Shown in pieces: positions 1-54,298 of a DNA stretch of 54,298 nt. The stretch is taken from the NCBI RefSeq assembly GCF_016863615.1, contig NZ_BOPF01000055.1, positions 1 to 54,298 on the forward strand. Direction: 5' to 3'. The translations under genes and the position numbers were made by a program. The DNA is from Virgisporangium aliadipatigenens. Lineage in GTDB: Bacteria; Actinomycetota; Actinomycetes; Mycobacteriales; Micromonosporaceae. The notes below the pieces were generated by a model, which worked only from the letters and a program-made list of their open reading frames with translations, was not told the DNA's origin and did no database searches. Every line of letters begins with the position of its first letter. The stretch's first letter is position 1.

Positions 1-1071
1 GGAGCGCTCGTCGGCCTGCAGCTGGGACCCCTTGCCGGTGAACAGTTCGACGACCCGTCGACACGGGTGCTGGTGTCGATCGTCGTCATCTTCGGGCTCG
101 CCGTCGTGGGGCAGGCGCTGTCCGGGTTCCTCGGATCCCGCGTGCGCAACGTCATCAGCAACCGCCACGCCCAGCGGGCCGACGACGTCGGTGGCGCCTT
201 CGTGTCGATGGTCGCGGTGCTGCTCGTCATCTGGCTCGTGGCGGCGCCGCTGAGCCAGTCGTCGCTGCCGTGGCTGGCCCGTTCGGTCAGCAACTCGGCA
301 ATCATCGGCGCGGTCGACAAGGTCATGCCCGACAGCGCGCGTGCGCTTTCCGAGGCGCTGCGCGACACCGTGGACACCCGTGGCTTCCCGCGGGTCTTCG
401 ACGGGCTGGTCCCCACCCGCGAACGCGAGGTCGCCAGCCCCGATCCCGCCCTGGCCGGTTCGCCGCTGGTGCAGAAGAGCCGCGCCTCCGTGGTGAAGGT
501 GCTCGGCAACGCGCAGTCCTGCCAGCGGCGCATCGAGGGCACCGGCTTCGTCTATGCCGGCGAACGCGTCATGACCAATGCGCATGTCGTCGCCGGCACC
601 AAGTCCGTGCAGGTCGAGACGGCCAACGGGCGTAAGCCGGGGCGCGTGGTCGTGTACGACCCCGACCGGGACCTGGCCGTGATCTACGTGCAGGGGCTCA
701 ATGCGCCGCAGCTGAAGTTCGCGGACAAGGAGGCCAACAGCGGCGCCGACGCGGTCGTCCTCGGGTATCCGCTCGACGGGCCCTACGACGCGCAGGCCGC
801 ACGGGTGCGGGAGGTCCGGGAGATCACCGGTCCGGACATCTACGACTCCGGCCGGGTGACCCGCGAGGTTTACACCATCAAGGCGCTGGTCCGCAGCGGC
901 AACTCCGGCGGGCCGCTCATGTCGACCGACGGCTCGGTGCTCGGGGTGATCTTCGCGGCGGCGGCCGACGATCCGCAGACGGGCTTCGCGGTCACGGCCA
1001 AGGCGGCGGCGGAGGTGGCCGAACTTGGCCGCACCCGGACGGACAGCGCCGGCACCGGCGAGTGCGCCTGA
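1..1071 (+). CDS. marP: MarP-like membrane-anchored serine protease (5' end outside window)
   Basis: The reading frame is open from the first base, so the start lies upstream. What remains has hydrophobic segments typical of a CvpA-type membrane domain (about the first 100 residues), then a trypsin-like protease domain. The catalytic triad is visible: His in TNAHVVAG (codon 583-585), Asp in DRDLAV (670-672) and Ser in SGNSGGPL (904-906). In mycobacteria MarP is a periplasmic protease needed for acid and oxidative stress resistance; that role is carried over here by family only. The gene converges on a mycosin gene, with a hairpin between them. Confidence 0.88.
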   Translation, partial: GALVGLQLGPLAGEQFDDPSTRVLVSIVVIFGLAVVGQALSGFLGSRVRNVISNRHAQRADDVGGAFVSMVAVLLVIWLVAAPLSQSSLPWLARSVSNSAIIGAVDKVMPDSARALSEALRDTVDTRGFPRVFDGLVPTREREVASPDPALAGSPLVQKSRASVVKVLGNAQSCQRRIEGTGFVYAGERVMTNAHVVAGTKSVQVETANGRKPGRVVVYDPDRDLAVIYVQGLNAPQLKFADKEANSGADAVVLGYPLDGPYDAQAARVREVREITGPDIYDSGRVTREVYTIKALVRSGNSGGPLMSTDGSVLGVIFAAAADDPQTGFAVTAKAAAEVAELGRTRTDSAGTGECA

Positions 1072-1081
1072 TCCCTTGCCG

Positions 1082-1115
1082 CCCCGCCTCCGGGCCTCCC
1101 ACTTCGGGGGCGGGG
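1082..1115. terminator. Hairpin between convergent genes
   Basis: Arms 1082-1091 (CCCCGCCTCC) and 1106-1115 (GGGGGCGGGG) pair over 10 bp with one G-T wobble and a 14-nt loop. It lies in the 52-bp gap between the stops of two convergent genes, so it may terminate both. There is no U-tract, as is common in actinobacteria. Confidence 0.5.
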
Positions 1116-1123
1116 AGCGCGGG

Positions 1124-2488
1124 TCAGCGGGAGTGGCGGCCGCGTTGCAGGTACCGGCGCGCATAACCACGCCGGTGCAGCAGCAGGATCGCGACCGCCA
1201 GCACCAGCACGACGGCCAGCGTCGCGGTCGGCACCGACGACGAGCCGGACAGGAGTGTGCCCGCGGCGCCGTGTGCCGGGGCGCTCGACGATCCGGGCTT
1301 CGACGACGAGGGGTTCTTCTGGCCGGGTGCGGGCTGGTCGGCGGGTGTGCCGGCCTGGGCGGGGTTGCCGGCGTCGGGGTCGTTCGCCGGGGGCGCCGGG
1401 GCACCCGCCGAGCCGCCGCGGCTGGTCGCCGGCGACCCGGCCGGGCCGGTGAGCGGGTTGGCGCTGACCAGGGTCACCTCGGCCGTGAGTGCGGCCAGCG
1501 GGTCGATCTGCCCGAAGCCGTACCGGTCGTCGCGTCCGTCGGCACCGAGGTCCACGGCGGTGCTGATGAGCCGGTTGATGACGTTCGCGGCGCTGAGGTT
1601 GGGATAGCGGGAACGCACCAGCGCCGCCGCGGCCGCCACGAGCGGGGACGCGAAGCTGGTGCCCTGCACCTTCCAGTAACCGCCGGGGCGGGCACCGAGC
1701 AGGCTGGCGGCGGGTGCGCTCAACACGGTCTGCGGGCCGGTGAGCGAACCCTGCCAGAGGCGTTCGGGGCCGGGGTTGGTGCCGTTGGTCCAGTCCGCCC
1801 AGCCGGTGCCGCCGGTGACCGAGGGTGGTGCGCGCAGGCCGGTGACGGCCAGCACCCCGGGCTGCCGCGCCGGGTACCACACCTGCGGCGGACCGTTGGT
1901 CTGGGCGACGTTGCCGGTGCACGCCACGACGATGACGTCGCGGCTGGCCGCGTAGGCGACGGCGTTGGCCAGCACCTCGGACTCGGCGAGCCCACCGAGC
2001 GAGAGGTTGACCACGGATGCGCCGTGGTCGACGGCCCAGCGCAGGCCGTGCGCGACGACGGCGGCGTCCTCGTACCTGTTCTGCTCGTCGAGCACCCGCA
2101 CGGGAAGGATCTTCGCGTCGGGCGCGATCCCGACGACGCCCGCATCGTCACGCTCGCCGGCGATGAGCGCGGCGACGGTGGTGCCGTGGCCGACCGGGTC
2201 GGTGCGCGCGTCGCCGCCCTCCTTGACCAGGTCGATACCGGGGAGCACCTGCCCGATGAGGTCGGGGTGGGTGGCGTCGACGCCGGAGTCGAGGACCGCC
2301 ACGATCACGCCCGAACCGGTGGTGTGGCGCCACGCGGCCTCGGCGTTGAGCGCCCCGAGCTGCCACTGATCGTCGCGCACCCAGTCGGCCCGCGCGATCG
2401 TGGGCACGCCGAACGTGCACGAGACGATCACGGCAATCGCCAGGACAGCGCGCAGAGCGGTCCACAGGCGGGTCGGGAGATAGCGCAC
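1124..2488 (-). CDS. mycP: Mycosin, type VII secretion-associated subtilisin-like protease (first copy)
   Basis: This 454-residue S8 protease has an N-terminal signal/anchor (about residues 11-33). The triad is Asp67 in VLDSGVD, His101 in GHGTTVA and Ser278 in GTSFASP, with oxyanion Asn193 in CTGN. A Pro/Ala/Ser-rich linker (about 350-410) leads to a single C-terminal membrane helix and a basic tail, the standard mycosin layout. Mycosins sit in the cell envelope, process ESX substrates and stabilise the secretion complex. It lies downstream of eccC on the same strand (94-bp gap), so the two probably form one leftward unit. The start codon is GTG; no strong ribosome binding site was seen. Confidence 0.93.
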   Translation of the reverse strand: MRYLPTRLWTALRAVLAIAVIVSCTFGVPTIARADWVRDDQWQLGALNAEAAWRHTTGSGVIVAVLDSGVDATHPDLIGQVLPGIDLVKEGGDARTDPVGHGTTVAALIAGERDDAGVVGIAPDAKILPVRVLDEQNRYEDAAVVAHGLRWAVDHGASVVNLSLGGLAESEVLANAVAYAASRDVIVVACTGNVAQTNGPPQVWYPARQPGVLAVTGLRAPPSVTGGTGWADWTNGTNPGPERLWQGSLTGPQTVLSAPAASLLGARPGGYWKVQGTSFASPLVAAAAALVRSRYPNLSAANVINRLISTAVDLGADGRDDRYGFGQIDPLAALTAEVTLVSANPLTGPAGSPATSRGGSAGAPAPPANDPDAGNPAQAGTPADQPAPGQKNPSSSKPGSSSAPAHGAAGTLLSGSSSVPTATLAVVLVLAVAILLLHRRGYARRYLQRGRHSR

Positions 2489-2582
2489 GGTGCGTCCATT
2501 CTGGCCGTTGGGCGCAAGACGGGCGAGAGGGTTCCTGGGTATTTCTGGCGTTTTCTTTCGGCCCGGACGGGCAGGATCTGGG

Positions 2583-5500
2583 CTACTCCCGGAATGCGAG
2601 CTGGATCAGGCGAACGCCCTCACGACGCGTGATCAATCGACCGCGCCCCGGCGGCAGTGGCTCCGGGCGGACGTTACCGATCAAGCTACCTTCATCGCGA
2701 CTGCCCGAGAGCACCAACCCCGGCCCCGACAGCTCCCGCATGCGCTGGATCACCGGGTCGTAGAGCGCCCGGCCGGCGCCCCCGGTACGCCGGGTCAGCA
2801 CCAGGTGGAACCCGATGTCCCGGCCCTGCGGCAGGTAGTCCATCAGCGAGTGCAGCGGATTGACCCCGCCCGAGGAGACCAGGTCGTAGTCGTCGACGAG
2901 GAGGAACACCTCCGGCGCGTCCCACCACGACCGCGTGCGCAGCTGCTCGGCGGTCACGTCCGGGCCGGGCAGCCGCAGCTGCAGGCGCCCCGCGACGGCG
3001 TCCATCAGGTCCTTGGCCTGCTGCGCGGCGCTCCCGTAGCCGATGAGATGTTCGCCGGCGATGCCGCCGAGCAGGCCGCGCCGGTAGTCGATCAGCAGGA
3101 TGCGCGCCTGGTCGGGGGTGAAGCGGGCCATGATCGTGGCGGCCAGCGCCCGCAGGAACGACGTCTTCCCGCTCTCCGCGTCGCCGAACAGCAGCAGGTG
3201 CGGCTCGGTCGCGAAGTCCAGCAGCACCGGCCCGAGGTCGGACTCGTCGATGCCGATCGGCAGCGCCCACGGGCGTTCGTGGAGGGCGGCTGTCGCGATG
3301 TCGGCGTACGGCACCACCTCGGGCAGCAGCCGCACGCGTGGGGCCCGCGGACCCGGCCACGCGTCGGCGATCGCCTTGATCAGGTCGGCCGGCTCGCCGG
3401 TGCCCAGGCGGGGCACGCCGCCGAGGAAGTGGTGCTTGTCGACGGTGAGCCCGTGCCCCGGGCCGGCGGGCACCTGACGCGCCAGGCGCCGGTCGACCTC
3501 GGAGTCGCTGGGGTCGCCGAGGCGCAGCTCCAGCCGGGTGCCGAACTGGTCGCGGATGCTCGGCCGGAAATCGTTCCAGCGCATGGCGGCCGCCACGACG
3601 TGAATCCCGTACGCGAGCCCACGGGTGGCGAGGTCGGTGATGGTCAGCTCGAGCTCGTCGTAGTCGGTGCGCAGGGTGCTCCACCCGTCGATCACCAGGA
3701 ACACGTCCCCGTAGGGATCGTCGCCCGGTGCGGTGGCGCGGCGGCGCCGGTACTCGGCCATCGATTCGATGCGCTGCTCGGCGAACCGGCGTTCGCGCGC
3801 GGCGAGCAGCGAAACGATCTCGGCCACGGTGCGGCGCACCGACGTGGTCTCCTGCCGGCCGGCCACCCCGCCGACGTGCGGCAGGTCGGCGAGCCCACCG
3901 AGCGCACCGCCGCCGAAGTCGAGGCAGTACACCTGGATCTCGCCGGGCGTGTGCGTGAGGGCGAGCGCGGTGACGAGGGTCCGCAGCAGCGTGGACTTGC
4001 CGCTGCGCGCCGAACCGACCACCGCGACGTGCCCGGCCGCGCCCTCGAGGGCGAGCCACATCGGGTCGTGTCGCTGCTCGAGCGGCTTGTCGATCATGCC
4101 CACCGGCACCCGGAGCGCGCCGTGCAGGCCGGAGTCGGCGACGGTCAGCCCGCGGGCCGCGTCGACGGCCGGCACACCGAGCAGCGCGTCGAACGCGGGC
4201 GCGTCGACCAGCGGCGGCAGCCACACCTGATGCGCCGGAACGCCCTGCCCGGCCAGCCGCCCGACCATGACGTCCAGCAGGGTCGGGCCCTGCTCCCGCT
4301 GCTCCCGCACCGGAGCGGGTGCGGGCGGGAGGGAGACGTCGTGCGTCGAGTAGTCGAGCACCGGCGACCGGCGCAGCGCGTCGGGGGCGGCGTGCGGCGG
4401 CCGGTAGGCGCCGGAGGCGTACGCCGCGCGGAAGCGCACCAGCGGCTCGGTGCCGAACTTCAGGTAGCCGTGCCCGGGCGAACGCGGCAGCTCGTAGGCG
4501 TCCGGCACACCCAGCACGGCGCGCGACTCCAACGCCGAGAACGTGCGCAGTCCGACCCGGTACGACAGGTGCGTGTCGAGCCCGCGCAGCCGCCCCTCCT
4601 CCAGCCGCTGCGAGGCGAGCAGCAGGTGCACGCCGAGCGAACGTCCCACCCGTCCGATCTGCACGAACAGGTCGATGAGGTCGGGCTTGGCGCTGAGCAG
4701 TTCGCTGAACTCGTCGCAGATGATCAGCAGCGTCGGCAGCGGCGCGAGCGGCGTGCCGGCCGCGCGTGCGGCGTCGTAGTCGCGGATCGACGCGTAGTTG
4801 CCCGCCGCGCGCAGCAGCTCCTGGCGGCGCACCAGCTCGCCGTTGATCGCCTCGGTCATGCGGTCGACCAGGTACAGCTCCTCGGCGAGGTTGGTGATCA
4901 TGGCGGCCACGTGCGGCAGCCGCCCCAGCGGGGCGAACGTCGCACCGCCCTTGAAGTCGACGAGCACGAAGTTGAGCGCCCCGGACGCGTGCGTGGTCGC
5001 CAGGGCCAGCACCAGCGTGCGCAGCAGCTCGGACTTGCCCGAACCGGTGGCCCCGATGACCAGCCCGTGCGGCCCCATGCCGTCCTGCGCGGACTCCTTG
5101 AGGTCCAGCTCGACCGGCTGCCCGTCGGTGCCGACGCCGATCGGGACCCGCAGCCGCTGGCGCTGGGGCCGGGGCGCGGCGGCCCGCACCACGTCGAAGC
5201 CCGCGGGGTCGCGGATGTCGAGCAGCGCGGCGAGGCCGGCGTCGCGGCGCAGCGGCTCGTCGGCGCCGGACGCGGTACCCACCGGGCGTTTGGGCGCCAG
5301 CGCGCGGGCCAGCGCCTCGGCCTCCACGCGGCTGAACGCGTCCGGCCGGCCGGCCTCGCCCGACTCGTCGAGCGTGGCGGTGCGCAGGATCCCCGCGCCG
5401 GCCGAGAGCACCAGCATCGTGCGGTCGAGCAGCCGTGGCGGCGAACGGTCGAGGTCGATCAGGGTCACCCCGTCGAACGCCCGCTCGCCGGAGAGCTGCT

Positions 5501-6479
5501 CCGCCCCGGCCGGATCGCCCCCGTCGAGCACCACGACGACGTGCGGGGTGGCCGCGCTCGCCGTTCCCACATAACGGGGTCGGCCGGAGATGAGCGGCGA
5601 CAGGCGCTCCTCCAGCACCGCGGCGCTGGTGGCGACCAGGCGCACGGGCCCGGCGCCGTCGACGGCGCTCGGGTGCATGGCGTGCGGCAGCCACTTGGTC
5701 CACTCCCACTCGGCGCGGCGGTCCGGCGCCGCGCACACGGCGATGACCAGGTCGTCCGGCGAGTGGAAGACGGCGAGCTGGCCGAGCATCGCCCGGGTGA
5801 GGTCGCGCGCCGCGTCGCCGCCGCGCACGAAGACCCGCGCGAACGAGCGCACCGACACCGCCACCGGCAGGTCCGGCACCACGGAGTAGGTGTCGAGGAA
5901 CCGGCGCAGCGCCAGCGCGGTGACCGGCTCCAGATCCTCCAGCTCGGAGGAGACGGGCGGGACGAGCGGCGTCGCCAGGGTCTGCGGCCCGACGCCGACC
6001 CGCACCACCCCGAAGTCCCCGTCGGAAACCCGACGCTCCCAGATGCGGTGACTCTCCGCGGCGCACCACAGCTGTCCCGGCTCGGGGTGCCGGTAGTGCA
6101 GCGCCTCCCGCTGCCGGCGCGCGGTCTCCCGCACCCGACGCCGCAGAACGGCGAGTTGGCGCAGGTAGTCGCGCCGGGCGGCGATCATCTCGGCCTTCTT
6201 GGGCTGGCCGCCGCCGGAGCCCCACGTGGTGGCGAGCATCCCCAGCGTCGACAGGCCGAAGATCGCGCCCACGATCAGCGAGTAGCGGTCGCCGCTGCGG
6301 CCGGCGAAGAGCAGCGCGGTCGCGACGGTGCCGAGCAGCATCGGCAGGAACTGCACCAGCTGCCCCCACCGGGACCCGACCGGCTCCGGCACGGGTGGCG
6401 GCGCGGGCACCGGGACCTGGCCCTCGGGCAGCTCAGGGGCTGGTCGGCGGTCACCCCGACGCACGACGACAGTGCCCAC
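2583..6479 (-). CDS. eccC: EccC, fused FtsK/SpoIIIE-type ATPase of type VII secretion
   Basis: The 1298-residue protein has two N-terminal membrane helices followed by three FtsK/SpoIIIE ATPase domains. All three Walker A loops look intact: GATGSGKS (about residue 478), GSARSGKS (about 825) and GDAESGKT (about 1103). It is the motor of the ESX secretion machine and corresponds to fused EccCa plus EccCb. I chose the GTG at 6479: a GGGAGGGAGG Shine-Dalgarno ends six bases before it, and the resulting N-terminus (MGTVVVRRGDRRPAPELP) resembles known EccC starts. The frame continues upstream with an ATG at 6497, but that codon lies upstream of the Shine-Dalgarno. eccB, eccE and obvious esxA/esxB genes are absent from this neighbourhood. 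Confidence 0.96.
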   Translation of the reverse strand: MGTVVVRRGDRRPAPELPEGQVPVPAPPPVPEPVGSRWGQLVQFLPMLLGTVATALLFAGRSGDRYSLIVGAIFGLSTLGMLATTWGSGGGQPKKAEMIAARRDYLRQLAVLRRRVRETARRQREALHYRHPEPGQLWCAAESHRIWERRVSDGDFGVVRVGVGPQTLATPLVPPVSSELEDLEPVTALALRRFLDTYSVVPDLPVAVSVRSFARVFVRGGDAARDLTRAMLGQLAVFHSPDDLVIAVCAAPDRRAEWEWTKWLPHAMHPSAVDGAGPVRLVATSAAVLEERLSPLISGRPRYVGTASAATPHVVVVLDGGDPAGAEQLSGERAFDGVTLIDLDRSPPRLLDRTMLVLSAGAGILRTATLDESGEAGRPDAFSRVEAEALARALAPKRPVGTASGADEPLRRDAGLAALLDIRDPAGFDVVRAAAPRPQRQRLRVPIGVGTDGQPVELDLKESAQDGMGPHGLVIGATGSGKSELLRTLVLALATTHASGALNFVLVDFKGGATFAPLGRLPHVAAMITNLAEELYLVDRMTEAINGELVRRQELLRAAGNYASIRDYDAARAAGTPLAPLPTLLIICDEFSELLSAKPDLIDLFVQIGRVGRSLGVHLLLASQRLEEGRLRGLDTHLSYRVGLRTFSALESRAVLGVPDAYELPRSPGHGYLKFGTEPLVRFRAAYASGAYRPPHAAPDALRRSPVLDYSTHDVSLPPAPAPVREQREQGPTLLDVMVGRLAGQGVPAHQVWLPPLVDAPAFDALLGVPAVDAARGLTVADSGLHGALRVPVGMIDKPLEQRHDPMWLALEGAAGHVAVVGSARSGKSTLLRTLVTALALTHTPGEIQVYCLDFGGGALGGLADLPHVGGVAGRQETTSVRRTVAEIVSLLAARERRFAEQRIESMAEYRRRRATAPGDDPYGDVFLVIDGWSTLRTDYDELELTITDLATRGLAYGIHVVAAAMRWNDFRPSIRDQFGTRLELRLGDPSDSEVDRRLARQVPAGPGHGLTVDKHHFLGGVPRLGTGEPADLIKAIADAWPGPRAPRVRLLPEVVPYADIATAALHERPWALPIGIDESDLGPVLLDFATEPHLLLFGDAESGKTSFLRALAATIMARFTPDQARILLIDYRRGLLGGIAGEHLIGYGSAAQQAKDLMDAVAGRLQLRLPGPDVTAEQLRTRSWWDAPEVFLLVDDYDLVSSGGVNPLHSLMDYLPQGRDIGFHLVLTRRTGGAGRALYDPVIQRMRELSGPGLVLSGSRDEGSLIGNVRPEPLPPGRGRLITRREGVRLIQLAFRE

Positions 6480-6484
6480 CGCAG

Positions 6485-6494
6485 CCTCCCTCCC
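6485..6494 (-). promoter_or_regulatory. Strong Shine-Dalgarno that fixes the eccC start
   Basis: On the minus strand GGGAGGGAGG precedes GTG 6479 by six bases. It lies inside the longer open frame that begins at ATG 6497 and therefore argues against that longer start. Confidence 0.7.
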
Positions 6495-6612
6495 CATCGA
6501 CGCGAGCCGGACCGGCGTCGACGCGGCGGCCGGCCGGGCTCCGCACGGCGCGACCGGCGACATCGACGCCGGCCTAAGGAGACTAGACGGCCGGTGTGAC
6601 ACTTCGGCACCC

Positions 6613-6686
6613 GATGATCACGCTGAGCGTCCATGATCGCGCCAGGCAAGCCGCATGATCACGGCGGGCGGTACACATGATCACGC
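6613..6686. repeat. Four direct repeats ATGATC(A/G)CG in the eccC/eccD divergent region
   Basis: Copies begin at 6614, 6633, 6655 and 6677, with spacings of 19, 22 and 22 bases, about two helical turns. Three copies read ATGATCACG and one ATGATCGCG; three are preceded by C. The TGATCA core is palindromic. The array lies between the divergent eccC and eccD genes, with the last copy about 22 bases before the eccD start. An operator array for a regulator is the natural reading, but no regulator is identified. Confidence 0.6.
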
Positions 6687-6707
6687 TCCGCGTGGTACTC
6701 CTGGTCG

Positions 6708-8066
6708 ATGCCCGCCGCATCGACCGGCCTCACTCGCGTCACCGTCGCCTCGCCGCAGCGCCGCGTCGACGTCGTGCTGCCGGACGCCGTCCCGCTGGCC
6801 GAGTTGCTGCCGGAGCTGCTGCGCCGTGCCGGCGACGGGCTCGCCGACGTCGGTCAGGCGCACGGCGGCTGGCTGCTGCACCGGGCCGATGGCACGCCGC
6901 TGGCCCCGACCGGTTCGCTCGCCGACGCGGCGGTCGACGACGGGACCGTGCTGCACCTCGTGCCGGCCCGCCAGCGGTGGCCGGAGCTGGAGTACGACGA
7001 CGTCGTCGAGGAGATCGCCGCCGGGGCGCGCCGGCTCGGGCCCGTCTGGTCGCCCGACGCCACCCGCGCGGCGGCGCTCGCGATCGCGGGCGTTCTGGCC
7101 GTGGCCGCGCTGGTGGCGCCGCTGCGCGAGCCCGCCGCGGGTGACCCGACGGTGCTGCTCGGGGTGGCGGTGGCGATCCTGGGGGCGGCCGTCGTCGCCG
7201 CGCGCGCCTACGGGGAGGCCGTCGTCGGGACGGTGCTCGGTGCCTACGGGCTGCCGTTCGCGTTCGTCGGCGGGGTCGCGCTCGTGGGCGCCGGAAGCGG
7301 GGCGGCGCGGCTGCTCGGCGGTGCCGCCGGGCTGCTGCTGTGGTCCTGTGCCTCGGCCGTGCTGGTGGCCCGCGGGCTGCGGATCTTCGTGGCGGGTGCG
7401 ACCGTCGGCGGCCTGTTCGGCGGCGCGGCGCTGCTCGCCCTGGCCGGCCTCGACGCCCGGGCCGCCGCCGTGCTCACCGTGCTCGCGGTCCTCGGCGTCA
7501 CGATCGCCCCACCGGCAGCGGTCCGCCTCGGTCGCCTCCCGCTGCCGGTCGTCACCCTCCCCGACGACACGCTCGATTCGGTCGAACGCCATACGCGCAC
7601 CGAAGCCGACCGTGCGCACCTGCGCGCGGCGGTCGCCCGTGGCGACGAGGTGCTGACGGGTCTGCTCACCGGCTGCGTGGTCGCCGCGGCCGGGGCGGCG
7701 TGGGCGCTGGTGCCCACCGGCACCGCGGGCCGAATCCTGACCACCGTCGCCGCGCTGGCGCTGCTGATGCGGGCGCGCCTGTTCGTGACGGTGCGCCAGC
7801 GCGTGCCGTTGCTCGCGGGCGGGGTGGCGCTGCTGCTGGCCGTGCCGGTGCTGGGCGGTTGGACGCCGGGGCGGGCGACGGCGCCGCTGCTGGCGTTCGG
7901 GGTGGTGCTCGTGGCGCTGGCCGGTGCGCGGTACCGCCGACGCACACCCTCGCCGTACCTGGGCCGGGTGGCGGACGTGGTGGACACGGTCTGCCTGGTG
8001 TCGGTGATCCCGCTCGCCGGCGCGGTGCTGGAGCTGTACACGTTCATGCGGGGCCTGTCCGGGTGA
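6708..8066 (+). CDS. eccD: EccD, integral membrane channel subunit of type VII secretion
   Basis: The 452-residue protein has an N-terminal ubiquitin-like (YukD) domain (about residues 8-88) followed by about 11 hydrophobic helices, the layout of EccD. EccD forms the membrane pore of ESX systems together with EccB, EccC and EccE. It is transcribed divergently from eccC across a roughly 230-bp region with repeated ATGATCACG sites. The start used is the ATG at 6708. It has no clear Shine-Dalgarno, but TACTCC ends six bases before it, so the transcript may be leaderless. Confidence 0.92.
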   Translation: MPAASTGLTRVTVASPQRRVDVVLPDAVPLAELLPELLRRAGDGLADVGQAHGGWLLHRADGTPLAPTGSLADAAVDDGTVLHLVPARQRWPELEYDDVVEEIAAGARRLGPVWSPDATRAAALAIAGVLAVAALVAPLREPAAGDPTVLLGVAVAILGAAVVAARAYGEAVVGTVLGAYGLPFAFVGGVALVGAGSGAARLLGGAAGLLLWSCASAVLVARGLRIFVAGATVGGLFGGAALLALAGLDARAAAVLTVLAVLGVTIAPPAAVRLGRLPLPVVTLPDDTLDSVERHTRTEADRAHLRAAVARGDEVLTGLLTGCVVAAAGAAWALVPTGTAGRILTTVAALALLMRARLFVTVRQRVPLLAGGVALLLAVPVLGGWTPGRATAPLLAFGVVLVALAGARYRRRTPSPYLGRVADVVDTVCLVSVIPLAGAVLELYTFMRGLSG

Positions 8067-8104
8067 CACCGCCCTGGGGCCACCCGGACGTTCCCACAGA
8101 GGAT

Positions 8105-8635
8105 CTAGGGGTGGAGGTGGACGCCCGGCTCGTGGTAGGTGCCGTCGGCGATCCCCTTGCGGTACCGGTCGCGGGAGGCGTTGATCTCGCCCTCGGCCTC
8201 CGTGCGGCCGACCCAGGTGGCGCCCTCGACGCTCTTGCCGGGCTCGAGCTCCTTGTACACCTCGAAGAAGTGCTGGATCTCCAGCCGGTCGAACTCGAAG
8301 AGGTGGTGGATGTCCCGCAGGTGCTCACGTCGGGGGTCGTCGGCGGGCACGCACAGCACCTTGTCGTCGCCACCCTTCTCGTCGGTCATCCGGAACATGC
8401 CGATCGCGCGGCACTTGATGAGGCAGCCCGGGAAGGTCGGCTCCTGCACGAGCACGAGCGCGTCCAACGGGTCGCCGTCCTCACCGAGCGTGCCCTCGAT
8501 GTAGCCGTAGTCGGCGGGGTACTGGGTCGCCGTGAACAACGTACGGTCGAGCCGGATCCGGCCGGTGGCGTGATCCACCTCGTACTTGTTCCGGTGGCCC
8601 TTGGGGATCTCCACCGTGACGTCGAAGTACTCCAT
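8105..8635 (-). CDS. ppa: Inorganic pyrophosphatase
   Basis: This soluble family I pyrophosphatase (176 residues) hydrolyses PPi to two phosphates in the cytoplasm. It starts [13 protein letters not shown] and carries the metal-binding GDPLDALV segment and the DDKVLCVP stretch typical of the family. I use ATG 8635, preceded by GGAG nine bases upstream; an in-frame GTG at 8650 would add five residues. The gene diverges from the carboxypeptidase gene, matching the ppa-dacB arrangement of mycobacteria, and converges on eccD. Confidence 0.95.
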
Positions 8636-8717
8636 ATCAAACTGCTCCACTCATGTCAGAACCTCATCGTTACTGACGGCTAGTCTCCCTTACGGCGTGG
8701 GGACGAGGGGGAGGCAC

Positions 8718-10097
8718 ATGTCACAGGGGCGACAGACGCGCGCGCTCGTGGCGGGAGTGACGGCGTTCGCGCTGTGCTTCGGCGCGGCCGGCGCGATGCT
8801 GTGGCAGGGCGACTACCTGGCCGGACGCCTCGCCGGTGATCCGCCGACCGCGTGGCGCCCGGGCAGTGCGCCGGCGGCGCTGGCGGTCCTTCCGGCGGCG
8901 CAGGACGGCACATTGCCCGACCCCGCGAAGGTGGCGTCGGCGGTGACGCCCTTGGCCAGCGCGGCCGCCCTCGGCCCGAACGTCACCATGCACGTGATCG
9001 ACGTCGTTACCGGCCAGGTGCTGGCGGGCAAGGGCTCGGACACGCCGACGACGCCGGCCTCCACCATCAAGATCACGACGGCCGTGGCGGCGCTGAAGAC
9101 GTTCGGGCCGACGCATCGGTTCACGACGAAGGTGGTCGCCGGCAGCGCACCCGGGCAGGTCGTGCTCGTCGGCGCCGGCGACGCCACCATCGCCGGCGGC
9201 GCCACCGGCCGCTACCCGGGCGCGCCGAGCCTGACCGCGCTGGCCGGCCAGGTGAAGAACGCGCTCGGCGGGCAGGCCGTCACCTCGGTGGTGGTCGACG
9301 CGACGATCTTCGGCGAGCCGCGGGTCGGCCCGTGGGACAGCGACATCGCCACCAACGGCGTCGTCGCGCCGATCACCGGACTGATGGCCGACGGCGGGCG
9401 GGTCAACCCGAAGGACACCGCCGGCTCCACGCGCCGGTACACCGATCCCGATCTGGCCGCCGGTCAGATCTTCGCGAAGGCGCTCGGCGCCACCGGCACC
9501 GTCACCCGCGGCACCGCCCCGCAGGGCGCCGCGGAACTGGGCTCCGTGCAGTCCCAGCCGCTCGCGCACCAGGTCGAGTTCATGATCACCGACAGCGACA
9601 ACGTCATCGCCGAGTCGCTGGCCCGGCACGTGGCGATCAAGCGCGGCCAGCCGGCGACGTTCGAGGGCGGCGGGGTGGCGATCCGCGACGCCGTCGGCGA
9701 GCTGGGCCTGCCGGCGGCCGAACTCACCCAGGTCGACGGCAGCGGCCTCGCCCGCGGCGACCGCGTCAGCCCGTCCCTGCTGGCCGAGATCGTGGCCATG
9801 GCCGCCAAGCCCGAACATCCGGAGCTGCGCGCCCTCATCACCGGCCTCGCCGTCGCCAAGTACACCGGCACCCTGGCCGAACGCTTCGCCAAGCCCACCA
9901 TCGACGCCCCCGGCGCGGTGCGCGCCAAGACCGGCACGCTGCGCTCGGTCAGCGGCATCGCCGGAGTGGTCACCACGAAGGACGGGCGGCTGCTGGCGTT
10001 CGCGATCCTCGCCGACAACGTCCCGGTCGGTGGGACGGGCCCGGCACAGGACGCGCTCGACAAGATCGCCGTCGCCCTGGCGAACTGCGGCTGCTAA
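8718..10097 (+). CDS. dacB: D-alanyl-D-alanine carboxypeptidase/endopeptidase (PBP4 family, S13)
   Basis: The 459-residue protein starts at ATG 8718 after GGGGGAGG. An N-terminal signal/anchor helix (about 9-30) exports it. The penicillin-binding motifs are Ser115-x-x-Lys118 (STIK), Ser293-Asp-Asn (SDN) and Lys404-Thr-Gly (KTG), with the large S13 insert between the first two. It trims D-alanine from peptidoglycan stem peptides. It diverges from ppa and is followed by the metalloprotease-like gene and tilS, the same order as in mycobacteria. Confidence 0.93.
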   Translation: MSQGRQTRALVAGVTAFALCFGAAGAMLWQGDYLAGRLAGDPPTAWRPGSAPAALAVLPAAQDGTLPDPAKVASAVTPLASAAALGPNVTMHVIDVVTGQVLAGKGSDTPTTPASTIKITTAVAALKTFGPTHRFTTKVVAGSAPGQVVLVGAGDATIAGGATGRYPGAPSLTALAGQVKNALGGQAVTSVVVDATIFGEPRVGPWDSDIATNGVVAPITGLMADGGRVNPKDTAGSTRRYTDPDLAAGQIFAKALGATGTVTRGTAPQGAAELGSVQSQPLAHQVEFMITDSDNVIAESLARHVAIKRGQPATFEGGGVAIRDAVGELGLPAAELTQVDGSGLARGDRVSPSLLAEIVAMAAKPEHPELRALITGLAVAKYTGTLAERFAKPTIDAPGAVRAKTGTLRSVSGIAGVVTTKDGRLLAFAILADNVPVGGTGPAQDALDKIAVALANCGC

Positions 10098-10146
10098 ACC
10101 TCACAGCCAGCAACCGCGACGCCGGTCGCATGCGGCGACGGCCGGG

Positions 10147-10152
10147 TAACGT
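10147..10152 (+). promoter_or_regulatory. -10 box (TAACGT) of a likely leaderless transcript
   Basis: TAACGT is followed by six bases (GGGGGC) and then the ATG at 10159. There is no Shine-Dalgarno, so transcription probably starts at the A of the ATG. Confidence 0.5.
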
Positions 10153-10158
10153 GGGGGC

Positions 10159-11208
10159 ATGGTGCAGTTCGTCGATTGGGACGTCGCCGCGGCAACAGCC
10201 GGTGCGCTCGGCAAGTCCGGCCCCCGGGTCACCTACGAGGAGGCCGCCGCTGCCGTCACCGAGCTGCGCGACCTGACCGACGAGGCGGCCCGCCACGTCG
10301 CCGAGTACACCGGGCTCACCGCCCCGGCGGCCCCACCCGTGCGGATCGTCGACCGCCGCGACTGGGCCTCCGTCAACATCAACGGGCTGCGCGAGGTCGT
10401 CAACCCGCTCGCCGAACGCCTCGCCAACGGCAAGGTCGGCAACAACGTCGGCACCGCCATCGGTTCGCGGATGACCGGTGTGCAGGCCGGCACGGTGCTC
10501 GCCTACCTCTCCGGCCGGGTGCTCGGTCAGTACGAGGTGTTCTCCGGCGACCCGGGGCAGCTGCTCCTCGTCGCGCCCAACATCGTCGAGGCCGAACGGA
10601 AGCTCGGCGCCGACCCGCGCGACTTCCGGCTCTGGGTGTGCCTGCACGAGGTCACCCACCGGACGCAGTTCACCGCGGTGCCGTGGCTGCGCGCGCACTT
10701 CCTCGGCGAGGTCCAGGCGTTCGTGGACGCGTCGCAGCTGGACAAGGACCAGATGTTCGAGCGGGTGCGGCGCGGGGTGGCGACGGTCGCCGACGCCACG
10801 CGCAATCCGGACAGCCGCGCGTCCGTGCTGGACCTGGTGCAGACCCCCGCGCAGCGGGCCGTGCTGGACCGGCTGACCGCGCTGATGACGCTGCTCGAGG
10901 GGCACGCCGAGTTCGTCATGGACGGGGTGGGGCCGGAGGTCGTGCCGTCCGTCGCGGAGATCCGCGCCAAGTTCAACCGGCGGCGCAGCGAGGGCAACCC
11001 TGTGGAGAAGATGGTCCGGCGGCTGATCGGCATCGAGGTCAAGATGCGCCAGTACGCCGAGGGACGTCGGTTCGTGCACAAGGTCGTCGAGCGGGTCGGG
11101 ATGTCCGCGTTCAACAAGATCTGGTCGTCGCCGCTGACCCTGCCCCGCCTTCCCGAGCTCTCCGACCCGGACCTCTGGGTCGCGCGGGTCGCCCCGGTCG
11201 CCGGCTGA
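10159..11208 (+). CDS. Zincin-like metalloprotease family protein (DUF2342)
   Basis: The 349-residue protein carries a zincin motif, HEVTH, within LWVCLHEVTHRTQF, followed by a glutamate-containing helix (LGEVQAF). It belongs to the actinobacterial DUF2342 family, sometimes labelled 'coenzyme F420 biosynthesis-associated'. The substrate is unknown. The gene lies between dacB and tilS as in mycobacteria and stops three bases before the tilS start, so the two are probably cotranscribed. The start is inferred to be leaderless. Confidence 0.88.
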   Translation: MVQFVDWDVAAATAGALGKSGPRVTYEEAAAAVTELRDLTDEAARHVAEYTGLTAPAAPPVRIVDRRDWASVNINGLREVVNPLAERLANGKVGNNVGTAIGSRMTGVQAGTVLAYLSGRVLGQYEVFSGDPGQLLLVAPNIVEAERKLGADPRDFRLWVCLHEVTHRTQFTAVPWLRAHFLGEVQAFVDASQLDKDQMFERVRRGVATVADATRNPDSRASVLDLVQTPAQRAVLDRLTALMTLLEGHAEFVMDGVGPEVVPSVAEIRAKFNRRRSEGNPVEKMVRRLIGIEVKMRQYAEGRRFVHKVVERVGMSAFNKIWSSPLTLPRLPELSDPDLWVARVAPVAG

Positions 11209-11211
11209 TCG

Positions 11212-12183
11212 GTGGCAGGGCTCGCCCCTCCCGTCGCCGCCGTCCGGGTCGCCGTTCGACGAGCACTTCTGGGGGAACGCCCGGAGCGGCGTGTCCTGAT
11301 CGCGTGCTCCGGGGGAGCGGACTCGCTCGCGCTGGCGGCGGCGGCGGCGTTCGTGGCGCCCCGGTTGGGGCTCCACTGTGGACTGATCACGGTCGACCAC
11401 CGGCTGCAGGAGGGCTCCGGCGCGCGGGCCGAGAGCGTCGCCGCGTGGGGCCGGGAGGCCGGCCTGGCGCCGTCGATCGGCGTCGCCGTCGACGTGACCG
11501 GCCGGCCGGGCGGCCCCGAGGCGGCCGCGCGTGCGGCCCGGTACGAGGCCCTGTGCGCCACCGCGCGCGAGGTGGGCGCGTCGACCGTCCTGTTGGGACA
11601 CACCCGTGACGACCAGGCCGAGACGGTGCTGCTGGCGCTGGCGCGCGGCGGCGGCCCGCGGGGCCTGGCGGGGATGCCGTCCCGGCGGGAGATCGACGGG
11701 ATCGCGTTCCTGCGGCCGTTGCTGGACATCCGGCGGGCGGAGACCCGGGCCGCGTGCCTCGCGCTCGGGTTGACGCCCTGGGACGATCCGCACAACGCCG
11801 ATCCGGCCTTCGCGCGGGCGCGGGTACGGGGTGCGCTGCCGACCCTCGTTCACACACTGGGTCCGAAGGTGATCGACAACCTGGCGCGCGCGGCGGCCCT
11901 GATCGCCGCGGACAATGCCGCCCTGGACGCGCTCGCCGCCCGCGCCGCGGAGGCCGCCCGCGATGGCGACGGCCTCTCCGCGGCCACCCTCGCCGCCGAA
12001 CCGGCCGCCACCCGCACCCGCGTGCTGCGCCTCTACGCGGCCGAACTCGGCGCGAAGGCGCTCTCGCAGCGGCACATCGCGGCGCTCGACGCGCTGGTGT
12101 GCCAGTGGCGCGGCCAGGGGCCGGTGGCGCTGCCCGGCGGGATCCGCGTGGCGCGCCGCGACGGTCGCCTGCTGCAGGTTTAG
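11212..12183 (+). CDS. tilS: tRNA(Ile)-lysidine synthase
   Basis: The 323-residue N-type ATP pyrophosphatase carries the PP-loop SGGADS at residues 33-38. TilS converts the wobble cytidine of tRNA-Ile(CAU) to lysidine, switching the codon read from AUG to AUA. The C-terminal substrate-binding domain is short, as in other actinobacterial TilS. The GTG start lies four bases after the previous stop codon. In mycobacteria hpt follows directly; here three extra genes intervene. Confidence 0.93.
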   Translation: MAGLAPPVAAVRVAVRRALLGERPERRVLIACSGGADSLALAAAAAFVAPRLGLHCGLITVDHRLQEGSGARAESVAAWGREAGLAPSIGVAVDVTGRPGGPEAAARAARYEALCATAREVGASTVLLGHTRDDQAETVLLALARGGGPRGLAGMPSRREIDGIAFLRPLLDIRRAETRAACLALGLTPWDDPHNADPAFARARVRGALPTLVHTLGPKVIDNLARAAALIAADNAALDALAARAAEAARDGDGLSAATLAAEPAATRTRVLRLYAAELGAKALSQRHIAALDALVCQWRGQGPVALPGGIRVARRDGRLLQV

Positions 12184-12218
12184 GCTTCCATCGATCGATC
12201 GAGGGCAGGGGTGCACAC

Positions 12219-13823
12219 GTGACCTGGGTTCCGCATCTGCGACGCAAGCCGCTGCACGCCCCGCGCGGCGTCGTGGCGACCAGCCAGCCGCTCGCCGCCG
12301 CCGCCGGGATGGCCGTGCTGCGCAGGGGCGGCAACGCCGTCGACGCCGCCATCGCGACGGCCGTCACGCTCGCGATCACCCAGCCCGGCTCGAACGACAT
12401 CGGCAGCGACCTGTTCGCCCTCGTCTGGGACGGCCGCCGGCTGCACGGGCTGAACGCCTCCGGACGTTCGCCGGCCGGGCTGACCCTCGAACGCGCGCAG
12501 GCGCACGCGGAGGCGCCGGTGGCCGCGCTCGGCGGGACGCAGGGGACGGCGGCGCGGGCCGTTCCGGCGCGGGGCTGGCTGCCGGTGACCGTGCCCGGTG
12601 CCCCCGGCGGCTGGCGCGACCTGCACGAACGCTTCGGCGGGCTGCCGTTCCGCACGCTCTTCGAGGACGCGATCTGGTACGCCGAGCACGGCTGGCCGGT
12701 GTCGCCGACGACGGCGTTCCACTGGGGCAGGGCGGGCGTGGGGCTGTCCGGGCCGGAGTTCGCGGAGTGGCTGCGGGTCTTCAAGCCCGGCGGGCGCGCC
12801 CCGGCGGCCGGCGAGCACTTCACGAACGCCGACGCGGGCCGCACGCTCAGGCTGATCGCCGAGACCGGCGCGGACTCGTTCTACCGGGGCGAGACGGCCA
12901 AGGCGCTGGTGGCGTTCGCCGCGGAGACCGGTGGGCTGCTGACCGCCGAGGATCTCGCCGAGCACACCTCCACCTGGGTGGACCCCGTCTCGACCGGCTA
13001 CCGCGATCACGAGCTGTGGGAGATCCCGCCGAACGGCCAGGGCGTCGCGGCCTTGCAGGCGCTGGCCGTGCTCGACGGGTTCGCGGGCACGCAGTCGGTG
13101 CACACCCAGATCGAGGCGATGAAGCTCGGGTTCGCCGACGCGCACGCGTACGTGGCCGACCCGTCGACGTCGGTCCCCGCCGAGGCACTGCTGGCGCCGG
13201 AGTACGTCGCGGCGCGGCGGGCGCTCATCGGCGACAAGGCCGGCGATCCCGGACCGGGCGACCCGGCCAGGGGCGGCACCGTCTACCTGTGCACCGCCGA
13301 CTCGGACGGCATGATGGTCAGCCTCATCCAGTCCAACTACATGGGCTTCGGCTCGCACGTGGTGGCCCCGGGCACCGGCTTCACCCTGCAGAACCGCGGC
13401 GCCGGGTTCAGTCTCGACGCCGGCCACCCTAACGTCGTCGCGCCGCACAAGCGGCCGTACCACACGATCATCCCGGGCTTCCTGACGCGGGGCGGGGCGG
13501 CGGTGGGGCCGTTCGGCGTGATGGGCGGCCACATGCAGCCCCAGGGGCACGTCCAGATGGTGCTGTCCACAGTGGACGACGGCCTCGACCCGCAGGCCGC
13601 GCTCGACAGGCCCCGCTGGTACTGGCACGCCGGCAAACGGGTCCACGTCGAGCCGGACGTGCCCGCGGAGGTGCAGGACGACCTGCGCGACCGCGGCCAC
13701 GAGCTGACCGTGACCGACGACCCGCCCTTCTACGGCTTCGGCCAGGCGATCTGGCGCGGCGCGGACGGCGGCCTGGTGGCCGGCACCGAACCGAGGGCCG
13801 ACGGCGCCGCCCTGGGCTACTGA
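12219..13823 (+). CDS. Gamma-glutamyltransferase family N-terminal nucleophile hydrolase
   Basis: The 534-residue protein belongs to the GGT family. The large-subunit part (RGGNAVDAAIA near residue 40) is followed by a probable autoprocessing site at Thr354 in GGTVYLC, and GFGSHVVAPGTGF follows in the small subunit. It resembles the YwrD-like branch more than classical glutathione-cleaving GGT, so the substrate is uncertain. No signal peptide is seen, suggesting a cytoplasmic enzyme. The start is GTG 12219 after AGGGCAGGGG. It is not part of the usual tilS-hpt neighbourhood and converges on a GlxA-type regulator. Confidence 0.85.
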   Translation: MTWVPHLRRKPLHAPRGVVATSQPLAAAAGMAVLRRGGNAVDAAIATAVTLAITQPGSNDIGSDLFALVWDGRRLHGLNASGRSPAGLTLERAQAHAEAPVAALGGTQGTAARAVPARGWLPVTVPGAPGGWRDLHERFGGLPFRTLFEDAIWYAEHGWPVSPTTAFHWGRAGVGLSGPEFAEWLRVFKPGGRAPAAGEHFTNADAGRTLRLIAETGADSFYRGETAKALVAFAAETGGLLTAEDLAEHTSTWVDPVSTGYRDHELWEIPPNGQGVAALQALAVLDGFAGTQSVHTQIEAMKLGFADAHAYVADPSTSVPAEALLAPEYVAARRALIGDKAGDPGPGDPARGGTVYLCTADSDGMMVSLIQSNYMGFGSHVVAPGTGFTLQNRGAGFSLDAGHPNVVAPHKRPYHTIIPGFLTRGGAAVGPFGVMGGHMQPQGHVQMVLSTVDDGLDPQAALDRPRWYWHAGKRVHVEPDVPAEVQDDLRDRGHELTVTDDPPFYGFGQAIWRGADGGLVAGTEPRADGAALGY

Positions 13824-13864
13824 CGCGCCGGATTTCTTACCGCACGCGAGCCCGGCAGCGGAGC

Positions 13865-13892
13865 GGTCGATCACGCCGAAGGCGGATCGACC
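13865..13892. terminator. Hairpin between convergent genes
   Basis: GGTCGAT (13865-13871) pairs with ATCGACC (13886-13892), enclosing a second stem GCC/GGC with a GAA loop. It lies in the 130-bp gap between the convergent GGT and regulator genes. Nothing else was recognised in that gap. Confidence 0.45.
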
Positions 13893-13953
13893 CGGAGCGG
13901 TGCGCGCGGGAGCGTACGGTCGCGCGCCCGACGGACGCGCGTAAAAACTCTCT

Positions 13954-14910
13954 CTAGGCGGCTTTTCCTTTGAACGTGGCACGGTAGGAGTTCGGGCTCG
14001 TCTTCATGCGGCGGGTGAAGTGGTGGCGCAGGGTGGCGGCGCTGCCCAACCCGGTGCGGAGCGCGATGGCGTCCACGCCGAGGTCGGTGTCCTCGAGTAG
14101 GCGGCGGGCGAGCAGTACGCGCTGCGCGATCAGCCAGTCGTGCGGCGTCGCCCCCGTCTCCGCCCGGAACCGGCGCGCGAACGTCCGCGGCGCCATGTGC
14201 GCCCGCGCGGCCAGCGACTCCACCGTGTGCGCCTCGTGGAGCGTCTCAAGAACGACCGTCAGCAGGGGCTGCAGGGTCGGCGCCTCGGACGTGCGCGGCA
14301 TCGGCGTCTCGATGAACTGCGCCTGCCCGCCCTCGCGGTGCGGCGGCACCACCATCCGCCGGGCCAGCGCGGTCGCCACCGACGAACCGTGCTCCTGGCG
14401 CACCAGGTGCAGGCACAGGTCGATGCTGGCGGCGGTGCCGGCGCTGGTCAGGATGTTGTCGTCGACCACGTAGAGCACATTGGGGTCGATCTTCGCCGCC
14501 GGATGGCGGCTCGCGAGCTCGTCGGTGTGCCGCCAGTGCGTGGTGCAGCACCGGTCGTCGAGCAGTCCCGCGACCCCCAACGCGTACGCCCCCGAGCACA
14601 CGCTCATCACGTAGGCCCCGCGCGCGGCGGCCCGGCGCAACGCCTCCAGGACCTCCTCCGGCGGGTCCACAGACGTGTCGTAAGGCGGAACGGCCACCAG
14701 GTCCGCCTGCTCCAGCCGCTCCAGACCGTGGCTCGGCGTCAGCGCGAACCCGGCCTGCGTCCGCACCGGCGCACCGTCCGGCGAGCAGACCGCGAAGTCG
14801 TAGCCGGGCAGGCCGTCGGCGGTCCGGTCGTAGCCGAACACCTCGCACAACACACCCAGCTCGAAGACGGCGACCTCGGGCAGGACCAGGACCGCGACGT
14901 TGGCGAGCAT
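13954..14910 (-). CDS. GlxA-type transcriptional regulator (DJ-1/PfpI domain plus AraC helix-turn-helix)
   Basis: The 318-residue protein joins an N-terminal DJ-1/PfpI-like domain (about 1-190, with the nucleophile-elbow-like VCSGAYAL near residue 100) to a C-terminal AraC/XylS double helix-turn-helix (about 215-315). Such regulators usually control neighbouring catabolic or transport genes in response to an unknown ligand. It diverges from a 42-codon membrane peptide gene and converges on the GGT gene. The upstream region has TAGCCT eight bases before the ATG and no Shine-Dalgarno. The target is unknown. Confidence 0.9.
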   Translation of the reverse strand: MLANVAVLVLPEVAVFELGVLCEVFGYDRTADGLPGYDFAVCSPDGAPVRTQAGFALTPSHGLERLEQADLVAVPPYDTSVDPPEEVLEALRRAAARGAYVMSVCSGAYALGVAGLLDDRCCTTHWRHTDELASRHPAAKIDPNVLYVVDDNILTSAGTAASIDLCLHLVRQEHGSSVATALARRMVVPPHREGGQAQFIETPMPRTSEAPTLQPLLTVVLETLHEAHTVESLAARAHMAPRTFARRFRAETGATPHDWLIAQRVLLARRLLEDTDLGVDAIALRTGLGSAATLRHHFTRRMKTSPNSYRATFKGKAA

Positions 14911-15049
14911 GGTTCAGAAGGCTACCGCAAAGGTGGCAGGATGTTGAAGGTGCGTGGCGTTTCTGCCACTGTCGCCGCGGCTCGGGCGGGACCATGCTGG
15001 AAGCACAACCGGTGCACCGGCCAGACCACTCGAGACCTAAGGACTGGCC

Positions 15050-15178
15050 ATGGAACTCGCTCTCTTCGTCTTTCTGCTCTGGCTCGTCGTCGCCTCGGCG
15101 GCCGGCTGGACCTCCGACACGCGCGACAGCGCCGACTGGCACGAGACCCACGAAGGTCTCCGGGTAAGCCGTCGGTGA
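15050..15178 (+). CDS. Small single-helix membrane protein, 42 residues
   Basis: The ATG at 15050 follows AAGGA by six bases. The protein starts MELALFVFLLWLVVAS, a hydrophobic helix, and continues with a polar tail (TSDTRDSADWHETHEG). It ends at TGA 15176-15178. No function is known to me. It is divergent from the GlxA-type regulator, which may control it. The strong ribosome binding site and clean membrane-helix/polar-tail layout support a real gene despite its length. Confidence 0.6.
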   Translation: MELALFVFLLWLVVASAAGWTSDTRDSADWHETHEGLRVSRR

Positions 15179-15304
15179 CCGTCCGGCGGCACCTCTTACC
15201 CGCCGTCGCGGCCGGTTCGACCGGCTGCGACGGCGGATTGTGAAATACGCCGGAACATCAGACCCCGCCCCTCCTTCGCCGGGATCATGCGGCACCCTTG
15301 TCGC

Positions 15305-15877
15305 ATGGCCGAAGGCTCGTGGTACGCCGACGACATCGACCGCATGATCGTGACCGAGGAGGACATCCGCACCAGGACCGACGAGCTGGCCAAACAGGTG
15401 GCCGCCGACTTCGCCGATTCGGAGTCGGTGCTCCTGGTGGGAGTGCTCAAGGGCGCCATCATGTTCATGGCGGACTTCGCCCGCGCGCTCGGCCGGTACG
15501 GCCCGCCGGTCGAGGTGGAGTTCATGGCCGTCTCCTCCTACGGGCAGGGCACCACGTCTTCCGGTGTCGTGCGCATCCTCAAGGACCTCGACCGCGACAT
15601 CGCGGGACGCAGCGTGATCGTCGTCGAGGACATCGTCGACTCCGGGCTCACCCTGTCGTGGCTTCTCAAGTACCTCGCCAGTCGGTCGGCCAAGTCGGTC
15701 GACGTGGTGACGCTGCTGCGCAAGCCCGACGCCGTGCGGGTACAGGTCCCGGTGCGCTACGTCGGGTTCGACATTCCCTCGGAATTCGTCGTCGGATACG
15801 GGCTCGACTACGCGGAGCGCTATCGGGAACTGCCCGGAGTGGGCGTGCTGAAGCCGTCGGTCTACGGGCGTTCCTGA
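15305..15877 (+). CDS. hpt: Hypoxanthine phosphoribosyltransferase
   Basis: The 190-residue enzyme of purine salvage transfers phosphoribose from PRPP to hypoxanthine or guanine. The PRPP-binding motif is visible in [12 protein letters not shown], and [12 protein letters not shown] matches the active-site flap region. I chose ATG 15305 ([12 protein letters not shown]), which fits family N-termini. An in-frame ATG at 15287 would add six residues. Neither has a Shine-Dalgarno; CACCCT six bases before 15305 may be a leaderless -10. ftsH follows after a 200-bp leader. Confidence 0.93.
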
Positions 15878-15975
15878 CGAATTAGGCCCATTTGCCGCCT
15901 GCGAGGGCTGTGAATCCCCCAAGGTGTTAACGGGCGATCCACGACACCTCCAAGCACGGTGTACCGTCAAATAAC

Positions 15976-15997
15976 CGGATGCCGAGGGCGGCATCCG
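15976..15997 (+). other. Hairpin in the hpt-ftsH intergenic region
   Basis: CGGATGCC (15976-15983) and GGCATCCG (15990-15997) form a perfect 8-bp stem with loop GAGGGC. It lies about 100 bases after the hpt stop and 80 before ftsH. It could end hpt transcription or be part of the ftsH leader. The rest of the 200-bp gap shows no gene. Confidence 0.4.
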
Positions 15998-16044
15998 TCC
16001 CCGTTCCGGCACCCGGCCAGGCGGGGGTGACGGTCTTACCGATC

Positions 16045-16070
16045 GGGAGGGGCCGGGCGCACGGCGCCCG
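16045..16070 (+). promoter_or_regulatory. ftsH Shine-Dalgarno followed by a 7-bp hairpin
   Basis: GGGAGG (16045-16050) lies 28 bases before the ftsH ATG, too far for ordinary initiation. Between them CGGGCGC (16054-16060) pairs with GCGCCCG (16064-16070). Folding this hairpin removes 17 bases and brings the site to about 11 bases from the ATG. No in-frame alternative start occurs between the Shine-Dalgarno and the ATG. Confidence 0.5.
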
Positions 16071-16078
16071 ACGACGAT

Positions 16079-18088
16079 ATGGAACGTACGCGTTTGCTCC
16101 GCCGGCCGCTGGTGTGGATCATCCTGGTGATCGCCGGCGCGATAGCCCTGAGTTACCTGATCTCGGGCGGTCCGAGCTACACCAAGTGGGACACCTCTTC
16201 GGTGCTCAGCAACCTGCGCTCGGGCCAAGCCAAGATGGTGGTGCTCGAGGACAAGGAGCAGACGCTCAACCTCGAGCTCAAGCAAGCCGTCGAGGTCAAG
16301 GGCACCAAGACCACCCGGGTGCAGGCATCGATCCCCGCCGAGTCCATGGACGAGCTGCAGGCCGAGCTGGACAAGCTCGTCGCCGAAGGCAAGATCACGA
16401 AGTACGACACGAAGGTCACCAAGGACAGCATCTTCGTCAGCCTGCTGGTCAACCTGCTGCCGATCGCGGTGCTGGTGATCCTGCTGCTGCTGTTCATGTC
16501 GCAGATGCAGGGCGGTGGCTCCCGGGTCCTCAACTTCGGCAAGTCCAAGGCGAAGCTCATCTCGAAGGACACGCCGAAGACGACGTTCGCCGACGTGGCC
16601 GGCTCCGACGAGGCCGTCGAGGAGCTGCACGAGATCAAGGACTTCCTGCAGGCGCCGGCCAAGTACCAGGCGCTCGGGGCGAAGATCCCCAAGGGCGTGC
16701 TGCTCTACGGGCCGCCCGGTACCGGTAAGACGCTGCTCGCACGGGCCGTCGCCGGTGAGGCCGGGGTGCCGTTCTACTCGATCTCCGGCTCGGACTTCGT
16801 CGAGATGTTCGTCGGTGTCGGTGCCTCCCGCGTGCGGGACCTCTTCGAGCAGGCCAAGGCGAACGCCCCCGCGATCGTGTTCGTGGACGAGATCGACGCC
16901 GTCGGCCGGCATCGTGGCGCCGGCCTCGGTGGCGGGCACGACGAGCGGGAGCAGACGCTCAACCAGCTGCTTGTCGAGATGGACGGGTTCGACACCAAGG
17001 GCGGCGTCATTCTCATCGCCGCCACCAACCGGCCCGACATCCTCGACCCCGCGCTGCTGCGCCCCGGGCGCTTCGACCGGCAGATCGCCGTCGACCGGCC
17101 CGACATGGAGGGCCGCAAGGCGATCCTGCGGGTGCACGCCAAGGGCAAGCCGTTCGCGCCGGACGTCGACCTCGACTCGGTAGCCCGCCGCACGCCCGGC
17201 TTCACCGGTGCCGACCTGGCCAACGTCATCAACGAGTCGGCCCTGCTGACCGCCCGGCACAACAAGAAGGCGATCATCAACGACAACCTCGAAGAGGCCA
17301 TCGACCGGGTGATCGCGGGGCCGGAACGCAAGACGCGGGCGATGAGCGACCACGAGAAGAAGATCACCGCGTTCCACGAGGCCGGGCACGCGCTCGTCGC
17401 CTGGGCGCTGCCGCACTCGGCGCCGGTGCACAAGGTGACGATCCTTCCGCGTGGCCGTTCGCTCGGGCACACGCTCGTGCTGCCGACCGAGGACAAGTAC
17501 ACGCAGACCCGCGCCGAGATGATCGACACCCTGGCGTACGCCCTGGGTGGCCGCGCCGCCGAGGAGCTCGTCTTCCACGAGCCCACCACCGGTGCCGGTA
17601 ACGACATCGAGAAGGCCACCGGGTTGGCCCGCGCCATGATCACCGAGTACGGCATGAGCAGCAAGCTCGGTGCCGTCAAGTACGGCCAGACCAACGGCGA
17701 GCCGTTCCTGGGGCGCACCATGGGCCACGAACGGGACTACTCGGAGAAGGTCGCCGCCGAGATCGACGGCGAGGTGCGTGCCCTGATCGAGCTGGCGCAC
17801 GACGAGGCGTGGGAGATCCTGGTCGAGTACCGGGACGTCCTCGACAACATCGTCGAGGAGCTGTTCGAGAAGGAAACCATCAGCCAGGCCGACATGGCCC
17901 GCATCTGCGAGCGCGTCGAGAAGCGCCCGCCGATGGCGCCGTACAGCACCAACGGTCGCCGTCGCCGGCCGGCCGTCGGCGCCAACGGCAGCGACGCCGC
18001 GGCCCTGCCCCCGCCGCCCCCGCACGACGAGCAGTCGTCGGTCAGCGTGGGCAAGGCGGGCGACACCAGCACCGAAGGCGTCCACTGA
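16079..18088 (+). CDS. ftsH: ATP-dependent zinc metalloprotease FtsH
   Basis: The 669-residue membrane AAA+ protease degrades damaged and regulatory membrane proteins. Two membrane helices (about 11-30 and 121-143) flank a small extracytoplasmic domain. The AAA domain has Walker A GPPGTGKT (211-218), Walker B IVFVDEID and the second region of homology [16 protein letters not shown]. The zinc site is HEAGH (433-437). The C-terminal 50 residues are Pro/Ala/Gly-rich and probably disordered. A strong terminator follows the gene, separating it from folE. Confidence 0.97.
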
Positions 18089-18105
18089 ACACCTGAACAT
18101 CACCA

Positions 18106-18147
18106 GCGTCGGCCCCGTCCCACTTCGGACGGGGCCGACGCCGTTTT
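18106..18147 (+). terminator. Strong intrinsic terminator after ftsH
   Basis: A perfect 15-bp stem (18106-18120 with 18127-18141) has a CACTTC loop and is followed by a TTTT run (18144-18147). It lies between ftsH and folE on the same strand, so folE probably has its own promoter; a TACCGT box at 18162-18167 precedes the folE start. Confidence 0.88.
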
Positions 18148-18175
18148 CGCAGCAGCCGTTGTACCGTCGGGAGCC

Positions 18176-18883
18176 GTGACCACGGCAAACGGCAGTCCGA
18201 ACGGCGACGGCTCCACCAGGGGCCGGTACAGCGCCACCGAACCGGACCCCGAGGACCTCGACTACCTCGCCGCCCGGCTCATCAACGGACGGCACCAGGG
18301 CGGCCCGGTCGAACGCGCCGTGGACCTGCCCCGTATCGAGGCCGCTGTGCGGGAGATCCTGCACGCCGTGGGCGAGAACCCCGACCGCGACGGCCTCAAG
18401 GACACCCCGGCCCGGGTCGCCCGCGCCTACGCGGAACTGCTCGCCGGCCTGCGGGTCGACCCCGGTCAGGTGCTGACCACGACGTTCGAGGCGGACCACG
18501 ACGAACTCGTCCTCGTGCGGGACATCGAGGTCACCAGCCTTTGCGAACACCATCTGCTCCCCTTCCACGGGGTCGCGCACATCGGCTACGTGCCCGGGCC
18601 GGACGGGCGGATCACCGGCCTGTCGAAGCTCGCGCGGCTCGTCGAGGTCTTCGCCCGACGGCCGCAGGTGCAGGAACGGCTCACCGCTCAGATCGCCGAC
18701 CTGCTCATGGAACGGCTGAACCCCCGCGGCGCGATCGTGGTGCTGGAGTGCGAGCACATGTGCATGGCCATGCGAGGGGTCCAGAAGGGCGGCTCGCGGA
18801 CGATCACGTCGGCGGTGCGGGGAATGCTGCGGGACGACGCGAAGTCGCGTGCCGAGGCGATGACGTTGATCCTGCGGGGCTGA
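18176..18883 (+). CDS. folE: GTP cyclohydrolase I
   Basis: The 235-residue enzyme makes 7,8-dihydroneopterin triphosphate from GTP, the first step of folate synthesis. Zinc and catalytic motifs are present: CEHHLLPF and ECEHMCMAM, with the cyclohydrolase signature GKNPDR-like segment GENPDRDGL. The first 40 residues are polar and probably disordered. The GTG start follows GGGAG closely and lies eight bases after TACCGT. The remaining folate genes folP-folB-folK lie about 13.5 kb away instead of next door. Confidence 0.95.
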
Positions 18884-19062
18884 GGGCTCTTTCCTCGCCC
18901 CTGCGCCTTCGTGGTGTCGTTCGCGCCGCACGCCGTCGGGCGTGTCTCGTGGATCAGGCGAGTCTGCGACGCCCGAGGCGGCGTCCGGGCCCCTGCGGAG
19001 CGGAATGATCCGACGACACGTCCTGGACGCTGCTCGGCGTCTACGGGTGTCCTGTGGGCGTC

Positions 19063-20004
19063 TCAGGCGGCGGCCGGCGGGTAGGTGCGGCCGGTCGGTG
19101 GCGGGTGGCCGGGTGCTGCGGGCGGGTGGAGGCCCGGCGTCGTGTGGCCGGTCCTCCCCGGATCATCCGCGGCGGTGGGCCGGGCGGTGGGCAAGTGGTC
19201 GGTCGGCGGCATGAGGGCGGGCGCCGGGCGGTTGCCGGTCCAGGGCGCGGCGTCGGGTGTCCGGGCGTGAGCCGCGGTCGCGGGTCGCCGGCCGGTCGGC
19301 GGCGTGTGGTCGGGGCCGGACGGGTGTCCGGTCCACGGCTCGTCGTCCCGTGTCCACGGATCATCTGCGGCTGCGGGTCGCTGGCCGGTCGGCCGCGCGC
19401 CGCCGGAGGCCCACGGATCGCCGTCCCTCGGCGCGGCACTCGACGTCCACGAACGCTCCACCGCTGCCGGCCCGCCTTCCGCCCGTCGTGGGCGACGGCT
19501 CGTGACCGGTGGTCGGACCGGCCAGACGCCCCGCGCCACCGGTGCGGGCGCCTGAAGCCGCCGCCGCAGGGCCCGGCCGGCCCAGGCCCGGACGACCAGC
19601 GCCACGATCGCCACGCCCAACAGCGCGCCGAGCCACCACGGGCGTGGCAGCTCCGAGAGCGCCGCCGGCCGACCCTCGACCACCCGCACGGCACGCTCGC
19701 AGGTCACGGACCGGGACCGCGGCTCGGCCGGCAGCCGCAGGCCACCGGCCGGCCCGGTGAACCGGTCGAACCACCGCCGCCAGCGCGGACCGACCAGGAC
19801 GGATCGGCCGTCGACCGTACATCGGGTGCCGCGCGGCTCCCCGTACACGATCGTCGGCTCACCACCGGCGGTGCCGTAGATATGGCCGCGTCGCACCGTC
19901 GCGCCCCGGCTCAGCCACTCGTCGAGACCGAGCAGCACGACGAACGCGACAACGGCCAGGCCGGCCAGCCCGCCGGCGAGCCGGCACAACAGCCTGTATC
20001 GCAT
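19063..20004 (-). CDS. Membrane protein with proline/threonine-rich cytoplasmic tail, function unknown
   Basis: I start this 313-residue protein at ATG 20004 because GGAGG lies seven bases upstream; the open frame extends further but without such a site. It has one membrane helix near residues 10-32, a domain of about 100 residues with two cysteines (in RCTVDG and VTCERA), a second helix near 140-160, and a long low-complexity tail rich in Pro, Thr, Arg and Ala with repeated PWT motifs. I do not recognise the family. It lies downstream of the degenerate FtsK-like gene on the same strand. Confidence 0.65.
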   Translation of the reverse strand: MRYRLLCRLAGGLAGLAVVAFVVLLGLDEWLSRGATVRRGHIYGTAGGEPTIVYGEPRGTRCTVDGRSVLVGPRWRRWFDRFTGPAGGLRLPAEPRSRSVTCERAVRVVEGRPAALSELPRPWWLGALLGVAIVALVVRAWAGRALRRRLQAPAPVARGVWPVRPPVTSRRPRRAEGGPAAVERSWTSSAAPRDGDPWASGGARPTGQRPAAADDPWTRDDEPWTGHPSGPDHTPPTGRRPATAAHARTPDAAPWTGNRPAPALMPPTDHLPTARPTAADDPGRTGHTTPGLHPPAAPGHPPPTGRTYPPAAA

Positions 20005-20089
20005 GGGAACCTCCACAGCAGACGCGGGACGTCCTTGCGGAACCATCTCCGCACGCCACCCGACGCCCCCGCCAGAGGCATCGCTTAGC

Positions 20090-20131
20090 TGTGGATAACT
20101 TCGCGCCAAACGGACAAAGCGCTGTGGAAAA
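20090..20131 (-). other. Pair of DnaA-box-like sequences
   Basis: TGTGGATAA (20090-20098) is a perfect consensus DnaA box (TTATCCACA) read on the minus strand. TGTGGAAAA (20123-20131) is a near match in the same orientation, 33 bases away (about three helical turns). Both lie in the 133-bp gap between two leftward genes. Confidence 0.45.
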
Positions 20132-20137
20132 CCGGAA

Positions 20138-22372
20138 TCAGTTGGTGATCGCGTCCTGGATCGCCCACACGATGGCGAGGAGCGCGGGCGTCGCGGCGAG
20201 CAGGCTGATGACGAAGCCCGTCAACGGTGTGCGCGGCGGGCGCTGGCCGTCCGGACGGCGGTCGGTGAACCCGATCGTCGCCCACGCGCACCCGAACGCC
20301 ACCACCGCGAACAACAGCCCGCACGGACCGCTCGCGACGACCGACAGTTTGCCGTCCCGACTGGCCAGCAGGGTCAACATCGGCACCTGCAGCAGCCCGA
20401 ACAGCACCGCGAAACCGAAGTACACCAGCGTGTTGTAGACACGCGGCGAACGCTTCATGCGTTCGTCGATGTCGGCCAGCTCGGTGTCGGCGCGTTGGAG
20501 CGCGGCCCGGGCCTCGCCGATCATGGACAGTGCGGCCTCGGGCAGGCGCGGGCTGGCGGCCGGCGCCAGGGTCTCCGCGGGCGCCGGTGGAGCGCTCGGC
20601 GGCACCATCACCACCGGGAACGCCCCCGAGCTGGAGTACGCCGGATGCGGCACGCCGGACACGGGCGGCCCCCAGGGGCGCACCACCGTCCCGCGCGGCT
20701 GGCCGGGGGGCACGGGGCGCATCTGGCCGGTCGCCGACGGGTCGGCGCCGACCGGCCGCATCTGACCCGTCTGCGGACCACCCTGGAACGGACCGTGCGG
20801 GCCGCTCGTCGGCCGCAGTTGTCCGGTGGGCGGACCACCCTGGAAAGGGCCGTGCGGGCCGCTGGTCGGGTGTACCGGGCCGCCGGGGCCGCTCGTGGGA
20901 TACGGGGCACCGGTCGTCGGCGCTCCGGGCGGGTGCGGGCGTCCACCGCTCACCGGCGGTGCCATCGGCGGACCGCCCGAGGACGGCGCGCCCGCATCGT
21001 CGACCGGGGTGGGCGAGCCGGGAGTTCCGTATGAAGGGCGGGAGACGTCCGGGACGGTCCCGGTGGAGGCCGCGTCCGGCGGACCGAAGGGAGCCGGTCG
21101 ACGGATCCCGCCGGTGTTCTCCGACGTGTCCGGAGGACGGACCCGCCGCGTCGACGCCGCGTGCGCCAGTCGTCCCAGCGCGGCGTCCGCGGCCGCTTGC
21201 TCCTGCCCCAGAGGCTTCAGTGGAACCGGTTGACCGTCGCGCACCAGCTCACCGATCCGGGCCTGTTGGCCACCGATCTGCCCGCGTAGCGTGCCCAACT
21301 CGGCGCGCACCCGCTTGGCCAGCGCCGTCTGCTCCGCCACCACCTTCGCCGCATCACGCCGAACGGTGTCCAGGCGCCGCGCGGCCGCCACGTAACCGGT
21401 CCACTGCTGCTGCGGAGCCGTCCACGAGGAGCGCTCTCCCGGCAACGGCCGGTCCGCCGCCGCCAGATGATCACGCACTCGGCTGATGAGCTCGGCCGAC
21501 GGGTCCGGATCGAGGTACACCGGGGAGTTCAGCCGCGCGGGGCCCACGCCGCTGCCGGCATACGTGGCCGCCGGTGGATCGCCCACCCACGCGTGCGGAT
21601 TGCGCAACGAGATCTGGGTACTGTCGGCCAGCGGCGGTTGCGTCGTCTCGGCGGTCAACGGCGGAGGCGGCCAGCCAGCGACGATCAGGTGCAGCCGGCG
21701 GCTCGCGCCGTTACGGGCAAGATGCGCGATGTGCGACATGTCGGTGCCGTCGGTCAGCTCCGGCAGCGACGCGATCACCAGCACCAGGTAGGCATCCTCC
21801 TCGGGCGCCCGCATCCACGCATCGGCATCCGCGAGAACCGTCCTCAGCCCCACATGATCGGTGACCGGCGCCGGAATGACGTCCGGGATACCGTTGAACG
21901 CCGCCGTCGTCTCGCCGTCGCACGCCGCGTCGACCACCCGGATGTGCACCGAACCGGCCGGCGCCGAGGCGATCAGCCGCAAAATGAGGCTCCGCAGCAG
22001 GCCCGCCACCCGCGCGTCGCGCGCATCCGCGTCGATCGCCAGATGCCCGACACCCAGCAGCGGCGCCAATACTGGGAACCGCGCATCATCCAGCGGATGT
22101 GCCGTCCCCAGCCGCACATAGGGCGCCGGCCCCACATCCCCGATCGGGAACGCCGGCGGCACCGCATCCAGCGACGCGCTCAACCAGCCCGGTGCCAGCT
22201 CCGCCACGGTGGCACGCAGACGGGCCGCCAGCTCACGCTGCTCGGCATACTGTTCGGCAGGGGCGATGGCCGGCGAATACTTCTCCACCGCCTGCTGAAC
22301 GGCCACCGCAGCGGCCGACGCCTGGCGATGCAACGCAGCAGCGCGCTCGACCCGCGTGCGCAGCCGTGCCAC
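20138..22372 (-). CDS. Membrane protein with degenerate FtsK/SpoIIIE-like domain
   Basis: The 744-residue protein starts at GTG 22372 with GGGAGGA six bases upstream. An N-terminal coiled-coil-like region (1-60) precedes a Rossmann-like domain (about 95-260) with FtsK/HerA-type spacing. The P-loop position reads AIDADARDARVAGLL, with no GKS/T, and the Walker B strand VLVIASLP lacks the usual acidic pair, so ATP hydrolysis is unlikely. A second coiled coil (about 300-390), a Pro/Gly-rich stretch with repeated HGPFQGGP motifs, and three or four C-terminal membrane helices follow. It may be a structural partner of an envelope machine; the family name is tentative. Confidence 0.75.
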   Translation of the reverse strand: MARLRTRVERAAALHRQASAAAVAVQQAVEKYSPAIAPAEQYAEQRELAARLRATVAELAPGWLSASLDAVPPAFPIGDVGPAPYVRLGTAHPLDDARFPVLAPLLGVGHLAIDADARDARVAGLLRSLILRLIASAPAGSVHIRVVDAACDGETTAAFNGIPDVIPAPVTDHVGLRTVLADADAWMRAPEEDAYLVLVIASLPELTDGTDMSHIAHLARNGASRRLHLIVAGWPPPPLTAETTQPPLADSTQISLRNPHAWVGDPPAATYAGSGVGPARLNSPVYLDPDPSAELISRVRDHLAAADRPLPGERSSWTAPQQQWTGYVAAARRLDTVRRDAAKVVAEQTALAKRVRAELGTLRGQIGGQQARIGELVRDGQPVPLKPLGQEQAAADAALGRLAHAASTRRVRPPDTSENTGGIRRPAPFGPPDAASTGTVPDVSRPSYGTPGSPTPVDDAGAPSSGGPPMAPPVSGGRPHPPGAPTTGAPYPTSGPGGPVHPTSGPHGPFQGGPPTGQLRPTSGPHGPFQGGPQTGQMRPVGADPSATGQMRPVPPGQPRGTVVRPWGPPVSGVPHPAYSSSGAFPVVMVPPSAPPAPAETLAPAASPRLPEAALSMIGEARAALQRADTELADIDERMKRSPRVYNTLVYFGFAVLFGLLQVPMLTLLASRDGKLSVVASGPCGLLFAVVAFGCAWATIGFTDRRPDGQRPPRTPLTGFVISLLAATPALLAIVWAIQDAITN

Positions 22373-22503
22373 CGGTTCCTCCCTGCCGAGTCGTTGCCCG
22401 GAACGGTAACGTAACTCCGCCGTCCGACGCCGCCCACGTTGGGGCAGGCATCTTCGATGCGGCTGCAGGGCTGCGGCTTGATGTGTCTCGGCGTGGATGT
22501 GGA

Positions 22504-22509
22504 TAGGGT
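22504..22509 (+). promoter_or_regulatory. -10 box (TAGGGT) of a likely leaderless transcript
   Basis: TAGGGT is followed by six bases (TTGGGG) and then ATG 22516. No separate Shine-Dalgarno is present. Confidence 0.42.
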
Positions 22510-22515
22510 TTGGGG

Positions 22516-23070
22516 ATGGGCGCGTCTGGGGCGGGGAACGGGGGAGCGGGGGGAGAGGCGGAGTCGCGGCTCGAATTGGAGACCAGCGATCCGCGTAAGC
22601 CGACAGGGTCCAGCTCGTTCAGGTCGCGACGACAGATTCCACTTTCGGCGATCATTCTAATCTTAACGACTGTCGTACTGCTGGGGGCGGCTGTCGGCTA
22701 TTTCTGGTACGACAAAGCTACGAAGGTCCATCGCGAAAATCCCGGCGAAGTGCTCCAACAATACCTGAATGTGCGGTTCAATAACCCTGTTCCCGGTCGG
22801 GTTGAGCTCTTTGTTTGCGAAGACCCGAGATTAACGGAATTGGAATCTGTGCTAGACGAACTTAAGGCGCGTGAGAAGGGTTCCGAGGTCGAAATCGAGG
22901 TCGGTATCGAAAAGTTCACGACCGAATCTGGCAAAAACGTATCAACCGCAAATGCCGAACTGTATATCAGTTACAGTACCGCTTCAAATGTTTATCGCGA
23001 GTCTCTGAACTGGCGGTTTACGTTCATTGAGCAGAACGGCTGGCGGCTCTGTGAAGCGCACAAGGAATGA
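22516..23070 (+). CDS. Single-pass membrane protein with NTF2-like extracytoplasmic domain
   Basis: The 184-residue protein has a polar N-terminus (1-40), one membrane helix (about 42-65) and an extracytoplasmic domain ending WRFTFIEQNGWRLC, a pattern typical of NTF2-like (DUF4878-type) domains; this assignment is by eye. G+C falls to about half within this gene, in contrast to its upstream neighbour. It faces the leftward secretion-like operon, and its stop codon directly abuts the stop of the convergent gene. A TTG at 22510 could add two residues. Confidence 0.75.
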   Translation: MGASGAGNGGAGGEAESRLELETSDPRKPTGSSSFRSRRQIPLSAIILILTTVVLLGAAVGYFWYDKATKVHRENPGEVLQQYLNVRFNNPVPGRVELFVCEDPRLTELESVLDELKAREKGSEVEIEVGIEKFTTESGKNVSTANAELYISYSTASNVYRESLNWRFTFIEQNGWRLCEAHKE

Positions 23071-23622
23071 TCACTCCACCCAAAGCGTCTGGGAGGTCAG
23101 TCTCCTGGCCGCTGGGATCTTTCCGCTCCAAGCCCATCGGTACCAATCAGCTTCCCGAGCAGTCAGTACGAATGTTTCGTAGCCGACGGAAAATATCTCA
23201 CTGATAGCTCGCAGATCTCGTTCTTCCTTTCCATTTTCGGGTGGTACATGGACAATGCGCCTGCCGGCAATTCGCCGCTCATTGCCAACCGGAATGGCCA
23301 GAGGAGCGTCAGGGCCGCTGGGGTCCGAGTCGGAGAAATATCCGACCAACTCGATCCAAACTCTCTCGATCGGAACAAGAGGAGCGAAAACCTCCAACTG
23401 TTCCTCTTCGGCCCGATACCAGTCATGTTCCGTCAACATAGGGACGTAGGTGCGCCCACGTTGCGTGATCGGACTGTCGGCACGCATATCGCCCCGCCAG
23501 CCGAGTGCACGGCTGCCGACCATGGCGCGCATGCCTCGTGGGTCGGGAACCGCTGAACAGGGGCAATATACGGTTGGTTTCGGATGCCGGTCGTCTGCTG
23601 GCTCGATGGATTCCCACTTCAT
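23071..23622 (-). CDS. Hypothetical protein, last gene of the secretion-like operon
   Basis: This 183-residue protein has no membrane helix or signal peptide and no motif I recognise. It has acidic stretches (HDWYRAEEEQLEVF) and a Trp-rich C-terminus (WYRWAWSG, TLWVE). Its ATG overlaps the stop codon of the peptidoglycan hydrolase gene (ATGA), so it is translationally coupled and probably part of the same operon. Codon use is less GC-biased than in flanking housekeeping genes. Confidence 0.68.
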   Translation of the reverse strand: MKWESIEPADDRHPKPTVYCPCSAVPDPRGMRAMVGSRALGWRGDMRADSPITQRGRTYVPMLTEHDWYRAEEEQLEVFAPLVPIERVWIELVGYFSDSDPSGPDAPLAIPVGNERRIAGRRIVHVPPENGKEERDLRAISEIFSVGYETFVLTAREADWYRWAWSGKIPAARRLTSQTLWVE

Positions 23623-24740
23623 GGTTTTCCGTCACCGAGCGGTGCACCCATTTCCCGCATAAAACGCCCCGGTTCAATGGCCCCCGCACTACTGCGGTCC
23701 CCATCGCGATGAACCTCAAAATGAAGGTGGGGACCTGATGAGTTCCCTGTCGAACCCACCTGGCCCAGCAATTGGCCGGCGGTCACGGTCTGCCCGATTG
23801 AAACCTTTGGAGGCGCGCCCATGTGGCAATAGCGCGTTATGATCCCGCCGGCGTGCAGAATGTCGACATACCAGCCGCAGCCTTTGATACTGGGCGATCC
23901 ATCTCGACCGCAGCCCCAAGGTCTGCCGTCTGAAGTTCGAGCATCACACCGCATCTGGATTACGCGGCCAGCGGATGCCGCATGAATCTCAGCCCCGCGT
24001 GGCGCCCCTATATCCACCCCATGGTGTGTCGGTCGAGATGCCGTCCGAAAGCCTGACACGATTTCTCCCAGAACGGGAGAGGTCCATCCAGAAGCAGAGA
24101 TCTCAGCACCTAGTACGCATCGCATGTCGACAGAATTCCCGGCAGCGCGAGCTCCGCCGTCAGTGATGGTGTTGACGATAGTCGTAGCGACATTCTCATG
24201 TCGCGCGTATGCATTTGGATACGCGCTGCGCTGCACCCGTTGTGCCGCTGTTGTTAGTGGTGCGCCCTCCCACCCGGGTACAGTCATCAGCTTTTCGTAG
24301 AATTTTCTCGACGAGTATCGCGGGTCCATGATCTGGGCAGGAGTTCCCCATCCCTGACTCGGCCGTTGTTGGAAAAGTCCGAGTGAGTCGTGATCGTTAG
24401 CCTCTCCGAGATGGCCAACATTGTTCAGGTACGACTCTTGTATGGCTGTCGCGACAGCGATGACCCACCCCCTGGGGGGTACCCGCATCTCTTGGCCTAT
24501 GCTAACAATGATGGCTGCATTGCGCATCTGTTCGTCACCGAAGGTGCCGACGCGCGGAAATGCTTTGTTTAGGTCGACCGACGTCTGAAGTCCGCAATTG
24601 TTCGTCGATACGTCATCGTTCTTGCTGAACAGGCCCGTAAACATGAACAACGACGCACCGCCCCCGCAGCAAATTAGCGCAAGCGCGCCAGCTATCGCGA
24701 TTGCGAGCGCTACCCGCCCCCGACGCAAATTGCGGCTCAT
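23619..24740 (-). CDS. Two-domain peptidoglycan hydrolase: lysozyme-like domain plus M23 endopeptidase
   Basis: The 373-residue protein has an N-terminal membrane anchor (about 8-33). A lysozyme/transglycosylase-like domain follows (about 60-190), with a probable catalytic Glu in AIQES and the GLFQQRP motif. The C-terminal M23 (LytM) domain shows the zinc ligands in HHGVDIG and HLHFEV. It would open peptidoglycan for an envelope-spanning machine, the role VirB1-type enzymes play in type IV secretion. The ATG at 24740 overlaps the upstream stop (ATGA). A GTG at 24752 is a less likely start. Confidence 0.88.
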   Translation of the reverse strand: MSRNLRRGRVALAIAIAGALALICCGGGASLFMFTGLFSKNDDVSTNNCGLQTSVDLNKAFPRVGTFGDEQMRNAAIIVSIGQEMRVPPRGWVIAVATAIQESYLNNVGHLGEANDHDSLGLFQQRPSQGWGTPAQIMDPRYSSRKFYEKLMTVPGWEGAPLTTAAQRVQRSAYPNAYARHENVATTIVNTITDGGARAAGNSVDMRCVLGAEISASGWTSPVLGEIVSGFRTASRPTHHGVDIGAPRGAEIHAASAGRVIQMRCDARTSDGRPWGCGRDGSPSIKGCGWYVDILHAGGIITRYCHMGAPPKVSIGQTVTAGQLLGQVGSTGNSSGPHLHFEVHRDGDRSSAGAIEPGRFMREMGAPLGDGKP

Positions 24741-25273
24741 TGCTTGATCCACTCTACGGCGTCAACGAGCCAGCGCCCATTCGCGGCAAGTAAGGTTAGG
24801 TGGAGGGATCCAGATGATAACGGCACGGTGATCTCGGTTAGACCCGCATTACGTGCCTTGATGGCAAGATTTCCGCGAACCTCGGTTGCCGGAACGGAAG
24901 CCGGATCTGCTTCGCGTAACAGATCGATCAGGTTCGCGGTCGAAAACGGGCGAATGCCCTGGAGCCAGGCGGCACTTGTCAAATCTCGCTTGAGCCATGC
25001 GTTGGTGAAGCTCATCGCTACAGCCTCGGGAACCGCGGCTCCGGGGCTAACTGATGCGGCAGGAGGACTCTCCTCGGTAGCGACCCCGTCGTCCCCCAAC
25101 TCGTCTGAGGACGGTCCGATCGGCATTGACGGGGCGGGCCGCACAGTAACCGGCGAGGAGTCGCTAGGTCCATTTACGGCTCTGGCCAGACTGACCACGG
25201 CAACTACAACGACAAGAAGCATCAGCGCAATGCCATACCGTGTGCCGAGAATCCGGAGTAGAGATCGCGCCAA
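24737..25273 (-). CDS. Single-pass membrane protein with NTF2/VirB8-like domain
   Basis: The 178-residue protein has one membrane helix (about 12-34), a Pro/Ser-rich linker and a C-terminal domain (about 85-178) whose strand pattern (LHLTLLAANGRWLVDAVEWI) suits an NTF2-like fold, as in VirB8 and TcpC of type IV secretion systems; the similarity is judged by eye. The start is TTG 25273, supported by AGGAAGGAG eight bases upstream. It follows the polytopic gene by 15 bases and is coupled (ATGA) to the peptidoglycan hydrolase gene. Confidence 0.72.
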   Translation of the reverse strand: MARSLLRILGTRYGIALMLLVVVVAVVSLARAVNGPSDSSPVTVRPAPSMPIGPSSDELGDDGVATEESPPAASVSPGAAVPEAVAMSFTNAWLKRDLTSAAWLQGIRPFSTANLIDLLREADPASVPATEVRGNLAIKARNAGLTEITVPLSSGSLHLTLLAANGRWLVDAVEWIKQ

Positions 25274-25275
25274 CG

Positions 25276-25290
25276 TGGATACTCCTTCCT
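25276..25290 (-). promoter_or_regulatory. Shine-Dalgarno supporting a TTG start
   Basis: AGGAAGGAG on the minus strand lies eight bases before TTG 25273. No ATG or GTG is better placed, so the TTG is likely genuine. Confidence 0.6.
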
Positions 25291-27160
25291 ATCGCCGCAT
25301 CGACTCGGTTTCGGGTCGAGGTGTGGGCATGGCCGCCTCACGTGAACTCGGCCGGTAAATAGCGTAGTTTGTTGGGCCGTCGTCGTTCGGGGTCGTCCAT
25401 TGGGCCTGACCGGTTGTGGCCCGGACGGGCGCTCGCAGCTGTGCGTTTTTCTCAGGCCCGGCAGGATCAGCGACTGGGCGGACTGCTGTGTCTTCGGTCC
25501 TTGTCTCTGGCCTGAGTCGTGTCTCAATCGCTAGGCGAGCCCGTGCAAGTGCGGCCAGCTCGGTCGTGCGACCATCTTGTTCTGCGTCGTCTCCGGCGCG
25601 TCGCTGTTGATCCCGGAAGAACAGCATGCTAAGCGTTCTTGATGGATCCTTGCCGCTAAGTTGGGTGACTCGGCGGTAGGGTCGCAGCAAAAGCCAACCG
25701 ACAACGCCGGTCAACAAGATTAGTACGACCTGCAGCCAACCAGGCAGATCGGTTCCCAGCACCAGAGTTACCGCGAAGAGGTAAACAGCCGAGCCTGCGC
25801 CGAAGATTACAATATTGAATACGGCCGCGATCACCATGTTGACGAGACGGCGTATTCCGGCGCTCGCCGGTCGTAGAATTCCCACAGTGCCAAGGATCGG
25901 TGCGGCGATGACCGCCCAGCGGAAGATTACAAAGCCCAACAAGACGAGAATGGATGCCGTTAGGTCAAAGAAGGCGAAGAATAGTGCCGCAAGGATCGCA
26001 ATAAACCCGGCACCGATTCGATCCATGCCGCGCTTGCCTTGGAGATGTTCGTATGCATCAGGGTCTTCCGCCTTAATCTGCGCGGCGACTCTCATCCACT
26101 GATCGCGTTTCTGTTGAATATAGACGTTTCGCAGCGCATTGTCGGCGGAGGGATCGTTGTTGATGTTGTCCGCCTCGGTCCAGGAGTATGCCTTAGCACT
26201 GTAGAGGATGGGGCCGTATTTCCTGGCGGTTTCGGTGTCGGCTGAACCGAGCATTCCTCTAAGCCAGTTGCGATAAACCATGCCATCGACCACGGTGCCG
26301 CTGGCGCGAACGGCCGGAGGGCGATTGTCCTTACAGGCCGCCGGATTGAGTGCTACGCACGGGTCCATATCCTGAGCCGGTGGGCCTACGGCGCTGTGGA
26401 CCACGTTCAAGCTGCTTACCAGCACGCTATCGGCTGAATTCGCCGACCAAGTGGGCCATGACGCCACGGCAGTAACTCCGACCATGACAACAATTGCCCA
26501 ACCGACGGTTGTCATTGTCGCGTTCATGTCGGATTGGCGGGACCGCCAGAGAAGGTAAAGTCCAAGGATCGCGAGCGTGATCGCGCCGAATACGGTGAAT
26601 ACCTTGCGGTAGGCGGCCTTAGTGGCTTGATCTACCAGCGGGTCGGCCCATCCCCACATTGATTTCGGCGCCCAGGCGCGCTCTCGGATCGCGTTGGAGG
26701 CTCCGACGATTGAGGTCGCGACCAGCATCTCGCCATTTGCTACCGTGTTTTGGAACACGTAGTCCGGATGCATGGTGGTGGGGACGCAATCAATGTCGTA
26801 CGTCGTGTAGTTGTATCCTGCATATGCATACTGCTCGTATCTACTGGTAACGCCGTCCTTTTGATCGCCCTCGGGTTTGGTGGCGAACCATCCGGCCATG
26901 CCAGAATCGGGGGTATTGGGAGTCGGCGCGTTCAAGCACTCTGTCGGATCGTCGACCTTGGTTAGTCCGTCAACGCACCTCGTCCAGTTGGCTGGGTTTT
27001 GCCATTCCTCCACAGAACACGGATTAGCCGGCGCCTGCACCGGCCCCCCAGGCCCCCGCTCCGGCACCCCCACATCCGCCGAAGCCGGCAACGTCCCCCC
27101 GAACAGCGTCATCGTCGCCGCCACAAAAACAACCATGGCTGACGCTGCGAGCCGTTTCAT
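25289..27160 (-). CDS. Polytopic membrane protein, VirB6/TrbL-like position in a secretion-like operon
   Basis: The 623-residue protein begins with a signal peptide (about 1-28) and an extracytoplasmic Cys-containing domain (30-180). Membrane helices follow near residues 190-250, a second soluble loop (260-370), and a cluster of about five helices (380-510), ending in an Arg-rich cytoplasmic tail. This architecture resembles VirB6/TrbL-type channel proteins. Its ATG overlaps the VirB4-like stop by one base (TGATG) after GAGGAG. G+C is low through most of the gene but high in the first 45 codons, so a composition boundary falls inside it. Confidence 0.82.
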   Translation of the reverse strand: MKRLAASAMVVFVAATMTLFGGTLPASADVGVPERGPGGPVQAPANPCSVEEWQNPANWTRCVDGLTKVDDPTECLNAPTPNTPDSGMAGWFATKPEGDQKDGVTSRYEQYAYAGYNYTTYDIDCVPTTMHPDYVFQNTVANGEMLVATSIVGASNAIRERAWAPKSMWGWADPLVDQATKAAYRKVFTVFGAITLAILGLYLLWRSRQSDMNATMTTVGWAIVVMVGVTAVASWPTWSANSADSVLVSSLNVVHSAVGPPAQDMDPCVALNPAACKDNRPPAVRASGTVVDGMVYRNWLRGMLGSADTETARKYGPILYSAKAYSWTEADNINNDPSADNALRNVYIQQKRDQWMRVAAQIKAEDPDAYEHLQGKRGMDRIGAGFIAILAALFFAFFDLTASILVLLGFVIFRWAVIAAPILGTVGILRPASAGIRRLVNMVIAAVFNIVIFGAGSAVYLFAVTLVLGTDLPGWLQVVLILLTGVVGWLLLRPYRRVTQLSGKDPSRTLSMLFFRDQQRRAGDDAEQDGRTTELAALARARLAIETRLRPETRTEDTAVRPVADPAGPEKNAQLRAPVRATTGQAQWTTPNDDGPTNYAIYRPSSREAAMPTPRPETESMRR

Positions 27161-30100
27161 CAGGTCTCCTCAGGATCCCGCGGTCCGACGAGCACAGGGT
27201 CGATGGTCGACGCCGGTGTGGTGTCCAGGTACGTCAAGAGGTCCGGCACATACGAGACGTCGACACGGGTCTTCTGCACCCGTCCGTCGACGTCACGCAT
27301 GATGAACTCACGGAATCCGAGGCGGGTCGACGAGGACGAGTCCACCTGCGAGAGCGATGCGAGTGTCTGTTCGTAGCCCACGTCGGTGGGCACGCGCAGC
27401 AGTCGCAGTGCTTCCGCGGCGATCTCCGAGTCCTCGGCGATTCGGCCGACGAATACTGTCGAGACCAGGTTCTGGACGTCGAGCCCGAGGATGTCGCGAG
27501 GATTTTGGGATGCGACGAGGGCGGCGAGGTTCCATTTTCGGGAGTCGCGGGCGAGTCGGACCAGGAACGAGCGTCCGGAGCGCCAGCCTTCCATGAAGTG
27601 TGCTTCGTCGAGGCCCACGAGCTTGCGCCGGTACATGTCGCCGCCGTAGCAGCGGCGGACGGCGAGCCGGTGGGCGGTGTGCAGCATCGGCAGGGCCAGG
27701 GCTTCTTCCGCCGACCAGTATTCGCGTTCGATTTTGAGGTCGGGCAGGCGGAGGCCGGCCATGGTGATGACGGTCAGGGCCGCGTCGGAGCCGAGCGATC
27801 CGGTCGGCGGTTTGCCGAAGAACAGCATCGCGAGCGGCATTTCGGCGGCGTCGAGCAGGAGGTTGCCGAGTTCGGAGGCGTCGGGATCGCCCATCTCCCG
27901 CAGGATTTTGACGACGTCGTCGAGGGTGGAGGTCTCCTCGGCGGGGATCTGCCGGGCGGCGTGCCGGAGCAGGGTCGCCGTGGAGGCCTCGCGGGCGACC
28001 TGCGGCGGCACGAGCATCATGCAGATGTCCTGAACGAGCATGCGGCGTTCGGCGCGGGCGTTCGACAGGGCGATGTCGAACTCCCGGTCGCCCTCGACCC
28101 CCTGCGCGAAGTGGGCCCGCTGCGGGGTCGGGATGAGCGCGTACGGCGCCAGGGTGCCCTGCTCCGAGCCGGTCAGGTTGAGAACGTGCGCGTACGGCCT
28201 GACCTCGGGCATCTGGCACAGGCGGGCCAGCGGGCCGGACGGGTCGAGGAGCGTCACCTGGACGCCTCGCCGGGCGGCGAGGTAGCCGAGGGCGCCCATG
28301 AGCGTGGACTTTCCACCGCCGGGCTCGGCGACGAAGACGGCCAGTCCGGAGCGTTCCCGGACCTCCATCGGGAAGTGCAGGTCGAGGAAGACGGGCCGGC
28401 GGGACGTACCCGCCGTTCGACCGATCAAATCTCCGCGGCGGTCGCCGACGGTCGACGCGGCCTGGGGCAGCGCGGCGGCGAAGAGCTTGACCGGCATGCG
28501 CCGCAGGTATCCGGTGTTGGCCAGCGGCTCCCCGGGGATGAACTCGCGGGCCAGCCAGTCCTGGTTCTTCGGGTGCTGCAGCGAGACCCGCATTTCGCGC
28601 GAGTAGAGCTGGGTGAGGCGGCGGGCGCGCTCGAGGCATTCCTCGCGGGTGCGGCCGCTGACGGCGATCCGGTGCCAGCCGTGGGCCCGCGACGAGTCGA
28701 CGGGCAGGCCGGTCGTCATGTCGTCGCCGATGGTCAGCGCGCGCTTGGCGAGCCGTTCCAGCTCGGGGGGCGCGTCGATGCCGTGTTCGGCGTAGTCCTG
28801 CTGCTGCGAACGGATCAAGCGGAGCCGGTGCTCCAGATTCCGGAACGAGTCGCCCGGCCCCAGAATGTCCACTCTGGACGAGATCTCCATCGCCCATGGC
28901 AGGCGCTCGTGGAAGTGCAGCCACGGCTCGTGACGTTCGGGGATCTCGAGTGGCTCCATGCGGCCGACGGCGAGGATGGCGACGTGTCGTTCCTCGTCGG
29001 TGAGCCGGTTGACGAGCTTCACCGTGGAGCCGTAGGGCGTGCGGTAGCGCTCGATCTGCTCGGTCAGCGCGAGGAGATCGCCGCGTTCCCACCCACCGTG
29101 TTCGACGTCGGTGGTGTCGCTCGGCGGCGACATGCCCAGCGCCACCGAGCGGTAGAGCAGGAACTCCAGCTCACGAGCGGTCACCCGGCGCCCGCGCATG
29201 CCGAACGCGCCCAGCACCTCGTCGAACTGTTCGACGGTGCGTGACATCCGCCGGCGTTCGGCGTCGCCGACGCCCTTGTTGAAGAGCCGCCCGATCCGTT
29301 CGGCGAACGTGTCGCCGAGGGTCCGCCGCGCGAACTGGATCCCGAGGAACGTCTGCCCCTCGGCGTGGTTGAGCGCGATGAGGTGCTGCTGCGCGGCGAC
29401 CAGGTGATCGCCCCAGGACGGCGCACCCTCCACAGTGGGCAGTGGGTACGGCGTGCTCCGGTCCACCATCCGCGCCCACTGGTCCGCGGGGAAGGGCCGC
29501 GTCGTCCGGCGCAGGTGCAGGCGGAATCCGGCAAGCCCGGCGTACTGCTCCGAGATCGCCATCAGCAGCGCCTCGCGGTCCGCGTCCGGGCGGAAGGCCC
29601 ACCGCACCTCGGGCAGCGTGTACCAGGCCGTCACCGCGTTCGGGGTGAAGGTCAGGTGCCCGGCGATCTCGGTGATCGCCAGTTCGACCGAGGGGTCGCG
29701 GTCGCGGTTCTTCGGCTTCGGCGTCTTGTCGAGTCGCGCTCGCTTCGGCGGCTTGCGGTCGCGTTCCTTCGGCGTTTTTGCGGGGGAACGTCGTGAGCTC
29801 GGCACGACCTGCCCCGGCTCCCGGGGGGCGACCTCGGTGCCGTAGCGCGGATAGCCCGCGGGCTGGCTCGCCGGGCGGCTGTGCGCCGGATAGGCCGGCT
29901 CGGCCACCGGATACTGGTGAGCGGCCTGGTCGTAGGGAGCATCCACCGGCGGCCGTGCCGGATACCCGCCCATTGGAGCGGACGGCGGACCCACCGGAGC
30001 CGCCGGAGCGACCGCGCTCGGCGGGACACTCCCCGGCACGGGCCCGTACTGCTGCACCGGAGCGGCGTATCCAGCCTGCGCATCGGCCGGGTATCCGGCC

Positions 30101-31353
30101 TGCGATTCGGCCGTTGGATAGGGAGCCTGCACCTCGGCACCCGGATAAGCTGCCGCCCCGTAGCCCTCGGCGGCGAACGGCTCCGCCGGCGGAGCGACTT
30201 CCGGCGGCCACTCGGCCGCCGGACGCTCAGACCGCACCGGTCCGCTGCCGGCCGACACGTCGGGCGCCTGCGGCTGCCAATCCTCGACCCCGCCGAACGC
30301 CCGCCGCGCGCCCTGAGCCGAAACCGGCTGGTCAGCGGCCTGCTGCTCGGGTTGAGCCGGCGCCACGGTCCGACGCCGCACGGTCCTGCGCTCCGCCGCC
30401 GCGGCCGCCTTGCCGCGCCGCCCGGCACGTTCCGTCCGCGAACCCGATCCCGCCGCCCCCTGGGCAACGCCGTCGTCGTCCACGTCGGGCTGACTCGACC
30501 GGGTGCCAGACGTGCCGGCGAGTAGTGGGCCGGAGTCAGGATCCCTCTCCGGGGGCGCGACCGTGGCTCCCGGGCGCGCCGCTCCCGAAACGGCGTTCAC
30601 GGCCGGCTCGGCCTCGGAAGGCGGCACCGTTTCCACCGCGCCGCCGCCCTGGCTCGCGCTGTGGTCGGCGGGGACCGATCCCGCGATGTCGAGGTCGCCC
30701 GCGACCCGGTCGCCGTTCCTCCGCTCACTGTCGACGCTCGGCGCCTGCTGCGAAGGCTCCGACACCTCCGGTGCGGCCGGTGCGCGCGGGCTCTCGACGA
30801 CGGCCGGCTCCCGCACAGCGTCCACAGTGGAGTTCTCCACCGCGGCGGCCGCTACGTCCTCCCTCCGCTGCCCGGCGACGGGAGGCGCCGCGGCGTTCCC
30901 GTTGGTGCGCGGCGCTTGCGAACCGTTGCCGGCCGACGCCCGTTCCGGAACGGGAAGCGGTGGCGTCGCAACTGTGCCGGCCGGCTCGTCGTGCAGCGGC
31001 GGCAGTTGCAGCGGATCGATGGTCGGCATCTCGGTCCGGGCGGCCGGTGCCTGTCGTGGGTGTCCGTTGCTCCGGCGGGCCGGCGGCGCACCCGGCTCCC
31101 CGCGTGTGAACAGCCCGAGGAACGGCGAGTCGACCTCGGCCGGCGCGGACATGCCCTGCGGCTGCGCACCCGGCCCGTGGAAGATCGCCACCCGGCCGCC
31201 GTCCGCGACCGCCTGGAGCCCGCCGTCGTAGTCGGTGGGCTCGTCCTCGTAGCCCGACTCCGGCTCGTCCCAGGTGGACTCTCCGGATCCCGCCACGCTG
31301 CCTTGGTGTCCGCCCGGTTGGGACGGTCCCGCGCGGGGAGGGGTGCGGGTCAT
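27160..31353 (-). CDS. VirB4/TraC-like secretion ATPase with long disordered N-terminus
   Basis: Residues 1 to about 550 of this 1397-residue protein are low-complexity (Pro, Ala, Gly, Ser) with repeated tyrosine-containing segments such as AGYPADAQAGY. The rest is a VirB4/TraC-family ATPase: an N-terminal VirB4 domain (about 553-950), Walker A EPGGGKST near residue 1010 and Walker B LVGLDEAHF near 1245. In type IV systems this enzyme powers assembly or transport at the inner membrane. The ATG follows GAGGAG and overlaps the upstream stop (ATGA). The long extension is unusual for the family and may bind partners. Confidence 0.9.
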   Translation of the reverse strand: MTRTPPRAGPSQPGGHQGSVAGSGESTWDEPESGYEDEPTDYDGGLQAVADGGRVAIFHGPGAQPQGMSAPAEVDSPFLGLFTRGEPGAPPARRSNGHPRQAPAARTEMPTIDPLQLPPLHDEPAGTVATPPLPVPERASAGNGSQAPRTNGNAAAPPVAGQRREDVAAAAVENSTVDAVREPAVVESPRAPAAPEVSEPSQQAPSVDSERRNGDRVAGDLDIAGSVPADHSASQGGGAVETVPPSEAEPAVNAVSGAARPGATVAPPERDPDSGPLLAGTSGTRSSQPDVDDDGVAQGAAGSGSRTERAGRRGKAAAAAERRTVRRRTVAPAQPEQQAADQPVSAQGARRAFGGVEDWQPQAPDVSAGSGPVRSERPAAEWPPEVAPPAEPFAAEGYGAAAYPGAEVQAPYPTAESQAGYPADAQAGYAAPVQQYGPVPGSVPPSAVAPAAPVGPPSAPMGGYPARPPVDAPYDQAAHQYPVAEPAYPAHSRPASQPAGYPRYGTEVAPREPGQVVPSSRRSPAKTPKERDRKPPKRARLDKTPKPKNRDRDPSVELAITEIAGHLTFTPNAVTAWYTLPEVRWAFRPDADREALLMAISEQYAGLAGFRLHLRRTTRPFPADQWARMVDRSTPYPLPTVEGAPSWGDHLVAAQQHLIALNHAEGQTFLGIQFARRTLGDTFAERIGRLFNKGVGDAERRRMSRTVEQFDEVLGAFGMRGRRVTARELEFLLYRSVALGMSPPSDTTDVEHGGWERGDLLALTEQIERYRTPYGSTVKLVNRLTDEERHVAILAVGRMEPLEIPERHEPWLHFHERLPWAMEISSRVDILGPGDSFRNLEHRLRLIRSQQQDYAEHGIDAPPELERLAKRALTIGDDMTTGLPVDSSRAHGWHRIAVSGRTREECLERARRLTQLYSREMRVSLQHPKNQDWLAREFIPGEPLANTGYLRRMPVKLFAAALPQAASTVGDRRGDLIGRTAGTSRRPVFLDLHFPMEVRERSGLAVFVAEPGGGKSTLMGALGYLAARRGVQVTLLDPSGPLARLCQMPEVRPYAHVLNLTGSEQGTLAPYALIPTPQRAHFAQGVEGDREFDIALSNARAERRMLVQDICMMLVPPQVAREASTATLLRHAARQIPAEETSTLDDVVKILREMGDPDASELGNLLLDAAEMPLAMLFFGKPPTGSLGSDAALTVITMAGLRLPDLKIEREYWSAEEALALPMLHTAHRLAVRRCYGGDMYRRKLVGLDEAHFMEGWRSGRSFLVRLARDSRKWNLAALVASQNPRDILGLDVQNLVSTVFVGRIAEDSEIAAEALRLLRVPTDVGYEQTLASLSQVDSSSSTRLGFREFIMRDVDGRVQKTRVDVSYVPDLLTYLDTTPASTIDPVLVGPRDPEET

Positions 31354-31712
31354 ATGAGCTCCTCACGTATGCGAATTCGGGTGGCGACCAAGCGCGATTC
31401 ACGCTGCTCGGCCCGGGGTTCGCGGGTGCGGCGCCAGTCGGTCAGAGCTGTGCGGATAACCATCCGGGCCGGTCGGTCCGGATCGACGTAACGGAAAATG
31501 AGGGACGTGGTGACGATCGCCAGAGCAATCTCCCACGCGGGAAATAATTCCACTTTGAACGTGAAAAGGTAATGAATGAATACGTACAGCGGCACCAGCA
31601 GCATGAACAGGCCGTACTGCGCGTAGGACAGCTGCACGGGCAGCGTGTAACCCGGCGGGCCGAGGTAGACCAGCCTCGCGCGGTAGATGTCGTCGTCGGT
31701 GCGGAGCCGCAT
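31350..31712 (-). CDS. Small two-helix membrane protein, VirB3-like position
   Basis: The 120-residue protein has a soluble N-terminus (LVYLGPPGYTLPVQLSY), two membrane helices (about 30-52 and 60-80) and a basic cytoplasmic tail. Size, topology and position directly before the VirB4-like ATPase match VirB3/PrgI-type proteins; sequence identity cannot be judged here. Its stop overlaps the ATPase start (ATGA). A weak AAGTAGG precedes its ATG. Confidence 0.75.
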   Translation of the reverse strand: MRLRTDDDIYRARLVYLGPPGYTLPVQLSYAQYGLFMLLVPLYVFIHYLFTFKVELFPAWEIALAIVTTSLIFRYVDPDRPARMVIRTALTDWRRTREPRAEQRESRLVATRIRIREELI

Positions 31713-31717
31713 CGTGC

Positions 31718-32023
31718 CTACTTGAACATCAGGTCGATGAGCGTCTCTCCGACGAAGAACAGCGTGGCAGCGCCGGCGATGAAGCCCAGCCCGATGATCG
31801 CGATGGCGGAACTGGTCAGCACCTTGGACACCTCGCCCTTGCTGGCCCGGCCGATGAAGATCACGCCGAGCACCGCCAGCAGGATCGGAGCGATCTTGCT
31901 CGCGAAGAACGTGAGGATGCCGTCGGTGTCGATCTCGTTCGGCGCGTCGGGATCTGGCGCCGTGAGTCCGTCAACGATGCTGCTGTAGCTCAGCACCGCC
32001 TGGCCGATCTCCAGGAGCTTCAT
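31718..32023 (-). CDS. Small two-helix membrane protein, VirB2-like position
   Basis: The 101-residue protein has a short acidic N-terminal region and two hydrophobic helices (about 37-58 and 68-95), separated by a basic turn (GRASKGEVSK). This topology is that of VirB2/TrbC-type pilin subunits, though a signal peptide is not evident. It is the first gene of the leftward operon, with GGGGAGG 12 bases before its ATG and the promoter in the 315-bp region shared with folP. Confidence 0.72.
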   Translation of the reverse strand: MKLLEIGQAVLSYSSIVDGLTAPDPDAPNEIDTDGILTFFASKIAPILLAVLGVIFIGRASKGEVSKVLTSSAIAIIGLGFIAGAATLFFVGETLIDLMFK

Positions 32024-32338
32024 CTCTGCGTCTAACCTCCCCGGTCGCGAACGGGTGCACCGTCGCGCCTCTAGCCTCGCCGATCGGACGACCGGGATGG
32101 GTTAACCGACCCCTGTGTCGTCCCCGGCCCGGCCGCTATCCAGGGTTTTGGGCAAAGATGTGTGGTTTGTCGGGTTTAACCCTCCGAATAGCAGCCACGT
32201 GCAGAGCGTACGTCGGGGCTCTCCGTTCGAACAACCTGCCGACTACGGCCGCGTGAGGCTGGCACGTCCCAGTTTGTCCCACGCCTGGTCGGGTGGCCAG
32301 TTAAATGATCCACACGGGTCGGCGGGTACCTTCGTCGG
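32024..32338. promoter_or_regulatory. Divergent promoter region between the secretion-like operon and folP
   Basis: This 315-bp region contains no gene I can support. It holds two similar AT-centred palindromes, GGTTAACC (32100-32107) and GGGTTTAACCC (32172-32182), 73 bases apart, which could be operator sites. A TACCTT box (32327-32332) lies six bases before the folP GTG. GGGGAGG on the minus strand serves the small membrane protein gene. Confidence 0.5.
32327..32332 (+). promoter_or_regulatory. -10 box (TACCTT) of a likely leaderless folP transcript
   Basis: TACCTT, six bases, then GTG 32339. There is no Shine-Dalgarno before this GTG. Confidence 0.45.
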
Positions 32339-33169
32339 GTGGAGGAACTCCTGGCCGTGTCGCGCCCGGTCGTCGTCGGCGTGCTGAATGTCACCCCCGA
32401 CAGCTTCTCGGACGGGGGCCGCTACACCGGCGTTGACCAGGCGGTTGCGCACGCTTTGGAGATGCGCCGCGACGGGGCCGCCTTGATCGACATCGGCGGC
32501 GAGTCGACCCGCCCCGGCGCCGAACGGGTGGACGCGGATGTGGAGTGTGCCCGCGTGCTGCCGGTGATCCGCGAGCTGGCGGCTGAAGGCGTTCCCCTGT
32601 CAATAGATACGACGCGGGCGACGGTGGCGGCGGTGGCGGTCGAGGCGGGGGCGGTCGTCATCAACGACGTGTCCGGCGGCCTGGCGGATCCGGACATGGC
32701 CCGGGTCGCCGCGGACGCCGGGTGTCCTTGGATCTTGATGCACTGGCGCGCCCACTCGAAGCGGATGCGCGATCTCGCGGTGTACACGGACGTGGTGAAA
32801 GAGGTGTGCGCGGAACTCGGCGCCCGGGTCGACGCCGCGCTGGCGGCGGGCGTGTCCGCGGATCGGATCGTGCTGGATCCCGGGCTCGGGTTCGCGAAGA
32901 CGGCCGAGCACAACTGGCGACTGGCCGCGCGCCTCGACCAGATCCTCGCGCTCGGATTCCCCGTGCTGGTCGGCTCGAGCCGCAAGTCTTACCTCGGCGC
33001 GCTCCTGGCCGGCCCGGACGGCCCGCGGCCGGTGGAGGAGCGCGAGGCCGCGACCGTGGCGACCACCGTCCTCGCCGTCGCCGCCGGCGCGTGGGGGGTG
33101 CGCGTCCACGAGGTCCGCGCCAACGTCGACGCGATCAAGGTGTGGCAAGCCACCCGGGACCACCGATGA
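32339..33169 (+). CDS. folP: Dihydropteroate synthase
   Basis: The 276-residue enzyme condenses dihydropterin pyrophosphate with p-aminobenzoate and is the sulfonamide target. Family motifs are present: VLNVTPDSFSDGG, DIGGESTRPGA and LDPGLGFAKT, plus SSRKSYLGALL. The GTG at 32339 fits a leaderless promoter; GTG 32357 (VSRPVVVG) preceded by GGAGG at 11 bases is an alternative that removes six residues. The stop overlaps the folB start (ATGA), so folP-folB-folK form one operon. Confidence 0.95.
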   Translation: MEELLAVSRPVVVGVLNVTPDSFSDGGRYTGVDQAVAHALEMRRDGAALIDIGGESTRPGAERVDADVECARVLPVIRELAAEGVPLSIDTTRATVAAVAVEAGAVVINDVSGGLADPDMARVAADAGCPWILMHWRAHSKRMRDLAVYTDVVKEVCAELGARVDAALAAGVSADRIVLDPGLGFAKTAEHNWRLAARLDQILALGFPVLVGSSRKSYLGALLAGPDGPRPVEEREAATVATTVLAVAAGAWGVRVHEVRANVDAIKVWQATRDHR

Positions 33170-33528
33170 CCGACCTGATCTCGCTTCGTGGGCTGCGGGC
33201 CCGCGGTTTCCACGGCGTTTTCGATTTTGAACGGGAACAGGGCCAGGACTTCGTCGTCGACGTGCAGCTGGAGCTGGATCTCCGGCCCGCGGCGCGCACC
33301 GACGACGTCGTGGAGACCGTGCACTACGGCGAACTCGCCGGCCAGCTCGTCGCGGTGATCTCCGGCCCGCCGGTGCGCCTCATCGAGACGCTCGCGCAGC
33401 GGCTGGCCGACACCTGCCTCGCGGACGCACGCGTGCGCGCCACCACGGTCACGGTGCACAAGCCGCAGGCGCCGATCCCGCACGAGTTCGGCGACGTGGC
33501 GGTCACGATCCGCCGCGAACGCCCATGA
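33166..33528 (+). CDS. folB: Dihydroneopterin aldolase
   Basis: The 120-residue enzyme converts dihydroneopterin to 6-hydroxymethyl-dihydropterin. It has the family N-terminus LRGLRARGFHGV, the VHYGELA segment and the conserved Lys in HKPQAPI. The ATG overlaps the folP stop, and its own stop overlaps the folK start (both ATGA), indicating translational coupling. Confidence 0.94.
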   Translation: MTDLISLRGLRARGFHGVFDFEREQGQDFVVDVQLELDLRPAARTDDVVETVHYGELAGQLVAVISGPPVRLIETLAQRLADTCLADARVRATTVTVHKPQAPIPHEFGDVAVTIRRERP

Positions 33529-34034
33529 GCCGGGCGGTGCTGTCCCTCGGCAGCAATCTGGGCGACCGCGTCGACCACCTGCGCACCGCGATCCGCGCAC
33601 TCGGCGACGCGGTCCTGGTCGTGTCCGGCGTGTACGAGACGCCCCCGTGGGGAGACGCCGACCAGCCGCACTACCTCAACGCCGTGGCCCTGGCGCACGG
33701 CAGCGCGAACTGGCTGGACACCGTCCGTTCGCTCGAGTCGGCCGCCGGCCGCGTGCGTGATCCGGAGCGCCGGTTCGGCCCGCGCACCCTGGACGTAGAC
33801 GTGATCGCAGCCTGGAACGACGCCGACGAACCGGTGATCAGCGACGACCCCGAACTGACGCTGCCGCATCCCCGCGCTCACCTCCGCGCATTCGTGCTGC
33901 GCCCCTGGCTGGACATTCAGCCGTACGCGCAGTTGCCTGGACACGGGTTCGTGTACGACCTCGTACGCACCGCACCCGTCTTGGACGACCTCGGCGCGCT
34001 CCGCGCGTGTGACGACATTTCCCTGGAGACTTGA
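33525..34034 (+). CDS. folK: 2-amino-4-hydroxy-6-hydroxymethyldihydropteridine pyrophosphokinase
   Basis: The 169-residue enzyme pyrophosphorylates hydroxymethyl-dihydropterin for FolP. HPPK motifs are visible: LGSNLGDR near the start, RTLDVDVIA (metal-binding aspartates) and LPHPRAHLRAFVL. It is coupled to folB and followed after three bases by a DUF3180 gene, the order seen in mycobacteria. Confidence 0.95.
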   Translation: MSRAVLSLGSNLGDRVDHLRTAIRALGDAVLVVSGVYETPPWGDADQPHYLNAVALAHGSANWLDTVRSLESAAGRVRDPERRFGPRTLDVDVIAAWNDADEPVISDDPELTLPHPRAHLRAFVLRPWLDIQPYAQLPGHGFVYDLVRTAPVLDDLGALRACDDISLET

Positions 34035-34037
34035 ACC

Positions 34038-34583
34038 ATGTCCCTCCCCGACGACCGGAACCCGCGGCCGAGCGTCCAGCCGACCCGACCGTCCACCCTC
34101 GTCGTCGCCGGGCTCGGCGCGGCAGCTCTGTCCTGGCTCTTGATCAGCCGCCTGTACAACGAGTTTCCCGACATCCCCTGGCTGCCCGCCCTGACCCTGC
34201 TCGGCCTGGCGGCGCTGGAGTTCGCGGCGGCCGCCAACACCAAGGCCCGCATCGACCGCCGCAAGGGCCTGCCTCCCGTCGATCCGCTGCTCGTGGCCAA
34301 GTACGTGGTGTTGGCGAAGGCCTCCGCGCTGGCGGGTGCCCTCTTCGCCGGCGTCTACGGCGGCTTCAGCGTGTGGCTGCTGACCGAGATCGGTCGCCTC
34401 GAAGCGGCCGAGGCCGACCTGCCGCCCGGGCTGACCGGCCTCGTGGGAGCGGTGGCACTGACCATCGGCGCCCTACTCCTCGAACGCGCCTGCCGCGTGC
34501 CCCCACCCCCGTCCGCCGGCGACCCGACAAAGCCCGGCCACGCCGACGAACGCGAAGACGACCAGGAGCAGGCCGAAAACTGA
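34038..34583 (+). CDS. DUF3180 membrane protein
   Basis: The 181-residue protein has four hydrophobic helices (about 18-40, 45-62, 92-115 and 130-148), a basic loop AAANTKARIDRRKGLPP after the second, and a charged C-terminus. This matches the DUF3180 family found directly downstream of folK in actinobacteria; its function is unknown. The start is ATG 34038 with GGAGA upstream. Confidence 0.88.
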   Translation: MSLPDDRNPRPSVQPTRPSTLVVAGLGAAALSWLLISRLYNEFPDIPWLPALTLLGLAALEFAAAANTKARIDRRKGLPPVDPLLVAKYVVLAKASALAGALFAGVYGGFSVWLLTEIGRLEAAEADLPPGLTGLVGAVALTIGALLLERACRVPPPPSAGDPTKPGHADEREDDQEQAEN

Positions 34584-34585
34584 GC

Positions 34586-35689
34586 TCACCCGCCGGGTGG
34601 CCCCCGTCCCGCCCGCCTCGAACGCCGCACCGACAGCGCGGTGATGCCCACGATGCCGACGGCCCCCACGACGAACAGTCCCAGCAGGACGACGGCGACC
34701 GGATCCGGTCCGGAGCCGTCGGAGTTTCCTGCCGGCGGTTGCGCGGCGTCCGGAGTCGGCACCGCCGAGGCCGGAACGTCCGCCGTCAGCGCACCGACGA
34801 GATTGACGACGCCGTAGCCGTATTCGTCGTCCCGGCCCGGAGCGCCTTTGTCGACAGCCGTTGCGGTCAGGCGACGAACGACCTCGGACGCCTTGAGATC
34901 GGGGAACTTCGAGCGCACCAGCGCGGCAGCACCGGCGATGATCGCGGTCGCATCACTCGTCCCGGTGCCGGAGCTGTAGCCGTTGTTGAGGCTGGTGCTG
35001 ACGATGTCAACGGCCGGCGCGGCCAGGACCACTTCGGGACCGGTGGCTGAGACGCTCGCATGATTGCCGTCCTTGTCGATACCTGCGGCGGCGACCACAC
35101 CGGGATGCCGCGCGGGATGGACAATGTTGCCGTTCTCTGGCCGGTTACCGGCCGCTGCCACGATAACGACGTCGGCCGCCAGCGCTCTTTCGATGGCAGG
35201 CGGAAGATCGGTGCCGACGCTTTCGGAGCCAAAGGCCAGGCAGAGAACACGCGCACCATGTTCTACGGCCCAGTCCACCCCGTCAGCGCTTTGCCAATTG
35301 TCGATGCCGGAATCGACAGGGAGGATCTTTGCCCTCGGTGCAATTCCGAGCGCGCCCTTGTCGCCCGGCCTGCCGCGCGCAGCGATGAGGCCCGCCATCT
35401 TGGTGCCATGTCCGTCACCGTCAACGGAACCGTCGCCACCGACGAAGTTGGTGCCAGGCAAGACGGCGCTCGCCAGGTCCGGGTGTTTGATGTCGACTCC
35501 CGAGTCAACGACACCAACCGTTACTCCTTCTCCTTGGCTGATTCGGTGCGCCGCCGCAACGTCCAGAAAGCCGAGGTGCCACTGCCGGTCCCGGGTTTCG
35601 TCTGCGCGCGCCGGTGACTGAAGCACGATCTGGGCGAACAGGACCGACAAAGTGGCCAGAGTGAAAAGCTGACGCACCTTCTGCTGCAT
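34586..35689 (-). CDS. mycP: Second mycosin-like S8 protease
   Basis: The 367-residue protein has a signal peptide (about 1-30), triad residues Asp in VVDSGVD (about 62), His in GDGHGTKMA (about 94) and Ser in GTSDATAII, plus Asn in AAAGN. A Pro-rich linker and one C-terminal membrane helix follow, as in mycosins. The usual Pro after the Ser motif is replaced by Ala. It ends a three-gene operon with two helical ESX-type proteins and probably processes them. The ATG at 35689 overlaps the upstream stop by one base; GTG 35692 is an alternative. Confidence 0.9.
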   Translation of the reverse strand: MQQKVRQLFTLATLSVLFAQIVLQSPARADETRDRQWHLGFLDVAAAHRISQGEGVTVGVVDSGVDIKHPDLASAVLPGTNFVGGDGSVDGDGHGTKMAGLIAARGRPGDKGALGIAPRAKILPVDSGIDNWQSADGVDWAVEHGARVLCLAFGSESVGTDLPPAIERALAADVVIVAAAGNRPENGNIVHPARHPGVVAAAGIDKDGNHASVSATGPEVVLAAPAVDIVSTSLNNGYSSGTGTSDATAIIAGAAALVRSKFPDLKASEVVRRLTATAVDKGAPGRDDEYGYGVVNLVGALTADVPASAVPTPDAAQPPAGNSDGSGPDPVAVVLLGLFVVGAVGIVGITALSVRRSRRAGRGPPGG

Positions 35690-36966
35690 CACCGATCGAT
35701 TCCGATGACTCCAGGCCCCGGATCGTGATACGGCTCGGGGCGGGATTCAATAACTGGCGGAACTCCCTCAGCCACCGGCCAGAGGCGATACGCCTCCGGA
35801 TCACCAGGTCGTTCGGGGCCGTGGCGCCGCCGCTGGGCCCTACCTACGCCGGTGCCCGTGGGACCGCCTGGGTTCGTCGTACGAGGCGGGCTTTGCGCAG
35901 CATGGTTGCCGGTCCTAACCGGACCGTTTGCAGTTGCCGGGCCAATCGGTGATCGGGTCTCGCCGATCACCCCTCCGACCGGACTGACGCGTCGCGCGCC
36001 GGACGTATGAGGGCCACCAGCCCGACCGCTGGGTACTCCGGAAGCGGGTACGGAACTGTGCGACGTGGCCGGCGGGTTTCGCACCGAGCCGATGACTCCG
36101 CCAGGCGGATTGATCCGTGTTGGCCCGGCGGCCGGTGGGATCCACCCCGGTACAGGAGTCGGCGCACTGATTCGGTTGCCCGGCGTTCCGCCGCCGGAAG
36201 ACGGCATCGGCGTAACCGGCGTCTCTGCGCCGGTCTCGGGACCGCCAGCGAGGTCTGCCGGCGGATCGTCAGGTGTGGCTATGAGATGAGGGTGCTGCGC
36301 TCCGAGGGAGACATCCACCTCGTGCGGCGCGGGGACGACCGCCGTCGGAAACCCTGACGAGTTGTGCTGGGGCGCGGCGGGCGCGGTTGTATCAGCCCCG
36401 CCCTCTTGGTGGAAGGTATTTACGGCCGGGGAGGCTTCGAGTTTGGGACTCGGCTGGGGGACGGTCATTTGGCGGGAGGCTTCGAACACCTCCTGATCCG
36501 CCTGTGCCATCCGTTGCCGGCCCCGTGTGTTGAGTTCCTCCCGCCACGTCGTTCCACCGCTGTGCTCGGCGTAATTGACCAAATTCTTGTTGCGATTGGC
36601 CTGCTCTTCCTCGTATTCCTCGTACTTGGCATTGAGTGCAGCCATGTCGGTCTTGAGATGGGCCAGGCTCTGTAGCAGCAAGCCCAGAGCGCGGTGGTTG
36701 GTCGCCGCGTCATCCTCAGCCTTGTTGAGCTGATCAATGAGTCGGTCCATGTAGGCGACGAAGGCGGCGGCGGCTGGGCTCTTGTCCGGGGGCCACCTCT
36801 CCGCCAGTTCGTCGCGCGCCATGCGGAGCTGCTCCTCATGGAAGTTGAGCAGCTCCAACGTCTTGTACCAGGCCGTGACCTGCTGCCACGACTCCGGATC
36901 CGCACCGACCTTGGCGACCGCGTACATCCCCGGGACCTCGATCCCGGCCCAGTCCTGAGCGCTCAC
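35689..36966 (-). CDS. PPE/WXG-like type VII secretion substrate candidate with proline-rich tail
   Basis: The first 170 residues of this 425-residue protein are helical, with a W-x-P-x-x-S/A-type turn (ERWPPDKSPAAAAFVAYM) similar in placement to WXG or PPE turns. A Pro/Gly/Thr-rich region (about 180-385) follows, then a defined C-terminal segment (YRLWPVAEGVPPVIE, then DPGPGVIGIDR). It is coupled by GTGA overlap to the upstream helical gene and by TGATG to the second mycosin. Type VII export is inferred from context. Confidence 0.75.
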   Translation of the reverse strand: MSAQDWAGIEVPGMYAVAKVGADPESWQQVTAWYKTLELLNFHEEQLRMARDELAERWPPDKSPAAAAFVAYMDRLIDQLNKAEDDAATNHRALGLLLQSLAHLKTDMAALNAKYEEYEEEQANRNKNLVNYAEHSGGTTWREELNTRGRQRMAQADQEVFEASRQMTVPQPSPKLEASPAVNTFHQEGGADTTAPAAPQHNSSGFPTAVVPAPHEVDVSLGAQHPHLIATPDDPPADLAGGPETGAETPVTPMPSSGGGTPGNRISAPTPVPGWIPPAAGPTRINPPGGVIGSVRNPPATSHSSVPASGVPSGRAGGPHTSGARRVSPVGGVIGETRSPIGPATANGPVRTGNHAAQSPPRTTNPGGPTGTGVGRAQRRRHGPERPGDPEAYRLWPVAEGVPPVIESRPEPYHDPGPGVIGIDR

Positions 36967-37376
36967 ACCGCATCACCCCGCTGCTTCTGCACGGTGCGCA
37001 TCGCGGCGTTGAGCTCCTGCGCCACCTCGTCGACGGTCGCGGCCGAGAACGCGTCGCTGTCGCGGTACTTCTCGGCCACGAAACGGGCCGCGGCGACCAG
37101 TGCCTGGGAGGCCTCGGCGAACCCGCGTAACTGATCGATCGCGCCGCGCAGGCAGTCGGTGTGGCGGTCCCGGGCGGCCTTGACCTCCGCGCTGCGGTTG
37201 GCGAAGCCGAAGCGGGCGCCCAACTCGTAGGAGGGCACGATCCGCGCCGCATACGGAATGTAGTTGGCGGTCACCTGGCCCTCGATGGTGCCGGCGAACC
37301 CGTCGATGCTCGTGGCATCGACCTCGATCACTGTGGCGTCGTCGAACGGTCCGCTCGGGTCATCGATCTTCGGCAT
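36963..37376 (-). CDS. WXG100-like helical protein, probable type VII secretion partner
   Basis: The 137-residue protein starts at ATG 37376 (MPKIDDPSGPFDD) preceded by GGGGGGA. It is almost wholly helical in character, with two long amphipathic stretches around residues 55-90 and 95-137, but has no clear WxG turn. Its stop overlaps the GTG start of the PPE-like gene, suggesting that the two products form a secreted pair as in PE/PPE or EsxA/B pairs. An upstream in-frame start at 37454 is unlikely. Confidence 0.7.
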   Translation of the reverse strand: MPKIDDPSGPFDDATVIEVDATSIDGFAGTIEGQVTANYIPYAARIVPSYELGARFGFANRSAEVKAARDRHTDCLRGAIDQLRGFAEASQALVAAARFVAEKYRDSDAFSAATVDEVAQELNAAMRTVQKQRGDAV

Positions 37377-37463
37377 TCCGGTCCCCCCGGCTCGGCCCCC
37401 GCCGAACAAAACACCGCGAGCGTAAACCGCCGCCCCGCCCCCTGTAACCACCAAGTTGCCGCC

Positions 37464-37576
37464 TGTGGATAACCATGGATCCGGGTGGATGGGGAAAGGT
37501 GTGCCGGAGATCCCGTAAAGGCGTTCCTAAGGCGCCCTTTAACCTGCTGGAACCGGGTGCGAATCTGTTGTCCACA
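37464..37576. other. Two DnaA-box-like sequences in a divergent intergenic region
   Basis: TGTGGATAA (37464-37472) is a perfect consensus DnaA box read on the minus strand. TTGTCCACA (37568-37576), the form preferred in high-GC actinobacteria, lies on the plus strand. Both fall in the 267-bp gap between the ESX-type operon and a membrane protein gene. Confidence 0.45.
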
Positions 37577-37643
37577 GGGACTTACCGACCCGGGCGAAGC
37601 GAAGGTACGGTGCGCTCAGCCGACGACACGTTGGGAGGCGGGC

Positions 37644-38906
37644 GTGTCCTACGAAAGCACCAGGTTCCGTGGTGGATCCACGTATACCGACGAGCCTGGG
37701 TACCGTCAGTCCAGTTTCCGGGAGAGTCAGGCCTACCTGGACGACCGGCAGGACGACGCGGGTTCCGACAGTTCGTTCGGCGCGCACAGCAACGGGTCGG
37801 CGTACCACACCGGCACGTTCACGGTCGACAGCTACAACTCGGAAAGCTACGGCTCCGAGTCGAACTACTCCGAGCAGCCGGTTGCTGAGCGTGATGACGA
37901 GCCGGCCGAGCCGGAGCCGGTGTCCGATCGGCTGGGGATCCACTTCGGCTGGGAGGCGCTGCTCGCGCTCGCGGTCGGCGGGGTGGCGTTCCTGCTGCAC
38001 AAGGCCGACGCGGGGGTGCTGAAGGGGCCCGATTTGCCGCAGATGTACCTGACGGCGGCGGTGTTGGGGCTCGTGGCGGTGGGCATGGCGCTGAGCGTGC
38101 GCGCCGCGGTGCCCAACCTGGCGGTCGGGTCGCTCGCCTTCGGCAGTGCGATGTTCTTCGCGGCCAACTCCGAGCGTGGGCTGTTGCCGACCGCCGCGGT
38201 CACCGCGCTGCTGGTCGTCGGGGCCGGTCTGGTGATGGCCGTCGTGGTGGTCGTTCTGCACGTGCCGTCGTGGGCGGCCAGCCTCGCCGTCGGTTTAGCC
38301 GTGATCGCCTGGATGCAGTCGCAGGACACCGCGAAGGTGGTCGCCGGTGCGTACGAGCCGGACGGCCAGGCCGTCGTGTGGTTCGGCGGGTTCGCGGTGC
38401 TCTCGGTCGTGGGCGGCGTGATCTGCATGATTCCGGGGATGCGCCGGTCGTTCGGGCGGTTCCGGCCGGAGGGTGACCCCGCCGCGCGGGGGAGCGGGGG
38501 GATGACCGCCGGACTCGCGCTGGTCGGTTCGTCCGTGCTCGCGGCCGTGGCCGGGGTTCTGCTGGCACTGACCAACCGCGAGGTGCACCCGTCGGAAAAC
38601 GGCATCGGGCTCACCGCCCTCGCCCTGGGCGCCGTACTGCTCGGCGGCGTGTCGGTCTACGGCCGGCGCGGCGGCCTGTTCGGGACGCTGCTCGGCGTGG
38701 TCGGGATCTCGCTGCTCATGCGCTATGCCGACGCGGAGGCCTGGAAGGTCGACACCGTGGCGTTCGCCGCCGGTGCGATCGTCATCGGGCTCGTCGCGAG
38801 CCGGCTCGTCGAGACGTTCGGCCGTCGTCGTGCGCACTCGGAGACCGTTTCCTCGGGAACGTCTTCGTCGGGCGCATCGTGGGACGACCGCTGGTCCACC
38901 CGCTGA
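37644..38906 (+). CDS. Polytopic membrane protein with Ser/Tyr-rich N-terminus, function unknown
   Basis: The 420-residue protein starts at GTG 37644 with GGGAGG five bases upstream. Residues 1-100 are polar and rich in Ser, Tyr and Glu (SYNSESYGSESNYSE), probably disordered and cytoplasmic. About ten hydrophobic helices follow (105-395), ending in a short Ser-rich tail. I see no ATPase, binding-protein or transport signature, so the function is unknown. Confidence 0.8.
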   Translation: MSYESTRFRGGSTYTDEPGYRQSSFRESQAYLDDRQDDAGSDSSFGAHSNGSAYHTGTFTVDSYNSESYGSESNYSEQPVAERDDEPAEPEPVSDRLGIHFGWEALLALAVGGVAFLLHKADAGVLKGPDLPQMYLTAAVLGLVAVGMALSVRAAVPNLAVGSLAFGSAMFFAANSERGLLPTAAVTALLVVGAGLVMAVVVVVLHVPSWAASLAVGLAVIAWMQSQDTAKVVAGAYEPDGQAVVWFGGFAVLSVVGGVICMIPGMRRSFGRFRPEGDPAARGSGGMTAGLALVGSSVLAAVAGVLLALTNREVHPSENGIGLTALALGAVLLGGVSVYGRRGGLFGTLLGVVGISLLMRYADAEAWKVDTVAFAAGAIVIGLVASRLVETFGRRRAHSETVSSGTSSSGASWDDRWSTR

Positions 38907-38995
38907 CGTATGACTGTGCGGGTGTGCCGGCTGCGATCGGTCAGCGGGGTGCGGACCGTGATCCGCAATGGCGTGCCGGCGCCGCTCGGCGACGT

Positions 38996-39001
38996 TACGC
39001 T
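38996..39001 (+). promoter_or_regulatory. -10 box (TACGCT) of a likely leaderless transcript
   Basis: TACGCT, seven bases (GCCTCGC), then ATG 39009. No Shine-Dalgarno is present. Confidence 0.45.
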
Positions 39002-39008
39002 GCCTCGC

Positions 39009-39287
39009 ATGAGCGGAACTATCGCCGAGCTCGACGGACTGTCCACAGAGGAACTGCGCAAGCGCGCGTTCGCCAAGGCCCGCCAGCACGGCGACGTCAA
39101 ATTCTTCTGGAACCTGCTGCGGCACCTGCCGCACGCGGACGACGCCGAGTCGCTGGACGGTTCCCTGGGGGCCGTCGGCGCCTCCATCGACGACGCGGTC
39201 GCGTTGTGGCGTGAAATGACCGGGCATGGGTACGGGGAGTCGGAGCCGCTGCTGCGGGCCGCGTTCATCGACTACCTGACGCAATGA
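39009..39287 (+). CDS. Small conserved-looking cytoplasmic protein
   Basis: The 92-residue helical, charged protein begins MSGTIAELDGLSTEEL and contains KFFWNLLRHLPHADDAE. It has no membrane segment or catalytic motif I recognise. The start is chosen by the TACGCT box seven bases upstream. Longer in-frame starts exist from 38910, but their added sequence is Arg/Val-rich and unlike the rest of the protein. Confidence 0.72.
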   Translation: MSGTIAELDGLSTEELRKRAFAKARQHGDVKFFWNLLRHLPHADDAESLDGSLGAVGASIDDAVALWREMTGHGYGESEPLLRAAFIDYLTQ

Positions 39288-39343
39288 GCCAGTAACGCAT
39301 TTACCTGCGTTTAGGATTTTGCCGTGCCGGTCATATCCCCGGC

Positions 39344-39817
39344 ATGGCATTCAACCGTGGGCGTTACCGGACCGCGGCGTCCACCGCGACGCTCGTCGCG
39401 TTCATCCTCGTGCTGATTTTCGGCAGTCCGTGGTATCGGGACTGGGTAGACGACACCGACCGGGGACTCTTTCTGACGACCCTGGCCTGGCCGGCGTGGA
39501 CCTTCGATGACGACCTTCCGTTGCGCGACCTCCTGGCCGCCAACCTGAAGGCGATCCTGCTCATCGCGTTCACGTACGGGTTCGTGTCATTGATGGCGGG
39601 TTCGCAGCTCTCCCGTGCCCGCGGCGGCATTTCCGCCTTCCTGGTCGGGTGGGCGGCCTACATGTTCGCGGCGGCGCTGGCCGCTTTTCTGACGTGGTTC
39701 ATCGCGGCGAGCGCGCCGGCCGACGACTCCGTGGTGGCCGCCACGGGAGGCACGGCCTACGGGCTCATCGTCGGGTGGATCGTCGGCCTCGCCTCGATGG
39801 CGGGCCGCAGGCCTTAA
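39344..39817 (+). CDS. Membrane protein with three or four helices, function unknown
   Basis: The 157-residue protein has hydrophobic helices near residues 14-28, 66-85, 98-122 and 133-152 and an acidic extracytoplasmic loop (WVDDTDRG). It has no recognised domain. Its stop codon overlaps that of the convergent ABC ATPase gene (TTAA, 39814-39817). The ATG has no clear Shine-Dalgarno. Confidence 0.7.
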   Translation: MAFNRGRYRTAASTATLVAFILVLIFGSPWYRDWVDDTDRGLFLTTLAWPAWTFDDDLPLRDLLAANLKAILLIAFTYGFVSLMAGSQLSRARGGISAFLVGWAAYMFAAALAAFLTWFIAASAPADDSVVAATGGTAYGLIVGWIVGLASMAGRRP

Positions 39818-40809
39818 GACGCGGCGGGTTGCGGCGCTGGTGGGAGATCTTCCGCCAGCGCCGCGACGATGTCCGCTGCCGCCAGTTCCCCCAGAAGCTC
39901 TGAATCGTCGCGGACGGCGACCCGGTCGCGCCCCTCGCGCAGCATGGCGGCCAGGGCGTCCTGGAGGGTCGCGTCGGCGGCCACGACCGGCGCGTCCCCG
40001 TCCACGGCCGGGGTCAGCCTGGACCGGGGGATCGGCGTGACGGCCAGGCGCTTGATGCCCCGGTCCCCACCCACGAACTCCCGCACGAAGTCGTTGGCCG
40101 GCGCGGCGAGCAGCTCCGCCGGCGTGGCGAACTGCTCCAGCTTGCCGCCCTCGGACAGCACGGCGATGCGGTCCCCGAGCCGGACGGCCTCGTCGATGTC
40201 GTGCGTGACCAGGACGACCGTCTTGCGCACGGTGCGTTGCAGCCGCCGGAACTCGTCCTGCAACCGCGTGCGCACGATCGGGTCCACCGCCGAGAACGGC
40301 TCGTCCATCAGCAGCACGGCCGGATCGGCGGCGAGCGCCCGGGCCACCCCCACGCGCTGCCGCTGCCCGCCGGAGAGTTCGTGCGGGTACCGGTCCCCGT
40401 AACGGGCGGCGTCGAGGCCGACGAGCGTGAGCAGTTCGTCCGAACGTTCCCGGATCCGCGCGGCGGGCCAGCCGAGCAGCCGCGGCACGGTGCCCACGTT
40501 GGTGCGCACGTTCTGGTGCGGGAAGAGGCCGACGTGCTGGATCACGTACCCGATGCCGCGCCGCAGCCGGTCCGGATCGCTCTTGGTGACGTCCTCGCCG
40601 TCGATGAGCACGGCGCCCGAGGTCGGCTCGATCAGCCGGTTGATCATGCGGAGAACGGTCGACTTGCCGCAGCCCGAGGGGCCGATGAGAACGGTCGTCT
40701 CGCCGGCGGCCAGTTCGAGGCTCAGCTCGCCCACGGCCACCGTGCCGTCCGGGTACTGCTTGCGCACGCGCTGGAGAGCGATGGGTGCAGCTTTCCGGGT
40801 ACCGTCCAC
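39814..40809 (-). CDS. ABC transporter ATPase of the glycine betaine/choline (OpuCA/ProV) type
   Basis: The 331-residue protein has Walker A GPSGCGKST, the Q-loop QHVGLFPHQ, signature LSGGQRQRVGVARAL and Walker B VLLMDEPFSAVD. A C-terminal CBS-like domain (about 255-320) follows, as in osmoprotectant ATPases, where CBS domains sense ionic strength. It should pair with the two permeases and the binding protein encoded divergently to the right. It starts at GTG 40809 with GAGAAGGG six bases upstream, only two bases from the divergent permease start. Confidence 0.92.
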   Translation of the reverse strand: MDGTRKAAPIALQRVRKQYPDGTVAVGELSLELAAGETTVLIGPSGCGKSTVLRMINRLIEPTSGAVLIDGEDVTKSDPDRLRRGIGYVIQHVGLFPHQNVRTNVGTVPRLLGWPAARIRERSDELLTLVGLDAARYGDRYPHELSGGQRQRVGVARALAADPAVLLMDEPFSAVDPIVRTRLQDEFRRLQRTVRKTVVLVTHDIDEAVRLGDRIAVLSEGGKLEQFATPAELLAAPANDFVREFVGGDRGIKRLAVTPIPRSRLTPAVDGDAPVVAADATLQDALAAMLREGRDRVAVRDDSELLGELAAADIVAALAEDLPPAPQPAAS

Positions 40810-40811
40810 GG

Positions 40812-41510
40812 ATGTCCCTTCTCGACGGGCCGCGGGTGCTGGCCGCTCCCGCGGCGGAGAACCCCTGGTTGTCCTGGCGCTACGTGCGCGACAACGCTGA
40901 GAGTATTCGGACCGCGCTGATCGAGCATGTACTGCTGACCGCCGAATCTGTGCTCATCGCGGCCGTGATCGGTGTGACTCTCGCCATCCTTGCCTATCAG
41001 GTACGTAGGTTGTCCACCCCGATTCTGGTGTCGACCGGCGTGCTGTACACCGTTCCGTCGCTGGGGCTGCTTGCGATCCTGGGACCGATCATGCCGTCGC
41101 GGCGTTCGGCGGTGGTGCTGGCGCTCGTCACGTACGCGCTGCTGGTGATCGTGCGCAGCACGCTGACCGCGCTGCTGCAGGTGCCGGGCGAGGTGCGGGA
41201 GGCGGCGACGGCGATGGGCTACGGGCGGTTCGCACGGCTGTGGCGGGTCGAACTGCCGCTCGCCCTGCCGGGGCTGCTGACCGGGATCCGGCTCGCCACC
41301 GTGTCCACGGTCGCCCTGGTCACCGTCGGCGCCATCGTGGGCAAGGGCGCCCTGGGCAGCCTGCTGATGGACGGCTTCACCAACAACTTCTACAAGGCGC
41401 AGATCCTCACCGCGGCGGTGCTGTGCGTGGCGTTGGCGCTGGTGCTGGACCTGGTGCTGCTGCTGGTCGGCCGGGTGCTCACCCCGTGGACCCGCAGGCG
41501 GTCGGCATGA
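40812..41510 (+). CDS. ABC transporter permease, osmoprotectant (OpuCB-like) type
   Basis: The 232-residue protein has five or six membrane helices and the EAA-type cytoplasmic loop EAATAMGYGRFARLWRVELP. The ATG at 40812 has no visible Shine-Dalgarno; a GTG at 40785 lies inside the divergent ATPase gene. The C-terminus reads TPWTRRRSA, and its stop overlaps a 16-codon reading frame that links it to the second permease. Confidence 0.9.
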   Translation: MSLLDGPRVLAAPAAENPWLSWRYVRDNAESIRTALIEHVLLTAESVLIAAVIGVTLAILAYQVRRLSTPILVSTGVLYTVPSLGLLAILGPIMPSRRSAVVLALVTYALLVIVRSTLTALLQVPGEVREAATAMGYGRFARLWRVELPLALPGLLTGIRLATVSTVALVTVGAIVGKGALGSLLMDGFTNNFYKAQILTAAVLCVALALVLDLVLLLVGRVLTPWTRRRSA

Positions 41511-41557
41511 ACGCCATCGGCCCGACGAACCCCTGGACCCGCCGGAGGGCCGCATGA
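41507..41557 (+). other. 16-codon coupling reading frame between two permease genes
   Basis: ATG 41507 overlaps the first permease stop, and the frame (MNAIGPTNPWTRRRAA) ends with TGA overlapping the second permease ATG. The peptide end repeats the end of the first permease (PWTRRRSA), because 28 bases (41487-41514) are duplicated with four mismatches at 41534-41561. It may serve only to keep ribosomes moving; a functional peptide is not implied. Confidence 0.45.
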
Positions 41558-42237
41558 ACGCGTTCGACCAGTTCGTCACGTGGATCAACGACCCGCTCAA
41601 CTGGACCAACCCGGGCGGCATCCTCGAACGCCTCGGCGAGCACCTGTTCATCATGTTCGCCGCGCTGCCGCTCGCGCTCGTCGTGGCGTGGCCGCTGGGC
41701 GTCTCGCTCGGCCGCAGCAGCCGTGGCGGCACGGCGGTCGTGGTGCTGTCCAACCTCACCCAGGCCGTGCCGGTGATGGCGCTGCTGGTGATCCTTCCGC
41801 TGACCGCCCTGGGCTTCGGCAAGGCGACGGTGATCGTGGCGCTGGCCGTGTTCGCCGTTCCCCCGCTGCTGGCGACCGCTTACACCGGGCTGCGCGAGAT
41901 CGACCCCGAGGTCCGCGACGCCGCGAAGGGGGTCGGCATGTCCGGCTGGACGCGGCTGTGGCGGGTCGAACTGCCCCTCGCCGTCCCCTATCTCGCCTCC
42001 GGCCTGCGCACGGCCGCCGTGCAGGTGGCGGCGACGGCGGCGCTGGCGTCGTTCGTCAACGGCGGCGGGCTCGGCCAGATCATCGCGGCCGGCTTCGGGC
42101 TCGGGCTGGCGACCGGCGGCGGTCAGGTGCTGGCCGGCGGGATCCTCGTCGTCGGGCTGGCGCTGCTGGTGGAGGGCCTCGGTGCGTTGCTGCAGCGCCT
42201 GGTCACCCCCAAGGGGTTGCGTTTGTCCAAGCTGTGA
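41554..42237 (+). CDS. ABC transporter permease, osmoprotectant (OpuCD-like) type
   Basis: The 227-residue protein has about six membrane helices and the permease loop DAAKGVGMSGWTRLWRVELP. It is a paralogue of the preceding permease; the pair forms the heterodimeric channel of an OpuC-type importer. The start ATG 41554 follows GGAGG by six bases and overlaps the coupling frame stop. The binding protein gene follows after 123 bases. Confidence 0.9.
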   Translation: MNAFDQFVTWINDPLNWTNPGGILERLGEHLFIMFAALPLALVVAWPLGVSLGRSSRGGTAVVVLSNLTQAVPVMALLVILPLTALGFGKATVIVALAVFAVPPLLATAYTGLREIDPEVRDAAKGVGMSGWTRLWRVELPLAVPYLASGLRTAAVQVAATAALASFVNGGGLGQIIAAGFGLGLATGGGQVLAGGILVVGLALLVEGLGALLQRLVTPKGLRLSKL

Positions 42238-42360
42238 CCCTCGTCCGGTTGCCGATACCCGATCAGCGAGGTTGGGTATTTGGTGCGGGCGCGCAGAGTT
42301 GCCCGTCGGACACGCGGTCCTCCCACGGGGACCGGGACACGGAAGGCGGGCGCCGTCGCC

Positions 42361-43362
42361 ATGCAGAGATTTTCCAGAACGTTAGTGACCGGCCTGGCGC
42401 TCGGTGTCGCCGCGCTCGGCCTCGTGGCGTGCGGCGAGGAGGGCTCCTCCGGCACCACCAAGCCCGACGCCGCCAGCGGTGCCGGATGCGCGCCGGTCGC
42501 CGGTGAGAAGTTCGTCGCGCTGACCGACGACAAGAAGCTGCAGAACGCCGACAACATCCTCCCGGCGGTCAACAGCAAGGCGTCCAGCCCCGAGCTGCTC
42601 GCCGCCCTGGACAAGGTCTCCGCGGCGCTCGACACGCCGAAGATGATCGCGCTCAACAAGGCCGTCAACGTCGACCGCAAGACCGCCGAGGTGGCCGCCA
42701 AGGAGTTCGCCGCCACGGCCAACATCACGGCCGGCATCACGAGGGGCGCGGGCGGCAGCATCACCGTCGGCGCCGCGAACTTCAGCGAGAGCCAGGTGCT
42801 GGGCAACCTGTACAAGATCGCGCTGGAGGCCGCCGGCTACACGGTCAAGGTGGAGCAAATCGGCAACCGGGAGCTCTACGAGCCGGACCTCGAGGCCGGC
42901 AAGGTGCAGGTGCTGCCGGAGTACGCGGCGACGCTGGCGGAGTTCCTCAACGCGAAGGTCAACGGTGAAGCGGCCAAGAACGCGCCGATCGCCTCCCCGG
43001 ACGTCGACAAGACGGCTGCCGCGCTCACCGAGATCGGCAAGAAGGTGGGCCTCACCTTCGGCAAGCCGTCCCAGGCGGTCACGGCCAACGCCTTCGCCGT
43101 CACGACGGCGTTCGCCGAGAAGTACGGCGTGAAGACGCTGTCGGAGTTCGCGAGCAAGTGCTCCGGGACGGCCACGGTGCTCGGCGGTCCGCCGGAGTGC
43201 CCGCAGCGGCCGTTCTGCCAGCTGGGTCTGGAGAAGACGTACGGGCTGAAGGTCGGCCGGTTCGCCAGCCTCGACGCCGGCGGCACCCAGACCAAGAACG
43301 CCCTCAAGACCGGCAGCATCTCCATCGGCCTGGTCTTCTCCACCGACGAGTCGCTCGCCTGA
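42361..43362 (+). CDS. ABC transporter substrate-binding lipoprotein (ProX/OpuCC family), apparently circularly permuted
   Basis: The 333-residue protein has a lipoprotein signal peptide with lipobox LVAC (Cys24). Residues 49-120 (FVALTDDKKLQNADN, then LNKAVNVDRKT) match the segment that normally ends ProX/OpuCC-type proteins. Residues 132-333 run from the usual mature N-terminus (ITVGAANFSESQVLGNLY) to GLVFSTDESLA, where typical relatives continue into that same segment. The domain order is thus shifted around. It should bind betaine, choline or a similar compound for the two permeases and the ATPase; the ligand is uncertain. Confidence 0.9.
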   Translation: MQRFSRTLVTGLALGVAALGLVACGEEGSSGTTKPDAASGAGCAPVAGEKFVALTDDKKLQNADNILPAVNSKASSPELLAALDKVSAALDTPKMIALNKAVNVDRKTAEVAAKEFAATANITAGITRGAGGSITVGAANFSESQVLGNLYKIALEAAGYTVKVEQIGNRELYEPDLEAGKVQVLPEYAATLAEFLNAKVNGEAAKNAPIASPDVDKTAAALTEIGKKVGLTFGKPSQAVTANAFAVTTAFAEKYGVKTLSEFASKCSGTATVLGGPPECPQRPFCQLGLEKTYGLKVGRFASLDAGGTQTKNALKTGSISIGLVFSTDESLA

Positions 43363-43425
43363 TCAAATCGTTGCCCCTCGGTCGGCGTGGCGTGCGATAG
43401 CGCGCACTCGGTATGGTCTACATCC

Positions 43426-45195
43426 ATGTCGGCCGAGGGCACGGAACGTAGCAACGGACCGGCGCCTGCCCTGCTGTGGGGCGGCGTCGGGACGGCACCC
43501 GTCGGTGGCCTCCTGCTGGTGGCCGGCGGGGACGGATTTCTCCTGCGTGTGGGCGCTTTCTTCCTCATGGTGGCCGTCATTCTGGTCGCCGTGGGAGCGC
43601 TCCTCGCCCGCCGCCGGGCCGGTGACCGAGGCGGCATGGAGGGTTACGTAGAGGAAGAGATCGAAGCTCTCCGTGACGATCTCCGGGCCGATATCGCGCA
43701 CGCGGCCAAGGCCACCCACCGTTCGCTCGCCGAACGGGTCTCCGCGCTCACCGACACCGTCGAGGCGCTGCGCGGCCAGATCGAGGTGCTGCGTGCGCAC
43801 GTCGAGCGCAGCCACCTGAACGCCCCACCGGCCCCGCAGGCGCCGGCCCCGGCCCCCGTGCAGGCGAGCGCCGGTGTGGTGCATCACACGGAGACGGTCC
43901 ACGTGACCCGGCAGACCTATGTGGACGACGGCGGCACCGTGTACGGGGCGGCCAAGCCGGTCGCCGTTCCGCAGCAGCGACGCGAGCCCGACCCGTACCA
44001 GGACCAGCCGGAACCGGCCCGGCGCAGCGCACCGGTCGGTCGCACCGAGCAGCGCATGGGCGAACGCCGCGCCAGCGCACGGGTCGACGAGCACGGCAGC
44101 GAGATGCACGTCAACGAGCGGCGCGCCGAGGTGCGGGTCGACCCGACGGCGGCCGAGATGCACGTAGAGGACCGGTGGGCGTCGTCGACGCACCGGCCGC
44201 CGCCCCCCGGCGAGGGGCCGACCGGCCGGCGCCGCCGCGGCGATGACGACGAGCCGAGCGGGCGTTGGGCCCAGGGCGGCGCTCCCGCACCGGGCCCCCC
44301 GTCCCGGCAGCCCGACGGCGAATGGGCCGGTGCCGCCCCGGTTTCCGCTCCGGGCGGCCGCCGCGCCGAGGGCGAGTGGGCCGGTGCGGCTCCCGTCTCC
44401 GGCGCCGGCCGTCGTGGTGACGCCGAGTGGTCCGGCGCCGCGCCCGTTTCCGGTGCCGGTCGCCGTGAGGGGGAACGCCCGCGCGGCTTCGACGGCGAAC
44501 GCACGGGCGGCCGGCGCGCGGCACCCGAGCCCCGCGTGTACGACGGCGGCTTCGACGCGGAACGCACGACCGGCCGACGCGCGCGTGCGCCCGAACCGGG
44601 TGGCGGCTTCTTCGCCGACGAGCACACCGGCGGCTTCTTCGAGGACGAGCCCGAACGCACCGGCCGCGCCCGGGTGGCACCACCGCCGGAACCGGCACCG
44701 GGCCGGGCCGCCCTGCCCGCCAACCCGTCCGGCGAGCCGGTCCCCGACTGGGCCACCGAACGCGGCACCGACGAGCGGGCCCGTACGCCGGTGGAGCAGC
44801 CGCGCCGCGGCGGCACGGAGTACGGCGGACGCCCGGGCGGCGGCGAGTACGGCGGCCGTCCGGCCGGTAGTGCGCGTCCGCCGGTCGAGTACGGCCCGCC
44901 CGTCAGTGGTCCTTCGGGTGGCGGTGAGTACGGCGGTCGTCCCGCCGGAAGCGCGCGTCCGCCGGGTGAGTACGGCCCGCCGGTCAGTGGTCCTTCTGGC
45001 GGCGGCGAGTACGGCGGCCGTCCGGCCGGAAGCGCGCGTCCGCCGGGTGAGTACGGCCGTCCGCCGGCCGGCAACGAGTACGGCGGCCAGCCGGGCTACG
45101 GGCCGGGTGAGTACGGCGGCGGCCGGTCGCGGGACGCCGACGACTACGACCAGCCCCCGCCGCGCGGCCGCCGCGCCGCCGACGACTGGGAGTAA
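43426..45195 (+). CDS. Membrane protein with coiled coil and long repetitive tail
   Basis: The 589-residue protein has two membrane helices (about 15-35 and 37-60), a coiled coil (about 68-125, EEEIEALRDDLRADI), then about 450 residues of low complexity. The tail includes EWAGAAPVSGxGRR-type repeats (about 300-350) and an 81-base tandem repeat near the end. It ends in acidic and Tyr-rich residues. A scaffolding or cell-envelope role is possible, but nothing in the sequence proves it. A TATGGT box lies eight bases before ATG 43426. Confidence 0.72.
   Translation: MSAEGTERSNGPAPALLWGGVGTAPVGGLLLVAGGDGFLLRVGAFFLMVAVILVAVGALLARRRAGDRGGMEGYVEEEIEALRDDLRADIAHAAKATHRSLAERVSALTDTVEALRGQIEVLRAHVERSHLNAPPAPQAPAPAPVQASAGVVHHTETVHVTRQTYVDDGGTVYGAAKPVAVPQQRREPDPYQDQPEPARRSAPVGRTEQRMGERRASARVDEHGSEMHVNERRAEVRVDPTAAEMHVEDRWASSTHRPPPPGEGPTGRRRRGDDDEPSGRWAQGGAPAPGPPSRQPDGEWAGAAPVSAPGGRRAEGEWAGAAPVSGAGRRGDAEWSGAAPVSGAGRREGERPRGFDGERTGGRRAAPEPRVYDGGFDAERTTGRRARAPEPGGGFFADEHTGGFFEDEPERTGRARVAPPPEPAPGRAALPANPSGEPVPDWATERGTDERARTPVEQPRRGGTEYGGRPGGGEYGGRPAGSARPPVEYGPPVSGPSGGGEYGGRPAGSARPPGEYGPPVSGPSGGGEYGGRPAGSARPPGEYGRPPAGNEYGGQPGYGPGEYGGGRSRDADDYDQPPPRGRRAADDWE
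44845..45060 (+). repeat. In-frame 81-bp tandem repeat
   Basis: Units begin at 44845, 44926 and 45007 (the last partial). Each encodes EYGGRPAGSARPPxEYGPP followed by VSGPSGGG. Copies are nearly identical at the DNA level, suggesting recent expansion or continuing slippage. Spacing is exactly 81 bases (27 codons). Confidence 0.85.
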
Positions 45196-45367
45196 GCCGC
45201 CTGCTGGTCGGCCACCGCTTCGCGCGGAGCCCTTCGGGGCGGCTGGCGTGGAAGTAGGGCGCCGACGCACCGAAGCGGCCGATCACCCGCGGCGTGGGCC
45301 GCAACGGCGGCGGGCCCGAGCCGCAGGCGGATTCGACCGCATCCGCGCCGGCCCGAACCTCGCCGCG

Positions 45368-46504
45368 CTACTTGTCGATGTCGCCCACCACGAAGAACAT
45401 CGACCCCAGGATCGCGATCAGATCCGGCACCAGGCACCCCGGGATCAACGTCGCCAACGCCTGGACGTTCGCGTAGGACGCGGTGCGCAGCTTGAGCCGC
45501 CACGGCGTCTTGTCGCCCCGGGACACCAGGTAGTACCCGTTGATGCCGAGCGGGTTCTCGGTCCACGCGTAGGTGTGCCCCTCGGGCGCCTTGAGCACCT
45601 TGGGCAGCCGCACGTTGACCGGCCCCTGCAGGGTGTCGACCTGGTGCAGGCACTGCTCGGCGAGGTCCAGCGAGACGTACACCTGCTCCAGCAGGACGTC
45701 GAACCGTGCGTGGCAGTCGCCGGTCGTTCGCGTCACGACGGGCACGTCGAGCGACCCGTAGGCGAGGTACGGCTCGTCGCGGCGCAGGTCCAGGTCGAGC
45801 CCGGAGGCGCGGGCGACGGGACCCGACGCCCCGTAGCCGGCGGCGTCGGCGGCCGACAGCACACCGACCCCGACGGTGCGGGCGAGGAAGATCTCGTTGC
45901 GCCGGATCAGGTTGTCGAGGTCGGGGAGGCGCCGGCGCACCTCGCCGATGGCGGCGCGGGCCCGCGTGGTCCAGCCGGCCGGCACCTCCTCCTTGAGCCC
46001 ACCGACCCGGTTGAACATGTAGTGCATCCGCCCGCCGGACGCCTCCTCGAGGACGGCCTGGATGGTCTCCCGTTCCCGGAACGCGTAGAACATCGGCGTG
46101 ATCGCACCGATCTCCAACGGGTACGAGCCGAGGAACATCAGGTGGTTGAGCACCCGGTTCAACTCGGCGAGCGCGGTGCGCAGCCAGACGGCCCGCTCGG
46201 GGACCTCCAGCCCCATGAGCCGCTCGACGGCGAGCACCACACCCAGCTCGTTGTTGAACGCGCTGAGCCAGTCGTGCCGGTTGGCCAGCACGATGATCTG
46301 CCGGTAGTCGCGGGCCTCGAAGAGCTTCTCGGCGCCCCGGTGCATGTAGCCGACGATGGGTTCGCAGGAGATGACGCGCTCGCCGTCGAGCACCAGCCGC
46401 AGCCGCAGAACGCCGTGCGTGGACGGGTGCTGCGGCCCGATGTTGAGCACCATGTCGGCGGTGTCGAGCCCGGCACCGGTCCCGACGACAACCTCGCGAC
46501 TCAT
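45368..46504 (-). CDS. nuoD: Orphan NADH-quinone oxidoreductase subunit D
   Basis: The 378-residue protein is a NuoD (49-kDa) homologue with [12 protein letters not shown] near residue 23, [10 protein letters not shown] (His55, Arg56) and a C-terminus ending FFVVGDIDK, the family signature. NuoD lines the quinone site of complex I. No other nuo gene is in the window, so this is probably a second copy, as in other actinomycetes with an alternative nuo set. The 172-bp gap to its left neighbour shows no gene. Confidence 0.93.
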
Positions 46505-46591
46505 GTCGCCCGCGCACGCGTCGGGGCGGTGCCGGTGGCACCACCTTCCCTCGTCGCGCCAACCGCTTCGCGGCCGGCACTCCTCAGTCCA

Positions 46592-46608
46592 GGCGGTGCC
46601 GCACCGCC
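46592..46608. terminator. Short hairpin after the toxin gene
   Basis: GGCGGT (46592-46597) and ACCGCC (46603-46608) form a 6-bp stem with loop GCCGC, 11 bases past the toxin stop on the minus strand. There is no U-tract. It could end the methyltransferase-antitoxin-toxin transcript. Confidence 0.35.
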
Positions 46609-46619
46609 CCCACGCGCGC

Positions 46620-46910
46620 TCATAGGTCTTGGAGGATACGCAGGGCCCGGGAGACGCGCTGCATGGTCTCCGTGTCGGCGACCTCGACCCGTTCGGTGAA
46701 CCAGCGTTTGAGCGGGGACGAGAGCCGGTCCGGCATGACGACGTACTCGCCCAGCGGCACCGACAGTGGTGAGTCGCGCAGCTCGTGCCGGTCGGTGACC
46801 TCCGCGACGATGAGGACCGGCACCTCGGTCTCGTTGAAGATGTCGGAGCTGATGATCAGTCCGAGGCGTTCCCGGGCCCCGTTGATCAGCCAGACCTCAC
46901 CGCGCCGCAC
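46620..46910 (-). CDS. MazF/PemK-type toxin
   Basis: The 96-residue protein starts at GTG 46910 ([10 protein letters not shown]), the canonical N-terminus of MazF/PemK ribonucleases, which cut mRNA. The next strand, [14 protein letters not shown], also fits. The gene overlaps the antitoxin by 14 bases. GAGGA lies 14 bases upstream of the GTG, farther than ideal, so the exact start is uncertain. The usual order antitoxin then toxin is kept. Confidence 0.85.
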
Positions 46911-47130
46911 GGCTCGCCAGGTAATCCTCTTCGTCGGCCAGGGCGCGCGCCTCGTCGTCGAGCCCGGCCCGCCGGACGGCGGCGGCGTGGGCCGTGAAGA
47001 TCTCGCGTAATGCGCGCTCACGTGCGGCTTTGTCGATCCACGCCGACAGCGACACGCCTTCGCGCTCGGCCATCTGGCGCGCGTCGGCGATCGTCTGATC
47101 GGAGAAGGAGAGGGTCACCTTGGCGGTCAT
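46897..47130 (-). CDS. Ribbon-helix-helix antitoxin (MazE-like)
   Basis: The 77-residue protein starts with an RHH-like strand and helices (KVTLSFSDQTIADARQMAE, then GVSLSAWIDKAA) and ends with an acidic helix (LDDEARALADEEDYL), suitable for blocking the toxin active site. Its ATG overlaps the stop of the upstream methyltransferase gene (ATGA), so it is translated from the same message. The RHH domain probably represses its own operon. Confidence 0.85.
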   Translation of the reverse strand: MTAKVTLSFSDQTIADARQMAEREGVSLSAWIDKAARERALREIFTAHAAAVRRAGLDDEARALADEEDYLASRAAR

Positions 47131-48137
47131 GCCAACGAGAGTACCTCAGGTATGACCGCCAATCCTACCGGCTGGATTACCCACCAGTGTCCGCCGAGGC
47201 CGTCCGGGTCGGTGAGTTCGGCCGCGGCGCTCGCCAGCGCCAGCGCCTGCACGTACCCGATCGGATCCTCGCGCGCCTGACCCAGCGGCGGCCGCCGCCC
47301 GTGCACGCCCAGCGCGCGCAGCACCGCCCGCTGCGTGAGCAGGACCGGTTCGCTGCCGGCGACCGCGCTGCCCGCGTCGGCGACGGAATCCATCGCGACG
47401 TAGGCGCTCACGTCGCAGCTGCCGTCGGGGACCGGTGGGACGCGGCGGCCGTTCAGGTGGCCGGCCAGTGTGCCGAAGACGGGGCGGTTGTCGCGCAGGT
47501 GGCCGTAGTCGACCGCCACCGCCAGGCCGCGCTTGACCGTGCCGACCGCCTCGGCCCAGGCTTCGTCGCGCGGGAGCCCGACCTCCACCCGGGTGCCGGG
47601 TACGCCGGTCGGCGGCCACCAGGCCTGCAGCCACCGTTCGTCGCGGCGGGTCACCCTGTTGCCCGAACGCCCGTTGACGTGCAGATACCGCGGCGGATCC
47701 CCGCTGGCGACGTCGAGCGGCACGTTGTCCAGCCACTCCGTCGCCGTGAGCAGTCCGACGGTCGCCTCCGGCGCCCGGTCGGTCCATTCGATCTCTTCCG
47801 GCAGGTCCGCCGGGCGCGACGCGAGTTCGACCGCGACAGGCCGCACCCGCTCTCTCAGTTTCGGTGGAACATCCAGAGCGACGGCCGGCCCGGACTCCAG
47901 CGCGGCCAGCACGGCCCTGAGCAGTTCGCCCCGTCCGGCACCGATGTCGACGAGGTCGATGCGGTCCGGGTGCTCCAGCGCGGTGTCGACCCGGATCAGC
48001 AGTTGGCAGATCGCCCGCGCGAACAGCGGCGACGCGTGCACACTGGTGCGGAAGTGCCCGGCCGGGCCGGGGCCGGGGCGGACGAAGAAGCCGTCGGCGT
48101 CATACAGCGCCTGCCGCATAGCCTCCCGCCACCGCAC
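47127..48137 (-). CDS. SAM-dependent methyltransferase of the MidA/NDUFAF7 (COG1565) family
   Basis: The 336-residue protein has a substrate cap (FFVRPGPGPAGHFRTS) before the SAM-binding motif LVDIGAGRGELL, then LLTATEWLDNVPLD, a layout typical of the family. In mitochondria NDUFAF7 dimethylates an arginine of NDUFS2, the NuoD counterpart. An orphan nuoD lies 0.6 kb downstream on the same strand, which suggests the same substrate relationship. The start is GTG 48137, eight bases after TAACAC. It is coupled to the antitoxin. Confidence 0.87.
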   Translation of the reverse strand: MRWREAMRQALYDADGFFVRPGPGPAGHFRTSVHASPLFARAICQLLIRVDTALEHPDRIDLVDIGAGRGELLRAVLAALESGPAVALDVPPKLRERVRPVAVELASRPADLPEEIEWTDRAPEATVGLLTATEWLDNVPLDVASGDPPRYLHVNGRSGNRVTRRDERWLQAWWPPTGVPGTRVEVGLPRDEAWAEAVGTVKRGLAVAVDYGHLRDNRPVFGTLAGHLNGRRVPPVPDGSCDVSAYVAMDSVADAGSAVAGSEPVLLTQRAVLRALGVHGRRPPLGQAREDPIGYVQALALASAAAELTDPDGLGGHWWVIQPVGLAVIPEVLSLA

Positions 48138-48155
48138 GTACCCCAGTGTTACGCA

Positions 48156-48518
48156 TCAGGGGACGAGCCGGTGGGTCCTCGCCAGTTGACAGACCGCGAG
48201 CAGGCGCACCAGCGGCCAACTCGGGTCGGCCCAGTCCTCGACGGTCAGCTTCGCCGGCAGGTGGAACCCGCGCTGACCGGCCGTGTCGCAGACCCCGTCG
48301 GCGTACGCGGCGAGATCGGTCGCGGTGACCGTGTCGTCGGCACCGGCGAGCGCGTCCCGCACCGCGGCCGAGTGCTGGTCCACCTTCGACAGCAGCCCGG
48401 CGTCGGCGCGTGCGGCGCGGAAGCCTGACGTCCCCACCCGCCGGTCCCACTGGATCAGAGCCAGTTCGGCGGCGTTGACCACGATCCGGGGAGGGACGTG
48501 TTCGTCCGCGATGTCCAT
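48156..48518 (-). CDS. Hypothetical protein, possibly DUF6401
   Basis: The 120-residue helical protein contains GLLSKVDQHSAAVRDAL and LAAYADGVCDTAGQRGF and ends WPLVRLLAVCQLARTHRLV. The VDQHxAAVRDAL segment recalls the DUF6401 family of actinomycetes; this is from memory and tentative. I use ATG 48518, seven bases after TACGGT. The methyltransferase follows 18 bases after its stop, so it may be cotranscribed. Confidence 0.68.
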   Translation of the reverse strand: MDIADEHVPPRIVVNAAELALIQWDRRVGTSGFRAARADAGLLSKVDQHSAAVRDALAGADDTVTATDLAAYADGVCDTAGQRGFHLPAKLTVEDWADPSWPLVRLLAVCQLARTHRLVP

Positions 48519-48525
48519 GGCGCCG

Positions 48526-48531
48526 ACCGTA
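48526..48531 (-). promoter_or_regulatory. -10 box (TACGGT) of a likely leaderless transcript
   Basis: On the minus strand TACGGT is followed by seven bases (CGGCGCC) and ATG 48518. Confidence 0.5.
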
Positions 48532-48590
48532 CAAATCACGGCATGCCGATGGGGCGATCCGGACGGCCGGAGATATTTGGCTGTTCAGCC

Positions 48591-48639
48591 CCTGTACATG
48601 TCGATCGACGGCCACCCGATGTACAGGTGGCCGTCGATC
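48591..48639. terminator. Two overlapping inverted repeats downstream of the PRC-barrel gene
   Basis: Stem B: 48603-48616 (GATCGACGGCCACC) pairs perfectly with 48626-48639 over 14 bp with a 9-nt loop. Stem A: 48591-48599 (CCTGTACAT) pairs perfectly with 48619-48627 over 9 bp. The two share bases and cannot fully form together. They begin 11 bases past the stop of the leftward PRC-barrel gene, so stem B probably acts as a terminator. Confidence 0.65.
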
Positions 48640-48649
48640 ATCGGATGTC

Positions 48650-49069
48650 CTACCCGGTGTACCGGCGTAGCCCCGAACCGGTCGTCGGCCGATCCGCGCG
48701 CACGTCCTGGTACGCCGTCTCGGCATCGGTCACCCCGGTGCGGTACGCCGCTCGGCTGTCGTCCCAGTCGAACTGGTAATGCCGATAGAGACGGGCCACC
48801 TCGTCGGTCGTCAGCGGTTCGTCCGGCTCGACGTCGACGTTCGGGGCGTCCTTGACGGTCTCCTTGTCGTAGGGCACCTGGAGGCCTTCGGTCGTCCACT
48901 GGGCGCCGTACAGGGGAACCAGCGACTCCCGCAGCCCGAACCAGCCGGTCTGCACCGTCGCCCAGGCGGGTTGCCCGGCCGGATCGGTGTACAGCTGGCC
49001 CAACCGGCCGATCTTCTCACCCTGCCGGTCGAGGACATCGGCGCCACGGAGATCGGAAACGCGATCCAC
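48650..49069 (-). CDS. PRC-barrel domain protein
   Basis: The N-terminal 80 residues of this 139-residue protein fit a PRC-barrel (VLDRQGEKIGRLGQLYTD, then WATVQTGWFGLRESLVPL). The remainder is acidic and helical (LTTDEVARLYRHYQFDWDD). Such proteins are common in stress-related loci of actinomycetes, often next to DUF2382 domains; no function is established. The start is GTG 49069, with AAGGAG close upstream. Confidence 0.87.
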   Translation of the reverse strand: MDRVSDLRGADVLDRQGEKIGRLGQLYTDPAGQPAWATVQTGWFGLRESLVPLYGAQWTTEGLQVPYDKETVKDAPNVDVEPDEPLTTDEVARLYRHYQFDWDDSRAAYRTGVTDAETAYQDVRADRPTTGSGLRRYTG

Positions 49070-49106
49070 GAGCTTCTCCTTCCGTCGTCGCAGAAGGCGT
49101 ACCCGC

Positions 49107-50309
49107 TCAGAGGAAGGACATGCCCTCGCCGCGGTACGTCGGCCACTCGGCGGTCACCGCGTCGCCCTCGACGACGTGCAGCGCCGGCAGGTGTTCACAC
49201 AGTTCACCAGCCTTGGCGTGGCGGAACCAGACCCGGTCACCGATTCGCAACCGGCTCGCTCCCGGGCCGGTCAACGGCGTCTGCACCTCGCCGGCGCCCT
49301 CCAGCGGGATCAGCTCCAACCCGGCCGGCAGCACCGGCGACGGCTGCCTGGTCGGGCTCGCCTCGCCGGAGGCGACCCAGCCGCCGCCCAGCACGGTCGC
49401 GATGCCGGGCGTGGGCCGGCGCACCACCGACAGCCCGAAGAACGCCGACGGGTGCGGCTGCCACGCCCGGTACCCGTCGAAGAGCGTGGGCCCGTACAGG
49501 CCCGAGCCGGCCGCGATCTCCGTCACCGAGGAATCCGTCGTGGTGGCCGCGACGCTCCCGGTACCCCCGCCGTTGACGAACTCCAGCTCGGCGTGCTCAC
49601 GAACGGCGGCGACGGCGCGCTGACGACGTTCCCACAGATCTTTTTGGGAGCGCGACTGCATCAACCGGATGGCGACGGCGCGCAAGGGACGACCCGGTGG
49701 GGCGTCGCCCAATCCGGCGATCTGGGCCTCGTACGACATCATCCCCACGAGCCGGAACCCGGGCCGCTTGACGATCTCCGCGGCCAGCGCACCGGCCTGC
49801 GCGGCCCCGTGCACCGGCGAACGTCGCACCCCCACGTGCACCTGCTTCGACGGCCGCCACGAGGCGTCCAGCTCCAGGCACACCCGGATGGTGGGCCGCC
49901 GCGTGGGCCCGACGACGCTGTCCACCAGGTCCAACTGCGCGGGGTCGTCGATCATGAGGGTGACGGTCGCCGCGGCCCGCTCGTCGGCGGCGAGTGTCGC
50001 GATCGCGACCCGGTCGGCCGTCGGATAACCGACCACCGCGTCGTCGGTGACACCGGAGCCGGTCAGCCACAGCGCCTCGGGCAGCGTGTACGCCAGGATC
50101 CCCCGCCAACCCGGCCGGGCCAGCACCCGCCGCAGCGCCTCGCGGTTGCGCACGGATTTGCTCGCCAGGCGCAGCGGTTTGCCGGCGGCACGCGCGACCA
50201 GAACGTCCGCGTTCGCGTCGAAACTGGCGAGGTCGACGATGCCGACCGGGGACGGCAGGGCGGCCGTCGCGCGCTCGAACCGGTCGTAGAGGGCGTCCGC
50301 GGGCGTCAC
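49107..50309 (-). CDS. PLP-dependent amino acid aldolase/deaminase, D-threonine aldolase type
   Basis: The 400-residue protein has an alanine-racemase-like TIM barrel with the PLP lysine in LRLASKSVRNRE and the GGGTGSV phosphate-binding segment near residue 245. A C-terminal beta domain follows with RIGDRVWFRHAKAGELCEH, whose His and Cys fit the metal site of D-threonine aldolases and D-serine dehydratases. It would act on D-hydroxy amino acids in the cytoplasm; the exact substrate is unclear. The GTG start lies six bases after TACGGT. Confidence 0.88.
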   Translation of the reverse strand: MTPADALYDRFERATAALPSPVGIVDLASFDANADVLVARAAGKPLRLASKSVRNREALRRVLARPGWRGILAYTLPEALWLTGSGVTDDAVVGYPTADRVAIATLAADERAAATVTLMIDDPAQLDLVDSVVGPTRRPTIRVCLELDASWRPSKQVHVGVRRSPVHGAAQAGALAAEIVKRPGFRLVGMMSYEAQIAGLGDAPPGRPLRAVAIRLMQSRSQKDLWERRQRAVAAVREHAELEFVNGGGTGSVAATTTDSSVTEIAAGSGLYGPTLFDGYRAWQPHPSAFFGLSVVRRPTPGIATVLGGGWVASGEASPTRQPSPVLPAGLELIPLEGAGEVQTPLTGPGASRLRIGDRVWFRHAKAGELCEHLPALHVVEGDAVTAEWPTYRGEGMSFL

Positions 50310-50315
50310 CGCTGC

Positions 50316-50321
50316 ACCGTA
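50316..50321 (-). promoter_or_regulatory. -10 box (TACGGT) of a likely leaderless transcript
   Basis: On the minus strand TACGGT, six bases (GCAGCG), then GTG 50309. Confidence 0.5.
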
Positions 50322-50427
50322 TCGGACCCGCGGCTCGCCCGCTCAGGCCCGGAAACCGCACTTGGTTAGAGTTAGCAGCGCGTCGGATCCTACGGTCCGG
50401 CGTTGAACGACGGGGAGGTCAGCCACC

Positions 50428-53400
50428 GTGACGAGGGACGGCACGTCCGACGCCCGGGGCGGCGACCACGGCGATCGCGCTGATCAGGGTGATCACGCGG
50501 AACGTCTCGCGGCGAGCCCCGAGCAGCAGTGGAGATCCGCCGCGGACGCGGCCGGGGAGATCCTGCCGCCGCCCGGCGGGGAGCCGGTGCACCCGCCGGT
50601 CGATGAGGGCTGGCCGGACCTCGGGCGGCTTTCGGCCGTCGATCCGCTGACGATCTCGCGGCTCGCGTCCGGGCCGGAGTCCGCTGCGTCGCCGGAGGCC
50701 AGTGCCTCGTCGGCCTCCTCGACCTCCGGCGCTTCTTCGACTTCGCCGGAATCGGCCGCGTCCGCCACCTCGGCGGCCTCGTCCGCCTCGGCGGCCTCCT
50801 CCACCTCGGCAGGCTCCTCGACCTCGGCGGCCTCGGTGAGGTCGTCGGGTGAGGCGGTGGGGACCGACGATGCCGCCGGGTCTGCCGGTGGGGCATCCAG
50901 GGCCGGAAAAGCGCGGCGGGCGAGGAAGGCCACGGCACCCACGGCTCCTGCGGCGCCCGGGGAGTCCGGGCGGGCGTCGGACGGCCCGGCGTCGGCCGAA
51001 TCGGCGGCCGCTGCGGAATCCGAAGGGGCGGATGGCACGGCCGGGTCGGTGCCGTCGGGCGACGCCACGGCGGTGAGTCCGCCGGCGGCGGCCGGGCGGC
51101 GGCCGCGTCCCAGCCGGGCGCGGCGTGGCCGATCGGCCGGTGCTGCGGCGTCCACCCCGGCCGAGCCCACTTCGTTTGAGGCGACTTCATCCGAGTCCGC
51201 TGGGTTGGAGCCTGACCCCTTCGAGGCCGCCTCGCCGGGCGTAACCTCGGCGGGTGCGGCGTCCGGGCGGTCTCCGGCCGAGGTGGCGCCGCCTGCGGCT
51301 GGGCCGGCTTCTCCGGTTGAGCCTGCCTCCTTGGCTGAGCCTGCTTCTTCGGCTGATACGGCGCCGAGTGATGCGACGGCCGTGATTCCGGCGGTGGTGT
51401 CCGAGTCGGCCGGGTCTGAAGGTGCGGGAGCACCGGCTGATGCGACCGCCGTGATTCCGGCCGTGACCTCTGAGTGGCCGTCGGCTGAGGGGGTAACGGC
51501 CCCGGCCGATGCGACCTCGGTGATCCCGGCCGTGACCGCCGAGTCGGCAGAGTCCGATGGCGCGGCGCCGCCGGCCGATGCGACCACCGTGATTCCGGCC
51601 GTGACGACTGAGCGGCCGTCGGCCGAGGGAGTGACGGCGCCGGCGGATGCGACCACTGTGCTTCCGGCCGTGGCCGATGGCGCGCCGCCGCCGGCGGACG
51701 CGACCGCCGTGATTCCGGCCGTGACGGCTGAGCGGCCGTCGGCTGGGCCCGCGGCCCCGGCGGACGCGACCGCCGAGATTCCGGCCGTGACTTCCGCGCG
51801 GCCGCCGGCCGATGCGACCGCCGTCATCCCGGCGGTGGGGGGCGAGCGTCGCCCGGCGACCTCCCCGGCCGACGAGACCGTGATCATCCCCACGCCGCCC
51901 GCCGTCAACGCGGACGGCTTTCCGGTCTATCCGGACCCGCACCGTTCATCGGCGGAGCCGGAGCCGGCCCAACGGCCCACCGGCGCCCCGCCGGCGCAGG
52001 ACCCGACGACGGTCATCCCGACCGGCCGCCCACCGGCGCCCGACGCCACCATGATCGTTCCCTCCGGGCCGCTGCCGCCGGCCGAGCCCACGGTGATCCT
52101 TCCGATCGGTTCGCCGACGGCCGGTGACGCCACCGTCGTGGTGCCCGTCCCGGAAGCGGAGCGGGAGCCGCGCGAGGCCGATGAGCGGGCCGCTTACCAG
52201 GGGCCCGAGCGCCGGCGGCCGGCCCAGGCGAAGAAGCAGCAGGTCGACCTCTCCGGCATCGCCGAGCTGAAGGCGATCATGCGGATCCGGGCGTTCCGGC
52301 GGCTGTGGGCCGTGCTCAGTCTCTCCGCGCTCGGCGACTGGCTCGGCCTGCTGGCGACGTCGACGTTCGCGGCGGCCCAGGTGGACAACTCGCTGGCGAA
52401 AGGTGCCGCGTTCGGCACCGTCATCGCCGTGCGCCTGCTGCCGGCGCTGATCCTCGGGCCGATGGCGGGCGTGCTCGCGGACCGCTTCGACCGGCGCTTC
52501 ACGATGGCGGTCTGCGACGTCATCCGCTTCGTCTTCTTCCTGTCGATCCCGCTGGCGACGCTGTTCACGGACAATCCCGCGCTGGTCATCGGCTGGGCGG
52601 CGGTGGCGACGTTCGTCATCGAGGCCGTGGCGATGCTGTGGACGCCGGCCAAGGAAGCGGCCGTCCCCAACCTGGTGCCACGCGCCCGGTTGGAGGCGAC
52701 CAACCAGCTCAGCCTCGCCACGACGTACGGCGTGACCCCGGTCGCCGCGGCGCTGCTGCTCGCCGGCCTCAACTCGTTGCTCGGGCAGTGGGACGTGCCG
52801 GAGTGGGCCGAGGCCACCGACGTCGCGCTCTACTTCAACGCGCTGACGTTCCTGGCGAACGCCCTCATCGTCTTCTTCCTCATCCCGGAGATCAGCGGCC
52901 GGGCCGCCGCGACGGGACCCGGCGAGCGCAAACCGGGGATGCTGCGCGAGTTCCTGGAGGGCTGGAAGTTCGTCGGGCAGACCCCGCTGGTGCGCGGCCT
53001 CGTGCTCGGCATCCTGGGGGCGTTCGCCGGCGGCGGTGTCGTGGTCGGCACGGCCAACCTCTACGCGCGCGAACTGTACGGCGGCGACGCGGCGTTCTTC
53101 CTGCTGTTCGCGACGCTGTTCATCGGGCTGGCGGGCGGCATCGTGGCGGGGCCGCGGCTGGTCGGCGCGCTGTCGCGGCGGCGCTGGTTCGGGCTGTCGA
53201 TCATCCTGGCGGCGGGCTCCGTGATCGTGCTCGCGCTCGCGCCGCAGCTGGCGTTCGCGGTGACGGCGACGCTGTTCGTGGGCGCCGGTGCCGGGATGGC
53301 GTTCCTGTCCGGGACGACGCTGCTCGGTGGCGAGGTCGACGACGAGGTGCGCGGGCGGGCGTTCGCCGTGGTGCAGACGGGCGTGCGGGTGGTGCTGATG

Positions 53401-54298
53401 TTCACCATCGCGCTCTCCAGCACGTTGGTCGGTGCGGGCGGGCGGCCGACGTTCGACCTGGGGCCGTTCACGGTCGAACTGTCGACGACCCGCATCCTGC
53501 TGATCGTCGCCGGCGTCTGCGGCGTCATGGCCGGCGCCGGTGCGCTGAAGCAGATGGACGACAAGCACGGCGTGCCGCTGCTGGCCGACCTGTGGGCCTC
53601 CGTGCGCGGACGCCCGCTGGTGAAGGCCGAGCCGAAGCCGGTGCGCGGGCTGTTCCTGGTCTTCGAGGGCGGCGACGGCGCAGGCAAGTCGACGCAGGTG
53701 AACCTGCTGGCGGACGCGCTGCGGCGGGCCGGCCGGGACGTCGTGGTGACCCGCGAACCGGGCGCCACGACGGCGGGTGCGCAGATCCGGCGGCTGCTGC
53801 TGGAGGGCGAGGCGGTCGCGCCGCGCGCGGAGGCGCTGCTGTACGCGGCGGACCGCGCGCACCACGTCACCACGGTGGTGCGGCCGGCGCTGGATCGCGG
53901 CGCGGTGGTGATCAGTGACCGGTACGTCGACTCGTCGCTGGCGTACCAGGGGGCCGGCCGGACGCTTCCGGTGCAGGAGGTGGCCTGGTTGTCGGACTGG
54001 GCCACGGGTGGGCTCAAGCCGGACCTGGTCGTCCTGCTGGATCTCGACCCGGCGGTCGGGCTGCGGCGGGCGCTGTCCCGCTCGGGTGGCGCGGATCTGC
54101 TGGAGAGCGAGTCGCTGGCGTTCCACGAACGGGTCCGCTACCAGTTCCTCGACCTGGCCGCCAACGACTCGGGCCGCTACCTGGTGCTGGATGCCGAGCG
54201 CGAGCCGGAGCACGTCGCCTCCGTCGTGCTCGAACGGGTCGTCGAGCTGCTGCCGGCTCCGGACCGGTTCCAGCGAAGGAGCGATGACAGGGTGACCA
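50428..54298 (+). CDS. tmk: MFS-type membrane protein fused to thymidylate kinase, with long repetitive N-terminus (3' end outside window)
   Basis: The frame runs from GTG 50428 (GGGGAGG 10 bases upstream) to the window edge, at least 1290 codons. Residues 1 to about 605 are low-complexity: a Ser/Ala tract (about 85-140) and 13 [DE]xTxx[ILV]P motifs. Residues about 610-1060 form an MFS-like domain of about 12 helices. Residues from about 1075 are a thymidylate kinase: Walker A GGDGAGKS (about 1081), REPGA, and SDRYVDSSLAYQG. The kinase makes dTDP for DNA synthesis. Similar fusions occur in actinomycetes. GTG 54292 near the edge may be the start of the next gene. Confidence 0.92.
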   Translation, partial: MTRDGTSDARGGDHGDRADQGDHAERLAASPEQQWRSAADAAGEILPPPGGEPVHPPVDEGWPDLGRLSAVDPLTISRLASGPESAASPEASASSASSTSGASSTSPESAASATSAASSASAASSTSAGSSTSAASVRSSGEAVGTDDAAGSAGGASRAGKARRARKATAPTAPAAPGESGRASDGPASAESAAAAESEGADGTAGSVPSGDATAVSPPAAAGRRPRPSRARRGRSAGAAASTPAEPTSFEATSSESAGLEPDPFEAASPGVTSAGAASGRSPAEVAPPAAGPASPVEPASLAEPASSADTAPSDATAVIPAVVSESAGSEGAGAPADATAVIPAVTSEWPSAEGVTAPADATSVIPAVTAESAESDGAAPPADATTVIPAVTTERPSAEGVTAPADATTVLPAVADGAPPPADATAVIPAVTAERPSAGPAAPADATAEIPAVTSARPPADATAVIPAVGGERRPATSPADETVIIPTPPAVNADGFPVYPDPHRSSAEPEPAQRPTGAPPAQDPTTVIPTGRPPAPDATMIVPSGPLPPAEPTVILPIGSPTAGDATVVVPVPEAEREPREADERAAYQGPERRRPAQAKKQQVDLSGIAELKAIMRIRAFRRLWAVLSLSALGDWLGLLATSTFAAAQVDNSLAKGAAFGTVIAVRLLPALILGPMAGVLADRFDRRFTMAVCDVIRFVFFLSIPLATLFTDNPALVIGWAAVATFVIEAVAMLWTPAKEAAVPNLVPRARLEATNQLSLATTYGVTPVAAALLLAGLNSLLGQWDVPEWAEATDVALYFNALTFLANALIVFFLIPEISGRAAATGPGERKPGMLREFLEGWKFVGQTPLVRGLVLGILGAFAGGGVVVGTANLYARELYGGDAAFFLLFATLFIGLAGGIVAGPRLVGALSRRRWFGLSIILAAGSVIVLALAPQLAFAVTATLFVGAGAGMAFLSGTTLLGGEVDDEVRGRAFAVVQTGVRVVLMFTIALSSTLVGAGGRPTFDLGPFTVELSTTRILLIVAGVCGVMAGAGALKQMDDKHGVPLLADLWASVRGRPLVKAEPKPVRGLFLVFEGGDGAGKSTQVNLLADALRRAGRDVVVTREPGATTAGAQIRRLLLEGEAVAPRAEALLYAADRAHHVTTVVRPALDRGAVVISDRYVDSSLAYQGAGRTLPVQEVAWLSDWATGGLKPDLVVLLDLDPAVGLRRALSRSGGADLLESESLAFHERVRYQFLDLAANDSGRYLVLDAEREPEHVASVVLERVVELLPAPDRFQRRSDDRVT
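51370..52146 (+). repeat. Array of 13 DATxVIP-type motifs in the kinase fusion
   Basis: Variants include DATAVIP, DATSVIP, DATTVLP, DATAEIP, DETVIIP, DPTTVIP, DATMIVP, EPTVILP and DATVVVP. Thr, an aliphatic residue at +3 and Pro at +4 are constant; an acidic residue sits at -2 throughout. The first eight copies are spaced 12-24 codons apart and linked by AVTxER-like segments; the last five are more diverged. Confidence 0.85.

Follow-up and report, generated by a model that had tools for sequence, protein, structure and literature searches.

The Rv1747-type system is a membrane transporter regulated by a kinase and by FHA, with phospho-Thr signalling taking place at a transporter that itself carries the FHA domains. 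To our knowledge, there is no report of actinobacterial nucleotide supply being controlled by a Ser/Thr kinase together with FHA. In the GarA/OdhI systems, an acidic residue at -2, a Thr and a hydrophobic residue at +3 lie in a flexible tail, and the GarA site adjoins the protein’s own FHA domain. M. tuberculosis GarA is listed as phosphorylated at ETT(p)SVF (PMC4322841, Table 1), which fits the acidic-Thr-aliphatic core considered below except for F at +3, and its ETTS motif is given in PMC12321487; the GarA of the genome studied here has DVTSTL ahead of its FHA domain. The MFS-thymidylate kinase (dTMP kinase) fusion described in this study shares with GarA/OdhI the acidic -2, the Thr, the hydrophobic +3 and an apparently flexible tail, but it presents 13 such sites on an enzyme in which a domain profile search found no FHA domain. 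In contrast to Rv1747, the transporter-like fusion would bear the ligand and not the FHA domains.

The window (the whole stretch of DNA analysed, 54,298 nucleotides) is the complete contig C55 of a source genome of 10.3 Mb in 112 contigs. The fusion ORF (50428..54297, + strand) is open from a GTG start at 50428, located 9 nt 3’ of GGGGAGG (Shine-Dalgarno), to the contig end, which truncates its 3’ end and thus leaves the C-tail of this organism’s protein outside the sequence. Its first 604 amino acids (50428..52239, +) form the motif-bearing N-terminal tail, which is rich in A/S/P/T/D/E and looks disordered as judged on composition. This is followed by an MFS transporter-like domain (52279..53436, +; residues 618-1003, MFS_3 match) and a thymidylate kinase domain (53662..54219, +; residues 1079-1264) with the P-loop FEGGDGAGKST. 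The protein belongs to the TIGR00041 dTMP kinases (168.2 bits, cut-off 83.25) and also exceeds the cut-off of PF02223 (164.6 bits). At E <= 0.001 the core is matched in 300/300 family genomes (own included), not each verified as a full fusion, and in 146/148 class genomes, many of them through the kinase part alone. Tail length and motifs, on the other hand, are absent from the family model and vary among species. About 12 hydropathy maxima, read by eye from the hydropathy list of the core, fall in the MFS domain; if they correspond to as many membrane spans, the N- and C-tail would both be cytosolic, beside the kinase domain, which would account for the motif occurring at either terminus. A second, weak thymidylate-kinase-like match (G000:C32:55811-56359, in L266) scores 52 bits with Pfam (cut-off 27) and 53 bits with NCBIfam (cut-off 83); since the latter is under the cut-off, the fusion is the sole strong Tmk match in the source genome. 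A plasmid search with the N-terminal tail gave no match. Elsewhere in the window, another tandem array (44834-45058; a unit of 81 bases repeated 2.8 times, with 90% matches) lies within an ORF at about 43386-45192.

Codon-position GC is weak in the tail (0.74/0.73/0.83, vs 0.74/0.49/0.95 in the core), and the overlapping antisense ORF gives 0.76/0.72/0.81, so that sense and antisense are not told apart by GC. That the tail is translated rests instead on a frame continuous into the conserved core, on the Shine-Dalgarno-led GTG where relatives apparently start, and on the presence of the motif in the sense frame of relatives. Among the 109 other family genomes with loci read, the fusion apparently starts at ATC (105) or ATT (3), i.e., in 108/109 under a somewhat loose calling rule, with a Shine-Dalgarno-like sequence upstream (e.g., L034, L055, L106). 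In 42 of these genomes there is no in-frame ATG/GTG/TTG from the upstream stop to the conserved region. A strict GGAGG with an in-frame ATC 5-10 nt downstream is present at 98/109 loci, with a spacing of mostly 7-8 nt; the codons found next most often in that range are GAC (38) and GCC (30). The exceptions are the GTG of the window and an ATG in one genome. Initiation of the fusion might possibly be controlled via a rare start codon.

The initial annotation had placed thirteen motifs of the form [DE]-x-T-x-x-[ILV]-P at 51370-52146, and an exact in-frame search returns the same 13 matches, with the first base at 51370 and the last at 52146. They read DATAVIP (four copies), DATSVIP, DATTVIP, DATTVLP, DATAEIP, DETVIIP, DPTTVIP, DATMIVP, EPTVILP and DATVVVP. 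The Thr and the +4 Pro are invariant in the window, as had been claimed (13/13 each), and +3 is I (9), L (2) or V (2), while the Thr codon varies (ACC, ACG) and +1 drifts (A, S, T, V, M). Shuffling the residues of this 604-aa stretch 2000 times gave 0.09 matches on average and never more than 2, vs 13 observed, and the reversed strict motif has 0 matches in the tail. Pure chance is thus ruled out by the shuffles.

Copies 1-8, of the form D-A-T-x-[VE]-[IL]-P-A-V (51370..51837, +), lie inside a DNA tandem array covered by TRF rows at 51358-51870 and are therefore not independent. Such an array would fit neutral expansion of the motif repeats within a disordered tail, where they would be retained merely because the tail tolerates them. 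But five diverged copies, 9-13 (51871..52146, +), which vary in codons, stand outside the array, and at the second codon position copies 1-8 show 0.036 differences/site, compared with 0.349 in the preceding nine codons (gapless alignment).

Tails were compared across 181 genomes, one locus each, this set comprising the genomes with fetched tails and not all genomes searched; copies in one genome, and species in one genus, are not independent. Neither of the two further same-genus genomes has the strict motif; their tails are short and contain just a D-S-E-[AS]-T-T-R-R-I stretch. The motif is present in the C-tail of three other lineages: genus g65 of family f19, another family of the class (10/10 genomes; 46 copies vs 0.3 shuffled, mostly of the DETAVLP type), family f9 (5/7 genomes; 5 copies vs 0.07) and genus g29 of the window’s own family (13/50 genomes; 38 copies vs 1.4). 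Judging by the dTMP kinase tail of Streptomyces, g65 is probably that genus. The looser core [DE]xTxx[ILVM] occurs in g29 as 118 copies in 20 genomes, vs 10.4 shuffled. Its reversed form and its Ser version occur 6 times each; the Ala version, at 36 copies, is frequent too, which weighs against a phosphothreonine reading, with Ala residues in g29 roughly double the number of Thr. The reversed strict motif was found 0 times in g65 and 0 times in g29. Across 57 genomes from the remaining genera of the family, core counts stay at chance level (6, with 5.1 in shuffles; Ser 7, Ala 17), and there are 2 strict copies in 2 genomes. A further 51 genomes, from different families of the class, yielded 1 strict copy and 12 core copies in 11 genomes, vs 2.3 shuffled. 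Three loci from named records had no strict copy, and neither did the 60 N-terminal residues directly ahead of the core in any of the 180 genomes besides the window’s own. Absence in both same-genus genomes, together with the chance level in the 57 genomes, indicates that the motif is not required by the enzyme.

The initial annotation had named a lack of conservation beyond the DNA repeat as the observation that would speak against its reading; what we found are two same-genus genomes without the motif and three other lineages with it, an outcome that favours selection for the motif itself. The same-genus genomes without the motif are compatible with neutral expansion, as are the g29 tails, which are very variable and carry the strict motif in 13/50 genomes. 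However, recurrence at the opposite terminus in g29, g65 and f9 is not explained by repeat expansion in one gene, and it rules out that the motif is one local DNA repeat only. We therefore consider neutral expansion distinctly improbable. On the sequences compared, the motif array is patchy, yet it appears to have arisen at differing ends of one protein. The C-tails also share an element at their end, LADELLG in 10/10 g65 loci (L084-L093), L[AT]DEL[LF]G in 7/7 f9 loci (L057-L083) and a LEEMAE-like form in 29/50 g29 loci (L308-L357), which is possibly a candidate second binding site.

What fills the central X of [DE].X..[ILV]P was counted in 136 loci, a set which omits genome duplicates (L119, L122, L123), loci cut by contig ends (L221, L226) and the window (tested separately); some g29 genomes among its 126 ‘other’ loci are recounted in the g29 and 181-genome sets. 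The centre is T in 13/13 cases in the window, 46/51 in g65, 18/25 in the other loci and 38/49 in g29. It is S in 0/89 cases in the window, g65 and other loci together and in 1/49 in g29. Ser versions of the core number 0 in the window, 0 in g65, 1 in f9 and 6 in g29, vs 13, 49, 7 and 118 Thr versions, even though the two residues have similar frequencies in the tails. The weight that had been placed on the +4 Pro turned out to be too heavy: among the 118 g29 core copies this position is P in 38, R in 26, A in 14 and S in 11, a mixture which suggests that proline is a local habit. Across lineages, the acidic -2, the Thr and the aliphatic +3 are general and the proline at +4 is not. The sequence comparison thus gives good support to selection acting on a motif centred on Thr. 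The proposal of selection for the motif itself is thus backed by the excess of copies, by the Thr-over-Ser bias and by the recurrence in g29, g65 and f9.

Such constraint could also come from a short linear motif without phosphorylation, in which T-x-x-[ILV] would be bound by another domain and no kinase would be involved. Of constraint and phosphorylation, the former is what the sequences demonstrate, and this speaks for such a motif. But the Thr centre with Ser nearly absent and the resemblance to the GarA site argue against it, and we regard it as the least probable of the accounts considered here.

A tail targeted by a kinase without any FHA reader, in which multi-site phosphorylation would shift charge and exert direct control over either the dTMP kinase or the MFS portion, draws on published phosphosites. 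In M. smegmatis, pThr sites lying close to acidic residues and to termini and in membrane-associated proteins are preferentially altered when PstP is depleted (PMC6554272), and the acidic neighbours, terminal position and membrane protein of our tail match this description. In S. rimosus, the dTMP kinase is listed with three upregulated phosphosites at the late exponential stage (PMC9600765), the text giving the number of sites; regulated sites on this enzyme suit a kinase acting alone as well. On the other hand, the near-complete preference for Thr over Ser and the fixed aliphatic +3 surpass what charge regulation would need, although a strongly Thr-preferring kinase could yield the same pattern. 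The S. rimosus phosphosites overall are 53% Thr and 41% Ser (PMC9600765); set beside this, the Ser-poor centres lead us to prefer a Thr-only reader over a kinase alone, and the kinase-only tail seems unlikely to us.

Listed M. tuberculosis sites of the core type are few. By an eye count of the roughly 41 residue-level pThr sites in Table 1 of PMC4322841, 3 fit the core, Rv0497 ELT(p)GEI, GltA2 DDT(p)ATL and Rv3181c DST(p)DTL, and 1, Rv0497, whose site is followed by P, is a strict motif. Within that table, 3 of about 41 indicates that core-type sites are phosphorylated in an actinobacterium, yet as a small share, and that mycobacterial sites are not dominated by this type. FHA selectivity at +3 is described as controversial in the text of PMC4037201, and PMC3530509 has human kinases as its subject and no bearing on the tail motif. 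Among the titles and abstracts of the open-access matches listed, a body of literature with subscription journals mostly outside it, no such dTMP kinase tails are described, and searches of open-access papers with the motif letters found nothing. The sole paper found to bear on the dTMP kinase protein (PMC9600765) reports phosphosites only.

The source genome contains 43 Ser/Thr kinase matches (42 above cut-off) and 8 FHA matches. A DATxVxP-type DNA pattern has 15 matches in this genome, 8 of them in the fusion gene; the 7 beyond it compare with 6 for the control, so there is no excess outside the fusion gene. In ten g65 genomes, 17/27 matches of a [DE][DE]TxVLP DNA pattern are in the fusion gene (by position), and the reversed pattern has 2. 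The initial annotation had proposed a proteome search in other disordered tails. Disordered-like segments of 687 sampled proteins (drawn from 0.85 Mb of the 10.3-Mb genome, open frames called with a simple GC rule) held 6 copies where 3.1 were expected, which is no clear enrichment; these counts, like the pattern matches (7 vs 6), leave the motif as a general proteome feature unsupported. A DUF881 protein (G000:C3, about 264428-265831, in L152), encoded about 2 kb upstream of garA, accounts for 2/6 of these copies and has AEVTRPLP, ETTVALP and QATRPLP in its N-terminal part.

In 29 juxtamembrane linkers parsed from the 43 kinase matches, the strict motif occurs 2 times vs 0.3 expected. T..[ILV]P and S..[ILV]P are equally enriched in these linkers (9 vs 3.4 and 9 vs 3.5, respectively), and T.[VIE][ILVF]P occurs 6 times vs 0.4. 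The first 21 linkers had given T..[ILVF]P 11 vs 3.2 and its Ser version 6 vs 3.3, a Thr bias that is gone in the 29-linker set for T..[ILV]P. One Ser/Thr kinase (G000:C15, about 202441; L127, L251) carries DATSVLP and PTTVVP in the linker from its kinase domain to a predicted membrane segment; its DATSVLP is in frame and is one of the 7 DATxVxP-type matches beyond the fusion gene.

Overall, our preferred reading, to which we assign a probability of about 0.5, is that the tail is a multi-site pThr antenna on a membrane-bound dTMP kinase, targeted by Ser/Thr kinases and read by an FHA protein. The tail would be flexible and cytosolic, and each [DE]-x-T-x-x-[ILV] unit would be a Ser/Thr kinase target of the GarA type; we infer that its Thr residues may be phosphorylated. 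A phosphorylated unit would then dock an FHA-domain protein, and such putative docking by the tail motif is plausible, given the 43 kinase matches, the 8 FHA matches and the like-patterned GarA of this genome. Multiple copies would provide higher avidity or a graded switch. As an outcome, the dTMP kinase, and hence dTTP supply, would be coupled to a kinase-controlled membrane assembly, an effect that we likewise infer.

Beyond this locus, we suggest tentatively, and with some doubt, that actinobacteria may repeatedly have fitted dTMP kinase with GarA-like pThr docking arrays at a free terminus, through which kinases and an FHA scaffold would place or switch dTTP synthesis at the site of growth or replication. 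A recurring Thr motif on a DNA-synthesis enzyme offers a testable link from kinase signalling to dTTP production in laboratory streptomycetes.
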